NCBI RefSeq assembly: GCF_028748185.1
Contig: NZ_CP118164.1
Span: forward strand, 3,162,001-3,226,000
Direction: 5' to 3'
DNA length: 64,000 bases
DNA from: Bremerella sp. P1
Lineage (GTDB): Bacteria; Planctomycetota; Planctomycetia; Pirellulales; Pirellulaceae
Below the pieces are notes generated by a model. It ran no database searches, was not told the origin of the DNA, and saw nothing but the letters and a program-made list of their open reading frames with translations. A program made the position numbers and the translations under genes. Numbering within the stretch: the first letter of the stretch is position 1; every line of letters starts with the position of its first letter. Below are positions 1 through 64,000 of the stretch, piece by piece.

Positions 1-1
1 T

Positions 2-1390
2 CGCCCTGCATGCCATACGGATGGCTCGCGAGAGGCCAGCGTGGCAGCCGCTGAAGCGATCAGCGAAGTAGTCGACCGCGTTCGAAGCTTGGCTGACGGC
101 GTGCGTATCGAAGTTCATGAGCATTCGCAGTCGGTCGAACAAATCAATCACGATCTGCTCGCCACGGCGAATCTCTCGGACCCCGAGGCGGCGTCGCGGG
201 TCATCTCACGCTTGATCGATGCCAATCGCCATCTGGATAGTCGACTGAACCTGGCCGAGGCTCGCCTGCAGGAACAATCACAATTGTTGCGGTCACACCG
301 CGTGGAAGCTCGGACCGACGCATTGACCGGCTTGCCCAATCGACGTGTGTTTGATGAAGAGATTGAACGGGCATTTGAAGATAAGCGAAATTCGCGACGT
401 GCCTCGTCGCTGATCATGGTCGATATTGATCACTTCAAGGATTTCAACGATCTTCACGGACATCAAGCCGGTGATCTTTGCTTGAAGAAGGTAGGCGAAG
501 AGATTCGTCAGACTATTCGAGGCATCGGCGGAATCGTGATGCGATACGGTGGCGAAGAGTTCGCCGTGCTACTTCCGGGAACCGAGTTGTTCGACGCCAA
601 AGTAGCGGCACGACGCCTCAATCGAAATATCGAGCGACTGATTGTCGACTTCGAGCAGAAAGAACTAAGCGTAACGGCCAGCCTGGGTGTTGCGGAAATT
701 GGTCGTGACAGTGAAGCCAGCGAGTGGTTAGGGCGTGCGGACCGGGCCTTGTATGCCGCCAAGCATGAAGGTCGAAATCGTGGTTATTGGCACGACGGTC
801 AAGCCTGCCATGAGATCACCCGCCGAAATACAGATCCTGCCGTTGAGGTAGATGAAACAGATAATGTTGTCGCTCGGCGTGCTGCGTTTATCAATGACGT
901 CAATCGACGCTTGGCACTGTTTCATCGTAAGCGGCAACCACTCGCATTGATCATCTCGAGCATTGACTCGATTGATAACAAGCCTGTCGAAGAGCATCCC
1001 GACTACGTCGCGATTCAGCAAGCGGTCATGCAGGTCTTCAGCGCTGTCCTGCGAGATATGGATCATGTCTGTCAAATGGCGGACAACCAGTTCGGAGCCC
1101 TACTGCCGGCCGCTGACGGCCATGATGCTTCGGTAGTAGCCGAGCGTGCACGCGATGCGATCTCACGGCTCGAGCTTAAGACACCAACCGATGTGATTCG
1201 CATTTCGATTTCATGTGGTGTCTCGCACGCGTTGGAAGGAGATGAAGCCGAGCATATGCTTTCGAGAAGTGAGTCAGCGCTTGCGCATGCTCGCGATAAG
1301 AATGGAAATGCCGTCTATCTATCGCGTCATGAGATGGACTGGGAGTGCCCTTTGCGGATCACCCCAGAGGCAGTGATAGCAAACGGATAA
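2..1390 (+). CDS. Diguanylate cyclase with tandem GGDEF domains (5' partial)
   Basis: Makes cyclic di-GMP from two GTP. The reading frame is open to the left edge, so the N-terminus is probably missing; the first in-window start is the GTG at 41. Counting from that GTG, a coiled-coil-like helix (about 30-90) leads into a GGDEF domain (about 90-250) with DALTGLPNRR, the metal-binding MVDIDHFKDFND and the active-site GGEEF at 170-174. The inhibitory RxxD site is absent: the aligned residues are RGIG. A second GGDEF-like fold (about 270-440) has ADNQFGALLP where GGEEF should be, so it is probably catalytically dead. No membrane segment is visible in the part present. The catalytic call is strong; the role of the second domain is inferred. 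Confidence 0.9.
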   Translation, partial: RPACHTDGSREASVAAAEAISEVVDRVRSLADGVRIEVHEHSQSVEQINHDLLATANLSDPEAASRVISRLIDANRHLDSRLNLAEARLQEQSQLLRSHRVEARTDALTGLPNRRVFDEEIERAFEDKRNSRRASSLIMVDIDHFKDFNDLHGHQAGDLCLKKVGEEIRQTIRGIGGIVMRYGGEEFAVLLPGTELFDAKVAARRLNRNIERLIVDFEQKELSVTASLGVAEIGRDSEASEWLGRADRALYAAKHEGRNRGYWHDGQACHEITRRNTDPAVEVDETDNVVARRAAFINDVNRRLALFHRKRQPLALIISSIDSIDNKPVEEHPDYVAIQQAVMQVFSAVLRDMDHVCQMADNQFGALLPAADGHDASVVAERARDAISRLELKTPTDVIRISISCGVSHALEGDEAEHMLSRSESALAHARDKNGNAVYLSRHEMDWECPLRITPEAVIANG

Positions 1391-1877
1391 TTCTTTCTTT
1401 CTGCCAAATTCTTTTCAAGAAAGCGGGGTTGATCCGTTTTCTGAAAACCAATAATTTACCGCCTCACACGGACGACATGTCCTCGTTGCGGAGCATTGAG
1501 GCGGTTGTCCGGACTTGCGTATTGAAGAGATGTTTCCTGCATAAGAAGGCCAGTTTTCTGGTTTTTCGCGGATCGTGAGCTGGATGTTTGACACGGATGT
1601 TGGGCAGCCTGGCTTGATAACTCTTGAATAATGCAACCGAAAGAATCGGCTCGTGTCGACAGGATGTCGATTCCCTGAACCGACCAATCGCTCCCGGAGA
1701 AGAACGGAATCCTTTGCCCCCCTGGGATCCGAACTTTCCGGGGGCCTTTTTTATTTCGAACCAAACGAATAGCATCGTTTGTCTCTGGATGGCTTTCCGC
1801 AATGACTCGCGGTAGGCATACGTTAGCAATGGATCGCACTCTTGCTCTAACGTCAATCGTTCGAATCCCCTTCAACC
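1391..1877. other. Non-coding interval with an orphan terminator
   Basis: This 487-base stretch between the GGDEF gene and the mechanosensitive channel gene has no convincing gene. Overlapping minus-strand frames are open here but lack ribosome sites and recognisable composition. A strong plus-strand intrinsic terminator lies at 1716-1752, about 330 bases past the cyclase stop. Confidence 0.6.
1716..1752 (+). terminator. Rho-independent terminator
   Basis: The arms GCCCCC (1716-1721) and GGGGGC (1740-1745) form a perfect six-pair GC stem, followed by a run of six T at 1747-1752. It lies about 330 bases after the upstream stop codon, so it ends either a long 3' UTR or a separate short transcript. 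Confidence 0.8.
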
Positions 1878-3731
1878 ATGGCCAGCAATTTGTTTCGCTT
1901 CGCGCTTTGCGGCATTCTTTTATGTCAGCTTGCATTGGCAGCATCCGTCCATGCGCAGGCTATCCCTGGGGTTACCCCAGAAGCAGGGAATGTTGAAAAG
2001 CCCCCGGAGCCTCCACCGGTCGACCCGAAGCTGCTGGTGAAGCAGGGGAACCCTCAGGTGGCCGTTCGTACTTTTCTCGAGTCGATGCAAAATGGTGACT
2101 ATGACACCGCGTTGGCATGCATGGACTTCAGCGAAAGAACGGGAACGCCCAAGCAATCCAAGCTCGACCTCGCATACGAACTCTATCAACTGCTTTCGAC
2201 CTTATGGAGCATCGATCCTTCGCTGGTCCCTGAGCAGACCGAGCCTGAACAATTCGAAGTAGCTGTTTTTGGTGACGGTGACGGACGTGTTCCTGTAGAT
2301 CAGGAAGAAGATGCCGCGAAGATGACACTGACCAAAGGGCCTCAAGGGCTCTGGAGCTTCAGTACGAAAACCATTGCAGCCATTGGCGATCTGGCCAAGA
2401 AGTACACGTCGGATATTGAGGCTGAAGAAAAGCGGGACGCGGTCGACGGGAATGGTGAGCCTAAGGCCAAACCAACGTTCGCGCTGTGGCTCGAGTCCCA
2501 GGTGCCGCCATTCTATCGCGAAGAGCATTTCGTCATTCCCACGTATCAATGGATTTGTCTGCTGGCTCTAATCGTCGCAGGCTACCTGGTGGACGTCGTC
2601 GTGCAGTGGATCTTGCGGTTCATTCGTCGCGTGCGGTTTGCCAAGACGGCCGAGGACGAAGACCTGCGAAAAGCATTCGAGAAAGCTTGGACTCCAATCG
2701 GTCTGACGGCCATGGCCCTGACCTGGTATTACGGGCTTTGGCTATTTCGATTGCCGGACCTATTCCGGGCAGTCATCATCTATGGCGTGCAGTTGTTCGG
2801 CATCGTAGCGGGCACCTGGTTTATCTTCCGCATCATCGACTTGGTGATCGTGCAACTGATTCATGCTGCGGCGAAGCGGGGCAAGAAGTACGACGATCTT
2901 TTGCTGCCAGCGGTCAGTAAAACGCTCAAGACGTTCACTGTCTGTATTGGCATTCTGATCTTTGCAGAATCGTTTTCGCTGCCGATTGTCGGACTGTTAG
3001 GTTCGCTCGGTATCGGCGGTATCGCGATTGCCTTGGCAGCGAAGGAAACCCTTAGCAACGTCTTCGGATCGCTGACCGTCATGGTCGATCGTCCCTTTGA
3101 GATTGGGGATTGGATCATCACCGAAGGGGTAGAAGGTACCGTCGAGACGATGGGCATGCGGAGTACCAAGATTCGTACGTTCGACAATAGCCTGGTCACG
3201 TTGCCCAACAGCTTACTGATCACGGCCAAGGTCGATAACATGGGCCGGCGAACGTTTCGCCGCGTCAAGACGATGGTCTCGGTGCAGTACGATACGACGC
3301 CTGAACAGATCGATGCGTTCTGCGAAGGTATCCGCGAATTGATCCGCCGGCAGCCATACACGCGAAAAGATTACTACCAGGTTTACCTCAACCAGCTTGC
3401 TGCCAGCTCGCTCGATATCCTCGTGAATCTCTACCTTGACTGCAACGACTGGAGTATCGAACTGCGTGAACGCCACCGGCTGTTTGTTGATATTGTTCGC
3501 CTGGCGAAAAGACTAGGTGTGCAGTTCGCGTTTCCTACGCAGACCATTCATCTCTACCAGGAAGAGCCAGAGACGTTCGCCGGAGCGGACGAGCTACCCG
3601 AAGAAGCAGGGCGACGAGCCGCGGCCGAGATCGCTGGGCCGTTGCCGATGCCCAATGAACGTCGCGGCCTGGTCGACTTCCCTGGCCCGCATCAATACGA
3701 AGATATCGACTCTCGGCGTCGTAAGAAGTAG
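1878..3731 (+). CDS. MscS-family mechanosensitive ion channel
   Basis: Predicted tension-gated channel of the inner membrane that relieves osmotic pressure. Residues 1-27 are a signal peptide ending near VHAQA. A soluble, probably periplasmic domain (about 45-205) resembling small stress-type domains comes next, then membrane helices near 222-248, 272-292, 298-330 and 350-375. The pore helix and MscS beta domain follow: GSLGIGGIAIALAAKETL at about 375-392, then VDRPFEIGDWI and LVTLPNSLL. A cytoplasmic alpha/beta region closes the protein. At 617 residues it is larger than E. coli MscS (286) because of the added N-terminal domain. It converges on the methyltransferase gene, with nine bases between the stop codons. 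Confidence 0.92.
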   Translation: MASNLFRFALCGILLCQLALAASVHAQAIPGVTPEAGNVEKPPEPPPVDPKLLVKQGNPQVAVRTFLESMQNGDYDTALACMDFSERTGTPKQSKLDLAYELYQLLSTLWSIDPSLVPEQTEPEQFEVAVFGDGDGRVPVDQEEDAAKMTLTKGPQGLWSFSTKTIAAIGDLAKKYTSDIEAEEKRDAVDGNGEPKAKPTFALWLESQVPPFYREEHFVIPTYQWICLLALIVAGYLVDVVVQWILRFIRRVRFAKTAEDEDLRKAFEKAWTPIGLTAMALTWYYGLWLFRLPDLFRAVIIYGVQLFGIVAGTWFIFRIIDLVIVQLIHAAAKRGKKYDDLLLPAVSKTLKTFTVCIGILIFAESFSLPIVGLLGSLGIGGIAIALAAKETLSNVFGSLTVMVDRPFEIGDWIITEGVEGTVETMGMRSTKIRTFDNSLVTLPNSLLITAKVDNMGRRTFRRVKTMVSVQYDTTPEQIDAFCEGIRELIRRQPYTRKDYYQVYLNQLAASSLDILVNLYLDCNDWSIELRERHRLFVDIVRLAKRLGVQFAFPTQTIHLYQEEPETFAGADELPEEAGRRAAAEIAGPLPMPNERRGLVDFPGPHQYEDIDSRRRKK

Positions 3732-3740
3732 CGCCTGCCG

Positions 3741-4535
3741 CTACGGCGATTTCTCGCATAACGCAATCCAGCCGCTGGCTCGCCAGTTGCCGAAGAACCA
3801 GGGCTGAGTAAGCTCGGCTTGTCGATCCATGCGAAGTGGAACGAGTCGATTCACATGGAAGTTGCTTGAGCTTAATGACTTGGCGAATTCCGAGCGACTG
3901 AAAACGTGTAGGAAGAAGTTGGGGATTCCTCGATAGCGATAGTACTTGTCTCCTCGCTCCATCCCGCGGGTAAACTTCGCTTTAACCAAGTGGGATGCGA
4001 TCCAGATCGCTCCGTCTGGCTCAAAGAAATTGAACCAGAAGTTATGGACGTGCACGACAAACTTTCCGCCCGGTTTGAGGATGCGATGGACATGGTCGAG
4101 GAACTGCTTGCGGTAGGCGGCTCCTTTGATCATCCCCAGGGTGCTGAACATACAAATGGCATGGTCAACCGATTGGTCGGCAATCGCCTCGAGTTCCACC
4201 AGGTTGGCTTGAAGGCACTCGATATCGAGGCCCTCCTGCTTAGCCTTTTCGGCGACGATACGCAGCATATCCTCTGAAAGATCGACAGCGAGTCCGCGGT
4301 TTCCACGGCGAACCAAGGGAATTAATGCGCGGGCCGTTCCGCACCCCAAGTCTGCGACGAGACCCGTCGCTGGAATGAATTCGGCTACAACTTGTTCGTC
4401 GAATTGAAAGTCGCTGCCAAAGGCAAGGTCTTCGTCGTACCCGTCTGCGATCGCAGCCGACTCGATGTAGTCAAGGGAACCTCTCGTGACGCCGTCAGGG
4501 AGCTGCCAGGATGGTCTTGAGGAAGATGAACTCAT
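3741..4535 (-). CDS. Class I SAM-dependent methyltransferase
   Basis: Soluble 264-residue methyltransferase of unknown substrate. The SAM-binding motif I is VADLGCGTAR (about 62-71), followed by the acidic GLAVDLSEDML and a motif IV-like DHAICMFSTLGMI. The post-motif HRILKPGGKFVVHVHNFW is typical of the Methyltransf_11/25 group. It lies 77 bases downstream of the M56 peptidase gene on the same strand and could be co-transcribed with it. The fold is clear; the acceptor cannot be read from sequence. Confidence 0.85.
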   Translation of the reverse strand: MSSSSSRPSWQLPDGVTRGSLDYIESAAIADGYDEDLAFGSDFQFDEQVVAEFIPATGLVADLGCGTARALIPLVRRGNRGLAVDLSEDMLRIVAEKAKQEGLDIECLQANLVELEAIADQSVDHAICMFSTLGMIKGAAYRKQFLDHVHRILKPGGKFVVHVHNFWFNFFEPDGAIWIASHLVKAKFTRGMERGDKYYRYRGIPNFFLHVFSRSEFAKSLSSSNFHVNRLVPLRMDRQAELTQPWFFGNWRASGWIALCEKSP

Positions 4536-4612
4536 AGAACTCAGTGGGCCACCACGAGGCGAACGTTACAACTCACGCGACTGGCAAAGGACCGAAGAAT
4601 CAGGAACGGGAA

Positions 4613-6157
4613 TTACCAGTCCAAATCATCTTTTGGATGTGGGTGAATTGGGCGGTCGTGAGGTGGATGATGGTGTGGCGGCGGAGGCCGACGATCGTGA
4701 TGATCTTTTAGCTCTCTGACCTGCTGACGCAACTGACGAACCTCTTCCCGCAGCTCGTGTAAGACTTCGATGACCGATTGGTCATCAGGGGCGACTGCGT
4801 CGTCTTGTTGAACGTCATCGTCCGAAGGGAGAGACTGCTCGATATCATCAAGGAGACGCTCCAGCGGGTGGCGATGTCCAAGTGGATGATGGTGGCCGCG
4901 TGGGTGATCAACATGCTGGTGTGGGTGATCAACATGCTGGTGTGGGTGATCAACATGCTGGTGTGGGTGAGGGGGATGCGGGCGAAGTGGGAGAGGATCT
5001 TCTTCTTCCACAACATCGCTCGCAGGGGCCACCACTTCTTCTGCATTCGCTTGCGAAGCGGACTCTGACCAGAAGATTGCCGACGTTGCCCAGAGCAGCA
5101 TGGGGATAAACATTAAGACCAATCCAGCCGGCCACGATCGTTCGCCTGCCTGGGGAGTCGAGATTCCGAGAATCTGACGCACACGCCCGAGCAGTTGCCC
5201 TTGAGTTTCCCCCAGGAAGCTCGCGGCCAACATCCCGTTGGAATGATCGAGCTGCCAGGTAGCAACTTGTTCCAGCGACTTGGCATAGTGGAGACGTTGC
5301 CCAAGGACTTCGATCGCCATTTCATCGCAGCAAACTTCGCGTTCGCGTCGGATTTCCGCCGAAATCCACCAGACCACGGGGTGATAGAAAAAGATGGTCT
5401 CAGCGACGCGCTGGAGGAAGTTAATCCATAAGTCTTGCCGGCGAATATGAGCTAGTTCGTGCGAGAGGACCGCTTCCAGAATCTCTGGTGAAATCTCGGT
5501 CGCCCACGCCGCCGGCAGTAGCACCATGGGACGCAACAGGCCGACGGTCATTGCCTGAGTGACGCGACGGGAGAATGCAATTGGGGGTAGATACAGCAAG
5601 TTCAGTCGTGTGGCCAGTTCGGCATACCGCACCAGCAGGTCGGAATCGACTGAAACCAGGCCAACTCGGCGAAGCCAGACCGTGCCCAAATAGCTGATGC
5701 AAAGTCGAAAGCCGAGGATAATTACACCGGCAGTCCAAACCAACATTAAGAATGGCTGGATCTGCACCATGAGGTACGCCACGTTTGAAAGGGAATAGGA
5801 AGCATCTTCGCGGGCAGCGATCAGCAGATCTTGCGTCGTGCTTTGTTCACTTACGACGCCGATCGCTTCTTTCTCGCTCGTCGATTCTAATGCAACCAGC
5901 GCCAAAGGATCTTCGGCGAAGAACTCCATGGTCGGCATGTCACGGATGTCGAGCAGACCGAAGGTAATTGCCGGACAAATAAGAATCAGTAGCAAGGTCG
6001 CCAGGGCACCACAGTACCGGGTTTGCGGCGTCTTGAATGGAGTGAGCGTGCTTATGAGGCGCCAAGCACAATAAAGAACCGTCGCTTGCCACACAAAGTG
6101 CAGCAAAACGAAGGTCAGTTTCATACCCAAGGGGCTTTGCAGCACGCTCCACATCAA
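4613..6157 (-). CDS. M56 (BlaR1-type) membrane metalloprotease with His-rich tail
   Basis: Membrane zinc protease of the BlaR1/MecR1 family, thought to act on its partner repressor when a signal is sensed. Helices lie near 12-34, 48-70, 128-156 and 344-364. The catalytic HELAH is at 233-237 and the conserved REREVCCDEMA at 271-281. In place of a penicillin-binding sensor, the C-terminus has three copies of the 7-mer HPHQHVD, more His/Pro (about 394-431), an acidic stretch, a short coiled coil (about 461-487) and a second His cluster (about 486-508). Such a tail suggests metal binding; that is inference. Its ATG overlaps the BlaI stop by four bases (ATGA), which indicates translational coupling. 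Confidence 0.9.
   Translation of the reverse strand: MMWSVLQSPLGMKLTFVLLHFVWQATVLYCAWRLISTLTPFKTPQTRYCGALATLLLILICPAITFGLLDIRDMPTMEFFAEDPLALVALESTSEKEAIGVVSEQSTTQDLLIAAREDASYSLSNVAYLMVQIQPFLMLVWTAGVIILGFRLCISYLGTVWLRRVGLVSVDSDLLVRYAELATRLNLLYLPPIAFSRRVTQAMTVGLLRPMVLLPAAWATEISPEILEAVLSHELAHIRRQDLWINFLQRVAETIFFYHPVVWWISAEIRREREVCCDEMAIEVLGQRLHYAKSLEQVATWQLDHSNGMLAASFLGETQGQLLGRVRQILGISTPQAGERSWPAGLVLMFIPMLLWATSAIFWSESASQANAEEVVAPASDVVEEEDPLPLRPHPPHPHQHVDHPHQHVDHPHQHVDHPRGHHHPLGHRHPLERLLDDIEQSLPSDDDVQQDDAVAPDDQSVIEVLHELREEVRQLRQQVRELKDHHDRRPPPPHHHPPHDRPIHPHPKDDLDW
4900..4970. repeat. Three tandem 21-bp repeats inside the M56 gene
   Basis: Three identical 21-base units start at 4900, 4921 and 4942, with an 8-base partial fourth copy at 4963-4970. 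On the minus strand each unit encodes HPHQHVD. The period is a multiple of three, so copy-number changes would keep the frame and only lengthen or shorten the histidine tail. Confidence 0.95.
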
Positions 6158-6549
6158 ACGTGATTCTCCTCCTCGTATAGTTCCAAAGCCTTACGAATCT
6201 GTTCCAATTCTACCGCATTGGGTTTAGATTCCTCCAGCAAATGGGCAACTAAAGAAGGTGCCGAGCCCTCGAAGACGCGGCCGAGGATATCGCTCACGAT
6301 GCCGCCCAGGGTTTTCTCTTGAGGTCGTCTGGCCGAGTATTGGAACGCTCGCCCGAGAGGTTCGCGGTCCAAGAGACCTTTGTCAGCCATGACGTTCATC
6401 AGGCTCATGACAGACGTGTAAGCACGCGTCCGTTCTTCGTTATTCAGTTCTTCCAGAACTTCACGTACCGTGCTGGGACCTCGTTTCCAAAGGACTTTGA
6501 GGACTTCCAGTTCACCGGTCGTAGGGGTTTCCTGCTTGGGCCTTGCCAT
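6154..6549 (-). CDS. BlaI/MecI/CopY-family transcriptional repressor
   Basis: A 131-residue penicillinase-repressor-type regulator, close to the usual family length. The winged helix is in the first 70 residues (GELEVLKVLWKRGPSTVREV, then RAYTSVMSLMNVMADKGLL) and a C-terminal helical dimerisation arm follows (about 78-128). The family represses its own operon and is inactivated by cleavage through the M56 partner; here the partner overlaps it by four bases. The target genes cannot be named, but autoregulation is likely. A TACTA-rich site at 6636-6648 is a weak operator candidate. Confidence 0.93.
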   Translation of the reverse strand: MARPKQETPTTGELEVLKVLWKRGPSTVREVLEELNNEERTRAYTSVMSLMNVMADKGLLDREPLGRAFQYSARRPQEKTLGGIVSDILGRVFEGSAPSLVAHLLEESKPNAVELEQIRKALELYEEENHV

Positions 6550-6635
6550 TTTATTTAAGTGTCAACTTTGAGTCAGAGTCGCGTGAATATCTTCGAAATG
6601 CTTTCATGACTAATTGGCAGGAGTACGGATGACCC

Positions 6636-6648
6636 GTAGCTAGTAGTA
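6636..6648. promoter_or_regulatory. Possible BlaI-type operator
   Basis: GTAGCTAGTAGTA lies about 90-100 bases upstream of the blaI-like start. Its reverse strand reads TACTACTAGCTAC, which resembles the TACTA half-sites of known BlaI/MecI operators. It is not a perfect palindrome, so the call rests on similarity and position. Confidence 0.3.
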
Positions 6649-6766
6649 GAAAGTTTCGCCCCCGAAACGATTACATAAAACATACCAGAATTTCTGACAC
6701 TCTTGCATGGGAAGTAGTTCCAAAGAACCAATCCGCGGGGGTCAAAAATCCATGATGTAGCTGGGT

Positions 6767-7255
6767 TTATCTCTTGCTACTTCCAATCGGATTGGTGTGA
6801 AATTGCTCGCGAATACCAGATCGCGACAAGTTCCATAGGGCCCAAGCCGACGGAAAAAACGAGAGGATGACCAGTGGTAATGGCAAACATCCAATGACAG
6901 AGCCAATCACACTAACCCAGTAGTTTTTTCGTTTGCGTATCGACCATCCGGCAAAAATCAGCAAGCTGCCAATGACAGCAAATGCCAACTCGTAAGTCAG
7001 CGCCTTTAACGCGCTATCAAGATAAAACGACGGCTGTGCGTACGCTTCACTTTCTGCCGTGACATCACGATACATCAAGATAGATATCGGGATAGTTGCT
7101 ACTGCAACAACAAGATAAATTGCGCCACATGTGATTATCACCATCGAGGCAATACCCAACCCATGGGCGGCTTGGGACCTGTCGGGCGGTGGCGGAGAAG
7201 GCTCCGACGCCGGGCTGCTGTAGGGATTCGGACTATTCTGCGTCGCGGGCATCAC
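6767..7255 (-). CDS. Small membrane protein, function unknown
   Basis: A 162-residue protein that opens with a proline-rich cytoplasmic-type segment containing NPYSSP, common at the N-terminus of planctomycete membrane proteins. Four hydrophobic stretches follow, near 33-58, 83-106, 112-128 and 131-143, and the C-terminus is basic. I do not recognise an enzymatic domain. It lies alone between the BlaI gene and the methyltransferase, all on the minus strand. The composition and alternation of hydrophobic segments support a real gene. Confidence 0.7.
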   Translation of the reverse strand: MMPATQNSPNPYSSPASEPSPPPPDRSQAAHGLGIASMVIITCGAIYLVVAVATIPISILMYRDVTAESEAYAQPSFYLDSALKALTYELAFAVIGSLLIFAGWSIRKRKNYWVSVIGSVIGCLPLPLVILSFFPSAWALWNLSRSGIREQFHTNPIGSSKR

Positions 7256-7360
7256 AACCCTACTGCGTGGTCACGTATACGGCCAGACGGAACGAGACTT
7301 GATGGCGGCCATGAAGTCCGATGATATCGGCCCGATAACGAGCAATCAATCAATACTCGT

Positions 7361-8386
7361 CTAAGCGGCTCTGTTCCGGGTGACCTTATCGACCAGTTTA
7401 CGTCGGTTCGCCTCAGATAGCGAAATAGACCATTCACAAAGGTTACGTGTCAGCTTCTGGCGAGCTCGTCCGATTCGCTCGAACCAGTTCGCATGCCAGT
7501 TCTGTTTGGCCTGGGTTTGAAGGAGCTCCCAGGTATGCTCGAAGTTGTCGGCAACGAATGTCTGCCAGTGATCCTCAAGCGGCGTCAATGGCCTTTGTAG
7601 CGTCGCGCCGACCACATTCTTACGCGGGCAAGTATGCACTGAAAGCGTTTCCAAACCGCACACCGCAGCCAATGCCGGAAGGGTACAGCAGTTGAAGTGG
7701 AACAAATGGCCTGGGTGCCATTTCTGGCGGAAGCGAGTATCGAGCGACTCGACGTTGGGAACTTCAACCAGAACATAGCCGCCTGGTCTCAGCGTTGCCG
7801 CAACCTTGGCGAGTGCCGCCTTGGGATCCGACAAGTGCTCTAGAACGTGAAAGATGGTGACCACTTTGAAGTAGTCGTCTGGTAAGACGGCCTTTCGCAG
7901 GGACGTGTTGATGATCTTCACGCCATAGCTCTTCCTGCCAAATTGGGCATAGGCCTGATCGACCTCGATCCCTTGCATTTCAAAGCCACTGCGACGGCCG
8001 ACGTACAACAGTTCCCCAGAGCCGGTTCCGATGTCGAGAACCGGTTCTCCCTTGAACGCCATCGTCTTGATCATTTCGACCCGCTGGCCTGCGATGAACG
8101 CGTTGCGCGCCGTATGCTTCCACTTGGGCTTAGATGCCGACTTGTAGAAGCGACGATAGGTGTTGCGATAAAAGTCATCAATCGATTCGTCGTCCGCGCG
8201 AGGATCTGCGTAGACCAAGCCTGTGGCTTGCGAGATGACCGTTCGCAATGGATAACCGTATCGATCCCGATCGCAGAGCACGATCGCCGCGTGTTCCCCA
8301 GATATCGGACAGGGAGCCTGAGCGTCGATCAGCTTTCCGATCTCGCCTTCCGATCCATCCCAGGCATGAAACACTTGGTGTGACAT
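7361..8386 (-). CDS. Class I SAM methyltransferase (Methyltransf_23 type)
   Basis: A 341-residue methyltransferase with an N-terminal region containing CPISGEH and a conserved DFYRNTYRRFY segment, as in enzymes that modify sugars or lipids of the cell surface. The SAM motif VLDIGTGSGELLYVGRR is near 116-132, the acidic GIEVD follows, and VVTIFHVLEHLSDP with LRPGGYVLVEVPN are the later motifs. The HLFHF segment after the core is typical of the same group. It is 26 bases downstream of lptB on the same strand, so a cell-envelope substrate is a reasonable inference but not proven. Confidence 0.85.
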   Translation of the reverse strand: MSHQVFHAWDGSEGEIGKLIDAQAPCPISGEHAAIVLCDRDRYGYPLRTVISQATGLVYADPRADDESIDDFYRNTYRRFYKSASKPKWKHTARNAFIAGQRVEMIKTMAFKGEPVLDIGTGSGELLYVGRRSGFEMQGIEVDQAYAQFGRKSYGVKIINTSLRKAVLPDDYFKVVTIFHVLEHLSDPKAALAKVAATLRPGGYVLVEVPNVESLDTRFRQKWHPGHLFHFNCCTLPALAAVCGLETLSVHTCPRKNVVGATLQRPLTPLEDHWQTFVADNFEHTWELLQTQAKQNWHANWFERIGRARQKLTRNLCEWSISLSEANRRKLVDKVTRNRAA

Positions 8387-8412
8387 TGGCCGTTCCTGAT
8401 TTTGGTTAGCGA

Positions 8413-9183
8413 CTAGGCTGCCGCATCCATGTCCCCACGGTCGCCAAAGTTATTTCGCGACAAGTTGCCAAAGTAGTACTTAACCGCTTCGGGGTGCCGT
8501 ACCACTTCGTCAGGCGTGCCGTGACAGAGGATGTTGCCGCGGTGAACGACATAGCATCGGTCGACGATTTCCAACGTCTTTTCTGCCTGGTGGTCGGTAA
8601 TCAGGATGGAGATACCACTATCGCGAAGTTCGCGAATCACCAGCTGAATGCTGTCGACGGTCACCGGGTCGATCCCGGTAAATGGTTCGTCGAGCATGAT
8701 GATCTCGGGATCGGAAACCAGGCAGCGAGCGATTTCCAGTCGACGGCGTTCACCGCCAGAGAGGCTCTTGGCTTTTGACTTGCGAATGTGGGTGATATCG
8801 AATCGTTCCAGCAATTCCTCGCAACGCATCTTCCGGTGGTACGAGTCAATTCGCAGCAGTTCCATCACGCCCAGTAGGTTCTGCTCGACGGTTAGTTTCT
8901 GGAAGACACTGCTATCTTGGGCCAAGTAGCCCATGCCGCCGTCACGACAGCGTTTGAACATTGGCCACAGCGTAACATCCTTGCCGCTGAGTTCCACTCG
9001 GCCTTCGTTGGGGGTAACCATGCCGCAGGTCATACGGAAGCTGGTGGTCTTACCGGCACCGTTGGAACCCAACAGGCCGACGATTTCGCCACGCTTCACG
9101 TCGTAGCTTACGCCATCGACGACGCGTCGTCGGCCATAGGTTTTGACAAGGTTCTGAGCGGAGAGAATCGTTGATTCGTCCAT
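8413..9183 (-). CDS. lptB: LPS export ABC transporter ATP-binding protein LptB
   Basis: ATPase that powers extraction of lipopolysaccharide from the inner membrane with LptFGC. Walker A is GSNGAGKT (39-46), the signature is LSGGERRRLEIA (141-152) and Walker B with the catalytic glutamate is IIMLDEPFTGIDP (161-173). The D-loop/switch ITDHQ motif follows. The GxxYLAQDSSVFQKLTV Q-loop region is characteristic of LptB rather than of amino-acid transporters. Length (256) is close to the family's usual 240. It sits 19 bases after lepB on the same strand. No lptA, lptC, lptF or lptG is in this window. Confidence 0.9.
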   Translation of the reverse strand: MDESTILSAQNLVKTYGRRRVVDGVSYDVKRGEIVGLLGSNGAGKTTSFRMTCGMVTPNEGRVELSGKDVTLWPMFKRCRDGGMGYLAQDSSVFQKLTVEQNLLGVMELLRIDSYHRKMRCEELLERFDITHIRKSKAKSLSGGERRRLEIARCLVSDPEIIMLDEPFTGIDPVTVDSIQLVIRELRDSGISILITDHQAEKTLEIVDRCYVVHRGNILCHGTPDEVVRHPEAVKYYFGNLSRNNFGDRGDMDAAA

Positions 9184-9202
9184 GAATCGTTAGGTCCTAC
9201 CG

Positions 9203-10954
9203 TTATTGAATGAACTTCATCCTGCTGAAGTTGGGGAAAAACGGAACTGGCTTATTCTTGGAATGAGGCCAATAGACGAAGAGCGCTTTGCCGATGAGCA
9301 TGTGCTCTGGCACGAACTGGTGACCCACCGGGAAGAGTCGGCCATCCTGGCTTTCAGCACTGTTGTCACCCAGTGGGAAGTATTGCCCTTTCTCGAGCGT
9401 GAAGACCGCTTCGCGACGCATGTTGAACAATTCAGTTGTGTTCCAGGTCTCGGGGTTGGTCAGCGTCTCCATGATTCGGTCATCCGTCGGAGAATTCCAG
9501 CCTGGGTGACCGGCCACTTCGTAGTCGAGCAGCGTGCTGGTGTCTCGACCGTGACGGTATTGTTTTCCGTCGGCGATGTAATAGACATCTCGCAGCACAC
9601 GCACACGGTCTAACGTCATCTGAACCGAATCGGTGCCGATACCAACCGGCAGCAAGTCGCCAGGGTCTTCAGGGCTCCATTTCGGAGATACGGGCTGTTG
9701 GGGTGTGTAGGTTACCGGTGCGTTGAACTTCACAAGGCTTCCGTTGACCCACAAGCGAAGTTCGTCGTCTGTGTTGGCGAAACGAAGTGAATAGGTACCA
9801 GAACCTCGAACGGATGTCTGTGCCTCGATCGTTCCTTCGTGATCAAACTTGACGGACGGATTGTCGGTGGAGATGGTTGCTTTGCCGGTAGCCACGTCGA
9901 TGTCGCAGCGGAAATGGGTTCCACCTTCGACCAGGTCGAGCGAGAGAACGCCCTGTTCAGACTTGACCGTGGCATCACACTCGAGCATCAAGTCTCCTAC
10001 CCAGTGCAGTCCGGATGAGGATCGGTGATTGCGATAGCGAGTAACGGTATCCGTGTTGTAGGCCGTGAAGTCGGTAATTAGCTGGCTGCACTCTTCACGT
10101 GCTTTTTGGGTGTCGATGGGATCATTATGTTCTGCGAGAGCCCAATAGCTGAACGTCTTTCCGTTGTCAGCCAGCACATGTCGGTAACGTAGCCACGTTG
10201 GCTTTCCACTTGGTTGACACGTCCAAGCCCCATTCTCTTCCTTGGACCAATCGGTACGCGTTTCGGACGGATAGGCCTCGAGTCGGTCGGGAAATCCGGC
10301 CTTCTCCAGGATGGGGCAAGGATAGTTGGTGTCGTAGATCAAGCGATTCAATGTTAACTGCTTGGACGGTGGTTTCCGTGCAATGCTGAATTGTGTCTCG
10401 CCTGGTTTTTTGATGTATATGTCGCCATGAAAGATGCGTACTGTCTCTCCGGGAAGACCGATCAGACGCTTGATGTAGTTCGTCTGCGGTTCAATCGGAT
10501 ATTTAAAGACAATCACATCCCAGCGGGCAGGCTCCGAAAAGTCGTAGGCGAACTTGCTGACCAGAATTCGATCGCCGCTGTACGAAGGGTTATCGCCGAT
10601 TTCGGTCAGGCGATGGTAAAGGGGATCAATCGCCTCGACGACGTTTTGATATTGACGATTGGTCGTGCGGTCCATTTCGCCGCTTGCACCCACGGTGTAT
10701 TCGTATCCGGAGTATTCATCGACCACATCTTTGTGGCGGCCAAGTAGCGTGGTCGCCATCGAGCCGGTCGGGATGACAAACGCTTCGGCTTCAAAGGCGC
10801 GAAACAGCAGAGCCAGGATCACGGCGACCACGAGTGATTCGATGAACTCGCGTGTGACGGCAAAGTGATCGGTATCGCCAGATTGCTGGGAAGACTTCGA
10901 ATCGTTCCCCTTCAACGAGCCTGTGTTCGATTGATTGCGTTTTTTCTTGGCCAT
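9203..10954 (-). CDS. lepB: Signal peptidase I with large beta-sandwich insert
   Basis: Membrane serine protease that removes signal peptides from exported proteins. One N-terminal membrane helix (about 38-55) precedes the catalytic serine in IPTGSM (Ser65). The general-base lysine is in YIKRLIGLPGE (Lys162), and the last conserved box is PLGDNSAESQDGR near the C-terminus. At 583 residues it is nearly twice the usual size. The extra mass lies between the lysine and the last box; it includes a stretch (about 315-435) of alternating beta strands ending in YSLRFANTDDELRLWVNG, which looks like a concanavalin/LamG-type fold. The neighbour at 11115 carries a comparable insert. Confidence 0.9.
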   Translation of the reverse strand: MAKKKRNQSNTGSLKGNDSKSSQQSGDTDHFAVTREFIESLVVAVILALLFRAFEAEAFVIPTGSMATTLLGRHKDVVDEYSGYEYTVGASGEMDRTTNRQYQNVVEAIDPLYHRLTEIGDNPSYSGDRILVSKFAYDFSEPARWDVIVFKYPIEPQTNYIKRLIGLPGETVRIFHGDIYIKKPGETQFSIARKPPSKQLTLNRLIYDTNYPCPILEKAGFPDRLEAYPSETRTDWSKEENGAWTCQPSGKPTWLRYRHVLADNGKTFSYWALAEHNDPIDTQKAREECSQLITDFTAYNTDTVTRYRNHRSSSGLHWVGDLMLECDATVKSEQGVLSLDLVEGGTHFRCDIDVATGKATISTDNPSVKFDHEGTIEAQTSVRGSGTYSLRFANTDDELRLWVNGSLVKFNAPVTYTPQQPVSPKWSPEDPGDLLPVGIGTDSVQMTLDRVRVLRDVYYIADGKQYRHGRDTSTLLDYEVAGHPGWNSPTDDRIMETLTNPETWNTTELFNMRREAVFTLEKGQYFPLGDNSAESQDGRLFPVGHQFVPEHMLIGKALFVYWPHSKNKPVPFFPNFSRMKFIQ

Positions 10955-11114
10955 ATATCCGCTGCATCTCGTTGAAAACTAGCAGGCATTCCTTGGAAGT
11001 AGTAGGACATCACGCCGTAGGCGGATAACCATCAGGGATGCCTGGACTGTCCACTATACCCAATCCGGAGATTCGACGCAGCGCTGGTCGTGGCCCCGAG
11101 TTGGGGACGCAGGG

Positions 11115-12371
11115 CTAATCAGCTAGCACTCGTAACACCTTGCCACGAAGGTTCTTACGGACGTCGACCGGTCCAAGTTCAAATCGGGAGTCGTCGGAGA
11201 TCGGGACGTTATCTCCTAGAACAAAGATTTCGTCTGGGCCCAATTCCCGGTCGAATGACCACGGGGTCGGCCGCCGCTGGCGCCCCAGCCAGACGATGTC
11301 GCGATAGATCTTCACGTGACGAAGAATGGCCTGACCATCACCGATCTTGATCGCAAAGGGCTGACTACCAAACTGCGTGTCGGCGTTTCCTAGCGGGAAG
11401 TACCAATGTCGGCGATCGTGGTGAAGTTCGAGAAACATCGCTCCGTCGCACTCCCCTGCCCTGACAGTCATCCCATCCAGGCTGTCGATTGAGAGAGGCA
11501 GTTCGGTCGTTTGTTCGGGACTAATTCCCCGAACGATGCCCTGTGCGAGATCAACTTCAATGGTGGACCGGTCGTCGTTGCCTTGAAGACGAATCGTCAG
11601 CCCTTGAGCCTGCCAATGTTCACACGTGAATTCCATCCACAGATCGAATATCGGAAACAGTTCTCTGGAAACACTGTGGTTATAGCCATAGCTATCCAGT
11701 GGCGAAGCGGCATGATCGACAGGGCTAGGTGGTGGCAGACAGCGATGATGATCGTAGACAACCCAGTCGTTGTTGTTGGCTTGGGTGTCTCCGATAGGCG
11801 CAAAGCCGAGCGAACCACGACGCACATTCCAGCCACTGCCGGTTGGTTGGTCGCTGCGAAAGCGAGGGTTCTCAGGCGGAGCGTAGGATTGATCGAAGAC
11901 AAGCTGCTTTAGTGCTTCTCGTTCTTGGGGTGACTTGCGGATGAGCTGCTCGCCGCGATACAACTCCCCCTGATCAATACGAGGAGTTTCTCCTGGCAGA
12001 AAAGCGACTCGTTTCACTTGCCAGGTCTGGGCCTCGGCATTTTCCAGCAAGACGATATCCCAACGCTTGAGTTGGTCAGGCTCGATTGGTTCCCAGATCA
12101 GGCCATACCCAGGGCGCACCTTCGAAGCGTCCACGAGATTTTCTTGAAAGCCACAGTTAGGACAGGTCACGCGTTCGGGAAGATCTACCGCATCGAGGGC
12201 TGTTGAGAACTGGCATTGTTCGCAGGTCAGTGGATAGTGCGGACCAAGCAACGCTGGCGCCATCGATCCACTGGCAATCCGATATACCGGATCCGGCGTA
12301 GCTGTCGCCACTGCAAAGCCGGCCACGCAGACCGTGAAGATCAGCAGAATCAAGAGTGGGCCAAACCGCAT
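11115..12371 (-). CDS. Second signal peptidase I-like protein with zinc ribbon
   Basis: A 418-residue S26-family protein. After a single helix (about 4-24) the serine motif is IASGSM (Ser36) and the lysine lies in WQVKRVAFLPGE (Lys120), so the Ser/Lys dyad is present. The last box is VLGDNVPISDDSR. Between serine and lysine there is an insert with CEQC (50-53) and CPNC (70-73), a four-cysteine zinc ribbon. A beta-rich segment (about 215-365) resembles the insert of the neighbouring LepB. It lies between lepA and lepB on the same strand. The substrate class is unknown; a specialised peptidase is inferred from the added modules. Confidence 0.85.
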   Translation of the reverse strand: MRFGPLLILLIFTVCVAGFAVATATPDPVYRIASGSMAPALLGPHYPLTCEQCQFSTALDAVDLPERVTCPNCGFQENLVDASKVRPGYGLIWEPIEPDQLKRWDIVLLENAEAQTWQVKRVAFLPGETPRIDQGELYRGEQLIRKSPQEREALKQLVFDQSYAPPENPRFRSDQPTGSGWNVRRGSLGFAPIGDTQANNNDWVVYDHHRCLPPPSPVDHAASPLDSYGYNHSVSRELFPIFDLWMEFTCEHWQAQGLTIRLQGNDDRSTIEVDLAQGIVRGISPEQTTELPLSIDSLDGMTVRAGECDGAMFLELHHDRRHWYFPLGNADTQFGSQPFAIKIGDGQAILRHVKIYRDIVWLGRQRRPTPWSFDRELGPDEIFVLGDNVPISDDSRFELGPVDVRKNLRGKVLRVLAD

Positions 12372-12479
12372 TGGCGACTCCAGCTTCGGAAAAAAACGAA
12401 ATGGACGCGATCGCTCGGCGGGTGGGGCATGCCGAGCGATACTTCTATGGTAATTGCGTCTGAGGGGTGGGGAGAGAAA

Positions 12480-14294
12480 TTATGAGCGATCTTCGCCGGT
12501 TTCCAAGACTGCCATGAACGCTTTTTGCGGAATATCGACCGAACCGATCGACTTCATTCGCTTCTTGCCTTCCTTCTGTTTCTGCCACAGCTTTCGTTTA
12601 CGAGAAATGTCACCACCGTAACACTTGGCGGTCACATTCTTGCGAAGGGCTTTCACCGTTTCTCGAGCGATCACGCGATTGCCGATCGCGGCTTGAACGG
12701 CGACCTCGAACATGTGGCGATCGATCTCGGCTTTCAGCTTTTTGACGACCGCTCGTCCTCGACGATCGGAATCGGCACGGTCGCAGATGATACTCAGGGC
12801 ATCGACGCGTTTACCGTTGACGAGGATGTCCATACGTACGAGGTCCGCTTCCTCGTAACCGCGGATTTCGTAGTCCATCGTGCCGTAGCCACGTGTCGCA
12901 CTCTTCAGCTTGTCGTGCAAATCGTAGATCACTTCGGCCAGTGGAATGTCGTACACGAGCATCGATCGCGTTGGCGAGAGATACTCAGTGCGAACGTGGA
13001 TACCGCGACGCTCGTTACACAACTGCATCACCGCGCCGATATAGTCGGACGGCTGAATCAGGCTCACGCGGACAATCGGCTGCAGGAACGTTTCGATATC
13101 GCCGGCATCCGGCACGTCTTGCGGTTTGTGGATGTCGATCGTTTCGCCGTTGCGATTGACGATCTGGTAGGTCACGTTTGGCGCGGTCTGCACCAGGTCG
13201 ATGTCGGCTTCTTGTTCCAGTCGCTGCTGCACGATTTCCATATGCAGCAAGCCAAGAAAGCCACAGCGGAAACCAAATCCCAACGCGTCACTCGTTTCCG
13301 GCTCGAACGTGAAGCTTGGGTCGTTGATGCGGAGGCTCTTCAGGGCGTCTCGCAGTTGTTCAAAGTCCTGGCCGTCGGACGGGTATAGTCCGCAGAAGAC
13401 CATCCGCTTCGGTTCCTGGTAACCCGGCAGCGCCTTGGCACCTTTGTCTCCTTGGACGGTGATCGTATCGCCGATGTTTACCAGTTCGAGCGACTTGATG
13501 TTGCAGATGACGTAGCCCACCTGACCGGCAGCAAGTTCATCGCGAGCGACCGGGCGTGGTGTGAATTGGCCAACTTCCAGCACGTCGTGATTCGTTTCCC
13601 CTTTGATGAAACGAATCTTATCGCCCTTCTTGATCGAGCCGTTCATCACGCGAACGTAGGTGATGGCACCGCGGAACTTGTCATAGTGCGAGTCGAAGAC
13701 CATCGCTTGCAGCGTTGCCTTGCGATCTCCCTTTGGAGCTGGAATACGCTCGATGATTCGAGCCAGAAGTGCGTCGACCCCTTCGCCGGTCTTGCCGCTA
13801 ATGCCGCAAATGTCGGTGGCTTCGAGGGCCAAGGTGTGCTCGATTTCTTCGGCGACTTCCAATGGGCGGGCATGATTGAGGTCGATCTTGCTGAGACAAG
13901 GAACGACTTCCAGATCGTGTTCCATGGCCATAAAAGCATTGGCAACCGTCTGAGCCTCGACACCTTGGAAGGCATCGACCAGCAGGACGGCCCCTTCGCA
14001 ACAGGTCAACGAGCGACCCACCTCGTACTGAAAGTCGACGTGGCCAGGGGTGTCGATCAGATTGATCTCGTACTCTTGCCCCTCGTGCTTGTACTTCATC
14101 ACCACGGCGCGGGCTTTGATGGTAATGCCGCGTTCTCGCTCGACTTCCATGTCGTCGAGCAGCTGCTCTTTCATTTCTCGCGAGCTGACGGTGGCCGTTT
14201 TCTCCAACAGACGATCGGCCAACGTGCTCTTGCCGTGGTCGATGTGTGCGATGATGCAGAAATTCCGAATGTACTTCTGGTCGATGATTGCCAT
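12480..14294 (-). CDS. lepA: Elongation factor 4 (LepA)
   Basis: Ribosome-associated GTPase thought to back-translocate or remodel stalled ribosomes. The chosen ATG at 14294 gives 604 residues, the family's normal length, starting MAIIDQKYIRNFCIIAHIDH. G1 is AHIDHGKST, G2 lies in ERERGITIKA, G3 is DTPGHVDF and G4 (SKID) follows. The C-terminal LepA signature CHRKR-like tail appears as ISRKRKLWQKQKEGKKRMK. A start 87 bases further upstream is open but would add an unconserved extension. The lepA, signal peptidase, lepB order recalls the lepA-lepB operon of other bacteria. Confidence 0.97.
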   Translation of the reverse strand: MAIIDQKYIRNFCIIAHIDHGKSTLADRLLEKTATVSSREMKEQLLDDMEVERERGITIKARAVVMKYKHEGQEYEINLIDTPGHVDFQYEVGRSLTCCEGAVLLVDAFQGVEAQTVANAFMAMEHDLEVVPCLSKIDLNHARPLEVAEEIEHTLALEATDICGISGKTGEGVDALLARIIERIPAPKGDRKATLQAMVFDSHYDKFRGAITYVRVMNGSIKKGDKIRFIKGETNHDVLEVGQFTPRPVARDELAAGQVGYVICNIKSLELVNIGDTITVQGDKGAKALPGYQEPKRMVFCGLYPSDGQDFEQLRDALKSLRINDPSFTFEPETSDALGFGFRCGFLGLLHMEIVQQRLEQEADIDLVQTAPNVTYQIVNRNGETIDIHKPQDVPDAGDIETFLQPIVRVSLIQPSDYIGAVMQLCNERRGIHVRTEYLSPTRSMLVYDIPLAEVIYDLHDKLKSATRGYGTMDYEIRGYEEADLVRMDILVNGKRVDALSIICDRADSDRRGRAVVKKLKAEIDRHMFEVAVQAAIGNRVIARETVKALRKNVTAKCYGGDISRKRKLWQKQKEGKKRMKSIGSVDIPQKAFMAVLETGEDRS

Positions 14295-14386
14295 CGTGAT
14301 GAAGATGCCCTGGGATGGAGTTGGCTCTTGGAGGAACCCGGCGAATGTCCGAACGATTCGGGTAAACGCCCCATTATACATCAGGA

Positions 14387-15433
14387 CTAGGTTGTCAGGG
14401 AATCGCGGTGGGCGACCACACGGGCCTTACCAGCAGCCCCCAAATAGCCAGCATCACCACCCAGTCGAGCGAAATCGACCACAGTATGCTGGGCCGGAAC
14501 CGGAAATGCCCGGGCTTTGACCTCCTGGCGGACCCGATCGAGGAATTTGCACCCCAATTCGGTATCGTGCCCCCCAAAATTGATGGCCCCGCCCAGAATT
14601 ACGGCCCCAGGATCGATCGTGTGCATCAGCGAAACGATCCCGATTCCCAGGTAGCGTGCCGTTTCCATCACGATGTGTAAGGAAAGACTGTCAGCTTTTT
14701 CCGCTTCTTGGGCGACCATCAGGGGCGAGAGCTTCTCGCCGCCGTCGACCCGAGCATGGAGCGAACTTTCCTTCTGCAGGTCCAGGGCCAGCGCTTCCTG
14801 GGTTCGCTTGATAATCGCCGTTCCGCTGGCGTAGGCCTCGAGATGTCCTCGCTGGCCAGTCGGAATCGTCCGGGCGTTTTCGCTGAAATCGATGATGATA
14901 TGCCCCAGTTCACCCCCGTGGCTGTGTTCTCCGTCGATGAGCAGGTCGTCAACGATGATCCCACCACCAACGCCTGTGCCCAGGGTCAGCATGACGATAC
15001 TACGAAACTCCTTCCCGGAACCGAGCCAGTATTCACCGAATGCGGCCGCATTGGCGTCGTTGGCATAGACAACGGGACGTCCCGTTAGTTGCGAGAGGCA
15101 ATCGCGGATCGGAAAGTTGTACGAGTTTGGCAGGTTGTGGGGCTCGAGAAGCATGCCCCCTTCAATGTCCATCGTGCCGGGCGTGGCCAGGCCGATGGCT
15201 GCGATGTTATCCATCGGCCGGCCTACAACGTTCATCATCTCTTTGATGACTTCGGTGCTGCGTTCCATGTAACGCTGCGGGCCTTCAGTCTCGTTAGTCG
15301 GGATCTTCTTGTACTCGACCGTATTACCGTGATCGTCCACGAGGCCAATCTTGATATTGGTGCCGCCAACGTCCACGCCGCAAAAGAGTGGCAGAGTCTC
15401 TTTACCTGGATCAATGTGTGGTACCGACGTCAT
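14387..15433 (-). CDS. ROK-family sugar kinase lacking the zinc cysteines
   Basis: Cytoplasmic sugar kinase of the ROK family, most like glucokinases. The phosphate-binding motif is GVDVGGTNIKIGLVDDHGN (19-37) and the sugar site includes NDANAAAFGEYWLG. The ROK signature is altered: where relatives carry CxCGxxGC before LEAYASG, this protein reads IPTGQRGH. The usual histidine in GELGHIIID remains. The structural zinc site therefore seems lost or rebuilt. At 348 residues it is slightly long. It lies directly upstream of lepA on the same strand (92 bases to the lepA ATG). Substrate is not provable from sequence. Confidence 0.88.
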   Translation of the reverse strand: MTSVPHIDPGKETLPLFCGVDVGGTNIKIGLVDDHGNTVEYKKIPTNETEGPQRYMERSTEVIKEMMNVVGRPMDNIAAIGLATPGTMDIEGGMLLEPHNLPNSYNFPIRDCLSQLTGRPVVYANDANAAAFGEYWLGSGKEFRSIVMLTLGTGVGGGIIVDDLLIDGEHSHGGELGHIIIDFSENARTIPTGQRGHLEAYASGTAIIKRTQEALALDLQKESSLHARVDGGEKLSPLMVAQEAEKADSLSLHIVMETARYLGIGIVSLMHTIDPGAVILGGAINFGGHDTELGCKFLDRVRQEVKARAFPVPAQHTVVDFARLGGDAGYLGAAGKARVVAHRDSLTT

Positions 15434-15684
15434 AGCATTGACTTTTCTGTTACGGTGGTCGAACGGAAGACCGCTTGGGGAGCGACCTTAATCATATGAA
15501 AGGGAGCTTACAGTCGCAATCCGCTCCATTGTTTCCCTTAAAACGCATCTAAGGTGACCAGGCTTCAATAGGCGGGATAAATGCGCACGAAAAACAATCG
15601 CCTGGATTGTTGTGACGCACCGATCGGCGAATACAGCGACTGATGTCGCTACTGGGAAGCTACGGTCGCTTGAGAAATGTTTCG

Positions 15685-16848
15685 CTAGAACGTGCCAGTC
15701 CGAATCTCGGTCGACGAGATATCCATGCGAAACTGCGAAGCGGAAACCGACTGGCAGAGTTTCGACAGGCTCGCTGGCAGGTTCAGCTGATCGAAAGTCA
15801 GAAAGCTTTCGCCAACCACTCTGGGAAATACGAGAAACTTGCAATTCTGCTGTGCGAACTCACTGATAGCAGCATCGCGAAGCTGAGGGGAATTCTGGTA
15901 GTAACGCGGCTCGGCGATTCGCACGATTGTGTCGGCACCGACCACAAAGGTGGCCTCTGGGAAGATCTTGGACTTGTCCAGAAATGTCGGAGCTTTCGTC
16001 AGCCAGCAGCGTTGCGGAGCCTCAAACTGTTCGGCCCGCGACTTGATGTGGAAGAAGTCGAGCGGCGGTTTGTCGACGTTTTCAATCGATATTTCAAAAT
16101 CAACCGAGTGGCCAGTAATCTCTTCGGCCACTTCCGCCATCGTCTGGTGCCCTTCGTGAAGCGGATTGAATGCACCAGGAAACAGGACCCCGCTGAAAGT
16201 CTCCAGCGAAGCATCCTGTTCAGCCTTGGGAACACAGACGGCGGTTCGTTTGCCTAGCAGAAGATCTGTCCACGAACTCCAGGCGTTGGCCGTTGTTTCG
16301 TCAACGCGCTCTCCAGGAAGCAAATCTAGCGGGATTCGATCGGAGAAACCTGTGGCTTCGGCCAGCCGGTTGAGCAGCAAGGCGGCAACCACGTTCTCTT
16401 CGCGTCCACGATCTCGCGAATCTTTTGTCAGAACCAGCGAGGCGATGCTACTGCTGGTGGCGGTCTGCACGGCGATGTGAACGCGATGTTGCCCCTTTTT
16501 CGGGCGAAGGCTCCGCAAACTGGCGCTGCACCCAATCCCCACAAGGTGCATGTCATCAAGATCTTCGGGAGAAATTCGTGATTGTAAGTCGCGAGCACGG
16601 AAAAAGGCTCGCATCGCCATGGCTTGGGCGGTCGCTCGGCTACAATAATGACTTGGCTTATAGCGCAGAAAGTCTTCCAAAGAAGCGCTTGAGTAGGGAA
16701 CCACCGCTTCGAGCACGGTGTCCGACGCACCGGGGATGCTCAGCAGTTGGCTAAGCGCTTCACTTCCCCCGCCGGTGACGACCGCTGCTAAACGCCACGG
16801 CGACCGGTGAAGTTGGCGAATCAGTTGATGGGTTATTGTGTCTTTCAT
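15685..16848 (-). CDS. CinA-like domain fused to a nucleotidylyltransferase domain
   Basis: A 387-residue two-domain protein. The N-terminal half (about 8-165) matches the C-terminal domain of CinA, the nicotinamide-nucleotide amidase: VVTGGGSEALSQLLSIPGAS and VVPYSSASLEDFLRY are recognisable, and VGIGCSASL follows. The C-terminal half (about 210-385) is a nucleotidylyltransferase with GVLFPGAFNPLHEGHQTMAE (HxGH) and ISSTEIR. Similar fusions occur in plants. The start chosen is the ATG at 16848, since residues before it are unlike CinA. Together the parts suggest pyridine nucleotide salvage (NMN deamidation and adenylylation); this is inference. Confidence 0.85.
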   Translation of the reverse strand: MKDTITHQLIRQLHRSPWRLAAVVTGGGSEALSQLLSIPGASDTVLEAVVPYSSASLEDFLRYKPSHYCSRATAQAMAMRAFFRARDLQSRISPEDLDDMHLVGIGCSASLRSLRPKKGQHRVHIAVQTATSSSIASLVLTKDSRDRGREENVVAALLLNRLAEATGFSDRIPLDLLPGERVDETTANAWSSWTDLLLGKRTAVCVPKAEQDASLETFSGVLFPGAFNPLHEGHQTMAEVAEEITGHSVDFEISIENVDKPPLDFFHIKSRAEQFEAPQRCWLTKAPTFLDKSKIFPEATFVVGADTIVRIAEPRYYQNSPQLRDAAISEFAQQNCKFLVFPRVVGESFLTFDQLNLPASLSKLCQSVSASQFRMDISSTEIRTGTF

Positions 16849-16945
16849 TGGCCATTCCCTATCCCATACCCCCGAAAGAATAGACCGCAAACGCGAGGCT
16901 GTCGACCACACGTGTGCGGCACATGACCGATTACTCTTTTAGTAT

Positions 16946-17938
16946 ATGAAGCAGCGAACCTCTCCGAATCCATGGTTAGGATTAATTTGTGGTGTTCTTG
17001 CCGCGGTAGGCTACTCGCTGGCCAACATCTGTTTGCGCTGGCTCACCAACCTGGATCCGGTTTGGGTTTCGTTTCTTAAGGCGATTCCCACAGTCGTGTT
17101 GTTCGCTCCGATTGCCATTTGGCAGGTTCGCACCGAGCGATCACCCATGCCCAAGGCTTCCTCGATCTTCATTCTTATCGTGGCTGCGATTATCAGCCAG
17201 TTATTGGGCAACGCTATGCTCCAGTGGAGCTTCGGCATTGTCGGGGTCGCCATGAGCGTCCCGCTGTGCCTGGGGACGATGATTGTGGTTGGTGTGATGA
17301 TTAGCAAATGGTTGCTGGAGGAATCCCTAACCCGATGGCAGCGCTGGGGAACGGCATCCTTGGTGTTGGCCCTGATTACCCTGAGCTTGGCAGGTCGAGG
17401 AGCCGTTCAATCGGTCGTCGAAGACTCATCAGGGTGGTTGTTGATCGGCGCCGGAATCGTGGCTCCGATGTTGGCGGGTACTTCCTACGCCTTCTTGAGT
17501 GTGGCCATCCGACGGGGTGTCTCGGGCGAAGTGAGCATGTTCATGACTACCTCGCTCATCTGCGCGGTGGGGATGGGGATACTCGGCCCCTTGAGTCTAT
17601 ACACTTCGGGACTGGAAGAAATCGGGCTGACAACCTGGCCCCAGTATGGAGTCTTATTGATTGCCGGACTTTTGAATGCCGCGGCGTTCGTTGCGCTGAC
17701 GTTATCATTTCGATACGCTCCGGTCATTATTGGGAATGCGGCGAACTCGCTTCAGAATCCACTTTCGGCCCTGGCCGGGGTCATCTTGTTCCATGAAGCG
17801 TACAGCATCAATCTGATATTTGGTGTGGTGCTGACCGTGCTGGGCGTAGTGATGATGGGCCTCAGAGAAAGGCCGTTGCCCGAGCGTTTGAAAGAGGCCC
17901 CAGAAATAGAATCGGCCGTCATTGGAGACGGCCGATAA
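16946..17938 (+). CDS. EamA/DMT-family transporter
   Basis: A 330-residue inner-membrane permease with about ten hydrophobic helices arranged as two EamA repeats (about 9-145 and 165-305). The first repeat begins GLICGVLAAVGYSLANICLR and the second has AGIVAPMLAGTSYAFLSVAI. The final helices LIFGVVLTVLGVVMMGL are followed by a short charged tail. The family exports small metabolites; the substrate is not evident. It is divergent from the CinA-fusion gene (98 bases between starts). A GC-rich hairpin overlaps its end. Confidence 0.88.
   Translation: MKQRTSPNPWLGLICGVLAAVGYSLANICLRWLTNLDPVWVSFLKAIPTVVLFAPIAIWQVRTERSPMPKASSIFILIVAAIISQLLGNAMLQWSFGIVGVAMSVPLCLGTMIVVGVMISKWLLEESLTRWQRWGTASLVLALITLSLAGRGAVQSVVEDSSGWLLIGAGIVAPMLAGTSYAFLSVAIRRGVSGEVSMFMTTSLICAVGMGILGPLSLYTSGLEEIGLTTWPQYGVLLIAGLLNAAAFVALTLSFRYAPVIIGNAANSLQNPLSALAGVILFHEAYSINLIFGVVLTVLGVVMMGLRERPLPERLKEAPEIESAVIGDGR
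17912..17935. terminator. Hairpin at the end of the EamA gene
   Basis: TCGGCCGTC (17912-17920) pairs perfectly with GACGGCCGA (17927-17935) around a six-base loop. The following sequence is only moderately T-rich. It lies between convergent genes and overlaps the last codons of the transporter, so it is a likely but imperfect intrinsic terminator. Confidence 0.5.
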
Positions 17939-17968
17939 TTGGATATTTCTTATTATGGTCGTTGTGCC

Positions 17969-18172
17969 CTAACGGCTGCTGACCAAATGCTTTCGGCTCG
18001 AATTAGGTGAGACGAAGAGAGCGTTTTCTTCTTCAAGGATCTCTAACGCGTGATCCATCCAATCAGACAACTGTGCCAGCGAATCTTCGGGGAGTGCCTG
18101 GTAGACCACAAAATTCCCTGTCGGGGTCTTCGGTGGCTCGTGAACCAGCTTGAATGGCGTCGAGTGATCCAT
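17969..18172 (-). CDS. Small protein of unknown function
   Basis: A 67-residue acidic protein starting MDHSTPFKLVHEPPKTP. The start at 18172 is chosen because GGAG lies nine bases upstream on the minus strand; an upstream ATG at 18202 lacks such a site. The C-terminal half has an amphipathic helix (LAQLSDWMDHALEILEEE). No membrane segment or known motif is visible. It converges with the EamA transporter. The ribosome site and codon pattern make it plausible. Confidence 0.5.
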   Translation of the reverse strand: MDHSTPFKLVHEPPKTPTGNFVVYQALPEDSLAQLSDWMDHALEILEEENALFVSPNSSRKHLVSSR

Positions 18173-18202
18173 TGAAATTTCTCCTATCCGATCGAGCCGC
18201 AA

Positions 18203-18777
18203 TTCGAAGGAAGAGGTGCTCGTTTAGGTGGACGGCTTCTGGTCACAACATGACACCGCAACCGTGGTGCCAAGTTCGCACAATTTCTTAATGGGGCGTC
18301 GCGATTCTTTCCTAACGTGAAATTTATCAACTAGTTGGGGCTTTTCAGGGCCAACTCACTTTGCGGGCAGCCGAAGTGTGTGTTGTGTGGTCTTAAGGCA
18401 TCAGCTGCCATTTTCATCAACAAGTTTCACACGGCCTGCCATCCTAACTGTCCGCTGAGCGATTGCATATTGCAGTTGGGAACTGCAGCTTACAACTCGT
18501 GTTAAGGGAAGTCATTCTGACCAAGCCCGGCTGCCCTGCCCCTCGCTAGAGTTGATCGAGAAAGGACGTTTTGGCCTATTTCTGCTCTCGTCACAGTTAC
18601 CTCTGACAGCATGTCAAAAAACGGGAAAAAAATCCAAAGATCGGCAAATTCACGGCGAAGTCCTATCTATGCCTGCAAGTTAACCGCTCGGTTGCGGCCG
18701 TCATTCACGATCCGGAAAGCCGTGCCGGGCAGGAAAAGTACGAGGGTCATTCCGTTTATTTCAGAGAGGGTTGAGTG
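18203..18777. other. Long intergenic region with two inverted repeats
   Basis: This 575-base interval precedes the coiled-coil gene. AGTTGG (18333-18338) pairs with CCAACT (18351-18356), and TGCAGTT (18471-18477) pairs with AACTGCA (18481-18487) around GGG. No credible open frame is present. The region probably holds the promoter of the plus-strand signalling genes and perhaps an untranslated RNA. Confidence 0.5.
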
Positions 18778-19632
18778 ATGATTAAGAAACTCGCATGCAC
18801 CGGAGTCGGTGCCGCACTGTTGGCTGGGCTCGTTTTTGGAACCGACGCTTACAGCTACATCTCCACGACGGCCAGTCGTGTGACGGACAATGTCAAAAAC
18901 AGCGTTCCTGTCGAGTTTGAACTCGATCGGGCTCGCAAGATGATTCAGGACCTGACTCCTGAGATTCGTCGCAACATGCATTTGATTGCGAAGGAAGAAG
19001 TGGAAGTTGAAAAGCTTCAGTCGCGCGTTGGCGACCTGGAAGAGAAGCTGGCTTCCAACCGGTCGGATATTATTCGTCTGAAGAACGATCTCGATTCCGG
19101 CAGCACCTACTTCACGTATGCCGGCCACGAGTACTCGCGTAATGCCGTGCAGACCGACCTTGCCGGCCGATTCGAGCGTTTCAAGACGCAGGATGCTACC
19201 CGTGTGAAGTTGGAAAGCATTCTTCGCGCTCGGGAACAAGGTTTGGAAGCTGCTCGTGCCAAGCTGGACGGCATGCTGACCGCTCGCCGACAATTGGAAG
19301 TCGATGTCGAGAACCTGGAAGCACGCCAGAAGATGGTGGAAGTGGCCCAAACGTCGAGCAAGTTCGCGTTTGACGATAGTCACCTCTCCAAGACTAAGCG
19401 TCTGATTGACGAGATTCGGACCCGTATCGATGTGGCCGAGCGAATGGTCGATGTCGATGGCGAGTTGGCTGGTGAAATCCAGTTGGACGAGCAGGTCGAT
19501 GCCGACATCAGCAACGAAGTCGCTTCGTACTTCGGTCTGGAAATTGAATTGGACGAAGAAGAACTAGCCGAAGTTGACACGAAGGCTGCCGAGAAGCTGA
19601 CCAAGCGAATTGAGCTTTCTCAGCTGAACTAG
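18778..19632 (+). CDS. Membrane-anchored coiled-coil protein
   Basis: A 284-residue protein with an N-terminal hydrophobic segment (about 4-25, ACTGVGAALLAGLVFG) that could be a signal anchor. It is followed by heptad-like helices from about 50 to 225, rich in Glu, Lys, Arg and Leu, and an acidic C-terminus. The overall look is PspA-like, but I see no diagnostic motif. The ATG at 18778 is preferred over the GTG immediately before it because AGAGGG is about eight bases upstream of the ATG. It stands ahead of the FHA and kinase genes on the same strand, which suggests a structural or scaffold role in that locus. Confidence 0.75.
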   Translation: MIKKLACTGVGAALLAGLVFGTDAYSYISTTASRVTDNVKNSVPVEFELDRARKMIQDLTPEIRRNMHLIAKEEVEVEKLQSRVGDLEEKLASNRSDIIRLKNDLDSGSTYFTYAGHEYSRNAVQTDLAGRFERFKTQDATRVKLESILRAREQGLEAARAKLDGMLTARRQLEVDVENLEARQKMVEVAQTSSKFAFDDSHLSKTKRLIDEIRTRIDVAERMVDVDGELAGEIQLDEQVDADISNEVASYFGLEIELDEEELAEVDTKAAEKLTKRIELSQLN

Positions 19633-19841
19633 GGCACGGATTGACCCTTGGAATTCTCCAGCGAGGTTGAGATGGCTTCAGCTTACTAAAGTTGCAAGCC
19701 ATCTCGGCACGCGCGGGGGCGGCCGATGTTTTTCTCCCCGTCTGCGGGGGATAGAGACAAGATTGAGGCTGCCAGAACGAACAGGTTAGGGGCGGGGGCT
19801 TGTGTGATAAACTTAGTATTAGCCAACACGAGCAAGAGCGA

Positions 19842-20474
19842 ATGTCCATAGTTGAGCCAGATTTCGCGAATCGAAGAGGGAATGTGAGCGACCGCCTGCA
19901 AATGTGGATCGATGGGGTCGGCGGCTTTATGCTGCTGCTGGCCGATCGCATTAATATTGGCCAGGCGATGGCTTCCGCCCAGGTTGATATCCCTATCATG
20001 GGAGATATCAGTCGTCGTCACGCTGCCATCAAGCGTAGCGGAGACGAATACATTGTGGAGCCATTGTCCGAAGTTAAGCTCAACGACCAATCGATCGATC
20101 GTCCTTCGCTGTTGAAACACCGCGATGTGATGACTTTGGGACGAGGCGTGAAGCTACAGTTCACCCAGCCGCATCCTCTAAGCACATCAGCCGTGCTGAA
20201 GATTGTTAGTCGGCATCGTACCGAGCCGGCCTGCGATGGAGTGGTGCTGTTGGCAGATTCGCTGCTGATGGGCCCAAAGTCGAACAATCATGTTGTGTGC
20301 CCCCAGTGGCAGCACGATGTGGTCGTTTATCGGCAGGGAATTAAGCTGCTGTTGAAATCGAAGACACCCCTATTTCAAGGCGATTCGACCCAGCCGGCGA
20401 CATCGATCAGAATAGGAGAAACGGTCCAAGGAGAAGAGGTTTCGTTTTGCCTGGAGCCGCTAGGCCGGGCATGA
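19842..20474 (+). CDS. FHA-domain protein with two FHA-like repeats
   Basis: A 210-residue soluble protein. Residues about 20-108 form an FHA domain that normally binds phosphothreonine peptides: ADRINIGQ, then DIPIMGDISRRHAAI with the SRRH core at 57-60. The first conserved arginine of FHA domains (IGR) is glutamine here (IGQ, 39-41). Residues about 132-208 repeat the strand pattern (VVLLADSLLMGPKSNNHVV, later RIGETVQGEEVSFCLEPL) without the SxxH core, so a second, degenerate FHA fold is likely. A longer TTG start at 19800 is possible. It lies 92 bases upstream of the serine/threonine kinase gene, its probable partner. Confidence 0.8.
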   Translation: MSIVEPDFANRRGNVSDRLQMWIDGVGGFMLLLADRINIGQAMASAQVDIPIMGDISRRHAAIKRSGDEYIVEPLSEVKLNDQSIDRPSLLKHRDVMTLGRGVKLQFTQPHPLSTSAVLKIVSRHRTEPACDGVVLLADSLLMGPKSNNHVVCPQWQHDVVVYRQGIKLLLKSKTPLFQGDSTQPATSIRIGETVQGEEVSFCLEPLGRA

Positions 20475-20482
20475 AAACAAAA

Positions 20483-20524
20483 TCTTGTTCCCTTTCCACC
20501 GTCTGCGTGAGAGCGGGAACAAGA
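20483..20524. other. Inverted repeat between FHA and kinase genes
   Basis: TCTTGTTCCC (20483-20492) and GGGAACAAGA (20515-20524) are perfect 10-base arms separated by 22 bases. There is no T-run after it. It lies just after the FHA stop and may be an RNA structure that sets the ratio of the two products, or an operator. Confidence 0.5.
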
Positions 20525-20566
20525 GGTTGTAAACTTATCAATTATCCGTTGGCCAGGGACTAGACC

Positions 20567-22621
20567 ATGAACCAGTCGGCAGCCGCCATTACTCCGGATA
20601 ACCAACCGGGGGACGATGAAGTCGGCCCTGCGAAATTAGCCAAACCGAAAGAAAGCCCCATGCGGTTTACTTACAAAAGCGGTTCCTCTCCGTTGGATGG
20701 TTACACCATCAAGCGGGGCGTGGGCGCTGGCGGTTTCGGTGAAGTCTATTACGCCACGACCGAGTCGGGCAAAGAAGTCGCGCTGAAGCACATTCAGCGA
20801 AATCTCGAAATCGAAATGCGTGGTGCAAAGCACTGCTTGAATCTCAAGCACCCGCACCTCGTCTCGCTCTACGACATCCGATATGACAAAGACGGCGAGG
20901 GTTGGATCGTCATGGAGTTTGTCCATGGCGACAGTCTGCAAGATATCGTCGAGCGCCACCCTAATGGTATGCCGCGGGAAGAGGCCTTGTCATGGTTCAA
21001 GGCGATCGCCTCCGCCGTCAACTATCTACATGACCATGGCATCGTTCACCGTGACCTGAAACCGGGGAATATTTTCAACGACCAGGGTACCGTCAAGATT
21101 GGCGACTATGGTCTGTCCAAGTTCATCTCGGTGAGTCGTCGCAGCGGTCAGACGGAAAGCGTTGGCACGTTCCACTACATGGCGCCTGAGATCGGCAAAG
21201 GACGCTACGGTCGCGAGATCGACGTTTATGCCCTCGGGATTATCCTGTTCGAGATGCTCACCGGCCGCGTTCCCTTCGAGGGGGAAAGCAGCCAAGAGAT
21301 CATCATGAAACACCTCACAGCAAGTCCCGATTTGGGTAACCTGGGAGAGCCGTTTCGGAGCGTCGTCTCCAACGCCCTTGAGAAGGATCCGGACAAACGA
21401 ACCAGCAGTGCGGAGGAAATGCTCCAGCAGTTGGGTCTGAAAGAAAACGTTGGATACGTTTCGACGGTCGATACCGCACGCCCTGTCGCCAACAACAGCC
21501 AAGCGTCGGCCAGCGCACCGCAGTCGGAAGTGAAAGCGAAGATTGGTTACGTCCAGGCAACAACCCCCAAGGGGACTCTCGACGACGAACCGATTGCCCA
21601 GGCCGTCACGGGCATGGCCGATCGTTTCCGCGGTTGGTGGAACCACAATAACACCAGCATGCCGGTGAAAGTGATCGTACTTGCGGCGATTGCTTTTGGC
21701 ATTCTGACTAACTTGCACTTCATCGTGCCGCTGGCGTTTGTCGGTGGTGCCGTCTACATGGCCTACCTGTTTATTCGCCTGCTGGTGAATACGACGCAGG
21801 ACCAGAACCCTGGTGGGACCGGTGCACCCGACACGAAAGGCTCTAGCGGGCGTTATCATCCTGAGGCGATGCGGCGTAAGCACCGTGCTGCCGAAGACGC
21901 CGTTTGGCATCCCAAGCGTAAAGATCGTGAACGAGCCGCGATCGCCGCCAGGCCGACACGAGAAAAGGTTCGCGAACTGCTGGGATCACTGATCGCCAGC
22001 GGAGTCTCCGCCATCTTGGTTTCGTTCGTGCTGTTGGCCATCGCGGTCGGCGAGGCGGCATTTACCAAGACAGCTTTCCTTACCATTGGACCAGCGTATG
22101 TGTTCTTTACGGGGCTAACCATTTTGGCCTCGTGGGCGGTACTGGTCGCTTCCAAAACGTGGGAAGATCGCAATGGTGATCAAGCTCGCCGAAGAATCAT
22201 CATGATGATGATTGGTGTCGGCTTGGGCGTCGCTGCCTGGTTCGGATCTATGTTTGTCTTCACAGGCAGCCCGGGTGCAATGGATATGCAGATTCCGTGG
22301 TTTGCGATGGGTGAGCAGTCGTCGGTCGGATCGTTGATGATCTTCTTCGGCCTGGTCTTCCTGGTGCCTCGTTGGTGGAAGTTGGCCGATCCGCTGCGAA
22401 GCAACTGGCTAAGTATTTGGAACACGGGCATATTCGTCATTTGGGCGGGTATTCTCACGGCCTTCTGGCCCTTCCTGCAGCCGTGGGCCATCATGTTGGT
22501 CGGCTCGGTGGCCGCAACGGTTCAGCTTTCGGCTCCTTGGCTCAACCAGGAACGCCGTGACACTGAACGCCGACGATACGAACAGGAACTGAAGGAGACG
22601 ACCGTCAGCGGAGCCCCATAG
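20567..22621 (+). CDS. Membrane serine/threonine protein kinase
   Basis: A 684-residue Hanks-type kinase. The catalytic domain occupies about 45-290: glycine loop GVGAGGFGEV (51-60), lysine VALK (Lys74), catalytic HRDLKPGN (161-168), DYG instead of DFG (180-182), the activation segment with GTFHYMAPE, and DVYALGIILFEMLTG. A linker follows, then hydrophobic segments near 365-405, 490-560 and 570-660, so the C-terminal half is polytopic. The DYG variant is seen in active kinases. The FHA protein upstream is a natural phospho-reader. A terminator overlaps its stop codon. Confidence 0.93.
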   Translation: MNQSAAAITPDNQPGDDEVGPAKLAKPKESPMRFTYKSGSSPLDGYTIKRGVGAGGFGEVYYATTESGKEVALKHIQRNLEIEMRGAKHCLNLKHPHLVSLYDIRYDKDGEGWIVMEFVHGDSLQDIVERHPNGMPREEALSWFKAIASAVNYLHDHGIVHRDLKPGNIFNDQGTVKIGDYGLSKFISVSRRSGQTESVGTFHYMAPEIGKGRYGREIDVYALGIILFEMLTGRVPFEGESSQEIIMKHLTASPDLGNLGEPFRSVVSNALEKDPDKRTSSAEEMLQQLGLKENVGYVSTVDTARPVANNSQASASAPQSEVKAKIGYVQATTPKGTLDDEPIAQAVTGMADRFRGWWNHNNTSMPVKVIVLAAIAFGILTNLHFIVPLAFVGGAVYMAYLFIRLLVNTTQDQNPGGTGAPDTKGSSGRYHPEAMRRKHRAAEDAVWHPKRKDRERAAIAARPTREKVRELLGSLIASGVSAILVSFVLLAIAVGEAAFTKTAFLTIGPAYVFFTGLTILASWAVLVASKTWEDRNGDQARRRIIMMMIGVGLGVAAWFGSMFVFTGSPGAMDMQIPWFAMGEQSSVGSLMIFFGLVFLVPRWWKLADPLRSNWLSIWNTGIFVIWAGILTAFWPFLQPWAIMLVGSVAATVQLSAPWLNQERRDTERRRYEQELKETTVSGAP

Positions 22622-22634
22622 GCTCCGTTTTTTT
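22609..22634 (+). terminator. Rho-independent terminator overlapping the kinase stop
   Basis: CGGAGCC (22609-22615) pairs perfectly with GGCTCCG (22621-22627) around CCATA, followed by seven T (22628-22634). The TAG stop of the kinase lies across the loop and right arm, so terminating ribosomes could affect folding of the hairpin. Confidence 0.85.
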
Positions 22635-22655
22635 AAATCGAACTTGAGATGAAAG

Positions 22656-22772
22656 ATGATGGACGTATCGATGAGTTGGATGTTGCTGCTGGCTGTTGCC
22701 GGCGTCTTGGTGGTGGGAGTACTTGGTCTCGTAGTTGTGTTCGCCGCAATTTTTTCTCGGGGACGCCAATAA
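22656..22772 (+). CDS. 38-residue single-pass membrane peptide
   Basis: Begins MMDVSMSWMLLLAVAG and continues as one long hydrophobic helix (about 9-33) rich in Val, Leu and Gly, ending with the basic SRGRQ. The frame has a clean stop and lies between the kinase terminator and the next membrane protein. Upstream purines (GAGATGAAAG) may serve as a weak ribosome site. Its composition is that of a real membrane segment, but a peptide this short is uncertain without expression data. Confidence 0.5.
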   Translation: MMDVSMSWMLLLAVAGVLVVGVLGLVVVFAAIFSRGRQ

Positions 22773-22812
22773 TCGATGGGGTATGGCGAATAACGCTTAG
22801 CCCCTCGATCAA

Positions 22813-23910
22813 GTGAATCCGATGGTACAAACAGCACCTGACATGTTAAGTATTGTTGCAATTATAGGACTCGGTTTTCTGCTTGCCTGCCTGGTAGGTG
22901 TCGTGGTCCTTGCCATCGCTGCTGCTGGAAAGCACGGCGGAACGATCGCTGCCGGAGTGGGTGCGGCGGTCCTGTTGGGGCTGTTGCTGCTATGTGGTGG
23001 CGTCTTAACCTTCTATCTAGGCGTCTCGAGAGTTGAAACGGCAATCGACTCTCCTACGGAGGTTCGCTCGTACGGCGAAATTGAATATGGCGAGACCGTG
23101 CAAAAAACACGTGCGAATGTCATGTCGGTTCGCAAAGAGACTGCGATTCGGCCCCGTGCCCACGAGACCACCACGACAGCAGCTGTCGAAATCGAGGAAC
23201 CCTTGCGACCTTCCACGGATTTGCAAGCCGGTTACACGATGACGCCGGAAGAAGTAACCGCCTCGACAGGCAAAACGATTGGGCAGTTTGCCGGTTCGGT
23301 TTATCAAGAATTTCGCAATCAACTGAAGTCGGGCAAGCTCGACTTGGACCCCTCGAAGATCATTCCGCCAGGCCGACCTAGCTGGGTCGAGCAGGAACCT
23401 CATTGGGGTCATGACCAAACTTATTACGTGTCGGTGAGTTCCGGTCCCTATGACCGGGGAATGGACTGCCGTCATGCATTGGATGTGGAGATCAGTAAGG
23501 CAATTGATCAGTTTGCTATCGAACTAACGGGCAGCGAAGATGCGCCGGCACTGATCGGCGACGACCTTGTCACGATCAAGGAAACCGTTGCCGCGGAATC
23601 GTATCAGGAAGAATTGACGCCATCCTTTGGAGTCATGCAGCAATGGCATTCGCTACTCAAGTTTGATCCGGCTATTCAAGAGCAGATTCGCCAATTCTGG
23701 TATGCCCAGCAGCGCATCAGCCGAGTGGTCTATATCGGGACAGCGTTCCTGTTCCTCTTAGGTCTTATGTCCATCTTTTATGCTGGAATGTCGCTTACCC
23801 GTAAAGGTTCGCGAGTCTCTCCCGGGCTGGTCTCTGCCGGCAGTGTGGCCGCATTGTGCGGTTTGATTGCCGCAGGTGTGATTTTCGTCCGATCATTTCC
23901 CATGCTATAA
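22813..23910 (+). CDS. Membrane protein of unknown function
   Basis: A 365-residue protein with two adjacent N-terminal helices (about 13-36 and 43-68), a long hydrophilic domain (about 75-295) and two C-terminal helices (about 305-327 and 338-358). The hydrophilic part contains a segment with YYVSVSSGPYDRGMDCRHAL and a conserved-looking alpha/beta pattern, but no motif I can name. Start may be the GTG at 22813 or the ATG at 22822. It follows the kinase and the 38-residue peptide on the same strand and precedes the ECF sigma gene; a role in the same signalling block is only a contextual guess. Confidence 0.7.
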   Translation: MNPMVQTAPDMLSIVAIIGLGFLLACLVGVVVLAIAAAGKHGGTIAAGVGAAVLLGLLLLCGGVLTFYLGVSRVETAIDSPTEVRSYGEIEYGETVQKTRANVMSVRKETAIRPRAHETTTTAAVEIEEPLRPSTDLQAGYTMTPEEVTASTGKTIGQFAGSVYQEFRNQLKSGKLDLDPSKIIPPGRPSWVEQEPHWGHDQTYYVSVSSGPYDRGMDCRHALDVEISKAIDQFAIELTGSEDAPALIGDDLVTIKETVAAESYQEELTPSFGVMQQWHSLLKFDPAIQEQIRQFWYAQQRISRVVYIGTAFLFLLGLMSIFYAGMSLTRKGSRVSPGLVSAGSVAALCGLIAAGVIFVRSFPML

Positions 23911-24063
23911 CTTGGGAAAGCGGAATTTGACGTAACCAAAGGTTGGCACTGACTTTGCCGGTGTGAAACAACCCAGTCGATCACGGCTTGTTCCCTAATT
24001 TGGTCCGCCGCGTAGCGCGCCGACCGAACCCCTTTTCACGGCTTCGAAAGGAACTTTACTCCC

Positions 24064-24720
24064 TTGTCACCCACACGCGTATCAGAAACCGATGCCCTGC
24101 TCATTGGCCGCATTCGTGACGGTGAGGAAGATGCCTGGCAGGATTTGATCGACCGCTACGAGGGGCGTTTGCTCGCATTTGTCGAGAGTCGCCTACGCCG
24201 TCGAGCGCATAGCGAGGACGTGGTTCAAGAGACATTCATCGGCTTCCTGAATAGTCTGCCCAATTATGACGGTCGCCGAAGCCTGGAAAGCTATCTTTTC
24301 GCGATCTGTGCGTATAAACTCACCGATCATCTTCGTCGTGAAGGTCGTCGGCCAACGCTCCCGCTCAGTTCAGCTGGTGGTGGGAAATCAAGCTCCGATA
24401 CCTGGGAACTTGAAGGCCCTGCCCGACCGGCATCGAGCCTGGTGCGAAGTGGTGAACGGCGACGGATGGAAGAAGATGCCCTGGTGGAAGCCATTCAAGA
24501 GCAGATCGCGCGTTGGAAGGAACGTGGCGATTGGGTGAAGATCCAATGCATGGAACTGCTTTTCGTGCGTGGTTGGGCGAATAAAGACGTCGCTGCCAAG
24601 CTGAATATCAGCGAGCAGCATGTCGCGAATTACAAACACGATTTCACGAACAAACTTCGGGGAAGCGTCAAGAATCAACAGCTGAGTGAGGAAGTCTTTC
24701 CGGAGCTTTACTCACCCTAA
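24064..24720 (+). CDS. ECF-type RNA polymerase sigma factor
   Basis: A 218-residue sigma factor. Region 2 spans about 15-90 with DAWQDLIDRYEGRLLAFVES and the RNA polymerase-binding EDVVQETFIGFLNSLPNYDG; region 4 (about 135-205) includes GWANKDVAAKLNISEQHVAN, a helix-turn-helix. The linker is longer than in small ECF factors. The start appears to be TTG, with AAAGGA about 12 bases upstream. A zinc anti-sigma-like protein is encoded two genes downstream, so the pair may work together. Confidence 0.9.
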   Translation: MSPTRVSETDALLIGRIRDGEEDAWQDLIDRYEGRLLAFVESRLRRRAHSEDVVQETFIGFLNSLPNYDGRRSLESYLFAICAYKLTDHLRREGRRPTLPLSSAGGGKSSSDTWELEGPARPASSLVRSGERRRMEEDALVEAIQEQIARWKERGDWVKIQCMELLFVRGWANKDVAAKLNISEQHVANYKHDFTNKLRGSVKNQQLSEEVFPELYSP

Positions 24721-24809
24721 CGATACACCTGTGACAGAGTCGCGAGGCAAACGGTGACTCCAATCTTCAATCTTCTCTTCAAAACCTGAATGTGGGGGAA
24801 ATAGCAACA

Positions 24810-25514
24810 ATGTCTGCAGTAGAAAACCGATACACGCTTCGTGAATTTGTCGAGCAAACCCAACAACGGGATCGCGGCGAAGGCTTCTTTGAAATGGAAA
24901 GCCCGCGGATTCTGGAAGTGAACCTCAAGAGCAACTTTGTCTGGACCAAGATGGGATCGATGATCTCGTATCTTGGCAACATGAAGTTCGAACGCGAAGG
25001 AATGTTTGACAAGGGATTGGGCGGGTTCTTCAAGAAAGCGGTAACCGGCGAAGGGGCGCGTCTGACCAAGGTTACAGGGACCGGCAAGGTTTACCTGGCC
25101 GACTACGGAAAGAAGATCCAGATTCTTCGCTTGGAGAATCAAGAGATCGTGGTCAACGCCAACGACATTCTGGCCTTCGAGGACAGCGTCAGCTGGGACA
25201 TCAAGATGATGAAGCGAATCTCATCGATGATGGCCGGTGGTTTGTTTCAGATGACTCTCAGTGGTACCGGCATGGTTGCTATTACGACGCACTACGAACC
25301 TCTGACGCTGGTTGTGACGCCAGATCAACCCGTTTACACCGACCCGAATGCAACGGTCGCCTGGAGCGGAACCCTGCAGCCGAACTTCAAGACAGACATT
25401 TCCTTCCGCACGTTGATTGGCCGTTCCAGCGGTGAATCGTTCCAGATGGAATTCGTCGGCAACGGTTTTGTCGTTGTTCAGCCGTTTGAAGAAGTCTATC
25501 ACGCCGAAGGTTAG
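24810..25514 (+). CDS. AIM24-family protein
   Basis: A 234-residue protein of the AIM24 (formerly DUF124) family, a double-stranded beta-helix type fold of poorly known role. Recognisable features are the N-terminal MESPRILEVNLKSN, the core GSMISYLGNMKFE, GEGARLTKVTGTGKVYLADY, and GLFQMTLSGTGMVAITTHYE. The ATG at 24810 is preferred since GGGGGA lies about 13 bases upstream; an upstream GTG at 24792 would consume that site. It lies between the ECF sigma gene and the anti-sigma-like gene on the same strand, suggesting joint regulation. Confidence 0.88.
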   Translation: MSAVENRYTLREFVEQTQQRDRGEGFFEMESPRILEVNLKSNFVWTKMGSMISYLGNMKFEREGMFDKGLGGFFKKAVTGEGARLTKVTGTGKVYLADYGKKIQILRLENQEIVVNANDILAFEDSVSWDIKMMKRISSMMAGGLFQMTLSGTGMVAITTHYEPLTLVVTPDQPVYTDPNATVAWSGTLQPNFKTDISFRTLIGRSSGESFQMEFVGNGFVVVQPFEEVYHAEG

Positions 25515-25544
25515 CCTCCGATTGTTAGCCATAAGTGTGAAAGA

Positions 25545-25573
25545 TGGCTGCCGGTCCAAATCGCCGGCAGCCA
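25545..25573. other. Strong hairpin between AIM24 and anti-sigma-like genes
   Basis: TGGCTGCCGG (25545-25554) pairs perfectly with CCGGCAGCCA (25564-25573) around a nine-base loop. No T-run follows, so it is more likely an RNA processing or attenuation element than a complete terminator. Confidence 0.6.
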
Positions 25574-25629
25574 GGTCCGTATTGGATTTGGAACAAATCC
25601 GACGATTGATTTTGAATGAAAGCAGAACG

Positions 25630-26058
25630 ATGAGAGCCTTGACCAACGCCGATTTGGAAGCCTACTTGAATGAGGAGTTGGCGGTCGAGGAAGCTTCCTT
25701 GGTTGAGGAACAGATTCGCGACCAGCCTGAACTTAAAGAGAGATTGCTAGAGATTCTTTCGCGTCGCGATGCCGGTGTGCATAGCTTGGGCGAGATATGG
25801 CGGCGCCATCGCATCACATGTCCCACGCGTCCACAGCTTCAGCAGTATCTTCTGGGGGTCGTTGCTTCGGAAGAAGAAGCCAACTACGTCACGTTTCATC
25901 TGGAACAAATCGGTTGTCGGATCTGTGCGGCGAACTTGGCGGATCTGATCAAAGCATCGGAAGAAGCCGATCAGAAGGCCGATCAAGAACACCAGTCGAC
26001 TCGGCGACGGAAGTATTTTCAGTCGAGCGTAGGGCGTCTTCGTAAAGAAGATTCTTAA
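25630..26058 (+). CDS. Zinc-finger anti-sigma-like protein
   Basis: A 142-residue soluble protein with two helical modules. The first (about 5-45: LEAYLNEELAVEEASLVEEQ) resembles the N-terminal helices of anti-sigma factors. The second (about 62-110) has CPTRPQLQQYLLGVVASEEE followed by HLEQIGCRIC, a HxxxxCxxC arrangement typical of zinc-binding anti-sigma domains, and then a basic C-terminus. No membrane helix is present. The start at 25630 leaves only a weak ribosome site; longer frames upstream lack the family composition. It follows the ECF sigma and AIM24 genes, which is why I infer an anti-sigma role. Confidence 0.7.
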   Translation: MRALTNADLEAYLNEELAVEEASLVEEQIRDQPELKERLLEILSRRDAGVHSLGEIWRRHRITCPTRPQLQQYLLGVVASEEEANYVTFHLEQIGCRICAANLADLIKASEEADQKADQEHQSTRRRKYFQSSVGRLRKEDS

Positions 26059-26196
26059 TAAATCCTGTATGTCGAACGCTCAAGTTGAGCGTCTGCGAAC
26101 CGTTCAGCACGTCTTTCTCAGGCAGGTACGTCTCGTTTATGTACCTTGAGGGTGCTCTTTGCCCCATAGCAAGCTTGTCTCGATCTTGCCGTGATT

Positions 26197-26212
26197 TGGC
26201 ACAGTGCTTGCA
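26197..26212 (+). promoter_or_regulatory. Sigma-54 (-24/-12) promoter
   Basis: TGGCACAGTGCTTGCA matches the TGGCACR-N4-TTGCW consensus at every defined position, with the correct GG to GC spacing. It lies 74 bases upstream of the start at 26286 on the same strand. No gene for an enhancer-binding activator is adjacent. Confidence 0.8.
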
Positions 26213-26285
26213 TTCCATTTGTTTCTTAAATCCGTCTTAAACGGACTACCGACTCCGTGGGCAGCGTCCGCAATTCAGTCGGGAA

Positions 26286-26570
26286 ATGGAACAAAGAAAA
26301 GCGCTAGAGCCCGTCATCATGAGCAATCTCGAGATGCATCGCACGTCCGAGTCCGCTTGCTTGAGAGCGAACCAGATTCAACCGCCCTTGCCGGACGGCT
26401 CATTCATGATTCCTGTGAATGATCCAGTCGATGCGATCCACTCGGAACGACATCCCGAGGAGGCCGTCGACCGTCATCGCGAAACGATGGCGCTAGACCG
26501 CGTTTTTTGGATGGCAATTGGTCTACTCATGGTGACCGGCATCGCGCTTCGGATCTGGGTGATCTTATAA
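26286..26570 (+). CDS. Small C-terminally anchored membrane protein
   Basis: A 94-residue protein (or 83 residues from the ATG at 26319) with a hydrophilic N-terminal part and a single C-terminal helix (about 74-93, FWMAIGLLMVTGIALRIWVI). No known domain is visible. It is the first gene behind the consensus sigma-54 promoter at 26197 and is followed 51 bases later by a small Rho_N-like protein. The clear helix and promoter position support reality. Confidence 0.6.
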   Translation: MEQRKALEPVIMSNLEMHRTSESACLRANQIQPPLPDGSFMIPVNDPVDAIHSERHPEEAVDRHRETMALDRVFWMAIGLLMVTGIALRIWVIL

Positions 26571-26621
26571 CGCGATTTTTGAAATTGACGCCCGTAAACG
26601 AACTCTCGCTGGAAACTTGAA

Positions 26622-26819
26622 ATGACAACCACTGCGACTCACTACTCGGAAGCTAACACGATGGATGCTGATCAATCTTCGACCGCAACATCGGAGAAAC
26701 GTCTCGAAGACCACACCGTTAAAGAGCTGCGCGAACTGGCGAGCCAACTCGGAATTCGAGGACGTAGTAAGCTGATGCATAAAGAAGAGCTCATTTGCGT
26801 CATTCGCCGTCGTTGGTAA
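26622..26819 (+). CDS. Small protein with Rho N-terminal/SAP-like motif
   Basis: A 65-residue protein. The N-terminal half is Ser/Thr-rich and flexible; the C-terminal half (about 29-63) reads HTVKELRELASQLGIRGRSK and then LMHKEELICVIRRRW, the helix-extended-helix pattern of the Rho N-terminal or SAP nucleic-acid-binding fold. It may bind RNA or DNA. A terminator follows it at 26854, so the sigma-54 unit probably consists of this gene and the one before it. Confidence 0.7.
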   Translation: MTTTATHYSEANTMDADQSSTATSEKRLEDHTVKELRELASQLGIRGRSKLMHKEELICVIRRRW

Positions 26820-26853
26820 TCGATGCGAACAGAAGATCACACGAAACTTCAAG

Positions 26854-26881
26854 AGCCTGGTTGTTCAGCGACCAGGCTTTT
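26854..26881 (+). terminator. Rho-independent terminator after the Rho_N-like gene
   Basis: AGCCTGGT (26854-26861) pairs perfectly with ACCAGGCT (26871-26878), followed by TTT. It ends the two-gene unit started by the sigma-54 promoter. Confidence 0.75.
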
Positions 26882-27164
26882 GTCGTTCGAACCACTTCCC
26901 TTGTTTCGCAACCATCCAACACGAACCCGTCGATGCCGCGATCTGCCGAATTGCCAACAAGTTACGCCACAAAACCAAAGTTTGCGCCAAGTTGGAACGG
27001 GACGTGCAGAACTAGAGTTTCGTTGGAAAGCTCCGGCAATAACGTGGTAACGCTTGAATTGCTCAGGCCCCCGTCGGATGTTTCCCTTTGCACGTCGCTT
27101 GAAATATGGCAGAGGCAAGTGGCGCCCGTTAATCATCTGCCAGGACAGTTTAAGGAGAGGTTTC
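26882..27164. other. Upstream region of the PRC-barrel gene
   Basis: No credible gene is present between the terminator and the PRC-barrel start. It holds the sigma-54-like site at 26993-27008 and the strong ribosome site TAAGGAGAGG just before the ATG at 27165. Confidence 0.5.
26993..27008 (+). promoter_or_regulatory. Sigma-54-like promoter candidate
   Basis: TGGAACGGGACGTGCA has the GG and GC elements at the correct spacing and differs from TGGCACG-N4-TTGCA at two positions. It lies 157 bases upstream of the PRC-barrel gene. The match is weaker than at 26197, so this is tentative. Confidence 0.4.
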
Positions 27165-28274
27165 ATGAAACGCACTATTCCCGCAGTCGTTGCTGCTGCC
27201 CTGATGGCCGCTGGAAGTGTCACCTCATATACATATGCAGATGACAATCCAGTTGCCGATCCATTCGCGGAACCGAAGATTGAAGTCGATGCGCCAGCGA
27301 CCAAAGTTGAAGTGAAGAAGCCCGTCATTTCCGTGGACGCAAACACCGATAGCAACGTCGCCGACAACGCTTCGAGAATGGTCATGGCTCAGCGTGTGAG
27401 CCAGCTTCAAGGAATGACCATCCAAAACGAAGCTGGTAAAGATCTAGGCAGTGTTCGTGATCTGGTAATTGATACGGATCGAGGCCGCGTGAAATACGTT
27501 GCGGTCGCCTACGGCGGCTTCCTCGGGCTGGGCTCGAAACTATTTGCCGTTCCGTTTGAAGCCTTCGAGCATCGTCCTGCGACCCAAGACAAAGATGCGG
27601 TACTGCTTCTGAACCTGAATGAAGAGATGCTTCGCAAAGCACCGGGATTCGATGCCGATAATTGGCCTAATATGGCCTCGCAGGAATTCATCCAAGCCAT
27701 CGATAAGCATTACGCAGATCGAGAGGGTGGAGTAAATGTGAAAGTCGGTCCCTTTGATATCGATGTAAATCTTGATCGAGAAAAGCGACGTGATGGTGCT
27801 GACCAGGCAAACTCGATGGCCGTCCATCGCGCGGATGATCTGGTGGGAATGGTTGTCGTCAATGATGCCAGCGAAAAGCTCGGGTCCATCAACGATCTGA
27901 CGGTCGACATGTCTAACGGCGATATCCGCTACGCGGCTCTTTCAGTGGGTGGACTCGCGGGCGTCAGCGATAAGTTGTATGCCGTAGCTTGGACGAACTT
28001 TCGTCTGAAGCACAACGCTCAGGAAGACTCCAATCAGTTGGTTCTTAATGCCAATCCAGAGACGTTGGAAAAGGCAAAAGGATTCGATCAGAGCAACTGG
28101 CCACAGCAAGCAAACCGAAACTTCGATGGCCAGGCGAACCAGATCGATGATCGCCGCCCGGTCGACGACAGTCGTCCGGCCATCGAGGCTGACATCAAAG
28201 CACCGGGCGTAGACATCGAGGTGAATGATGATGCTCCCGGAAACGGCATCGATGCTGAAGTCGATGTTGAGTAA
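27165..28274 (+). CDS. Secreted protein with two PRC-barrel domains
   Basis: A 369-residue exported protein. Residues 1-25 are a signal peptide (KRTIPAVVAAALMAAGSV, cleaved near TYADD). Two PRC-barrel repeats follow at about 75-150 (GMTIQNEAGKDLGSVRDLVI, then VKYVAVAYGGFLGLGSKLFA) and about 225-300 (LVGMVVVNDASEKLGSIND, then IRYAALSVGGLAGVSDKLYA). The C-terminus is acidic and disordered. The start at 27165 has the strong site TAAGGAGAGG upstream. PRC-barrels bind protein partners or RNA; the role of exported ones is unclear, and stress adaptation is only a guess. Confidence 0.88.
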   Translation: MKRTIPAVVAAALMAAGSVTSYTYADDNPVADPFAEPKIEVDAPATKVEVKKPVISVDANTDSNVADNASRMVMAQRVSQLQGMTIQNEAGKDLGSVRDLVIDTDRGRVKYVAVAYGGFLGLGSKLFAVPFEAFEHRPATQDKDAVLLLNLNEEMLRKAPGFDADNWPNMASQEFIQAIDKHYADREGGVNVKVGPFDIDVNLDREKRRDGADQANSMAVHRADDLVGMVVVNDASEKLGSINDLTVDMSNGDIRYAALSVGGLAGVSDKLYAVAWTNFRLKHNAQEDSNQLVLNANPETLEKAKGFDQSNWPQQANRNFDGQANQIDDRRPVDDSRPAIEADIKAPGVDIEVNDDAPGNGIDAEVDVE

Positions 28275-28362
28275 TCAGGAAGTCCGACGTTCAGCGGAGG
28301 AACGAATCGCATGGACGTAAGAATTAACCACACCTGAGATGGATTTGCGAAGTGGTTGTTGG

Positions 28363-28419
28363 GCCAACGCCTTGGGGGAGACATTCCTAGAATGCTTTCC
28401 CTCAAGGCTTGGCTTTTTT
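28363..28419 (+). terminator. Rho-independent terminator after the PRC-barrel gene
   Basis: The arms GCCAA and GCCTTG in the left half pair with CAAGGC and TTGGC in the right half of a long imperfect hairpin, followed by six T (28414-28419). It lies about 90 bases past the PRC-barrel stop. Confidence 0.7.
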
Positions 28420-28466
28420 ACGCCAAACGAATGGTGAAGAACGATGGGGAGCAATCCCCGACGGAA

Positions 28467-28499
28467 GCCCGGAGTCATGGGCCATGGCTCTGGGCTTTT
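28467..28499 (+). terminator. Second terminator-like hairpin
   Basis: GCCCGGAGTCATG (28467-28479) pairs with CATGGCTCTGGGC (28483-28495) over 13 positions, two of them G-U, around GGC. TTTT follows at 28496-28499. It may end a short transcript starting after the first terminator. Confidence 0.6.
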
Positions 28500-28707
28500 G
28501 CCGTTAAAGTCGTTGTAATTCGCCATGAGTACAAATGATCAACCAGATAAAGGGTCCTGATGCCCCCTTACAGTGAATGCTAAAGAATCTCTATCACTTT
28601 TAGATTGACCTTACTTTTGTTTTTTTCTTACACTCAATGGTTCCTTCCTGTCTCCCTACCTTCGGGGACGCATGCCTTCACACCTCTGTTGATGGGAAAG
28701 TGAACCT

Positions 28708-30849
28708 ATGCGGCTGCCACCACACGGTTTCCGGATGCGCATCGCGAGTATCACCCTGCTTCTGCTTGCACCGGCGTTTCTATGCGCTGCGGACTCACTC
28801 GACACGAAGCCGCTGCCTGGCATTTTGCTTGATAATACGGCCGCTCAGTTGATGGGCCCTTGGCAGCCTTCGGTGCACAGCAAGCCGTACATTGGTGAAG
28901 GCTATGTGCACAGTGGAGTCCCTGGCCGAGAGGAAGCCACCGTCAGCAAGACGATTACCTTCCGCCAAAAGCTACCCACCTCAGGAAAGTACGGCGTCTA
29001 CCTGGCGTACAACGCCAATAGCAACCGTGCTGCTTCCGCTCCGGTCGAGATCCAACATGCCGATGGTGATGCCAAGTTAAAGGTCAATCAACGGCAAGCC
29101 CCGAAGGGGCCAGCACTGTTTCACCCGCTGGGTGAATTCAATTTCGACACGGACAAAGAAGCAGTCGTCGCGATCTCGGACAAAGATGCTCAGGGCATCG
29201 TAATTGTCGACGCGATACTCTTTGTTCCCTCCAACGAGATAGCCAAACTCGATGCCGTGGGGAAGAAGCTGACGGCGAAGAAACCAGAAGCCAAGCCAGC
29301 GAAAAAGGAAGAGCCGAAACAGCAAGTCGCTCCAGCATTTGTTCGAGCCAAAGATATCGATGCCCGTTTGTTGACGTCGGAAGAACTCGACCAGTTGATT
29401 GATCGCGAGGCGCACTTAACCGAAACGACTGACACGGTCGACGACGAGACATTCTTGCGCCGTATCACCATTGATGTGATTGGACGTATTCCAACTGAGC
29501 AGGAACGCAAAGACTTTCTCGCCGATACGAACCCTGCGAAGCGGTCTTTGCTGATTGATCGCTTGCTGGAAAGCCCCGAGTTCGGTACTAACTGGGGAGC
29601 GTACTGGAGCGACGTCTTCAGTTATCGAATCCCTCAGCCCGAACTTACGTTCCTGGATTATCAAATCTTCCAGGATTGGATGGCCCAGCAAATGAACGAG
29701 GGCGTTGGCTGGGACGAGATCACCTACCGCATCCTGACCGCAACCGGGAAGGTAGGGAATAACCCACCGGCATTCTTCGTCGGGTTCCACCAGGCAAGTA
29801 CATCCCGTCTCGCTGGCGAAACGACGCGTATTTTCCTCGGTACGCAAATTCAATGTGCCGAATGCCACGACCACCCGTTCGTCGACATTCCCCAGGAACG
29901 TTTCCATCAAATGGCGGCGTTCTTTGTTCGCACCAACGCCAAGCTGCCCTGGAACGATAGTGGCGAAATCGAGGTTGGTAGTAAGGAAGCTGGCGAGCAC
30001 AAGATGCCAGATACCAACAAGACGATGATGCCTGCCGTCTTCGCTGGTGACCAGTTGGAGAAAGGCGTGAGCGATGTCGACCGCCGAGTCACGTTAGCGA
30101 ACTGGGTTGTGAGCCCCGATAACTCCCTGTTCGCCAAAGCCTATGTAAATCGCACCTGGGAACGACTGATGGATCAGCCATTCTGTGATCCGGTCGACGA
30201 GATCTCAGAAGAAGCAGGCTTCCCAAGTTTGCCATCGGTCCATGATGCCGTCGCGGGTCACTTTATCGCGAACGAATATGACGCCAAGCCATTGTTCCGG
30301 TTAATCCTCAATACCAAAGCGTATCAGCGTCAACTCGACTCTTCCGATAAGGTCGTCGGCCAGCTTGCCTCGGCTGAACTTCGTAAGATGCGCGGCGATG
30401 TGGTCTTCAAGAACTTGGAAACGGCCATCGAGCTTCCCAATGTGAAAGGAGAGCAGATGAAGCCAACCGCTGAAATGCGTTTCCCGCCTCCGCCTAAAAG
30501 TACGAAGGACATCGTGAACGACGTATTCGGCTACGATCCATCCCTGGGCAAGCAGTTCCGTCCGCAAACGATGCAGCAGGCCATGTTCCTGATGAATAAT
30601 CGTCAGCTTCAAGACCAAGTGAAAGCAGGCGAAGATCAAAAGACGAAGCTGGCCAAGCTGCTCAATGAAACTCCCGACGATCGTCAGGCCATTCAGCGGC
30701 TCTATGTCAACGTGCTGGGTCGTGCCCCAGCCGACAAAGAGTTGGACATTGCTTACGAGTTTGTTCAAGAAGGGGCTTCGCGAAACGAAGCTTTCGAGGA
30801 CCTTCTATGGGCCCTCTTGAACACGGCCGAGTTCACCACACGCAAGTAA
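28708..30849 (+). CDS. DUF1549/DUF1553 protein with CxxCH motif
   Basis: A 713-residue exported planctomycete protein. The signal peptide (IASITLLLLAPAFLCAA) suggests that the start may instead be the ATG at 28735. Residues about 45-175 look like a golvesin-type beta domain (SKTITFRQKLPTSGKYGVYL). DUF1549 follows (about 215-400), with TIDVIGRIPTEQERKDFL and the haem-like CAECH at 383-387, then DUF1553 (about 440-700), with NRTWERLMDQPFCDPVDEIS. Members of this pair occur with DUF1501 proteins and sulfatases or sialidases in polysaccharide loci; the exact reaction is unknown. Confidence 0.9.
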   Translation: MRLPPHGFRMRIASITLLLLAPAFLCAADSLDTKPLPGILLDNTAAQLMGPWQPSVHSKPYIGEGYVHSGVPGREEATVSKTITFRQKLPTSGKYGVYLAYNANSNRAASAPVEIQHADGDAKLKVNQRQAPKGPALFHPLGEFNFDTDKEAVVAISDKDAQGIVIVDAILFVPSNEIAKLDAVGKKLTAKKPEAKPAKKEEPKQQVAPAFVRAKDIDARLLTSEELDQLIDREAHLTETTDTVDDETFLRRITIDVIGRIPTEQERKDFLADTNPAKRSLLIDRLLESPEFGTNWGAYWSDVFSYRIPQPELTFLDYQIFQDWMAQQMNEGVGWDEITYRILTATGKVGNNPPAFFVGFHQASTSRLAGETTRIFLGTQIQCAECHDHPFVDIPQERFHQMAAFFVRTNAKLPWNDSGEIEVGSKEAGEHKMPDTNKTMMPAVFAGDQLEKGVSDVDRRVTLANWVVSPDNSLFAKAYVNRTWERLMDQPFCDPVDEISEEAGFPSLPSVHDAVAGHFIANEYDAKPLFRLILNTKAYQRQLDSSDKVVGQLASAELRKMRGDVVFKNLETAIELPNVKGEQMKPTAEMRFPPPPKSTKDIVNDVFGYDPSLGKQFRPQTMQQAMFLMNNRQLQDQVKAGEDQKTKLAKLLNETPDDRQAIQRLYVNVLGRAPADKELDIAYEFVQEGASRNEAFEDLLWALLNTAEFTTRK

Positions 30850-30920
30850 GATCAGCGAACGGCAGCTAGGCGCCGTCCACTCGTTGAGTCTCGATAGATA
30901 ACGATACAGAGGAACACGCA

Positions 30921-32237
30921 ATGATTCGCCCTTTCTGGAATCTGGCAACCGGACGAGATCATGTTTCGCATCGTCGAGGGTTCCTCAAGCAACTCATGAC
31001 CGGTGCCGCAGCCGGGACGTTGACGCTTTCGTGGCGCGATATGATGATCGCCCGAGCAGACGAATTGCGTAAGACTGGTAAGTCGATGATCCTGCTATGG
31101 ATGGACGGCGGGCCGAGCCAGTTCGAGACGTTCAATCCCAAGATAGGATCAAAGTACCAGGGGCCTGCCACGTCGATTCCGACGTCCCTGCCTGGCGTGC
31201 ACATCGCCGAGTATATGCCGGAGACGGCCAAGATGATGCACAAGATCGCGCTGATTCGCAGCATGAAGAGCAGCGAACGCGATCACTTTCGCGCCATCAA
31301 GTTGGTGCGGAGTGGCTACCCGATCAATCCTTCGATTCAGTATCCGACGTGGGGTAGTGTCGTCGCTCGCGAACGCTTCGACCCAACCTATGACCTGCCA
31401 GCATTCGTGCGAATTGGCAAGCCGCGAATCACTACGCGTGACATCAATAGCGGCGTGCTAGGACCTCGCTACGAGTCGTTCAAAATCGAGCAGGCAGGCA
31501 CGCTTCCTGAAGACGTTTTGACGACGGTGCCGGAAGAACGCTTGCGTCGCCGTTTAGATTTGTCGGCTCGTCTCGATGAACAGTTCGCGATGAGCGGCGG
31601 TGCCCAACGCGTGGTTGAGAAGCAAGAGATTTATGACCAAACACAGCGTTTTGTGCTCAGTCCAAAGCTCGAAGCGTTTCGTCTCGATAATGAATCAGAG
31701 AGTATGCGAGATGCCTACGGTCGCAACGAGTTCGGCCAGGCTTGCTTGTTAGCCCGTCGTCTCGTGGAAACAGGCGTTAGCTTTATCGAAGTCTTCAGCA
31801 CGGGTAACGTCAGCGATCAAGGTTGGGACACGCACAAGAAGGGTTGGGATGAGAACCCCAAATTAGCCAACGGCGTTGACCAGGGCTATGCAATGCTTCT
31901 GCGAGATCTTGAACAACGCGGCATGTTGGAAGATACCTTGGTCGTTTGGATGGGCGAGTTCGGGCGAACTCCAAAATTCAAGCCAGACGGCGGTCGCGAG
32001 CATTACTCCGACGGTTGGATTACCTGCCTGTCTGGCGGCGGCGTGCAGATGGGACAAGTCATCGGCGAGACCGATAAGGAAGGTGTTCACGTCACCGATC
32101 GACCGGTTGAAGTCCAGGATCTTTTCCAGACCTTCTGCCATGTATTGGGCATGAATCCGCATGATGAATATGTTACCGACCAGGATCAGCCATTGGCGCT
32201 GGTCAAAGGTGGCGAAGTGATTCATGAACTATTCTGA
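30921..32237 (+). CDS. DUF1501 protein with Tat signal
   Basis: A 438-residue protein of the DUF1501 family, which shares the alkaline-phosphatase/sulfatase fold but has no assigned activity. A twin-arginine motif, HRRGFLKQL, lies near residue 17, followed by a weakly hydrophobic stretch, so export through Tat is likely. Family features are SMILLWMDGGPSQFETFNPK, the VWMGEFGRTPK motif and GREHYSDGWI near the end. It is 71 bases downstream of the DUF1549/1553 gene, the usual order for the pair in planctomycetes. Confidence 0.93.
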   Translation: MIRPFWNLATGRDHVSHRRGFLKQLMTGAAAGTLTLSWRDMMIARADELRKTGKSMILLWMDGGPSQFETFNPKIGSKYQGPATSIPTSLPGVHIAEYMPETAKMMHKIALIRSMKSSERDHFRAIKLVRSGYPINPSIQYPTWGSVVARERFDPTYDLPAFVRIGKPRITTRDINSGVLGPRYESFKIEQAGTLPEDVLTTVPEERLRRRLDLSARLDEQFAMSGGAQRVVEKQEIYDQTQRFVLSPKLEAFRLDNESESMRDAYGRNEFGQACLLARRLVETGVSFIEVFSTGNVSDQGWDTHKKGWDENPKLANGVDQGYAMLLRDLEQRGMLEDTLVVWMGEFGRTPKFKPDGGREHYSDGWITCLSGGGVQMGQVIGETDKEGVHVTDRPVEVQDLFQTFCHVLGMNPHDEYVTDQDQPLALVKGGEVIHELF

Positions 32238-32300
32238 TTAACTTCCCGCGTCACATCGCTTTCTGCTTCGATCCCACCTCATGGTATGCATCGGTGAATT

Positions 32301-33566
32301 ATGCCGCGTGAATATGCGCTGTTGGTCTTGCTCTGTGTGATATTCTTTCCTTGTCGTTTGCCTGCGGATGAGATTGCCGAGCTTGGTAAAGCTTCGCCCG
32401 AGGAAGCTCGCCAGTATGAACTCGCAACCCTGCGAAAGGTGGCGGATCTCGCGCTATTGCCACCTCAGCTGAATACCAACCCATCGGCAGAGTACCATGT
32501 CCGTAACTTGAGCTACGGAATGACCATCGGTATCGAGCGGACACGCAAAGGTCGTTTGTTCGCGGCATGGATTGGTGGCGAAGACGGTCCGAAGGCTTAC
32601 ATGTTGGTCGCCAAGAGCGACGACGATGGTCGCACATGGAGTGAACCAGTTCTCGTCGTCGATAGCCGCAAAGGTCATCTGCCGATTCCACGGAGCGTGA
32701 TTGTCGGCAATTTATGGACAGACCCGCTGGGAAGGTTGTGGCTCTTCTTCGATCAAACGATGAATCACTTCGACGGACGTGGCGGACTGTGGTGTACTCG
32801 CTGCGATGATCCCGAGGCCCAGCAGCTAGTCTGGACTAAGCCACGGCAAATTTGGCATGGTTCCATGTTGAACAAGCCCATGGTGAACTCCAAGGGAGAA
32901 TGGCTCTTATTCGCCCAATTGCTGCAAAGCCAGGGAATCGGCCCCTTCGCGGCTGGCGTCTTTCACGAACTCGATCCCATTCGCGGTGCCAACATCTTGG
33001 TCTCGACCGATCAGGGAGAGACGTGGACGCGACGCGGTAACGTCAAGTTTCCCGAGCCTGACTGGCTCGAGCATCGCGCGATTGAGCGGAAAGATGGTTC
33101 GCTCTGGATGCTAGCCAGAACGCGCCGTGGTGCGATGCTTACGACTTCTAGCGACATGGGTGCTACTTGGTCTGAACCTGAATTTCCACCTCAGATAAAG
33201 CACCCTCCGGCTCGATTTCATCTGCGGGAACTTGCCTCAGGTAGCTGGCTGTTGGTAAAGCACGGCAAGACCATCGACACGAATACCGGTCGCAGTCATC
33301 TAACAGCGTGGCTCTCCGACGACGAGGGACAAACCTGGGAAGGAGGCTTAATGCTTGATGAACGAGCAGGCGTTTCTTACCCGGATGGTTTTCAGGCACC
33401 TGATGGGTCGATCTATATTTCTTACGATTGGCTGCGAGGCAGCAAGGGGCACATCCTCTTTGCCAAGTTCACCGAGGCCGATATTCGAGCTGGGAAACTG
33501 GTCAGTGACGGCTCTCGTTTGCAGCAGCCGATTATCAAGCCAGGAAAATTGAATCCCCAGGATTAG
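32301..33566 (+). CDS. Exported sialidase/BNR-repeat glycosidase
   Basis: A 421-residue exported beta-propeller protein. The N-terminal segment [18 protein letters not shown] is a signal peptide. Four Asp-box (SxDxGxTW) repeats are visible: [33 protein letters not shown] and [11 protein letters not shown]. These mark the sialidase superfamily, though the family also holds other glycosidases. It lies 63 bases after the DUF1501 gene and probably forms one operon with it, suggesting joint use on an acidic glycan. It overlaps the ribD stop by four bases. Confidence 0.88.
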
Positions 33567-34675
33567 AGCGAAAAGTCAGTAAACCCGTGCAGGCAGATCG
33601 TTTCCTGGTACGAGCGAAGATCTGTCCGCACCAAGCTGGTGGCCTCTTCCATGTTCAATACGCCTCGACCACCAATCGGACTGATCGCTTCGCTGCCACC
33701 TGCGATCTTCGGGGCGATGAACGCGTAGACTTCGTCAATTTGCTGGGTATCCCATAGTAGGCCAAGCAGTTGACTGCCCCCTTCGACCAGCACGTTGGTC
33801 ATGCCACGGGAAGCCAATTGGCCAAGGAAATACTCCATTCGCTCGGCGTGGTCGCTCCCTGGGCAAACGATCAGATCGCAGCCTGCATGATCCAGACGTT
33901 CGAGGCGTTCCGAACGAGCCGATTCGGCAACGGCAACCATCACGGGAGATTCGCCAATCGACTCGATCAATTGGCTGGTGGGAGAGAGCGTGGCCTGACT
34001 ATCGAAAACAATTCGGGCTGCCGTCCGCGGCCCAGGCGGGCGAGTTGTCAGCAAAGGATCATCAAGCTTCACCGTACCACTACCGACCATCACGCCATCG
34101 CATAGGCCACGGATACGGTGCACTTCGGCTCGAGCCGCTTCTCCGCTGATCCACTTGCTGCTGCCACTGGCCGTGGCCAGCTTGCCATCGAGCGTCATGG
34201 CCCACTTAGCGATCACCCACGGCTTGCCTTTTTCATGGACTTTGATGAAGGGAGCATTCAGGCGAGCCGCCTCTTCGCCGCAGGCACCAACGCAAACTTG
34301 AATTCCACGACTGGCAAGGCCCTGGATGCCACCCCCCTGCACTTTCGGGAAAGGATCTTGCATGGCGACCACGACGCGGGCAGGTTTGATCCTAAGCAAA
34401 GCGTCGGTGCATGGTGGTGTCTTGCCGTGATGGCAGCATGGCTCCAGGGTTACGTAGACGGTGCACCCTTCAAGCGAAGCACCGCCTGCGCTGGCAATCG
34501 CGTTGACCTCAGCGTGCGGGCCGCCAAACTTTTCATGAAAGCCTTCGCCGATGATTTGACTGTCCTGAACGATCACGCAGCCGACCATGGGGTTGGGCTC
34601 TACGAAGCCGCGCCCCTGCTCGGCGAGATCTAACGCTCGACGCATGAATCGTTGGTCGTCGTCGGCGATTGCCAT
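33563..34675 (-). CDS. ribD: Riboflavin biosynthesis protein RibD
   Basis: Bifunctional enzyme of riboflavin synthesis: the N-terminal part deaminates diaminohydroxyphosphoribosylaminopyrimidine and the C-terminal part reduces the ribosyl product. The deaminase domain (about 1-145) has [11 protein letters not shown], the zinc motif GPHAEVNAI and [11 protein letters not shown]. The reductase domain (about 150-365) has [20 protein letters not shown] and [14 protein letters not shown]. Length (370) matches the family. It starts three bases after the TPR gene stop and is probably translated from the same message. Confidence 0.97.
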
Positions 34676-34678
34676 GGT

Positions 34679-36856
34679 TTAGTCCATCCCTGGCAACCAG
34701 AGACCGGACTTCTTCTCTTCGCCACCGGCGGCTGGCGGGGCGCCTTGCGGAGGTGCGGCTTGAGGCGGAGGACCGGCTGGGGCACCGGGAGTCCAAAGGC
34801 CGCCCCCTGCTTCCGGTCCACTTGGTGGCGGTGGAGGACCCGCTGGCATGCCTGCCATGCGACCGTCCGGCGTAATCAATCCGAAGCGTTGCAGGACGCC
34901 AAACAGGGCCTGGGCGGTTTGCGGTTCCTGGGCGTACTTGGACATCAAGGTTTGCATCAGGACTTGAGCTTCCTGCATTTCGCGACGTTCAAATCGCATC
35001 GAAAGCTCGGCCACCATCCACAGGCCAGGGGATCGACCCTGCTGAGCCGCTTCTTCCTGAGCTTTCTTCAGGAACGAAAGAGCTTCGTCGCTGTCGGTGG
35101 CTGTCCGTGCCAGTTCGCCGTAAAGCTGCGAACGGTCGATCTGATCTTTGAGCGACTCCCGAACCAGCAATTCGTTGGCCAGAATTTCAACGGCCTTGTT
35201 CAGTCCGCGAATCACGCTGCGGCCGTACCCTTGAATCAAATCCTCATCCGAAAGCTCGGAAACCGGCAAGCGATGCAGACGCGTGATCGGCAAGTTGAGC
35301 ACATCGAGATTCTCGGCAGGCAGCGTGCCAGCACCAGGTAGGCTCAGCTTTTCTCGCAGTTGGCAGAAGTCAAACTTCCACTTTTCCTGCTGTCCAACCA
35401 TCTCCAAAGTCAACACTTCGGCAGCCAGAGGCAAACGGAGTTCGGTATCCTTCGAGGCCTCCAGCGGAGTTTTGCCGCTGAGCGTGAGTAGCGGGAAGTT
35501 GACCCACTTCTCCAGAATGACTTCCTGACGCTTTTCAGTCATCAACCGATTGCGGACTTCGTTGGGAGTGTCATCCGGCAGACGCCACTGCCAGTTCATC
35601 AGGTCTTGTAGAGCAAAGATGCGGCCTTGAACGTCTTCGCTGACCGTTGGATCGACTGCGTCCCCGCAAATTTCTTTGAGCGTGCTGATGGCTTCGTCAA
35701 AGAGCGGTCCCTTGGCGGAGGTGAACTCGGTTCGGGCCGGGCGATCCGTTTCCTTGCCGAACACCAGCAGTTCACCCAGGACGCTTGAAACGTTTTCCAG
35801 CGTGAGATCAACGCCGGATGCCGCACGCGGCTTGTCCAACAGCAGGTAAGCGGCTCGTGGTGGTGGGGATTCTTCGGTGCCAAGCTGCGATAGATCGATT
35901 GGCAGATGTTCGCAGCGTTCGTCGACCCGCAGCTTTTCCAGAAGCGGTTCCATCTCGTGAATGGGCATCGACGCGTTGACAACGTCGATCTGCTCTTCAT
36001 CCTGATCCGAGAGTGCCTTGGCAAGAGCTTCCGCTTCGGTAGCGGCTTCAAAGTCGCTACGCTGTTCGGCAACGGCGTAGGTGTGCAGAGTTTTAGCTGC
36101 GACATCGTCCTGGCCGAGACTGAACTGCAATGCCGCGATGTTTTCCAGGATGGCCGGGTTACGAGGGGCACCGGCGCGGAGCTCCTCGAATTGATGCAGC
36201 CCCTTTCGCCACAATCCTTGGGCGGCATCTTGCAAGGCTTTGTTGAACTCTTCCTTGCGTGGGAAGTCAGCCGGACATTCGGCCAGCGATAGATCTTGCT
36301 TCAGGAAGATCGGAATCTCTGGGGAATTATTCAGACGCATCAGCATCTGCATCGGCATGTTGTCGTCGTCGGGGGCCAGGTTCGACTGGAGCGTGAAGTG
36401 GCTGCGAGCGCCCAGGACCTTACCGGTCATCAAAAGCATCTGGCCGACTGCTCCGAACGCATCGTACAGCGATGGGTGCAGACGCTCTTCAGTTTTTTCG
36501 AGGGCCGTTTGAAGCTCGTCGATCGCTTCGTCCCCTTTTCCCAGCGAAGCTTCCAGTGTGGCCTTCAAGGCATGGGCTGCAGGGTTATCAGGATGCTTTT
36601 CCAGGAAAAGATTGACCGCTTCTTCCGCTTTGTGTTCATCGGAGAGCTGAAGATTCAAGATGGCGTTGTAGAACAACGGCACCGAGTGGTCAGGATGCTT
36701 TTCCAGCATCTTGCGAACGAAGTCGAGACACGCTACCCGCTGCTCTCCTTGCAGCATGCGTTCGATCTTTTCGATATCGGCGACCATGTCCGGGCAATAG
36801 AACTTGATCTTCTTGTTGGTGCCGCACGGGGGATAGGCGTAAGCGTCGATAGTCAT
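34679..36856 (-). CDS. TPR-like protein with N-terminal SEC-C-like motif
   Basis: A 725-residue soluble protein. The first 20 residues include PPCGTNKKIKFYC, close to the PxxCGSxKKYKxCC pattern of SEC-C zinc motifs. Tetratricopeptide-like repeats follow (about 30-300, for example VPLFYNAILNLQLSD, AAHALKATLEASLGKGDEAI and ENIAALQFSLGQDDVA). A large helical middle domain I do not recognise leads to a Pro/Gly-rich C-terminus (about 660-725). It precedes ribD by three bases. A scaffold or RNA/protein-binding role is plausible, but no function can be assigned. Confidence 0.7.
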   Translation of the reverse strand: MTIDAYAYPPCGTNKKIKFYCPDMVADIEKIERMLQGEQRVACLDFVRKMLEKHPDHSVPLFYNAILNLQLSDEHKAEEAVNLFLEKHPDNPAAHALKATLEASLGKGDEAIDELQTALEKTEERLHPSLYDAFGAVGQMLLMTGKVLGARSHFTLQSNLAPDDDNMPMQMLMRLNNSPEIPIFLKQDLSLAECPADFPRKEEFNKALQDAAQGLWRKGLHQFEELRAGAPRNPAILENIAALQFSLGQDDVAAKTLHTYAVAEQRSDFEAATEAEALAKALSDQDEEQIDVVNASMPIHEMEPLLEKLRVDERCEHLPIDLSQLGTEESPPPRAAYLLLDKPRAASGVDLTLENVSSVLGELLVFGKETDRPARTEFTSAKGPLFDEAISTLKEICGDAVDPTVSEDVQGRIFALQDLMNWQWRLPDDTPNEVRNRLMTEKRQEVILEKWVNFPLLTLSGKTPLEASKDTELRLPLAAEVLTLEMVGQQEKWKFDFCQLREKLSLPGAGTLPAENLDVLNLPITRLHRLPVSELSDEDLIQGYGRSVIRGLNKAVEILANELLVRESLKDQIDRSQLYGELARTATDSDEALSFLKKAQEEAAQQGRSPGLWMVAELSMRFERREMQEAQVLMQTLMSKYAQEPQTAQALFGVLQRFGLITPDGRMAGMPAGPPPPPSGPEAGGGLWTPGAPAGPPPQAAPPQGAPPAAGGEEKKSGLWLPGMD

Positions 36857-37134
36857 GCCGACTTCCGTTGGTGAGTATTCGTGATGGTTCGCAATTGCGT
36901 ATTCGTCAGCCGCCCAGTCAGGCGGAGATGTTTCCAGGGAAACTCGGATGGTAACAAATATATGTCCTGCTGACGAGAAGCTTTATGGCTTTCAGGGGAT
37001 CCCTGACGCGGGAATTTACCCCTAAGTTTGCAGGCCCTGAGTTCCTTCGAGTAAAGTAGAATTTCTCTTGACCAGTCCCTTAGATCAATTCTCATTTTTC
37101 TCCATTGCGTCCCCCCTACCCCCCAGCTTGTTCT

Positions 37135-40100
37135 ATGCGAAGTTTGCTCATTCTGCTTCTATTTGCCGCTCCGGTTCTGGCTGATTTTCCCGAGATTCAT
37201 AACTCGGAGCGGGATAAGGAAGCACAACCGATGCCGCCCAACGAGGCCGCCGACAGCTTCGAAGCCCCTGAGGGCTTTCAAGTTGAGGTCGTTTTCGCTG
37301 AGCCCGACGTGCAAAATCCGATTGCCATGACCTGGGATACCCAGGGGCGTCTGTGGGTGGCTGAAAACTATACCTACGATCAGCCCAGCATGAAGTTCGA
37401 CCGTAGCCTGCGAGACCGGGTTCTGTTTTTCGAGGACACCGACCGCGATGGCAAGTTGGATAAGCGAAACGTATTTGTCGATAACGTGCAGCTGTTAACC
37501 AGCGTCGAGGTAGGCCTTGGCGGGGTGTGGCTTATGTGCCCACCGCAAGTGTTGTTCATTCCCGACGCCGATAACGATGGCAAGCCGGACGGTCCAGCGG
37601 AAGTGGTGCTCGATGGTTTCACGGTGGCGAAGGACAACTATCACAACTTCGCCAATGGTCTTCGCTTCGGTCCCGATGGCTGGCTTTATGGTCGCTGCGG
37701 TCACTCATGTCCCGGGTTGATCGGTGTGCCTGGTACGCCGGACGATCGTCGGCAACCGATGGACGGTGGTATCTGGCGATACCATCCCCAAACGAAACAT
37801 GTAGAAGTCTTGACTTGCGGTACGACCAATCCTTGGGGGCACGATTGGGATGAGCATGGCGAAATGTTCTTCATCAATACCGTGAACGGTCACCTGTGGC
37901 ATACGATCCCAGGAGCTCACTTCAAGCAGGCCTTTACGCTGGATAAGAATCCACACGTCTACGAGCTAATCGATCACCATGCCGATCATTGGCACTTCGA
38001 TACAACCGGTCGCTGGCAAGACTCGCGGGCCGGCGCTGCTAACGAGTTCGGTGGTGGCCATGCCCATGTGGGAATGATGATTTACCAGGGAACGAATTGG
38101 CCCGAGTCGTTTCGCGGTAATCTGTTTACCGTCAACATGCACGGCGTGCGGGTTAATCAGGAAATCCTGGAACGCGAAGGCAGTGGCTACGTTGGCAAGC
38201 ATGGCAAGGACATCCTGATCAGCGGCGATCCTTTCTTCCGTGGCATGGAATTAAGCACGGCCCCGGATGGAAGCGTCTACATGATTGACTGGAGCGATAC
38301 CGGGGAATGCCACGATCACACCGGCGTGCATCGCACGAGCGGGCGCATTTATCGCGTTTCTTACGAGGGTGCCAATAGGGTGCCCCGGCCACCATCTGGC
38401 GAGTCTTACTTCTTGAATCCGATGGTGCAGCAGCTCGATAACAATTGGGCTCCGCGAATGGCCCGTCTTGTATTGCAACAGAAGTACCTGGCAGGCGAAG
38501 ACATGGGGCCTTTGGCTGGGCTATTGAAACAGATGGTGCTGGAAGAAACGCCTGAGCAAGCACTCACGTCGCAGGAAAAGCACGATCGGAACCGTTTGCG
38601 ATGTCTATGGACGTTGCACGTGATTGGTGGCACGGACGAAGAGCTGCTCGTAAAGCTGCTGGATGATAAGAACGAACACATTCGAGCCTGGGCAATTCGC
38701 CTGCTAACCGAGCAGTGGCCGCTTGATGGAATCCTGGGGCCCGTGCCTCACGATGAGTCTAAGAAGGTTCGAGCCGAAGCAGAGGAACTTCTTCCTAAAC
38801 TTACAGAAATGGCCAGAGAGGACCCATCGGGACTCGTTCTGCTGACCCTCGCATCGACGTTGAATCGTCTTCCCATCAGTATGCGAAGCGCAGTGTCGGT
38901 AATGCTGGTTCAGCATGAAGAGTACGCCGACGATCACAATCTACCGCTGATGACCTGGTATGGACTCATGCCGGTTGGCGATCAAAAGCCGGACGACCTG
39001 GTGATCGTTGCGTCAGCGTCGAAGTGGCCTACCACAACGAAGTTGATCGCACGCCGTCTGTCAGAAGATATTGAGAAAAATCCGGTTCCGGCGAATCAAT
39101 TGGTTAGTGTGACGAAAGGCTTTGATGCGGCCAAAGCCGATTCCGTACTCACAGGAATGAGTGAGGCGCTTCGTGGTTGGTCGAAAGCTTCTAAGCCGAA
39201 AGACTGGGATGCTTTGGTAGCCAGCCTGAGCAAAGCCGACAGTCAGCCGATACAGCAAAAGCTGCGCGAGCTAGGAGCCTTGTTCGGTGACGGAAGAGCT
39301 CTCGACGAGCTGCGCAAGTTGGCAATGAGCGGCGATACCGACATGCAGGTTCGCCGGTCGGCATTGGCCTCGCTGATCGAAGCCAAGCCGGACGATTTGC
39401 GTGAGATCTGCGAGAAGCTGGTCACCACTTCTAATTTGAATGTCGTTGCTGCTCGAGGGCTGGCGTTGTTCGACGATCCGGAGGCCGCCAAGCTGCTGGT
39501 CGATAATTACCGCCGTTTTCGCGAGCCGCAGCGACCCGAGGTGCTGGCGATACTTCTGTCTCGCTCGACATCAGCCAACGTGCTGTTGGATGCCATGGAA
39601 AAGAATCGTATTCGCAAGTCGGACGTTACGGCGTTTCATGTCCGTCAGATGCGGAACCTAGGGGATGAAGCCCTGTCGAAACGCATCAACGAGGTGTGGG
39701 GCGAAGTTCGCGAGTCGAGTGAAGAGAAGCAGAAAGCGATGGCTTACTGGAAAGGTCGGCTCACCGAAGAGACCCTTTCGCACGCCAACATGAGCCAAGG
39801 TCGCGTTGTGTTCGAAGGTTTGTGTGCCAAGTGCCATCGATTGTATGGTGAGGGAAGCAATATCGGACCAGACCTGACCGGTAGCAACCGCAGCAATCTT
39901 GATTACCTGCTGCAGAACATCATCGACCCGAGCGCGATCGTTAGTGCCGACTACCGCATGACGGTTCTGCAAATGGAGGATGGGCGGGTACTCAGTGGGA
40001 TCGTCGCCGAGCAAACCGATCGCACGCTGACGCTGCAAACGCCGACCGATCGCGTCACCGTCGAGAAGGATGGGATCGAAGCCCAAAAGAAAACGGCTCT

Positions 40101-40233
40101 CTCGCCGATGCCGGATCTGCAGTTGGGCGCCGAGCCGAACCAGCCAGGTGGACTGCTTACCGATGAGCAGTTTATCGATTTGATTTCGTATCTGAAGAAC
40201 CCAGCCCAGGTCCCGCTGCCGGAAGCAGAGTAA
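37135..40233 (+). CDS. PVC-type haem-binding dehydrogenase-like protein
   Basis: A 1032-residue exported protein typical of Planctomycetes and Verrucomicrobia. The start at 37135 gives a good signal peptide (MRSLLILLLFAAPVLA). An N-terminal beta-propeller of the PQQ/membrane-bound dehydrogenase type (about 45-430: QNPIAMTWDTQGRLWVAENY, then MIDWSDTGECHDHTG) is followed by HEAT-like helices (about 450-870) and a cytochrome c-like module with CAKCH at 897-901 and the downstream SNIGPDLTG. Oxidation of sugars in the periplasm is usually inferred for such proteins, not proven. Confidence 0.9.
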   Translation: MRSLLILLLFAAPVLADFPEIHNSERDKEAQPMPPNEAADSFEAPEGFQVEVVFAEPDVQNPIAMTWDTQGRLWVAENYTYDQPSMKFDRSLRDRVLFFEDTDRDGKLDKRNVFVDNVQLLTSVEVGLGGVWLMCPPQVLFIPDADNDGKPDGPAEVVLDGFTVAKDNYHNFANGLRFGPDGWLYGRCGHSCPGLIGVPGTPDDRRQPMDGGIWRYHPQTKHVEVLTCGTTNPWGHDWDEHGEMFFINTVNGHLWHTIPGAHFKQAFTLDKNPHVYELIDHHADHWHFDTTGRWQDSRAGAANEFGGGHAHVGMMIYQGTNWPESFRGNLFTVNMHGVRVNQEILEREGSGYVGKHGKDILISGDPFFRGMELSTAPDGSVYMIDWSDTGECHDHTGVHRTSGRIYRVSYEGANRVPRPPSGESYFLNPMVQQLDNNWAPRMARLVLQQKYLAGEDMGPLAGLLKQMVLEETPEQALTSQEKHDRNRLRCLWTLHVIGGTDEELLVKLLDDKNEHIRAWAIRLLTEQWPLDGILGPVPHDESKKVRAEAEELLPKLTEMAREDPSGLVLLTLASTLNRLPISMRSAVSVMLVQHEEYADDHNLPLMTWYGLMPVGDQKPDDLVIVASASKWPTTTKLIARRLSEDIEKNPVPANQLVSVTKGFDAAKADSVLTGMSEALRGWSKASKPKDWDALVASLSKADSQPIQQKLRELGALFGDGRALDELRKLAMSGDTDMQVRRSALASLIEAKPDDLREICEKLVTTSNLNVVAARGLALFDDPEAAKLLVDNYRRFREPQRPEVLAILLSRSTSANVLLDAMEKNRIRKSDVTAFHVRQMRNLGDEALSKRINEVWGEVRESSEEKQKAMAYWKGRLTEETLSHANMSQGRVVFEGLCAKCHRLYGEGSNIGPDLTGSNRSNLDYLLQNIIDPSAIVSADYRMTVLQMEDGRVLSGIVAEQTDRTLTLQTPTDRVTVEKDGIEAQKKTALSPMPDLQLGAEPNQPGGLLTDEQFIDLISYLKNPAQVPLPEAE

Positions 40234-40241
40234 AACAGCGT

Positions 40242-40275
40242 GAGTAGCCCGAGTCACATCGGGGTTGGGCTACTC
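40242..40275. other. Hairpin after the haem protein gene
   Basis: GAGTAGCCC (40242-40250) pairs perfectly with GGGCTACTC (40267-40275) around a 16-base loop, just after the stop at 40233. No T-run follows, so it is an incomplete terminator or a transcript-end structure. Confidence 0.5.
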
Positions 40276-40413
40276 CGCGTTCACTCCGCTACCCATTGCT
40301 AGCACGTCACTAACATCGCTTGCGGTGAGTTGACGGTTTCTCTAGTATCTGCCTGCCCAGCGATATGCGCTCAGGGCTCGCTGTTTCACACCTATGATGA
40401 ATACGCTTCTGGC

Positions 40414-41334
40414 ATGGATGCTCGAAGGATCGCCGCCGTTCTGATATTTGCGACGTTGTTCGCAAGCGGCTGTCGCGCGCTCTGGCATGCTGAAGAAGAC
40501 GTACCGCCGAGCGAATTGCCGACCGCCCCAATGGCGGCTGATACGGTTTCACTTGAGATCGCCCGGTTGTCGCTCAGCAGTGTCGATCAGCAAGAGCTCG
40601 GTGACATCTGGCAAGAGATAGACGAGCAAGCCATCCCATTGGATAAACGTCGCGAGCTAGTAGCCAATGGTTTCCGCGTCGGGATCGTTGACTTCCACTT
40701 GCCGGCTCCGTTGCGGAAGATCCTGAGTGAGAACGAAGGAAAGAAAGGGGCAACTGGCGGGGATATGGTCCGCGTGACTGGGGACGAAAAGGTTGCCATC
40801 AACTATCGTCGGTTCCCACGCGGTAAGCGAAGCGAGTACGTCATGGTGCCTGCTCAGGAAGAGATATCCCTTCTGGAGACAGTTAGCGGCTCGCTTCGTG
40901 GCGAGACCTACTACAACGCCGAGTGTAAGTTCATTCTGAAAACGTTCCCTCAGAACGATGGCCGCGTGCAGATTGTCGTGACGCCTGAGATTCATCACGG
41001 ACAGCCACGACAGCGCGTGGAAGCCGGACAAGGCATGTTCCGCTTCGAGACGCGGAAGGAAACGAAGGTGTTCGAGCAAGTGGAATTCATTGCCATGCTC
41101 GAGGCCGGACAGACGCTGATCTTGAGTGGAACAAAGGATGTGAAGGGGGTGGGCAAATCGTTTTTCGAGCGTGAAAACGGTGGTTCACCTCGCCGACAAC
41201 TGCTTTTAATCCGCTTGGCGGGCTCACAATTCGATGATCTTTTTCAACCGCAAACGACGGTCAAGGAAAATTTGCCCCTTAATGATGACTCTACGGAAGG
41301 TCTGCTTCCCTCCCATTTTGACACTGCGGAATAG
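40414..41334 (+). CDS. Lipoprotein with a possible secretin-like C-terminal region
   Basis: A 306-residue lipoprotein. The ATG at 40414 begins MDARRIAAVLIFATLFASGC, a signal peptide with lipobox FASGC. The C-terminal half (about 155-290) alternates beta strands (VQIVVTPEIHHGQPRQRVE, EFIAMLEAGQTLILSGTKD, then RRQLLLIRLAG) in an order resembling the C-terminal part of type II secretins. The match is faint and the ring-forming core is absent, so a pilus-related role is only a possibility. It precedes the aldolase gene. Confidence 0.6.
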   Translation: MDARRIAAVLIFATLFASGCRALWHAEEDVPPSELPTAPMAADTVSLEIARLSLSSVDQQELGDIWQEIDEQAIPLDKRRELVANGFRVGIVDFHLPAPLRKILSENEGKKGATGGDMVRVTGDEKVAINYRRFPRGKRSEYVMVPAQEEISLLETVSGSLRGETYYNAECKFILKTFPQNDGRVQIVVTPEIHHGQPRQRVEAGQGMFRFETRKETKVFEQVEFIAMLEAGQTLILSGTKDVKGVGKSFFERENGGSPRRQLLLIRLAGSQFDDLFQPQTTVKENLPLNDDSTEGLLPSHFDTAE

Positions 41335-41467
41335 CCTTCTACAGGGGATTGACCCCACGCCGCAAACTCTCTGATAATAACGACTTTGAATCGAATAGTC
41401 GGGCTGCCCTAGGGGCTTTTGGAATCCTCACGCAGCCGTGTTAATGCTTTAACTCGGGAGAGATCTT

Positions 41468-42484
41468 ATGGCTTTGATTCCCCTACGGGTGCTGCTGGAT
41501 CACGCAGCCGAAAATTCTTACGGCGTGGCTGCCTTCAATGTCAACAACATGGAACAGATCCAGTCGATCATGGAAGCCGCCAAGGAAACGGATTCCCCAG
41601 TGATCGTTCAGGCTTCGCGTGGTGCACGTAGCTACTCGCAAGACAACTACCTCCGTCACCTGATGCTGGCCGCTTCGGAACTCTATCCAGAGATTCCAAT
41701 TGTTATGCACCAGGACCACGGCAACAGCCCTGAAACCTGTATGAGCGCCATCGAAAACGGTTTCACCTCGGTGATGATGGATGGTTCGCTGAAGGAAGAC
41801 GGCAAGACCCCGGCCGACTACGACTACAATGTTGCGGTCACCAAGAAGGTCGTCGAAATGGCGCACGCCAAGAACGTTAGCGTCGAAGGCGAACTGGGTT
41901 GCCTGGGTTCGCTCGAAACGGGTACCGGTGAAGCCGAAGACGGCCACGGTGCTGAAGGCGAACTGAGCCACGACCAGCTGCTAACCGACCCAGAAGAAGC
42001 CGAACGCTTTGTTGCTGAAACGGGCGTCGACGCCTTGGCCGTTGCCATCGGTACCAGCCACGGTGCTTACAAGTTCACCAAGGCCCCAACCGGCGACGTG
42101 CTGGCCATGGATCGTATCGAAGAGATCCACAAGCGTCTGCCTAACTGCCACCTGGTGATGCACGGTAGCTCCAGCGTTCCACAGGAACTGCAAGACATCA
42201 TCAACAAGTACGGCGGTGCCATGAAGCAAACCTACGGCGTGCCGGTTGAAGAAATCCAAAAGGGTATCAAGCACGGTGTTCGTAAGATCAACGTCGATAC
42301 CGACAACCGCATGGCCATCACGGGTGCCATCCGTAAGGTTCTCTCCGAGAACCCAGCCGAATTCGATCCTCGTAAGTACCTGACCCCGGCTCGCGAAGCT
42401 ATGAAGCAGGTCTGCATCGACCGTATGGTTGCCTTCGGCCAAGCCGGTCAGGCCTCGAAGATGCGTGAAGCCAGCTTGGTTTAA
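41468..42484 (+). CDS. fba: Class II fructose-bisphosphate aldolase
   Basis: Zinc aldolase that cleaves fructose 1,6-bisphosphate in glycolysis and joins trioses in gluconeogenesis. The 338-residue length fits the class IIB/Calvin-type subgroup. Features are [20 protein letters not shown] near the start, the zinc ligands in VMHQDHG and later histidines, the acidic [15 protein letters not shown] and [10 protein letters not shown] near the end. The ribosome site GGGAGA lies upstream of the ATG. Codon use is unusually biased to C-ending codons (AAC, ATC, GGT), consistent with high expression. A strong terminator follows. Confidence 0.97.
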
Positions 42485-42511
42485 TGCCAAGGTGAGGTCC
42501 GAAACACAAGA

Positions 42512-42541
42512 AAGGCTGTGCATCTTGCGCAGCCTTTTTTT
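42512..42541 (+). terminator. Rho-independent terminator after the aldolase gene
   Basis: AAGGCTGTGC (42512-42521) pairs with GCGCAGCCTT (42527-42536) with one G-U pair, followed by a T-run. Confidence 0.85.
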
Positions 42542-42560
42542 GTGGGCTTCACATAACGAT

Positions 42561-42914
42561 TCAGGCCGTTTCGTTGTGCCAATCGGCACCGCAGTGTAGG
42601 CACTGCTTGGCTTTGCGGCTGACAAGCTTTTCACCGCATTTGTGACAGCGGGGAACGAAGAAAAATCGGAGGTTGTCCACCATCTCCCAGACCAGGCAAA
42701 AGACCCCCATTGCCAACACGACGAGTACTGCAAAGCCCGGTATCAGAAGGATCGACGCGAAGATGAGTGCGGCTAGTTTTCCACCAGGTAGCCATTGATC
42801 CCAATACTTGATAATTGGGATGCCTAGTCCGAGCACGACCCCATAGATGATAATGAGCAGCAAGAACTCGATTTGACGGCCGAGAAGCAGGTAGGAAGGT
42901 ATGTCTCCCAGCAT
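42561..42914 (-). CDS. Membrane protein with C-terminal zinc ribbon
   Basis: A 117-residue protein starting MLGDIPSYLLLGRQIEFLLL. Two or three hydrophobic helices (about 14-34, 47-66 and 62-82) are followed by a zinc ribbon at the C-terminus, CHKCGEKLVSRKAKQCLHCG. The start at 42914 is chosen because AGGG lies six bases upstream; an adjacent ATG is at 42917. The gene is divergent from panC and converges on the aldolase terminator. The ribbon may bind a nucleic acid or protein; no function is assigned. Confidence 0.7.
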   Translation of the reverse strand: MLGDIPSYLLLGRQIEFLLLIIIYGVVLGLGIPIIKYWDQWLPGGKLAALIFASILLIPGFAVLVVLAMGVFCLVWEMVDNLRFFFVPRCHKCGEKLVSRKAKQCLHCGADWHNETA

Positions 42915-43019
42915 CATCTTCCCTTTCACGAGAGTGGAAGCATCCCCGCTTATGTTACATCCAATTTCCTGTAAGAGCATGCCGCTGGTCAAAATCTCTC
43001 GTAGTGGAAAGCAATACGT

Positions 43020-43889
43020 ATGCCCCAAGCCCCTCACGTTTTTCACGATCCGGCACTGCTCCGCACGGAAATCCGCAAGGCCCAGGCCGACGGTAAGCGT
43101 GTCGGCCTGGTCCCGACAATGGGCGCCTTGCATCAAGGACACTTGAGCCTCGTTGCCGAGTCTCAGAAATCGTGCGATCTGACCGTCGTCACGATCTTTG
43201 TGAATCCCACTCAGTTTGCACCTGGCGAAGACTTTGCGAAGTATCCGCGAACACTGGAAGCCGACCTGAAGCTGCTCTCGGAGTTTGATCCCGTTTGGGT
43301 ATTAGTCCCGGAAGTCGATGCGATGTACCCGCCGGGCAGTACCACTGAGGTGAAAGCTCCAGAGATTGCTCTACCGCTCGAAGGGACGTTCCGCCCAATT
43401 CATTTCGACGGGGTCGCGACCATCGTGCTCAAGCTCTTTCAGGTGGCACCTGCCGACGCGGCGTTCTTTGGCCAGAAGGACTATCAGCAGGTTCGCGTCA
43501 TTGAAGAGATGGTACGCGATTTGATTGTGCCGATCGAAATTGTCCGCTGCCCCATCATTCGCGAAAGTGACGGGCTGGCGATGAGTTCACGCAACCGGTA
43601 CCTGTCGTCCGAAGAGCGTGAAATTGCGCTGAGTATTTCGCGAAGTTTACACGATGCCGTTCAGCAAATCGTAGGCGGTGAGACCGACGCCCAGTTGCTA
43701 AGGGATAGAATAGAGCATGCCCTTCGCGAGGCCGGCTTTCGTGAAATCGATTACGTTTCAATTGCCAGCCCCCATACCCTGGAATCAGTGGAGACAATCG
43801 AGGGGGATGTCGTTATCCTGGTGGCTGCTAAAGTGGGAACGACTCGGTTAATCGACAACGTGTTGGTATCTTTCCCCGTCTCAAGTTAG
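43020..43889 (+). CDS. panC: Pantothenate synthetase
   Basis: Joins pantoate and beta-alanine using ATP, the last step of vitamin B5 synthesis. The 289-residue protein has VPTMGALHQGHLSLV (HxGH, about 30-44), FVNPTQFAPGEDFAKYPR, FFGQKDYQQ with the catalytic lysine region, and MSSRNRYLSSEER. All conserved elements of the cytidylyltransferase-type family are present. It lies 25 bases upstream of lgt on the same strand, and the pair is probably one operon. Confidence 0.97.
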   Translation: MPQAPHVFHDPALLRTEIRKAQADGKRVGLVPTMGALHQGHLSLVAESQKSCDLTVVTIFVNPTQFAPGEDFAKYPRTLEADLKLLSEFDPVWVLVPEVDAMYPPGSTTEVKAPEIALPLEGTFRPIHFDGVATIVLKLFQVAPADAAFFGQKDYQQVRVIEEMVRDLIVPIEIVRCPIIRESDGLAMSSRNRYLSSEEREIALSISRSLHDAVQQIVGGETDAQLLRDRIEHALREAGFREIDYVSIASPHTLESVETIEGDVVILVAAKVGTTRLIDNVLVSFPVSS

Positions 43890-43914
43890 ATTCTCCAACC
43901 CCCAAGTATCCATC

Positions 43915-45258
43915 GTGCAGCGTACCCTGTTCCTCATTCCTGTTCCGGACGACCTGTTCGGCCTGCCGGTGGTAGGCTGGGGATGGTTGTTGATCTTATG
44001 GGGACTCATCGTCGCCGTGTGGATCTTCCTGCTTTCCAGGAAGCCGACCTTCACACAGGATCTGATGGGGCATCTGCCACTGTTTGCGGTGGTTGCGGCC
44101 GCAATCATCTTTGTGTTGCCGATGCTGCGCGTCACGGAAGGAGACCAAATCGGATTTCCTGTGCGCGGCTACGGGGTGCTCCTCGTGTTTGCAATTGTCT
44201 CCGCGGTAGGCTTAGCTGCGTATCGCGCGCAGCGAATGGGGCTGAACCCGGAAGTTATCTTCTCCCTGGCGATGGTCATGATCATCTGTGGTGTCGTTGG
44301 GGCACGTGTGTTCTTCGTCATTCAATACTGGGAGAACTTCTATCATCCCGGTGATTGGCAAGCAACGGCTCAAGAGATATTCAAAGTGACCGAAGGGGGA
44401 ATCGTCGTTTACGGTTCGCTCATCGGCGCCGCAGTCGCCTTTGCCGGATTCAGTTACTTGCGTCAAATCAATGCATTGGCTCTGGCGGACTTGATTGCAC
44501 CGAGTTTGATGATCGGGATGTTTTTCGGTCGACTCGGCTGCTTTATGAACGGCTGCTGCTACGGTGGTCTTTGCACGCTTCCCCTGGCGGTTCAGTTTCC
44601 CCAGGGCATCCCACCCCAGTACACACCGCCCTATGTTCGGCACATGGAGAATGGGGCGTTCTACGGGTTGCTGTTTGTCGAGAACGAAGAAGGCCAGGTC
44701 ATTGTCGCGAATGTGCTGCCGAACTCAGCGGCCAGCAAGACCGGCAAGTTTGAAGTGGGAGACGTGGTTGAAAGCATCGACGGCTACCCGCTCAAGAGCA
44801 AAGAGTACAAGCCGTTGGATCTGTTGAAGAATCGGTTCCTGGCTTCGTGGATGAAGGAAGGGCCGCGCAAGGGAACGCTCGAAATCACCTTGGCTGGCAA
44901 AGGGGACGTGGCGCTGCATGTTGATGAGATGCCCAAGGCCTCGTTGCCCATCCATCCCACGCAGATCTATAGCAGCCTGAACGGGCTCATTCTGTGCCTG
45001 TTGGTATTGGCTTACTATCCATTTCGTAAGGCAGATGGAGAAGTGATGGCGCTGACCCTGGGACTCTATTCGATTGCCCGTTTTCTGTTGGAAGTGATCC
45101 GGACCGATGAGTACGCCATTGGCGGAACAGGGCTGACGATTTCCCAGAATGTGAGCGTGGTCATCTTTGTATTGGCGATCGGCCTATTCATTTTTGCCCG
45201 CCTCCGAAAGCAGCCACTTGCCTGGCCGCGAGAAGCGTCGCTTAATGTAGGATCTTGA
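43915..45258 (+). CDS. lgt: Prolipoprotein diacylglyceryl transferase with PDZ-like insert
   Basis: Membrane enzyme that transfers diacylglycerol to lipobox cysteines. The signature GRLGCFMNGCCYGG is at 205-218 and the late motif LPIHPTQIYSSLNGL at 344-358; both belong to Lgt. At 447 residues it is far longer than E. coli Lgt (291). The surplus is an N-terminal part with two extra helices (about 20-40, 53-72) and a segment between the two signatures (about 245-340) reading VIVANVLPNSAASKTGKF, VGDVVESIDGYPL and a beta-strand tail, which is PDZ-like. Start is a GTG at 43915. Confidence 0.93.
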   Translation: MQRTLFLIPVPDDLFGLPVVGWGWLLILWGLIVAVWIFLLSRKPTFTQDLMGHLPLFAVVAAAIIFVLPMLRVTEGDQIGFPVRGYGVLLVFAIVSAVGLAAYRAQRMGLNPEVIFSLAMVMIICGVVGARVFFVIQYWENFYHPGDWQATAQEIFKVTEGGIVVYGSLIGAAVAFAGFSYLRQINALALADLIAPSLMIGMFFGRLGCFMNGCCYGGLCTLPLAVQFPQGIPPQYTPPYVRHMENGAFYGLLFVENEEGQVIVANVLPNSAASKTGKFEVGDVVESIDGYPLKSKEYKPLDLLKNRFLASWMKEGPRKGTLEITLAGKGDVALHVDEMPKASLPIHPTQIYSSLNGLILCLLVLAYYPFRKADGEVMALTLGLYSIARFLLEVIRTDEYAIGGTGLTISQNVSVVIFVLAIGLFIFARLRKQPLAWPREASLNVGS

Positions 45259-45325
45259 GCCCCTTCCCGTTTTTGGGGCGCCGGAGATCGACATCAAAAG
45301 TACGCATTAAAAGGGTGCCCCAAAC

Positions 45326-45691
45326 ATGCCCATTCATATTCCCGCCCCTGCCGTCATTGAAGCCGCCGGGAACAAACCCAAGGTCATTCAGGAGTTCGTC
45401 GGCCGCGTGAATTCTAAGACCGATGCGGCGAGTATTGCTCGCATGGTCAGCCCAAGCGGCTGGGTTGAGCCTGGGCAAACGCCGGAGTTCGATGAATACA
45501 CGGTGGTGCTTAAAGGAGAGCTGACCGTCGAGTCGAAAGAAGGTGTCCAAGTGGTCACGTCGGGTCAGGCAATAATTACGAAAAAAGGAGAATGGGTTCG
45601 CTACAGTAGCCCCCATCCGGATGGGGCGGAATATATCGCCGTTTGTCTGCCGGCTTTCTCCCCTGAAACCGTCCATCGCGACTCCGAGTAA
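45326..45691 (+). CDS. Cupin-domain protein
   Basis: A 121-residue single-domain protein with a cupin fold: WVEPGQTPEFDEYTVVLKGE, then VVTSGQAIITKKGEWVRYSS. The first metal-binding motif is weakly conserved (no canonical HxH pair), and the later HPDGAEYIAV region has one histidine, so metal binding is uncertain. It lies 67 bases after lgt on the same strand. Function is unknown; many small cupins are regulators or sugar isomerases. Confidence 0.85.
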   Translation: MPIHIPAPAVIEAAGNKPKVIQEFVGRVNSKTDAASIARMVSPSGWVEPGQTPEFDEYTVVLKGELTVESKEGVQVVTSGQAIITKKGEWVRYSSPHPDGAEYIAVCLPAFSPETVHRDSE

Positions 45692-45789
45692 GATTACGGG
45701 CTGCCGTATCCTCGAAAAGAGGGGCCGTTTCAGCTACGATAGAACTGTTCTTTCCCATTCTCCGACGAGCGTAGACGCGCGGTAAAGAG

Positions 45790-46428
45790 TTGCTCCTCGG
45801 GGGATCTTCTAAGTTCCATTGCTCCTCGACTCATACCACCCCGGCTACATCGTTCGTGTCTGACGACTCGCTCCTGATCCAGCGCATTCTCCAAGGCGAT
45901 ACGTCCGCCTACGAGGAGATTGTGCGCTGTTACCAGCAGCGATTGTTCAATACGATGGTGCACATTCTCGGCTCGAAGGAAGATGCTGAAGATGTCGTTC
46001 AAGAGTCGTTTGTGCAGGCCTATCTCAAGCTGGGAACGTTTCAGGGAAACAGCGCGTTCTACACTTGGCTTTATCGCATTTCCTTTAACATTGCGATCAG
46101 CCATCGTCGTCGTCGAAAGAAGGTCCACTCGATCGATCAGGTACGCGAAGATGTCGGTAACGAGCCGGTCGATCGCAGCGAAGGCCCTGGGCATCGGATG
46201 GAGCAGCAGGAAAACATTCGTCAGGTTCACACAGCACTCGAGAAACTCTCGGAAGAACATCGCGACGTCCTGGTGCTGCGAGAATTGGAAGGAATGGACT
46301 ACGACCGTATTGCCGAGGTGCTCGACCTGCCGGTGGGGACGGTGCGAAGTCGCTTGCACCGTGCCCGATCTCACCTGAAAGAGTGTCTCGAAGTCATGAT
46401 TGCCCAGTCGGAGCGTGGGCTACCTTAG
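45790..46428 (+). CDS. ECF-type RNA polymerase sigma factor
   Basis: A 212-residue (or about 190-residue, if the GTG at 45856 is used) sigma factor. Region 2 has IVRCYQQRLFNTMVHILGS and EDAEDVVQESFVQAYLKL; region 4 has YDRIAEVLDLPVGTVRSRLH, a classical helix-turn-helix. No anti-sigma gene lies next to it. The basic segment SHRRRRKKV marks the linker between regions. The start codon is uncertain because neither has a strong ribosome site; the family call is firm. Confidence 0.93.
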   Translation: MLLGGSSKFHCSSTHTTPATSFVSDDSLLIQRILQGDTSAYEEIVRCYQQRLFNTMVHILGSKEDAEDVVQESFVQAYLKLGTFQGNSAFYTWLYRISFNIAISHRRRRKKVHSIDQVREDVGNEPVDRSEGPGHRMEQQENIRQVHTALEKLSEEHRDVLVLRELEGMDYDRIAEVLDLPVGTVRSRLHRARSHLKECLEVMIAQSERGLP

Positions 46429-46483
46429 ACGCCATTCCTGCTTCGCCCCTGCAGGTGCTTTTATGCATTGGGCACCTTGGCGC

Positions 46484-46543
46484 AAAAAAATAAGAGGGCC
46501 TAAGCCGAGACGTCCTGCCAGATCGTCTGACCTAAGCCCTCTT
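46484..46543 (-). terminator. Terminator of the symporter gene
   Basis: On the minus strand a long hairpin with arms AAGAGGGC (complement of 46536-46543) and GCCCTCTT-type sequence (46492-46499), with an inner CAGACG/CGTCTC pairing, is followed by ATTTTTTT. It lies about 20 bases past the symporter stop and also faces the ECF sigma gene end. Confidence 0.75.
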
Positions 46544-46563
46544 GGGTGGATGCTTAGCGGCGG

Positions 46564-48285
46564 TTAGTCAACCTGAGCGGCGCTTACCTCAGCTGACTCC
46601 GCCGGGGTAACCGGGAAGATCGTGTTGACGCTTGCGAAGAAGGCATAGATGCCAAACACGATCACGATCAGACCAATACCCAGGGGTTTCGCCAATGGCC
46701 AGCTGGTCATGTCGACGGCACCGGCATCTTTTTGTTCGTAGGGTGTCTCCCGAGGAGCGATTTGTGCCATCAACAGTTGGAAGCCAACCAGCAAGGCAAA
46801 CATAAGCCCCAGGAAGTGGAAGTCGTAGAACGGTTGATTCAGGTCGAGGTCCGCGCCCTTGGTCATCGGCTGAACGACAAAGTAGAACACGGCAATTGCA
46901 ATAAAACCGAAGATCAAAGCAGCATCCGCGGCGATCTTAGGAGCTCGCTTCGAGAGCATACCGACGAGTACCACCGAGAAGATCGGGATGAAGTACAGCC
47001 CGTTCATCTTTTGGAGGTAACCAAAAATGCTATCCTGTCCGACAAGCAGCGGGGCGATCGTCATCGACACGATTGCCAGGATCGTTCCGAACACTTTGCC
47101 CGCTTGAATAACGCGTTCATCAGTCGCAGTCGGGTGCAGCATCTGTTTGTACACACCCAGGCTGAACAGGGTTGCTGTACTATTGAGAGCCGAGTTAAAC
47201 GAGCTAAGAATGGCTCCAACCATCACCGCCGCAAAGAAGCCGGCCAGCCAGGTGGGCAGGACGTTGCTTACCAACGTGCCATAAGCTTTGTCGTTCGCAA
47301 TCGTGCTTCCGTAGAGGTGATAAGCAATCAAACCAGGGATGACGAGAATCAGCGGAGCAAGGATCTTCAAGACACCTGCCAGGAGAACGCCCTTCTGGCC
47401 TTCTTTTAAGCTGCTGGCACCAAAAGTTCGTTGAATGATTTGCTGGTTCGTACACCAGTAAAACAGGTTTAACAGCAAAACGCCGGTGAAGAGCGTGGAA
47501 ACGGGGACCGATGAGTCAGCGCCGCCGAGTGAGTTGAATTTCTCCGGATTGGCCACGTACATCTCTTCGACCGCGCTAAAGATGCTTTCGCTATTGATTG
47601 CGTTAAGTCCGAAGAACAGGATCAGGAAGCCGCCGACTAGCAAGCCGAAGCCGTTGAGCGTATCAGAGACGGCAACCGTTCGGAGCCCACCGAAAATGGC
47701 ATAAAGCGAACCGATGATGCCGATCATCCACACCGCACCCCAGAGGATTGCGTAGTCTGCTGTCCCCATCGCATCGGCCGGCGCGTTGGCCGCGACATCG
47801 GGGCTTTCGAGACCAAGGATACCCTTCACGTCCAGAATTCCCGTCAGTCCGGTCGCCCCGGTGTACAGGATGATCGGGAGCAAGATACCGGCATAGGCGA
47901 CAATAAAAATGAGCGAGGTAATCGCCCGCGTTGAGTCGCCAAAGCGTTCTTCGAGGAATTCTGGAACGGTCGCGATTCCGCTCTTGAGGTAACGCGGCAG
48001 AAAGTAAAGCGCCATCACCACCAAGGATGCACCGGCGAGGACTTCCCACGCCATCACGCAGATACCGTCTTTGAATGCGGCCCCGTTCAAACCGACCAAT
48101 TGTTCGGTCGATAGGTTGGTCAGCATGAGAGAACCGGCGATGTAACCCCCTGTCAGCGTTCGGCCAGCGAGAAAATAGCCTGCCGAAGATCCGTGGTCGT
48201 CCTTCCGAGTAAGCAACCAAGTGACGAAACCCACCAGTGCCGTAAAAAAGACGAACGAACCGAGAACAATTGCCGTTTCAAGCAT
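46564..48285 (-). CDS. Sodium:solute symporter family transporter
   Basis: A 573-residue permease of the SSS (SLC5-like) family with about fourteen helices. The start [20 protein letters not shown] is followed by the family-typical [20 protein letters not shown] and [16 protein letters not shown], the sodium-site region. Such proteins import sugars or other organic solutes with sodium; similarity to the YidK/SglT group suggests a sugar, but the substrate is inferred. It is transcribed toward the ECF sigma gene, and a terminator lies between them. Confidence 0.92.
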
Positions 48286-48396
48286 TGGGGCTGCCTGTGA
48301 ATAGTTGCGGGGGCATGATGAGTGAGGAAACCTTAGAGGTTAACCGGTACGAGGTTCAACACAATGAGAAAAGTGCAATGAACGTTGAGAAATTTT

Positions 48397-48438
48397 GCGA
48401 TATCCAAATGCCAGATGCAATCCCGCTCGGGATATCGC
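48397..48438. promoter_or_regulatory. Inverted repeat, possible operator of the symporter
   Basis: GCGATATCC (48397-48405) and GGATATCGC (48430-48438) are perfect nine-base arms separated by 24 bases, with an inner CCCG/CGGG pairing. It is about 110 bases upstream of the symporter start, a plausible place for a regulator. Confidence 0.45.
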
Positions 48439-48666
48439 CAAGTGCGGCGAATCGTGGGTCTTTTCAGAGGCGTTCCGATTCATGGCTGCATTGGGAAAGA
48501 GATCAGAGTGCGGAATTCTTTCTGTTTTACCCAATCAACCACATCTACGTTAGCCGATGGATTAAGTAGAGACCCGCTTTCGTCGACATTCGGCAAACCA
48601 CAGAGAACGTGGATGCGTTCTGCCTAGAATAAACGTAGGAACAGAACTTTTTACGAGAGGCGAATC

Positions 48667-48714
48667 ATGTTTTTTATCGTATCGATCCTGCAGCAGCAGC
48701 GAAAACAGAAATAG
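48667..48714 (+). CDS. Candidate 15-residue peptide
   Basis: ATG at 48667 opens a frame of 15 codons (MFFIVSILQQQRKQK) with GAGAGG a few bases upstream. The N-terminal half is hydrophobic and the end is basic. Without conservation evidence this may be chance; it is listed because the ribosome site is good. Confidence 0.2.
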   Translation: MFFIVSILQQQRKQK

Positions 48715-48730
48715 CGATCGCTCTGAACCG

Positions 48731-49369
48731 CTAGTTACCTTCGGTTAGCCCATCATCGGTCTTGAACTTTGGCAGGGACGAAGGGTTTTCTCCCAGCGGA
48801 ACGAGGCGAATCTCGTTGACAGCGAACTTCCCAATCAGTGGAAGACCGACCATCTCTATCTCGACCCGATAGACTTCGGGTGCGTCGAGCGTAATTTCTC
48901 CCAGGCTCGTTGTTGCCAGTGTTTGATCGTTATCGCTCAGCTCAATATTCTCCTCTGAAAAGCGATTGTCTCCGACATATGCCCGCATGCGGGCTTCTTG
49001 CGTGGGACCTGTGCAAATCGCATCGACTTCAACCGAGTAGGTTCCCGGTGCGGAAAGGTGGATCTGCCAAAGGACTCGTTGGTCGCGATTCTTGAAGCCA
49101 ACGATTTGATCCCATTCATTGAGATCAAGACCTTCTCCAGTCAGTTTGGCCGCAATTGGTGACAGAATGACGGAGCCATCAGAGTCTTGGTAGACCGCTG
49201 GCGGCAACGACAGGGGGACCGAGTCAGGCGATTCGGTGTCCGATGGGGAATCAAGGGACACCGATTTGATCGCCTGCGATTCGGGCGGAGTTGTGGCTTG
49301 TGGGGATCGATTACAGCCAAGCAATACGCCCGATATCAGCAAGATCACAGGAAAATTGAGAGTGGACAA
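48731..49369 (-). CDS. Lipoprotein of unknown function
   Basis: A 212-residue exported lipoprotein: the N-terminal segment FPVILLISGVLLGC carries the lipobox, with cysteine at about 19. A Ser/Pro/Asp-rich linker (about 20-55) leads to a beta-rich domain (about 85-195, LWQIHLSAPGTYSVEVDAIC and TLDAPEVYRVEIEMVG) that resembles carbohydrate-binding beta-sandwiches. It is divergent from the pilus operon with 51 bases between starts. A shared promoter region is possible, but there is no direct link to the pilus. Confidence 0.75.
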   Translation of the reverse strand: MSTLNFPVILLISGVLLGCNRSPQATTPPESQAIKSVSLDSPSDTESPDSVPLSLPPAVYQDSDGSVILSPIAAKLTGEGLDLNEWDQIVGFKNRDQRVLWQIHLSAPGTYSVEVDAICTGPTQEARMRAYVGDNRFSEENIELSDNDQTLATTSLGEITLDAPEVYRVEIEMVGLPLIGKFAVNEIRLVPLGENPSSLPKFKTDDGLTEGN

Positions 49370-49420
49370 GGTGTCAGTTTTCTTCCGTCGAGGGGGATTC
49401 GTGGTTAGAATGAGGCTGCG

Positions 49421-50512
49421 TTGGCTTTTCTTTATACGTCCCTGGAAAGACTGTGTGTGGCTTCGACACGTCCATCATACCGTTTGGAAGATATTCTCGC
49501 TCTCAACGCCGAGATAATATCTTTATCGCGTGTCGAATTGCCATTAGATCCTCATCTGGGACGTATGAGCAAGGATCTGACAGGGCGTCTTCGCCGATTG
49601 GGCGAGGATCTCTCGGAGCGTCTCTCCAAAGGCCAGTCGCTAGAGGACGCGATTGATGAATTGGGGACCGGTTTTCCGCCCATGTATCGTGCGGTCGTGA
49701 CAGCTGGGATTCGCAGCGGACGATTGACTTCGGCGTTGGAGGATATCGCCGCAACCGCCAGACGTGTCCAAAAGATGCGAATCTCTTACCTCACGGCTTC
49801 CGTCTATCCGGCGATTCTGTTGATCCTGGCAGGCATCTTTGGGATGACCGTTGGGATGGAGCAGCTACGGATGATGCGCGAGGTGTGTATCGATTCATTC
49901 CTCCCCGAGACATCTTTCATTGTCCGCTCGATTGATTTCTTCGCCGCTCTGAAACCACTTTTCGCGGCGTTGATTCCCTTGGGGGGATTGATGTTGTTCT
50001 GCATCGCACTGCTTCAGGTCTGGCCGTCATTTCTCTTCTTGGGAGATGGCTTGGTGACTTGGCTGCTTCCTGGGGCGAAGAAAGCCGCTCGAAATTGTCA
50101 GTGGGCGATGGTATTCGACTTGATGGCATTGTTGATTCGTCATCATTGTCCGCTTCCTGAAGCAGTTCGATTGGCGACCGAAGCGACTTGCAATCGTCGT
50201 ATGACGGCGAGTGGTCGCCAGTGGGCAGAGCGTATTGAAATGGGTGACCTGAAAACAGCACCACCCGAATTGAATCCACTGAGTAAGTGGCTTTTGACAT
50301 CGCAGCTCGAGCCAGATGCTCTAGCAGATAGCCTGGCTCTCACCGGCGAGCGTTACTATGCCAAGGCTCGCAGGCAGAGCCTGTGGATTCAAAACCAGCT
50401 TCCCATTTATGCCACATTGATGATTGGCGGCTTTGTCGTTGTTCTTTATGCGTTGATGCTTTTTATTCCCTGGATTGGGATTTTGCGTCACGTGTTAGTC
50501 CTTCCCGCTTAG
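49421..50512 (+). CDS. Type II secretion/pilus platform protein GspF/PilC (first of three)
   Basis: A 363-residue inner-membrane platform protein. It has the GspF two-repeat layout: first repeat about 25-130 (LGTGFPPMYRAVVTAGIRSG and the helix YLTASVYPAILLILAGIFGM), second about 225-355 (MVFDLMALLIRHHCPLPEAV and the final helix YATLMIGGFVVVLYALMLFI). The start is probably TTG at 49421 with GAGG upstream. It is the first of three consecutive GspF-type genes, 24 bases before the next. A platform protein normally meets the assembly ATPase, which is not encoded in this window. Confidence 0.85.
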   Translation: MAFLYTSLERLCVASTRPSYRLEDILALNAEIISLSRVELPLDPHLGRMSKDLTGRLRRLGEDLSERLSKGQSLEDAIDELGTGFPPMYRAVVTAGIRSGRLTSALEDIAATARRVQKMRISYLTASVYPAILLILAGIFGMTVGMEQLRMMREVCIDSFLPETSFIVRSIDFFAALKPLFAALIPLGGLMLFCIALLQVWPSFLFLGDGLVTWLLPGAKKAARNCQWAMVFDLMALLIRHHCPLPEAVRLATEATCNRRMTASGRQWAERIEMGDLKTAPPELNPLSKWLLTSQLEPDALADSLALTGERYYAKARRQSLWIQNQLPIYATLMIGGFVVVLYALMLFIPWIGILRHVLVLPA

Positions 50513-50536
50513 CCCCGTTGTTTCCGCGTTTCGTTC

Positions 50537-51685
50537 ATGCAGCCACCCTTCGGTTCTTCCAATCATGATTCCGGGTTAGATCACCCGCTGGAAACCAGCG
50601 CGGAGACGGTGGAAGATTCGAACGTAGAGTCGGAAATTAAGCCAGGCACCATCTCACTCAACGCGGACGAATCGGCTGAACTTCTTCGCTGCATCGGCGA
50701 GTTGTCGAAAACTGGTATGCCGTTGGACGAAGGGCTAGAAGCCTTTGCCGAGGAGGTCTCTCAGCGGAAGCTTAAGCAAGCTTTCCGGCAGTTAGCGAAA
50801 GAGATTCGCGCCGGTGGAAACCCATTGGTCGACCATGACCTCAGTTTCGTGCGACTCCCCAAGTACCATCAGAGCGTCTTGGTGGCCGGCATTCAGTCGC
50901 ATCGACTTGGCGAGACGCTTTACGAGTTACTAGAAGAAGAGAACTGGCGGAAAGAGTATTGGCGTGATCTTTGGGCCGCGCTTTCGTATCCCATTCTGTT
51001 AGCCGCCGTTACGCTGCTGGTCGTTGACCTTCTCAACGTGTTCATCATGCCGATGATTCAAACGCAGTTCCTCTCCATCTACGAAGACTTTGAACTCGAT
51101 TTGTCATTTGATCCAGAGATCTTCCGGGCTCCGACGATTTCGTGGACCAGTTTCTTTCTGTTAGGTGGCGTCGGGATCTTCCTGATCCCTGCATTCCTGA
51201 CGCCTGCCCAGACCGCGTTGTTAAGACGTAGTGTGCCGGTAGTTGGCAAGATTTTTTGGTGGTACGAATCGCTTGACTTAATCATCAAGCTTCGACTGTT
51301 GGTCGCGCAGAACATTCCGACCCCGACCGCATTGCGTCTGTTGGAAGACGCGGTTGCCAGTCGTCGCTACGCGGAACTGGTGCCCGTCTGGGCCGAGCAA
51401 ATGGAGCAAGGTAAGCGGCTGGGAGAAGTCTGGCAGGTTTCGTCCGATATTCCTTCTTCGATTCTTCCCTTGATACGTTGGGGAGAGTCCAACAATTCAC
51501 TTTCAGAGGCATTGGAGAGCGCCGAGCGACTTTTGAAAGAAAGACTTGCCCTCCGGCGAGAATTAATTCGCAAGATTGGGCCGCCGGTGATCACTATTCT
51601 TGTGTTGGCGGCTTTGTTTTGGGCGGCGGTTCGACTCGTCGTATTGGTATCTCCTTTGATTGACTTGATTCAAGCATTGACCTGA
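50537..51685 (+). CDS. Type II secretion/pilus platform protein GspF/PilC (second of three)
   Basis: A 382-residue platform protein. The cytoplasmic first repeat (about 35-135) has LRCIGELSKTGMPLDEGLEA and YHQSVLVAGIQSHRLGETLY; helices lie near 147-172, 208-232 and 355-378. A second repeat of the same kind (about 245-345) follows, with LRLLVAQNIPTPTALRLLED and the late SSILPLIRWGESNNSLSEAL. The N-terminal tail of about 40 residues is acidic and lacks similarity to GspF. Its stop is four bases from the next gene's ATG. Confidence 0.85.
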   Translation: MQPPFGSSNHDSGLDHPLETSAETVEDSNVESEIKPGTISLNADESAELLRCIGELSKTGMPLDEGLEAFAEEVSQRKLKQAFRQLAKEIRAGGNPLVDHDLSFVRLPKYHQSVLVAGIQSHRLGETLYELLEEENWRKEYWRDLWAALSYPILLAAVTLLVVDLLNVFIMPMIQTQFLSIYEDFELDLSFDPEIFRAPTISWTSFFLLGGVGIFLIPAFLTPAQTALLRRSVPVVGKIFWWYESLDLIIKLRLLVAQNIPTPTALRLLEDAVASRRYAELVPVWAEQMEQGKRLGEVWQVSSDIPSSILPLIRWGESNNSLSEALESAERLLKERLALRRELIRKIGPPVITILVLAALFWAAVRLVVLVSPLIDLIQALT

Positions 51686-51689
51686 GATC

Positions 51690-52982
51690 ATGGATCTTCT
51701 TTACCACTTACAGAATCTCTGGATGGCCGTCCTCTTGGGCGTCGTGCTGCTCGTTCTGTCGAACCAGTGGGACAGCACAACCCACGAAGAGTCATCCGTT
51801 CTGCGTCGTTCGCTGCGGCTGACGGCTTGGATGATGATTTGTATTGGCGGTGTCGGTTGGTGGATCGGTGTTTCAGGTTTTGTCGCTGTCGTTCTGATTC
51901 CGGTTGTTTGTTTTGTTCTCTTCGGCATTGGTATGCAGCGTTACCGTGTCATGGAGAATCGTAGCCTGGTTTCGATTGTGATTGCCGGAATGGAAAAAGG
52001 GATTCCACCGGTTGCCAGCGCTGTTGCGTATCGGCAAGAAGCGACCGGGCTCCAGGAACGTAAGGCCGATCGGTTCGCCAAGGCGATTGGGGCAGGCATG
52101 TCCCTAGTGGATGCAGCCCGTATTGCTCGCGTATTTCTTCCGGCAGAAACGGTCATGATGCTCGAGTTAGGACGGACCATGGGAAGTGTCGACGCGATCA
52201 ATAAACATGCCAAAGGATTTGTTCGCGACGATACGACCAACTACGGCAATCTCGACCTGTTCCTCGGTGGACTGATTACGGTCGTGATGGTTGGCTTCTT
52301 TCAATTGGCCTTGCTGACGTTTACCGAAATCAAGATTAAGCCTGTGTTGGCGATGATCATCGATGATTTCGATTTAGGCGCCAGCGGGTTTCCGGCGCTG
52401 TGGGCTTGGAGTGAATGGTCGTCGGATATCATTATTTGGTGTTTGTATGTCATTATCCCCATTGCCTTTTTGCTGTTTGTGCTAATGGTGATGGTGCAAT
52501 GTGGCGTGTTCAGCGAGCTTCCATGGGGCCTGCGCTGGGTTCACGGTCCCCTGAACGAGTGCCGGTTTTTGAATGTGTTGTCGGTGGTCGTTGCTGCTGA
52601 TTTGCCAGTGCAAAGTGCCTTGGAAGTCGTGCAAGCGAGGTTTCCCGCCGGACGCATTCGCAAGGTAGCTCGACATGTTTGCCGACAGCAACAGGCCGGT
52701 GCAGACTGGATTGAATTGCTTCGTAAGGAAGGGATTTTGAATCGCGGTGAAGCGGCTTTGGCCAGTTCAGCACAAGATGCCGGCAACTTGGCATGGGCGC
52801 TCAAAGAGATATCGATTGGCAAGCGTCGGCGTCATTTGCAACGCATGGCACCAGCTATGAAAATAGCGTTACCGATTCTCGTCTTGCTGGCCGCACTGCC
52901 GGTATTGTTTGCCGCGATTGGGATTTTTCTTCCCATCATTAATCTGGTGACTAACTTGTCCATTTACTCGCCGGTCAACTAA
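51690..52982 (+). CDS. Type II secretion/pilus platform protein GspF/PilC (third of three)
   Basis: A 430-residue platform protein that starts with two hydrophobic helices (about 8-25 and 45-75) ahead of the first GspF repeat (about 90-180, SIVIAGMEKGIPPVASAVAY and LPAETVMMLELGRTMGSVDA). Further helices lie near 190-210 and 250-275, then the second repeat (about 295-370, NVLSVVVAADLPVQSALEVV). The last helix IALPILVLLAALPVLFAAIG is followed by a short tail. The two extra N-terminal helices distinguish it from the other two. Two bases separate it from the first pilin gene. Confidence 0.85.
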   Translation: MDLLYHLQNLWMAVLLGVVLLVLSNQWDSTTHEESSVLRRSLRLTAWMMICIGGVGWWIGVSGFVAVVLIPVVCFVLFGIGMQRYRVMENRSLVSIVIAGMEKGIPPVASAVAYRQEATGLQERKADRFAKAIGAGMSLVDAARIARVFLPAETVMMLELGRTMGSVDAINKHAKGFVRDDTTNYGNLDLFLGGLITVVMVGFFQLALLTFTEIKIKPVLAMIIDDFDLGASGFPALWAWSEWSSDIIIWCLYVIIPIAFLLFVLMVMVQCGVFSELPWGLRWVHGPLNECRFLNVLSVVVAADLPVQSALEVVQARFPAGRIRKVARHVCRQQQAGADWIELLRKEGILNRGEAALASSAQDAGNLAWALKEISIGKRRRHLQRMAPAMKIALPILVLLAALPVLFAAIGIFLPIINLVTNLSIYSPVN

Positions 52983-52984
52983 TC

Positions 52985-53407
52985 ATGCATCGAAATGTCA
53001 GCCAATCTGGACTTTCCGTAGTTGAATGCGTCGTTGCGCTTTCAGTTCTAGCGGCGATGTTGTCGGTGGTGCTGTCGATTCAGGTGGTCCAGTCGGCTCG
53101 GATTGGACTTTCCAAGCAAAAGCTAGTCGCGGAGCAAACGTTGGCTAATCTTGCCCAACGCGTGGTTGCCGCCGATGAGGCAGAGATTTCAGAAGAGTCG
53201 ATTACTGGCTGGGCTCATCAGCTAGAGCAGCAACAAGGTTTGCCTCAAGACACAATCGAGGTTGAGCTCAAAGCGGTTTCAAAACCGGCAGCCGGAAAAC
53301 AGATTGTCCTTACGTGGAATCCCCACTCTCCACATCTGCCTGAGTATTCGCTGGTTGCCTGGCGATTCGAGCAGACGCCTGAGGAAGCCGTGGAGGAGCA
53401 GCCATGA
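52985..53407 (+). CDS. Minor pilin/pseudopilin (GspI-like)
   Basis: A 140-residue prepilin. The type IV leader is short and basic (MHRNVSQSG) with cleavage before LSVVECVVALSVLAAMLSVV; glutamate at the fifth mature position is conserved. The hydrophobic helix continues as a stalk, and the C-terminal part is small and soluble. It overlaps the next gene by four bases (ATGA), which points to tightly coupled translation. GspI-like is suggested by order and size only. Confidence 0.82.
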   Translation: MHRNVSQSGLSVVECVVALSVLAAMLSVVLSIQVVQSARIGLSKQKLVAEQTLANLAQRVVAADEAEISEESITGWAHQLEQQQGLPQDTIEVELKAVSKPAAGKQIVLTWNPHSPHLPEYSLVAWRFEQTPEEAVEEQP

Positions 53408-53871
53408 GATCGCGACGTCGGAAGGGAACCAGTCTGATCGAAACGCTAGTGATCATCGTCATTGGCGGAATTGTCGTGACTTTAGCAATCAAGCTTTTGC
53501 ATCAGAGCCAAATGAATGCCCGCCAGGCCCAGGACTGGCTTGATCTGGAAAAAGGGGTGACGCGATTGGAAACGCAGCTTCGTCAAGATGTGCGAGATGC
53601 TGACGAAGTGGAACTGCCGGATGACCAAACGCTCGTCATTTCGCTAAGAGACTCTTCGGTCTCATACACGATCAAGAAGGGACTTGTCGAACGAACACAA
53701 AAAGCCCCGGTCGCGGATCAAGTCCAGCGGGAAGGGTACCGACTGCCAAAGTCCCGCGTCACGTTCTCTCTGAGTGATGCTGATCAGGTTCGTGTATTGA
53801 TAGAAGCGAACCAAGGTATGCCATCTTCCGAAGAGTATGTAATCGAGCAAACCATCGGGAGGCGACCATGA
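53404..53871 (+). CDS. Minor pilin/pseudopilin (GspJ-like)
   Basis: A 155-residue prepilin with the leader MRSRRRKG and mature start TSLIETLVIIVIGGIVVTLA, again with glutamate at position five. The stalk helix is followed by a domain with alternating strands (VELPDDQTLVISLRDSSVSY). It overlaps both neighbouring genes by four bases. Size and order fit a GspJ-type minor pilin, but the family of the globular part is not clear. Confidence 0.82.
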   Translation: MRSRRRKGTSLIETLVIIVIGGIVVTLAIKLLHQSQMNARQAQDWLDLEKGVTRLETQLRQDVRDADEVELPDDQTLVISLRDSSVSYTIKKGLVERTQKAPVADQVQREGYRLPKSRVTFSLSDADQVRVLIEANQGMPSSEEYVIEQTIGRRP

Positions 53872-54280
53872 AACAGCAGCGATCATGCAGGCCTCGCGGT
53901 TTTGTCAGCGTGTTTGTTTTAGTGGCCATGGTAGGAGCCGTGCTAATCGCCACCGCCTCGCTTGTGCGAGTCACGTCGCAGTCACGACATTCGGCCAGGA
54001 ACGCGAGTCAGCCTCAAGTGGATCTATTGTTTGAGTCGGCGGTCGACTTGGCAAAGTCCCGGTTAGAATCTCAGCCGCAATATGACGGTGAAACATGGCA
54101 ACTGAACAAAGCGGACAGCGGACTGCGACAGTCGGCCAAGGTCGTCATTGAAATCGAATCAAATACCGATCCGAATCTTCGCAATGTGGAAATCGTCGTC
54201 GAGCTTGGTGACGAGCCCGCAGCGACCATTCGCGATCGAAGAACATGGACCATTTCACTCCCAGCGTCGGAGCAAAACTA

Positions 54281-54281
<1 letters not shown>
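53868..54281 (+). CDS. PilX/GspK-like minor pilin
   Basis: A 137-residue protein starting [11 protein letters not shown] and then [20 protein letters not shown], a pilin-like leader and helix without the usual glutamate at position five, as in PilX and GspK tip proteins. The remainder is hydrophilic and short. Overlaps are four bases upstream and one base (TAATG) with the next gene. Position in the set supports a tip or minor pilin role. Confidence 0.7.
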
Positions 54282-55339
<1,058 letters not shown>

Positions 55340-55351
55340 ACGGACGCACGC

Positions 55352-55798
55352 ATGTTAAAGGGTCAATCCTTTCCACTGATCTTTCTGATGCTGCTGGTCG
55401 CGTTCTCGGCGATTCTGGCTCGTATCGCCATGCCGATCGTGCAATCATTTCAAACGCACGACGTCTATGGTTCGGCGGTTGCCACCGAGCAATGGATTAC
55501 CTGGAGCGCGGCGATGGTCCTGACCGGTGCCGTGGTTGGTGTCTTGATTGGTTGGGTTCGAGAGTATTTTTGGCCTGGGGCATTCGTCGGTTTCATTCTC
55601 GGAAGTGTGATTGGCGCAGTTTGCACACCGTTCCTCGCAGTGCCTGCGGCACTCACGGCGTTATGCGACTTGGCATGGATCTTTATCTCGTTGATTTTGC
55701 TGACCTTCGGGACCATACTAATTGAACGCCGCAACAGTAGACCTCAAGATGGTGAGCAGTACGTAAAGACGCTGAAAGAGAATACCGATCAATTGTGA
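55352..55798 (+). CDS. Small membrane protein of unknown function
   Basis: A 148-residue protein with four hydrophobic helices (about 7-30, 47-66, 72-96 and 102-126), the last containing LAWIFISLILLTFGTILIER, and a charged C-terminal tail. The start is 12 bases after the DUF1559 stop, which suggests it is the last gene of the pilus operon. I see no family motif. An accessory membrane role in pilus assembly is possible but unproven. Confidence 0.7.
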   Translation: MLKGQSFPLIFLMLLVAFSAILARIAMPIVQSFQTHDVYGSAVATEQWITWSAAMVLTGAVVGVLIGWVREYFWPGAFVGFILGSVIGAVCTPFLAVPAALTALCDLAWIFISLILLTFGTILIERRNSRPQDGEQYVKTLKENTDQL

Positions 55799-55848
55799 TC
55801 GAAGCTTGCCTAGGATGCTGATCGCGATTTAATCAACGGGGGCATAGG

Positions 55849-56286
55849 ATGGTCAGCAATATCAGTCGCGTTCTCTTGGTCGAAGACAATCCGGCCCATG
55901 CGAAACTGATGATGAGGACACTCAGCGAGTTCAGTCAGTCGCTCGATGTCGATCACGTTTCCGATGGTGAAGCTGCTCTTGCTTATCTATTTCATACCGG
56001 CAAGTTCGAACACAAGACCCAACTGCCGCACTTGGTATTACTTGATTTAAGAATCCCAAAATTTGACGGTCTAACAGTACTGGGCCGAATTAAGCAAGAT
56101 CCAGCGCTGAAACAGATCCCAGTCGTCATTCTCACCACTTCGGACGCGGATTCCGATGTCCGAGAAGCGACGGATAGGTTTGCTAACAGCTATTTGGTAA
56201 AACCAATTGAATACTTGCAGTTCGTCAATTTGATGCGTTCTGTTGGAGCCTATTGGACAGAATTGAATCATAGGGCTTCTAGTTGA
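55849..56286 (+). CDS. Single-domain response regulator (Rcp1-like)
   Basis: A 145-residue receiver domain. Acidic pocket VEDNPAHAKLMMRTLSE near the start, the phospho-acceptor in VLLDLRIPKFDGL (Asp at about 65), VVILTTSDAD with the conserved threonine and YLVKPIEY with the lysine. The extended loop before the aspartate is typical of Rcp1-type regulators used with phytochrome-like kinases. No output domain is present. It lies 75 bases upstream of the sensor kinase on the same strand, so it is likely part of that phosphorelay. Confidence 0.93.
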   Translation: MVSNISRVLLVEDNPAHAKLMMRTLSEFSQSLDVDHVSDGEAALAYLFHTGKFEHKTQLPHLVLLDLRIPKFDGLTVLGRIKQDPALKQIPVVILTTSDADSDVREATDRFANSYLVKPIEYLQFVNLMRSVGAYWTELNHRASS

Positions 56287-56361
56287 AAGCACGTTCAGCG
56301 TCCATCGCCTTCCACGAATTCGTCAGGCTGGGCACATCCTCAAATTTTCTGCGAAGAAGCC

Positions 56362-58287
56362 ATGGTCGGTAAGTTGCGTTTGATGATTGTTGAAGACGAT
56401 CCCGCACATGCGCGTCTCATCATGCGTGGCTTTCGTTCTGAGATAGATGACTTTGAGCTCTCGACGCATTTCTCACTGAAAGACGCACGCGAGAGCATCG
56501 AGCAAACCGTGCCCGACCTGGTAATTGTCGACCTCTCGTTACCCGATGGTTTGGGTGCCGACCTGATCGAGCCGCAAGGGAAAGTCGGCCGCTATCCGGT
56601 CATGATCATCACGAGCCAGGGTGATGAGCAAACGGCCGTCGATGTATTGAAACGTGGTGCCATCGATTATGTCGTCAAGTCGGAATCTGGCTTTGCAGAG
56701 CTACCCCGTCTGGCCAAGCGGTCGGTTCGGGAGTGGCGACTGCAGCGCGAAAAGATGGAAGCGGAGGAAGCGCTGCGCAATAGCGAGCAGCGTTATCGCG
56801 CGCTGATCGATCACTCTCCGACATCCATCGTGGTCGCATGCGAAGGGAAAATCGTTCTCGCCAATGGAATGGCTCAAAAGTGTCTGCGAGCTAGTTCGAC
56901 TTCCGAAGTGGTCGGGAAGTCAATCGAAACACTTAACATTCCAGACAACGCAGCGTTGGTGGGAACGAATGGCCAAGAGGCTGATGCGCGTTCGCCAACG
57001 CAGTTGAACGAATACGTCTTGCGGCGCGTTGACGGGACGCTTCTCGATGTCGAGTTGATGACGACGTCGGTCGATTATTATGGTCAAAATGCGACGCAAT
57101 ACGTATTTCAAGACATTACCCTGCGTAAAGCGGCCGAAACGGAAATGCGCATTCGTGACCGCGCGATTGCTTCGGCCGGGGACGGGATCTTTATTGTTCA
57201 ACTCTCGCAGGGCGAGATTAAGGTCGTCGACTGCAACCAGGCATTTCTTGAGATCGTTGGTTGCGATCGTCAGCGAGTAGAGCAAGTTGGGCTGAGTGTG
57301 ATTCGATGTGATTCGCGATACGATGCCCGTTTGCGTCTGATTGTCGCTGGAATTCATTCGCGACAGCCGGCACGAGATACCATCCGGATCCATGCCGAAA
57401 AGGACGATTTTCGCTGGGTCGAGATCTCGATTTCACCTGTTCAGGTGTCAGAGAGTCAGAATTCACACGTGGTTGGGGTCGTTCATGACATCACCGAGAA
57501 AGTCAATGCCGAGGAAGAAATCCGACGACATAACGCGGAGCTCGCTCACTTCTTACGACTGACCGCGATGGGTGAGCTTGTCGCGGGGCTCGCGCATGAG
57601 GTGAATCAACCTCTTTACGCAATTTCTAACTATGCAGGGACGTGCGAGAATCTCCTCAAGTCGCATGAAGGGGTTGATAAACCGAGCCTTCAGCAGTGTG
57701 TTTCACGAATTGGCCAACAGGCACGACGTGCCGCCGAGATCATTCGCCGGCTGCGAAATTTCGTCAGCCGTACCGCACCCAAAGCAGAATCGGCCGAAAT
57801 CAAAGATCTGCTGAGCGATTCAATCGCACTCTTGACGCCGCTGTTGGAAGAAAAGGCGATCGAGATTTCTCTCGAGATAGATCCTTCGACGCCGAGTGTA
57901 TTTGTCGATAGAATTCAAATAGAACAAGTCTTGATCAACTTAATTACCAATGCGATCGATGCGATTGACGACAACAATGCCGAACGCATTATTGAAATTA
58001 AGGCAAGCCTTGTGGAAACGAAACAAGAGCCGATGGTTCAGGTTTCGGTACGCGACTACGGTGTAGGACTCCCTCCTGGCTTTGACGTGTTCGAGGCTTT
58101 CCAATCGACCAAGGAAAAGGGAATGGGAATGGGCCTATCCATTAGCCGCACAATTGTCGAGTCGCATGGGGGCAAGATTTGGGTTGAATCCGGCTCTGCG
58201 CGCGGTACGATCTTTTTCTTCACGCTTCCAACTTCCCTACAACAGGTAACTGGCTATGCCGACGAATCCGACCGTGTTTGTCATTGA
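56362..58287 (+). CDS. REC-PAS-PAS histidine kinase
   Basis: A 641-residue soluble hybrid sensor. The receiver (about 5-120) has the acidic pair EDD and aspartate in IVDLSLPDGL (Asp57); the usual KP motif reads VVKSE. Two PAS domains follow (about 145-255 and 265-378), each ending in a DIT motif. The HisKA helix has MGELVAGLAHEVNQPLYAIS with His412, and the ATPase domain shows LINLITNAIDA, YGVGLPPG and GMGMGLSISRTIVESHGG. There is no membrane segment, so it senses a cytoplasmic cue. It overlaps the FixJ-like gene by 32 bases. Confidence 0.93.
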   Translation: MVGKLRLMIVEDDPAHARLIMRGFRSEIDDFELSTHFSLKDARESIEQTVPDLVIVDLSLPDGLGADLIEPQGKVGRYPVMIITSQGDEQTAVDVLKRGAIDYVVKSESGFAELPRLAKRSVREWRLQREKMEAEEALRNSEQRYRALIDHSPTSIVVACEGKIVLANGMAQKCLRASSTSEVVGKSIETLNIPDNAALVGTNGQEADARSPTQLNEYVLRRVDGTLLDVELMTTSVDYYGQNATQYVFQDITLRKAAETEMRIRDRAIASAGDGIFIVQLSQGEIKVVDCNQAFLEIVGCDRQRVEQVGLSVIRCDSRYDARLRLIVAGIHSRQPARDTIRIHAEKDDFRWVEISISPVQVSESQNSHVVGVVHDITEKVNAEEEIRRHNAELAHFLRLTAMGELVAGLAHEVNQPLYAISNYAGTCENLLKSHEGVDKPSLQQCVSRIGQQARRAAEIIRRLRNFVSRTAPKAESAEIKDLLSDSIALLTPLLEEKAIEISLEIDPSTPSVFVDRIQIEQVLINLITNAIDAIDDNNAERIIEIKASLVETKQEPMVQVSVRDYGVGLPPGFDVFEAFQSTKEKGMGMGLSISRTIVESHGGKIWVESGSARGTIFFFTLPTSLQQVTGYADESDRVCH

Positions 58288-58918
58288 CGATGACCCAGCG
58301 GCACGTGAATCGATTGGGATGCTCATTCGTTCCCTCGGCCTTCAAGTCGAAACGTATGCATCCGCTGAACAATATCTGCAATCGTTCGATGCCAGCCGTC
58401 CCGGTTGCGTCGTAACCGATATGCGAATGTTGGGGCTCAGTGGATTAGAGCTGCAAGAACAATTGGTCGAGATGGGGGAACGTATTCCGGTTATCCTCAT
58501 TTCGGCGCATGCCAATATGCAAATTGCTGTAAAAGCAATGCGTAACGGTGCGATTACGTTCCTGGAAAAGCCTTGCCAGCAGCAGGAAATCATCGACGCA
58601 GTCAATGAAGCAATTGCCTTGGATGCCCGTTGGCGACAGGAATCGAAGGAATCGGCCGAAGCGAAAGAGAACTATGAAAAGCTGAACGCCGGCGAACGCG
58701 ATGTGATGAAGCTAATGATGATCGGCAAAGCCAACAAGGTGATCGCCAATCGTCTGGACGTAAGCCTCCGAACGGTCGAGGCGCGTCGACACAACGTCTT
58801 CAAGAAGATGAACGTCGACAACATTCCTGATCTAACGCGGCTGGCGATGAAGATTGACGAGCTTCGCGCCGAGATCGAGATGAACACCGATGCAGGTGAC
58901 GAAACGGAAGAAGAATAA
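58256..58918 (+). CDS. FixJ/NarL-type response regulator with LuxR-type helix-turn-helix
   Basis: A 220-residue transcription factor. The receiver (about 1-120) has FVIDDDPAARESIGML, the phospho-acceptor in CVVTDMRMLGLSGLEL and the lysine in FLEKPCQQ. A helical linker leads to the LuxR/GerE output domain (about 142-200): LNAGERDVMKLMMIGKANK and VSLRTVEARRHNVFKKM. FixJ-like order and the 32-base overlap with the kinase gene indicate that it is the main output of that kinase. Confidence 0.94.
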   Translation: MPTNPTVFVIDDDPAARESIGMLIRSLGLQVETYASAEQYLQSFDASRPGCVVTDMRMLGLSGLELQEQLVEMGERIPVILISAHANMQIAVKAMRNGAITFLEKPCQQQEIIDAVNEAIALDARWRQESKESAEAKENYEKLNAGERDVMKLMMIGKANKVIANRLDVSLRTVEARRHNVFKKMNVDNIPDLTRLAMKIDELRAEIEMNTDAGDETEEE

Positions 58919-58939
58919 TCGTTGTTCTGAATTCCTGCT

Positions 58940-59212
58940 TCAGCCTTTTGGCTGCCCAAGTATCAGTGCTCCGACGCTCAGCGTGACGATGATTGGCAGG
59001 AGAGTCATCGGATACAGCGGGGGTTTCGGCTCCTGATAGAGATAGTCTTTTTCTACGAGCCAACTCTCGGCTCGTAGCCATCCCTGGTCAGTTCGCCGCC
59101 AGACGACCGTGACTTCCCTCTGGGAAGCGGGGCCAGGAGTTGGCAATACCATGGACGTTGCAATCCAGATTGCTCCGAGCACCAGAAAAGTCCAGAGAAG
59201 TATGCGAATCAC
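58940..59212 (-). CDS. Small membrane protein of unknown function
   Basis: A 90-residue protein with hydrophobic helices at the two ends: about 3-23 (ILLWTFLVLGAIWIATSMVL) and about 66-86 (YPMTLLPIIVTLSVGALILG). The middle (about 30-60) is hydrophilic, with VTVVWRRTDQGWLRAESWLV. It converges with the FixJ-like gene, stops 22 bases apart. No family is recognised. Confidence 0.6.
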   Translation of the reverse strand: MIRILLWTFLVLGAIWIATSMVLPTPGPASQREVTVVWRRTDQGWLRAESWLVEKDYLYQEPKPPLYPMTLLPIIVTLSVGALILGQPKG

Positions 59213-59575
59213 GGGAAGTTCGTTTCTGCAAAATCATGAAAAGCGAGAAGTCGTCCTTTTCATGTTTTGCAGGGAATGTGCCACCACCGCCTGAATCGCT
59301 TCTGGTTTGCCCTAATTCCTTTTCTAGAAGGTGTTTGCGGCAGTTGTAGGGCATCCTAGGGCGATCATTTTGTGGCGTTCTTGCCTCATGGATTCATGCC
59401 CAGATGTTGCTTTATGGAAACGCGATGCGTCCGCGCTACGGGCGGATTTCCGTGAAAGCTTAATCTTCGGGATTCGAAAGTTGCCCCAAGGTGTGGTGTG
59501 ACCTATTTATTTCACGTGCGGTCTGCGTTCAAAACAGAGCGACCGGGGGAACTTTTCGCTTCCAGAATTGACGGG
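59213..59575. other. Intergenic region upstream of the HDOD gene
   Basis: About 360 bases between divergent genes with no convincing gene. The frame of the HDOD gene is open back to a GTG at 59498, so part of this region could be coding if that start is used. A short GC hairpin (TCCGC/GCGGA type) lies near 59430-59450. Confidence 0.4.
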
Positions 59576-60493
59576 ATGAGAATCAAGATGACTCAAAATA
59601 CTTCTCTGAAAGACCTGCTGGCCGGAGCCCAATTGCCAGCTTTGCCGCAAAGTGCCATTCGTTTGTTGGAACTCGCTCAAGATCCCGAAAACGGCCCTGC
59701 CGAATTTGCGGTACCGATCGAGGCAGATCCTGGGCTCACCGGACAGGTATTGCGATTCGTAAACTCGTCCTATTTCGGTTTCTCACGAGAAATTTCCAAC
59801 GTCAAACTTGCTATTACGCTCGTTGGAATCCGCACGATTAAGAATTTTGCACTTTGGAGTGCCGTCTTTAGCCTGATGCCCAACCCGAAGAGTGGGCCAT
59901 TTGATCTTAAGAGCTTGTGGCAAGATTCTCTCCGCCGCGGTTTGTTTGCCCGAGCTGTTGGCAAGCATTTGGGTTTGAAAGATGCGGAAGATCTGTTCGC
60001 CGCCGCCCTGCTCCAAGACATGGCCGTGCCGCTGCTGGCGAAAGAACTCGGCGACAAGTACCGCACACTGATTGAAGGCCGAAGCGAAGGCCAGGCACGT
60101 ATTTCTGATCTGGAACGAGAAACCTTCGGTTGGACGCATGCCGAAGCAGGTGGTGTGATCGCACGCGGTTGGAGCTTGCCAGAAGCATTCGCCGAGTTGA
60201 TTGAATCGCACCTCGATCTCGAAGATTACCTGGCCTCGCCAGAGAAAGACCCAGGCCGCGTGGCCGTCGCTCTTTCGGCATTGTTGCCGGCAACCGCCGA
60301 CGAATCGTGGAAAGAACTGGAACGTTTCCAGTCGGCCTACGAGAAAGTCATGAAGGGTGGTCCGACCATCGCCGAGACCATGGAAAAGGTCGATGCCGAC
60401 TATGAAGAGTTCGCTCCGGTTCTGAAGCTGGCCAACCCGTCGGTCACGCTGGTTGAACTGTACAATCAAAGCCTGCAAAAGGCCGCGACCTAA
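59576..60493 (+). CDS. HDOD-domain signalling protein
   Basis: A 305-residue soluble protein with an HDOD fold, a metal-lost relative of HD phosphohydrolases often found in two-component and c-di-GMP networks. The core includes LPALPQSAIRLLELAQDPEN, IEADPGLTGQVLRFVNSSYF, ISNVKLAITLVGIRTIKNFA and LLQDMAVPLLAKELGD; WTHAEAGGVIARGWSLPEAF follows. Starts at 59498 (GTG), 59576 or 59588 (ATG) are all possible; no site is decisive. It stands alone, with a bidirectional terminator after it. Confidence 0.88.
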   Translation: MRIKMTQNTSLKDLLAGAQLPALPQSAIRLLELAQDPENGPAEFAVPIEADPGLTGQVLRFVNSSYFGFSREISNVKLAITLVGIRTIKNFALWSAVFSLMPNPKSGPFDLKSLWQDSLRRGLFARAVGKHLGLKDAEDLFAAALLQDMAVPLLAKELGDKYRTLIEGRSEGQARISDLERETFGWTHAEAGGVIARGWSLPEAFAELIESHLDLEDYLASPEKDPGRVAVALSALLPATADESWKELERFQSAYEKVMKGGPTIAETMEKVDADYEEFAPVLKLANPSVTLVELYNQSLQKAAT

Positions 60494-60565
60494 GCATCGC
60501 ACAAAGTCTTAGCAGCAGATCTCGTCGCCCCCGACCGAGGAAGCTGACAAGCCAGACCAAGAACT

Positions 60566-60598
60566 AAAAAAAGCCGTTCCCGAGGGAACGGCTTTTTT
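60566..60598. terminator. Bidirectional terminator between HDOD and BBP7 genes
   Basis: AAGCCGTTCC pairs with GGAACGGCTT around CGAG, with an A-run before and a T-run after (60566-60598). It serves the plus-strand HDOD gene and the minus-strand BBP7 gene equally well. Confidence 0.9.
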
Positions 60599-60631
60599 CT
60601 GTTTGGCAAAACAGGTCGTGAACGTTGTGTC

Positions 60632-61987
60632 TTACCAGACGAACTCGCCGCCGAGGTAAGCACCGTGAAGGATCACGTCGCTCGAAGCTTGCACATCGTT
60701 GATGACGGCGAAGTCTTCAAAGTTTTGTGGAATCTGATCGGCTGCCAGGCCAACACCGCTAACGGCAAGGGCTCGGTAACCACCGGTGAACGTCAGGCAG
60801 TTGAACATTCGATAGTCGACACCCAGATCGATTTCACCCAGGAAGGTGACACGACCTCGCGAGCTGCTCAGGTCAAATGCTTGACCGTCGTTCGGGCTGG
60901 CGGCGTTGTCGACAACCGCGTAGCCATTGGCACCGTACAGTTCGGAATCCTGCGAAACAATGTTACCGTAGATACCAAGCTTGGATCCAAGGTGAACGTT
61001 CCAGCAGCCGTGAGTCCAGTTGCCAATGAAACCGATCTGTGGACCGATCAGGTCATTCGAGACGTTGATATCGTAGTAAACTTCGTCAGCCTGGCCGGTA
61101 TAGCTGTTGTCAACCGTGTCAGCCGAGAAGGACATTGCTTCGGAAAATCGGAAGTAGCGAACACCACCCAGGACACCAACCGAGAAGCTGCTGCAACCGG
61201 TGTTGCAAGAGAACATGGTTGGATCTTGGAAGAGGTTCAGTTCAACATTGTAGAAGTCCGACGAACGACGCAGCCGGTGATTCACGGCATTGTTGAAGTA
61301 ATCTTCGATGTTCGAGAGACCGCCACCGCTGTCGTATGAAAGACCTTGGAATGCGTCTTCCAGAACGGTGTTCAAGTTGCCGGTGACTTGAGTGTTGTCC
61401 ACTTGGAATTCGGTCGTATCACGAATTGCCCAGAACACACCTTCCCAAGCCCAGGTACCGCAACCGGTGTACTTACCAATGCGAACTTCATAGCCGCCTG
61501 ACCAGTCCATTCCGGCATCGTGCGTACCCATTACCTGGCGGCCGATGTCTGCATCGTCATAGCTCAACCAAACCTCTTTCTCGAGGTCACGGTTCATGAT
61601 CAGTGCGCCACCGTAAGCGAACCAGCGGCTGCAAGGCATGCAGCAATCCGCGTAGACATCGCCACTGTAGCAGTTGCCTGAGTCACAATCACCAGTCGAC
61701 AGGCTCATGCCGGGCATCGATGGTGGTCCCAGGTCTTCTGGCTTGCCTTCGAGGGCATCCATGTAAGCCTTGTCTCCCTGAACAGGTTCGAGACTAGCTT
61801 CGGGTTTGTAGCTCACATTCGAGGTTGGTTGCGACCACAACTTGGCGGGCGCACTCGGCTCGGCATAGTAGGTCGCACCAGGGCGATATGCCGATGATTG
61901 ATAGATGTCGCCAGGGGATTGGGCGAACAACGCGCTGGCACTTAGCAATCCTGCCAAGGCACCAGGAACTAATAGAAACGTCTTCAT
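60632..61987 (-). CDS. BBP7-type outer-membrane beta-barrel protein
   Basis: A 451-residue protein of the planctomycete BBP7 family. The signal peptide KTFLLVPGALAGLLSASALF ends near AQSPG. The mature part begins with a disordered linker (about 25-110), then alternating strands containing WFAYGGALIMNRDLEKEVWL and further aromatic-rich segments (SVGVLGGVRYFRFSEAM, LIGPQIGFIGNWTHGCWN). Several Cys pairs (CDSGNC, CCMPC) lie before the barrel. The ATG at 61987 with GGAG nine bases upstream is preferred over the ATG at 62002. The barrel is probably in the outer membrane; what passes through it is unknown. Confidence 0.88.
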   Translation of the reverse strand: MKTFLLVPGALAGLLSASALFAQSPGDIYQSSAYRPGATYYAEPSAPAKLWSQPTSNVSYKPEASLEPVQGDKAYMDALEGKPEDLGPPSMPGMSLSTGDCDSGNCYSGDVYADCCMPCSRWFAYGGALIMNRDLEKEVWLSYDDADIGRQVMGTHDAGMDWSGGYEVRIGKYTGCGTWAWEGVFWAIRDTTEFQVDNTQVTGNLNTVLEDAFQGLSYDSGGGLSNIEDYFNNAVNHRLRRSSDFYNVELNLFQDPTMFSCNTGCSSFSVGVLGGVRYFRFSEAMSFSADTVDNSYTGQADEVYYDINVSNDLIGPQIGFIGNWTHGCWNVHLGSKLGIYGNIVSQDSELYGANGYAVVDNAASPNDGQAFDLSSSRGRVTFLGEIDLGVDYRMFNCLTFTGGYRALAVSGVGLAADQIPQNFEDFAVINDVQASSDVILHGAYLGGEFVW

Positions 61988-62518
61988 GACAAAATGCTCC
62001 ACGACTTTGCTTCGGACCCGTCGAGGTGACGAACCTCAAAGCTGCCAAACAATGCGGAGTTGCTGGCTTCCGTTCCACACTCTGGCTTCCTGCGTCGCGC
62101 GGCTACCGTGCCGCACGTGGCCACAACCGTGTGGCCGTTAGCATTCATCGACAGCTGCTAGCGGTCTTGATAGCAAGTTTTTAGAAGCAAAGTTACTTTT
62201 CAGAAACCGGTTCGCTATAGAACCCGACTAATCGCTAGCACTAGACCGCTAGCCATGTTCAGCCATGCGTTTGAGCCGCTGAACTGCCCATAGAAATGGG
62301 GAAGAAGATGTTGATGTTAAGAGATACGCTTCGAAACGATGTTTGTCAAAAGAAACCGGATGAAAAAAAAGATCTGATTTCGTTGAGCTTGCTGGCGCCG
62401 TCACTACGTAAAACGCTATTGGGTAAATGGTTGTCGGCCAGTTACTATTCGCCGGGATGTTATCTAACGCGAAAGTTAGCGACACCACGAGCACGCCCAG
62501 CCAAGTCCAGGGGAACGG
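61988..62518. other. Divergent intergenic region with inverted repeats
   Basis: About 530 bases between BBP7 and the partial anti-sigma-like gene. It includes the hairpin GGCCAC/GTGGCC (62119-62136) and a pair of long inverted arms at 62157-62167 and 62243-62253. A 91-codon frame at 62296-62571 overlaps the next gene and has no recognisable features. Confidence 0.5.
62157..62253. promoter_or_regulatory. Inverted repeat, 11-base arms
   Basis: GCTAGCGGTCT (62157-62167) and AGACCGCTAGC (62243-62253) are perfect inverted arms 75 bases apart; a related CGCTAGCA lies at 62233-62240. The arrangement upstream of two divergent genes suggests a regulator that binds distant sites, or a long RNA stem. 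Confidence 0.45.
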
Positions 62519-64000
62519 ATGCGCCTGACATTGCGAACGCTGCTAGCTCACGAACATGGATTGTTGAATGAGCAGCAAGCGGAACTCATCTCTCAGAAGA
62601 TCGAACAAAGCCCGTTCGTGGCCCAGTTATTGCGCCACTTGAAAGATCGAACCGCGCGGCGCGAAATTGTCCCGCTCGGGATTGAAGCTCGTGGAACGGT
62701 TTGTCTGGAAAAAGTATCGCGGTACCTCGACTACACGTTGCCAGGCGAAGAAGTGGTCAAGCTCGAGAACGAGTGCTTCGCTTCCGATCGCCTTCTGGCG
62801 GAAGTGGCATCATGCCACGAGATCATTTCCCAGTGGCTTTCAACGCCAACCCCGACAGAGCCAGCCCTTCGTCAGCGTCTATTTGCGATCATGCCAGGGC
62901 CAATCGGGGCAATCTCAGCGGCAAGCGACGAGCTCGCCATCGAGCTTCCAGCATTGGCTTATCAATCCGTGCCACCAAGTTCGCCCCTGGTTGAAAAGAG
63001 TGTTTCCGCAGAGCCGGCACCGGCTAAGTCAGGCTGGCTTGGCGGCGCGTTTCGCTTATTCGCATTGGCTGCCAGTGTTTTAGTCTTGGTAACCTATGTC
63101 ACCATGAATCGTGACAAGGTTGAGTCCATGATTGCCCAGCACTGGCAAGATAAATCGCAAGTTGCTTCAGAGCCCAAGGATATTCCTGAGATTCCGAAGG
63201 ATCAGATCGCACTTGTTTCCGCGGCCGAGTCGATGTCGCCCATCGAGACAACTTCGTCAAAAGAAGCCGTCCCTGCCCTGCTCCCGGAAGTCGCCACCAC
63301 GGCGTTTCATATGCCAATTCCCGTTGATCCGAACGCGGCAGATGCCGTGGCATGGAATGTCGAAGAGGCCAAGGGGGTGTTTCATCAGGAGTCTCAGGGC
63401 GGAGTTTGGCAGTCAGCGGAATTCAAGCCATTCAGCATTGGCCGAATTGTCGTGAGCCCTGGCGGGCACGTTCGGCTGATTCGTGAGGGGCTGCAACTCG
63501 AAGCACACCAACTCTCTGAGTTATCTGTGAGTAAGGATGGTGGGGCTAGACTGCGTTATGGCACCCTCGTCGTCAATCTGGAATCCGGCCAGGAGTTTGT
63601 GTTGTCTGTTGCTGGTCAACAGGTAAAGATCACCAGTTCACTCGATCCTGTTCAACTGGCGTTATCCACCAGAGCGGTTGTTTCTCGCGGACTCGACTTC
63701 GCCGACAACACAAGCAATCAGGAAGTTCACTTCGAAGGAATCTCGGGAGAAGCCGAATTGACCATACCCGGTTGTCGTGGTCCCATTCCGCTGAAGCACG
63801 GGCAAATGATCATTGCCCATATGAATCATGGAGTTCGAGGTGGCGAAAAGAGCGTTCTCAATGAAATGCAGCATGCCGCTTCGGTTTCGACACTCGCCGA
63901 GGCCATTTCCAGCTCAACTGAACCAATTCGCGATCTGAAAGACATGCTGTCTTCCGAAATCCCAGGAAAGCGTCTCGATGCGGCGATGACCCTCGCCCAA
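62519..64000 (+). CDS. Anti-sigma/FecR-like membrane protein (3' partial)
   Basis: At least 494 residues; it runs off the right edge. The start at 62519 has a strong site (AGGGGAACGG) upstream. The N-terminal cytoplasmic part includes VSRYLDYTLPGEEVVKLENE followed by CFASDRLLAEVASCHEII, a planctomycete anti-sigma-like helical module. A single membrane helix lies near 182-200 (LFALAASVLVLVTYV). The outer part (about 260-450) is rich in beta strands and includes FSIGRIVVSPGGHVRLIREG and IPGCRGPIPLKHGQMII, like FecR-type regulators. Regulation of a sigma factor by an external signal is inferred; no sigma gene is adjacent within the window. Confidence 0.72.
   Translation, partial: MRLTLRTLLAHEHGLLNEQQAELISQKIEQSPFVAQLLRHLKDRTARREIVPLGIEARGTVCLEKVSRYLDYTLPGEEVVKLENECFASDRLLAEVASCHEIISQWLSTPTPTEPALRQRLFAIMPGPIGAISAASDELAIELPALAYQSVPPSSPLVEKSVSAEPAPAKSGWLGGAFRLFALAASVLVLVTYVTMNRDKVESMIAQHWQDKSQVASEPKDIPEIPKDQIALVSAAESMSPIETTSSKEAVPALLPEVATTAFHMPIPVDPNAADAVAWNVEEAKGVFHQESQGGVWQSAEFKPFSIGRIVVSPGGHVRLIREGLQLEAHQLSELSVSKDGGARLRYGTLVVNLESGQEFVLSVAGQQVKITSSLDPVQLALSTRAVVSRGLDFADNTSNQEVHFEGISGEAELTIPGCRGPIPLKHGQMIIAHMNHGVRGGEKSVLNEMQHAASVSTLAEAISSSTEPIRDLKDMLSSEIPGKRLDAAMTLAQ

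What the first reader, a model, noticed from the sequence alone, without database searches (positions are those of the whole stretch)
49421..52982. Three consecutive GspF/PilC platform proteins
Pilus and type II secretion systems normally carry one platform protein. Here three different, full-length, two-repeat versions lie in one operon within 30 bases of each other, the third with two extra helices. They may form a mixed platform, a feature I do not know from described systems.
Basis: partly seen in the sequence, partly recalled or inferred. Interest (0 to 1): 0.75.

Follow-up and report, generated by a model that had tools for sequence, protein, structure and literature searches.

The report
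Pilus motor with three platform proteins
Planctomycete bacteria carry an old pilus-like machine whose membrane hub, one protein in the well-studied machines, is encoded here as three different proteins in a fixed order, which may mean that the hub is a ring of three unequal parts.

Summary
Three different full-length GspF/PilC platform proteins (F1, F2, F3) lie in one operon, 24 and 4 bases apart, under strong purifying selection. They are not strain-specific. At strict cut-offs F1 is found in 58 and F3 in 61 of 149 family genomes, and F1 in 18 of 20 genomes of another family of the class. All 64 loci (of 118 examined) with the three on one strand have the order F1-F2-F3. Each protein forms an old clade. 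Pilin-like genes and a DUF1559 pilin follow. The missing ATPase was found: in relatives a short GspE-like ATPase lies directly upstream of F1; its counterpart here lies 0.9 Mb away. In one single-contig relative all four genes are scattered yet kept. Six loci outside the class have a two-platform form. Published models make canonical platforms homotrimers on a hexameric ATPase. I therefore propose one heterotrimeric F1:F2:F3 platform. One co-required machine is well supported; the stoichiometry is inference. The glutamate of the proposed platform ion channel is missing from all three proteins here. The literature searches listed no such system. Its function (fibre, secretion or uptake) is unknown.

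The parts
49421..50512 (+). F1, first GspF/PilC-like platform protein, two T2SSF repeats, no N-domain (start codon uncertain)
   Evidence: T2SSF 83.8 bits; aligned with canonical GspF over 343 columns; one clade in the trees
50537..51685 (+). F2, second platform protein, two T2SSF repeats
   Evidence: T2SSF 97 bits; one clade in the tree, one but for L081
51690..52982 (+). F3, third platform protein, two repeats (the first diverged) and extra N-terminal helices
   Evidence: T2SSF 37.2 bits; both repeats by hhalign; AlphaFold2 model
52985..53407 (+). P1, short pilin-like protein
   Evidence: weak N_methyl match, 13.1 bits, under the cut-off; N-terminal hydrophobic segment; same place as pilin-like genes of relatives
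53404..53871 (+). P2, short pilin-like protein
   Evidence: N_methyl 20.5 bits, just under the cut-off; weak ComGE match
53868..54281 (+). P3, short GspK/PilX-like protein
   Evidence: weak GspK match, E 0.00078, far under the cut-off; conserved in nine aligned relatives including the window
54245..55339 (+). DUF1559 pilin-like protein with prepilin motif and H-X9-DG end
   Evidence: PF07596 162.5 bits, N_methyl 30 bits; TIGR04294 43.3 bits
55352..55798 (+). small protein with four hydrophobic segments, end of the conserved run
   Evidence: aligned with five relatives from L056, L075, L076, L078 and L080 at 22-67% identity

Best explanation
F1, F2 and F3 are the three different subunits of one inner-membrane platform in a type IV filament machine of the class Planctomycetia. 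The likely working order is this. A dedicated short GspE-like ATPase ('Et', encoded 0.9 Mb away in this genome) forms a hexamer under the membrane. F1, F2 and F3 sit on it as a 1:1:1 heterotrimer, so that six non-identical cytoplasmic domains meet six ATPase subunits. ATP turnover turns or lifts this three-jawed hub, which feeds the operon's pilin-like proteins (three short ones and a DUF1559 pilin) into a filament. Shown by sequence: the conserved triplet, its order and age, the partner ATPase, the pilin genes. Inferred from published homotrimer models: the stoichiometry, the contact with the ATPase, the assembly of a filament. Unknown: whether the filament is a surface fibre or serves secretion or uptake.
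For: Order F1-F2-F3 in 64 of 64 loci that hold all three on one strand, of 118 examined. F1 and F3 each one clade in both trees, F2 in one tree and but for one long branch in the other. dN/dS 0.029-0.069. Et directly upstream of F1 in 17 of 64 loci; the Et of six relatives is 50-54% identical to the orphan ATPase of this genome and at most 38.4% to any other there. In 149 family genomes 39 have F1 and Et, 19 F1 only, 8 Et only, 83 neither, Fisher p 5.5e-14, not corrected for kinship. In family f3 of the class the 18 of 20 genomes with F1 are the same 18 with Et at 440 bits or more. G019, one contig, keeps F1, F2, F3 and Et at four distant places. Natural F2::F3 fusion in G053 (L076). DUF1559 downstream in 55 of 57 loci, pilin-like ORFs in 53 of 57 against 1 of 56 upstream controls. 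Published homotrimer models of the platform (PMC10790770, PMC10191384, PMC12019362).
Against: No interaction data. Two-platform clusters (L163, L179, L182, L183, L184, L186) show that the number three is not essential to this kind of machine. 19 family genomes have F1 but no Et at 440 bits, five have Et but neither F1 nor F3 at the cut-offs. In L192 and L193 Et lies beside another platform protein, F0. G104 and G058 have the triplet split between contigs. The trimer state of canonical platforms rests on modelling, crosslinking and simulation, and older work favoured dimers (PMC10790770).
Confidence: 0.5

Rival explanations
1. Three separate homo-oligomeric platforms share one ATPase and one operon, each handling different pilins or conditions.
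For: Each of the three keeps the full two-repeat body, each has its own conserved features, and the operon has several pilin-like genes. Single platform genes suffice for the canonical systems of the same genome.
Against: The three are kept as a set in a fixed order, and G019 keeps all three although scattered; nine genomes have two or more F1 but none more than one Et at 440 bits. Interchangeable platforms would be expected to be lost one by one; no systematic search for genomes with only one or two of the three was made below the cut-offs.
Confidence: 0.2
2. Only one or two of the three act as the platform proper; the others (F3 with its extra helices, or F1) have become scaffold or regulator proteins that stand in for the missing GspL/M or PilM/N/O.
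For: No scaffold genes are seen in the operon; Et lacks the MshEN domain; F3 has extra N-terminal hydrophobic segments in 49 of 64 loci and lacks the TMS1 Pro in 30 of 30 rows, F1 lacks the TMS3 Glu in 33 of 33.
Against: All three keep both cytoplasmic repeats. The Com pilus works without scaffold proteins (PMC10191384, section 10). F3 has no extra segment in 15 of 64 loci.
Confidence: 0.18
3. Et serves mainly the other orphan platform protein, F0, and its link with the triplet is secondary.
For: F0 is next to Et in L192 and L193; the coordinates put the two side by side also in G086 and G148, all of one genus (g37).
Against: F0 is in 143 of 149 genomes, Et at 440 bits in 47. Et lies directly upstream of F1 in 17 of 64 loci and co-occurs with F1. 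In G000 F0 lies at 4.89 Mb, Et at 2.32 Mb.
Confidence: 0.08

Closest known systems
Com pilus (ComGA to ComGG)
   Same: Short ATPase without an MshEN domain, platform and pilin genes in one operon, no secretin or scaffold genes alongside.
   Different: One platform gene (ComGB) against three; DUF1559 pilin; diderm host. No NCBIfam Com model reaches its cut-off.
Type II secretion system (PulE, PulF, pseudopilins)
   Same: GspE-like ATPase (best NCBIfam match of Et is GspE, under its cut-off), GspF-like platform, GspK-like and other pseudopilin-like genes.
   Different: Three platform genes, no GspL/M, no secretin within 1 Mb, no MshEN domain on the ATPase.
Tad/T4c pilus (TadB/TadC, CpaG/CpaH)
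   Same: More than one platform gene per machine; proposed to form a heteromeric threefold platform (PMC12019362, passages).
   Different: TadB and TadC have one repeat each and arose by fission (PMC6668835, passages); F1, F2 and F3 are full-length two-repeat paralogs.
Canonical PilB-PilT-PilB-PilC cluster of the same class (G000 near 4.98 Mb, L146; L189)
   Same: Same superfamily, same cells; in L189 pilin-like genes follow.
   Different: One platform protein, long ATPases and a PilT-like gene. The Plim_0410-0401 locus of PMC10632474 appears to be this cluster, not the triplet.
Two-platform clusters of L163, L179, L182, L183, L184 and L186
   Same: GspE-like ATPase followed by more than one full-length platform gene; the second protein joins F3 in the tree (92/91).
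   Different: Two platform genes detected; the ATPase is little nearer to Et than to canonical GspE, in L163 not at all.

Membership tests
GspF/PilC platform proteins (T2SSF) | Two T2SSF repeats with three core membrane helices | tested here: met
   Pfam, hhalign for F1 and F3, F3 model; F3's first repeat is under the Pfam cut-off on its own
GspF/PilC platform proteins (T2SSF) | Y-P in TMS1 and E-P in TMS3 of the proposed channel | tested here: not met
   9 of 9 canonical rows keep both; Glu in 0 of 33 F1, 8 of 33 F2, 1 of 30 F3 rows; TMS1 Pro in 0 of 30 F3 rows
Type II secretion system | Secretin and GspL/GspM scaffold with the operon | tested here: not met
   none in the operon; nearest of seven secretins over 1 Mb away. 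Scaffold genes elsewhere were not searched for
Type II secretion system | ATPase with an N-terminal MshEN (N1E) domain | tested here: not met
   Et has only the T2SSE domain, the canonical L147 ATPase has MshEN
Com pilus | ATPase, one platform protein and pilins without scaffold proteins | tested here: not met
   short ATPase and pilins are present, but three platform genes
Tad pilus | Two single-repeat platform proteins and a TadA-type ATPase | tested here: not met
   two repeats each; Et matches TadA only at 23.8 bits
Type IV filament superfamily | GspE/PilB-like ATPase, platform and pilin-like genes together | tested here: met
   in 17 of 64 loci all together; in the window the ATPase is elsewhere
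Type IV filament superfamily | Filament assembled from processed pilins | not testable with these tools
   needs experiments
Heterotrimeric platform | F1, F2 and F3 in one complex at 1:1:1 | not testable with these tools
   no complex prediction was on hand; inferred from gene set and published homotrimer models

The most novel reading that the evidence does not exclude
The platform of this machine is an obligate 1:1:1 heterotrimer encoded by three genes. It derives from an older two-gene (2:1) platform and that from a homotrimer. The three jaws of the filament motor are unequal here, the hub has lost the glutamate of the proposed ion channel, and the trimer stoichiometry is written into the gene order.
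Probability: 0.4. Interest if true: 0.88.

Novelty: new variant of a known kind. Interest (0 to 1): 0.7.

Why it matters
How many platform proteins drive a type IV filament motor, and whether they conduct ions, is an open question; the trimer models rest on prediction, crosslinking and simulation. A conserved natural triplet gives an independent genetic argument for three subunits, and a system in which each jaw can be mutated alone. [quoted passage not shown] A genome that matches Planctopirus limnophila, for which genetic tools exist, carries the ATPase-F1-F2-F3 cluster.

Tried and rejected
Linking the finding to the Plim_0410-0401 locus of the P. limnophila essential-gene paper (PMC10632474, section 9 and passages seen): rejected. 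G426 has a contig of 5,423,075 bases. The abstract total of 5,460,085 less the 37,010-base plasmid in PMC3035269 (passages) gives exactly that, so I infer that G426 is P. limnophila; the same paper also prints 5,460,075 for the chromosome and 5,446,085 for the genome. Its 0.51 Mb cluster has two PilB-like, a PilT-like and one canonical GspF gene, then pilin-like genes (L189), which fits Plim_0410-0401. The triplet lies at 4.38 Mb (L155). Whether the triplet is essential there is unknown; the supplements could not be looked up.

A first GspF profile held four domains read on the wrong strand; it was rebuilt, and counts used here come from later calls. An alignment of the F2::F3 fusion with F2 and F3 rows put all rows on the second half and was not folded. 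No coevolution analysis between F1, F2 and F3 was run; the sets seemed too few. Recent duplication was rejected by the trees, decay by dN/dS. The F3 model was not compared with structure libraries, as the fold search did not run.
Full report
WHAT IS THERE. Window 49421-52982 holds three consecutive + strand genes, here called F1, F2 and F3 (363, 382 and 430 aa), 24 and 4 bases apart. All match Pfam T2SSF. F3's first repeat is too diverged for Pfam, but its family aligns over 335 columns, both repeats, with nine canonical GspF proteins (probability 100); F1's does over 343 columns. The F3 model (18-row alignment, mean pLDDT 75.2, pTM 0.63) has two six-helix bundles, two extra N-terminal helices and a lengthened third. 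Among 64 loci F3 has at least one hydrophobic segment ahead of the core in 49 and none in 15; ORF starts placed too early may inflate the higher counts. Against three close species of the genus dN/dS is 0.029-0.069 for each gene; against a more distant one 0.077, 0.133 and undefined.

SURROUNDINGS. After F3 come three short pilin-like ORFs, a DUF1559 pilin-like protein with prepilin motif and H-X9-DG end, and a small protein with four hydrophobic segments. The pilin matches of the three short ORFs are under the curated cut-offs. Then come a response regulator, a PAS histidine kinase, a LuxR-type regulator and an HDOD protein, whose link to the operon was not studied. No ATPase or secretin gene was seen in the stretch. 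The own genome (G000, one contig, 6,955,728 bases) has 22 T2SSF matches, 14 T2SSE matches, 13 over the cut-off, and seven secretins, none within 1 Mb of the window or of the ATPase discussed below.

CONSERVATION. A search with F3 and fetched neighbourhoods showed the same three genes in many genera. With wide profiles at strict cut-offs F1 is in 58 and F3 in 61 of 149 family genomes, the six of the window's genus among them. Both are in 51; in 44 genomes (51 pairs) F1 and F3 lie 1.5-4 kb apart in the same order and strand. These are lower bounds: diverged sets such as L085 score under the cut-offs. In a phylum sample of 294 genomes, family f3 of the class has F1 at E 4e-85 or better in 18 of 20, and G302 of another family of the order has it at 209 bits with F2 and F3 beside it (L187). 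The next match, G293 outside the class (208 bits), is the first protein of a two-platform cluster (L179). Most of the further matches are at the level of canonical GspF. Of 118 loci examined, 64 hold F1, F2 and F3 on one strand, all in the order F1-F2-F3. They were chosen by F3 or ATPase matches and include near kin, so this is no random sample. In eight genomes with two triplets in hand, F1, F2 and F3 point to the same nearest other locus in five. The tree of 61 rows has F1 and F3 each as one clade and F2 as one but for a long branch (L081); that of 67 rows has F1, F2 and F3 each as one clade, 100/97 or better.

THE ATPASE. In L064, L065, L075, L078, L079 and L080 a GspE-like ATPase lies just upstream of F1. 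It is 50-54% identical to an orphan ATPase of G000 at C1:2315217-2316425 and at most 38.4% to any other there. I call it Et. It has the T2SSE domain but not the MshEN domain that the canonical L147 ATPase has. Et is directly upstream of F1 in 17 of the 64 loci. In 149 family genomes 39 have F1 and Et (440 bits or more), 19 F1 only, 8 Et only and 83 neither (Fisher p 5.5e-14, not corrected for kinship). In family f3 the 18 genomes with F1 are the 18 with Et at 440 bits or more, and the other two lack both. Outside the class one sampled genome, G199, has a match above 440 bits (479); there a platform gene begins after it at the contig end (L180). Nine family genomes have more than one F1, none more than one Et at 440 bits. 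In the single-contig genome G019, F1, F2, F3 and Et lie at 7.01, 6.80, 3.31 and 5.26 Mb: scattered, yet all kept. In G053 F2 and F3 form one 800-aa frame (L076).

PILINS. Of 57 triplet loci with 3.8 kb downstream in hand, 55 have a DUF1559 gene and 53 at least one pilin-like ORF (40 at least two, 20 at least three, by a rough motif test); of 56 upstream control stretches one has any. Seven of the 64 loci were left out for lack of sequence.

A GRADED SERIES. In six loci outside the class the ATPase is followed by two detected platform genes: L163 (Limisphaerales, Verrucomicrobiota), L179, L182, L183, L184 and L186. Their ATPases are only slightly nearer to Et than to canonical GspE, in L163 not at all. 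In the tree the second protein joins F3 (92/91), the first joins F1 (82/75, weak); several are long branches. A history of one, two, then three platform genes fits, but the origin of F2 is not settled.

RESIDUES. Work on PulF (PMC10790770; abstract, sections 6 and 13 and part of 15 seen) puts Y168-P169 and E370-P371 at the constriction of a homotrimer channel. Canonical rows here keep both pairs in 9 of 9. F1 keeps the TMS1 Pro in 29 of 33 rows and never has the TMS3 Glu; its own Pro is set one column off in the alignment, and the residue before it is Glu in none of the 33 printed rows. F2 keeps the Glu in 8 of 33. F3 keeps it in 1 of 30 and has no TMS1 Pro. In this window no TMS3 Glu remains. 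[quoted passage not shown]

MECHANISM. Published models set three platform copies on a hexameric ATPase, the six cytoplasmic domains each meeting one ATPase subunit, as a three-jawed chuck round the pilin (PMC10191384, passages and section 10; PMC12019362, passages, for Tad). With three kept, different, full-length platform proteins and one ATPase, the simplest reading is that each jaw is a different protein. Shown: genes, order, age, co-retention, partner ATPase, pilin genes. Inferred: heterotrimer, contact, assembly. The role is open. Planctomycetes have crater-like structures with 12 nm pili-like fibres that bind dextran, and an uptake system called still to be characterised (PMC5394234, passages); a link with this operon is a guess.

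AGAINST. Two-platform relatives, genomes with F1 but no Et at the cut-off, five with Et but neither F1 nor F3, and Et beside another platform protein, F0, in L192 and L193 (F0 is in 143 of 149 genomes) weaken the claim of an exclusive four-protein set. No interaction data exist here.

LITERATURE. The searches (an open-access full-text library; top rows only where more were found) listed no description of a three-platform system. [quoted passage not shown]

VERDICT. Real, conserved and, as far as searched, undescribed: a new variant of type IV filament machine with a multi-protein platform. The heterotrimer is the best testable reading, at about even odds.

Noticed in passing
G000:C1:4894169-4895227 (L150:8170-9231): F0, an orphan two-repeat platform-like protein without ATPase or pilin genes beside it, has matches in 143 of 149 family genomes and lies next to Et in L192 and L193. 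Its function is unknown.
   Followed up: partly
L076:9165-11567 (- strand, G053): A natural 800-aa fusion of F2 and F3, a hint that the two work side by side.
   Followed up: partly
window 43915-45258: A prolipoprotein diacylglyceryl transferase (LGT) with PDZ matches inside its LGT span, residues 245-296.
   Followed up: no
G000:C1:2227319-2229873 (L050, L051): A PilT-like ATPase beside a 659-aa frame with predicted membrane segments and a T2SSE match in which the P-loop motif looks altered.
   Followed up: no
L189 (G426:C1:500000-519500) and L146 (G000 near 4.98 Mb): Canonical cluster with two PilB-like ATPases, a PilT-like one and one GspF; in G426 it probably is the secretion-related locus Plim_0410-0401 of the P. 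limnophila essential-gene study.
   Followed up: partly
window 55849-60493: A response regulator, a PAS histidine kinase, a LuxR-type regulator and an HDOD protein follow the pilin operon on the same strand.
   Followed up: no
G199:C17:6734-7975 (L180): An Et-like ATPase outside the class (479 bits), cut by the contig end just after a platform gene begins.
   Followed up: no
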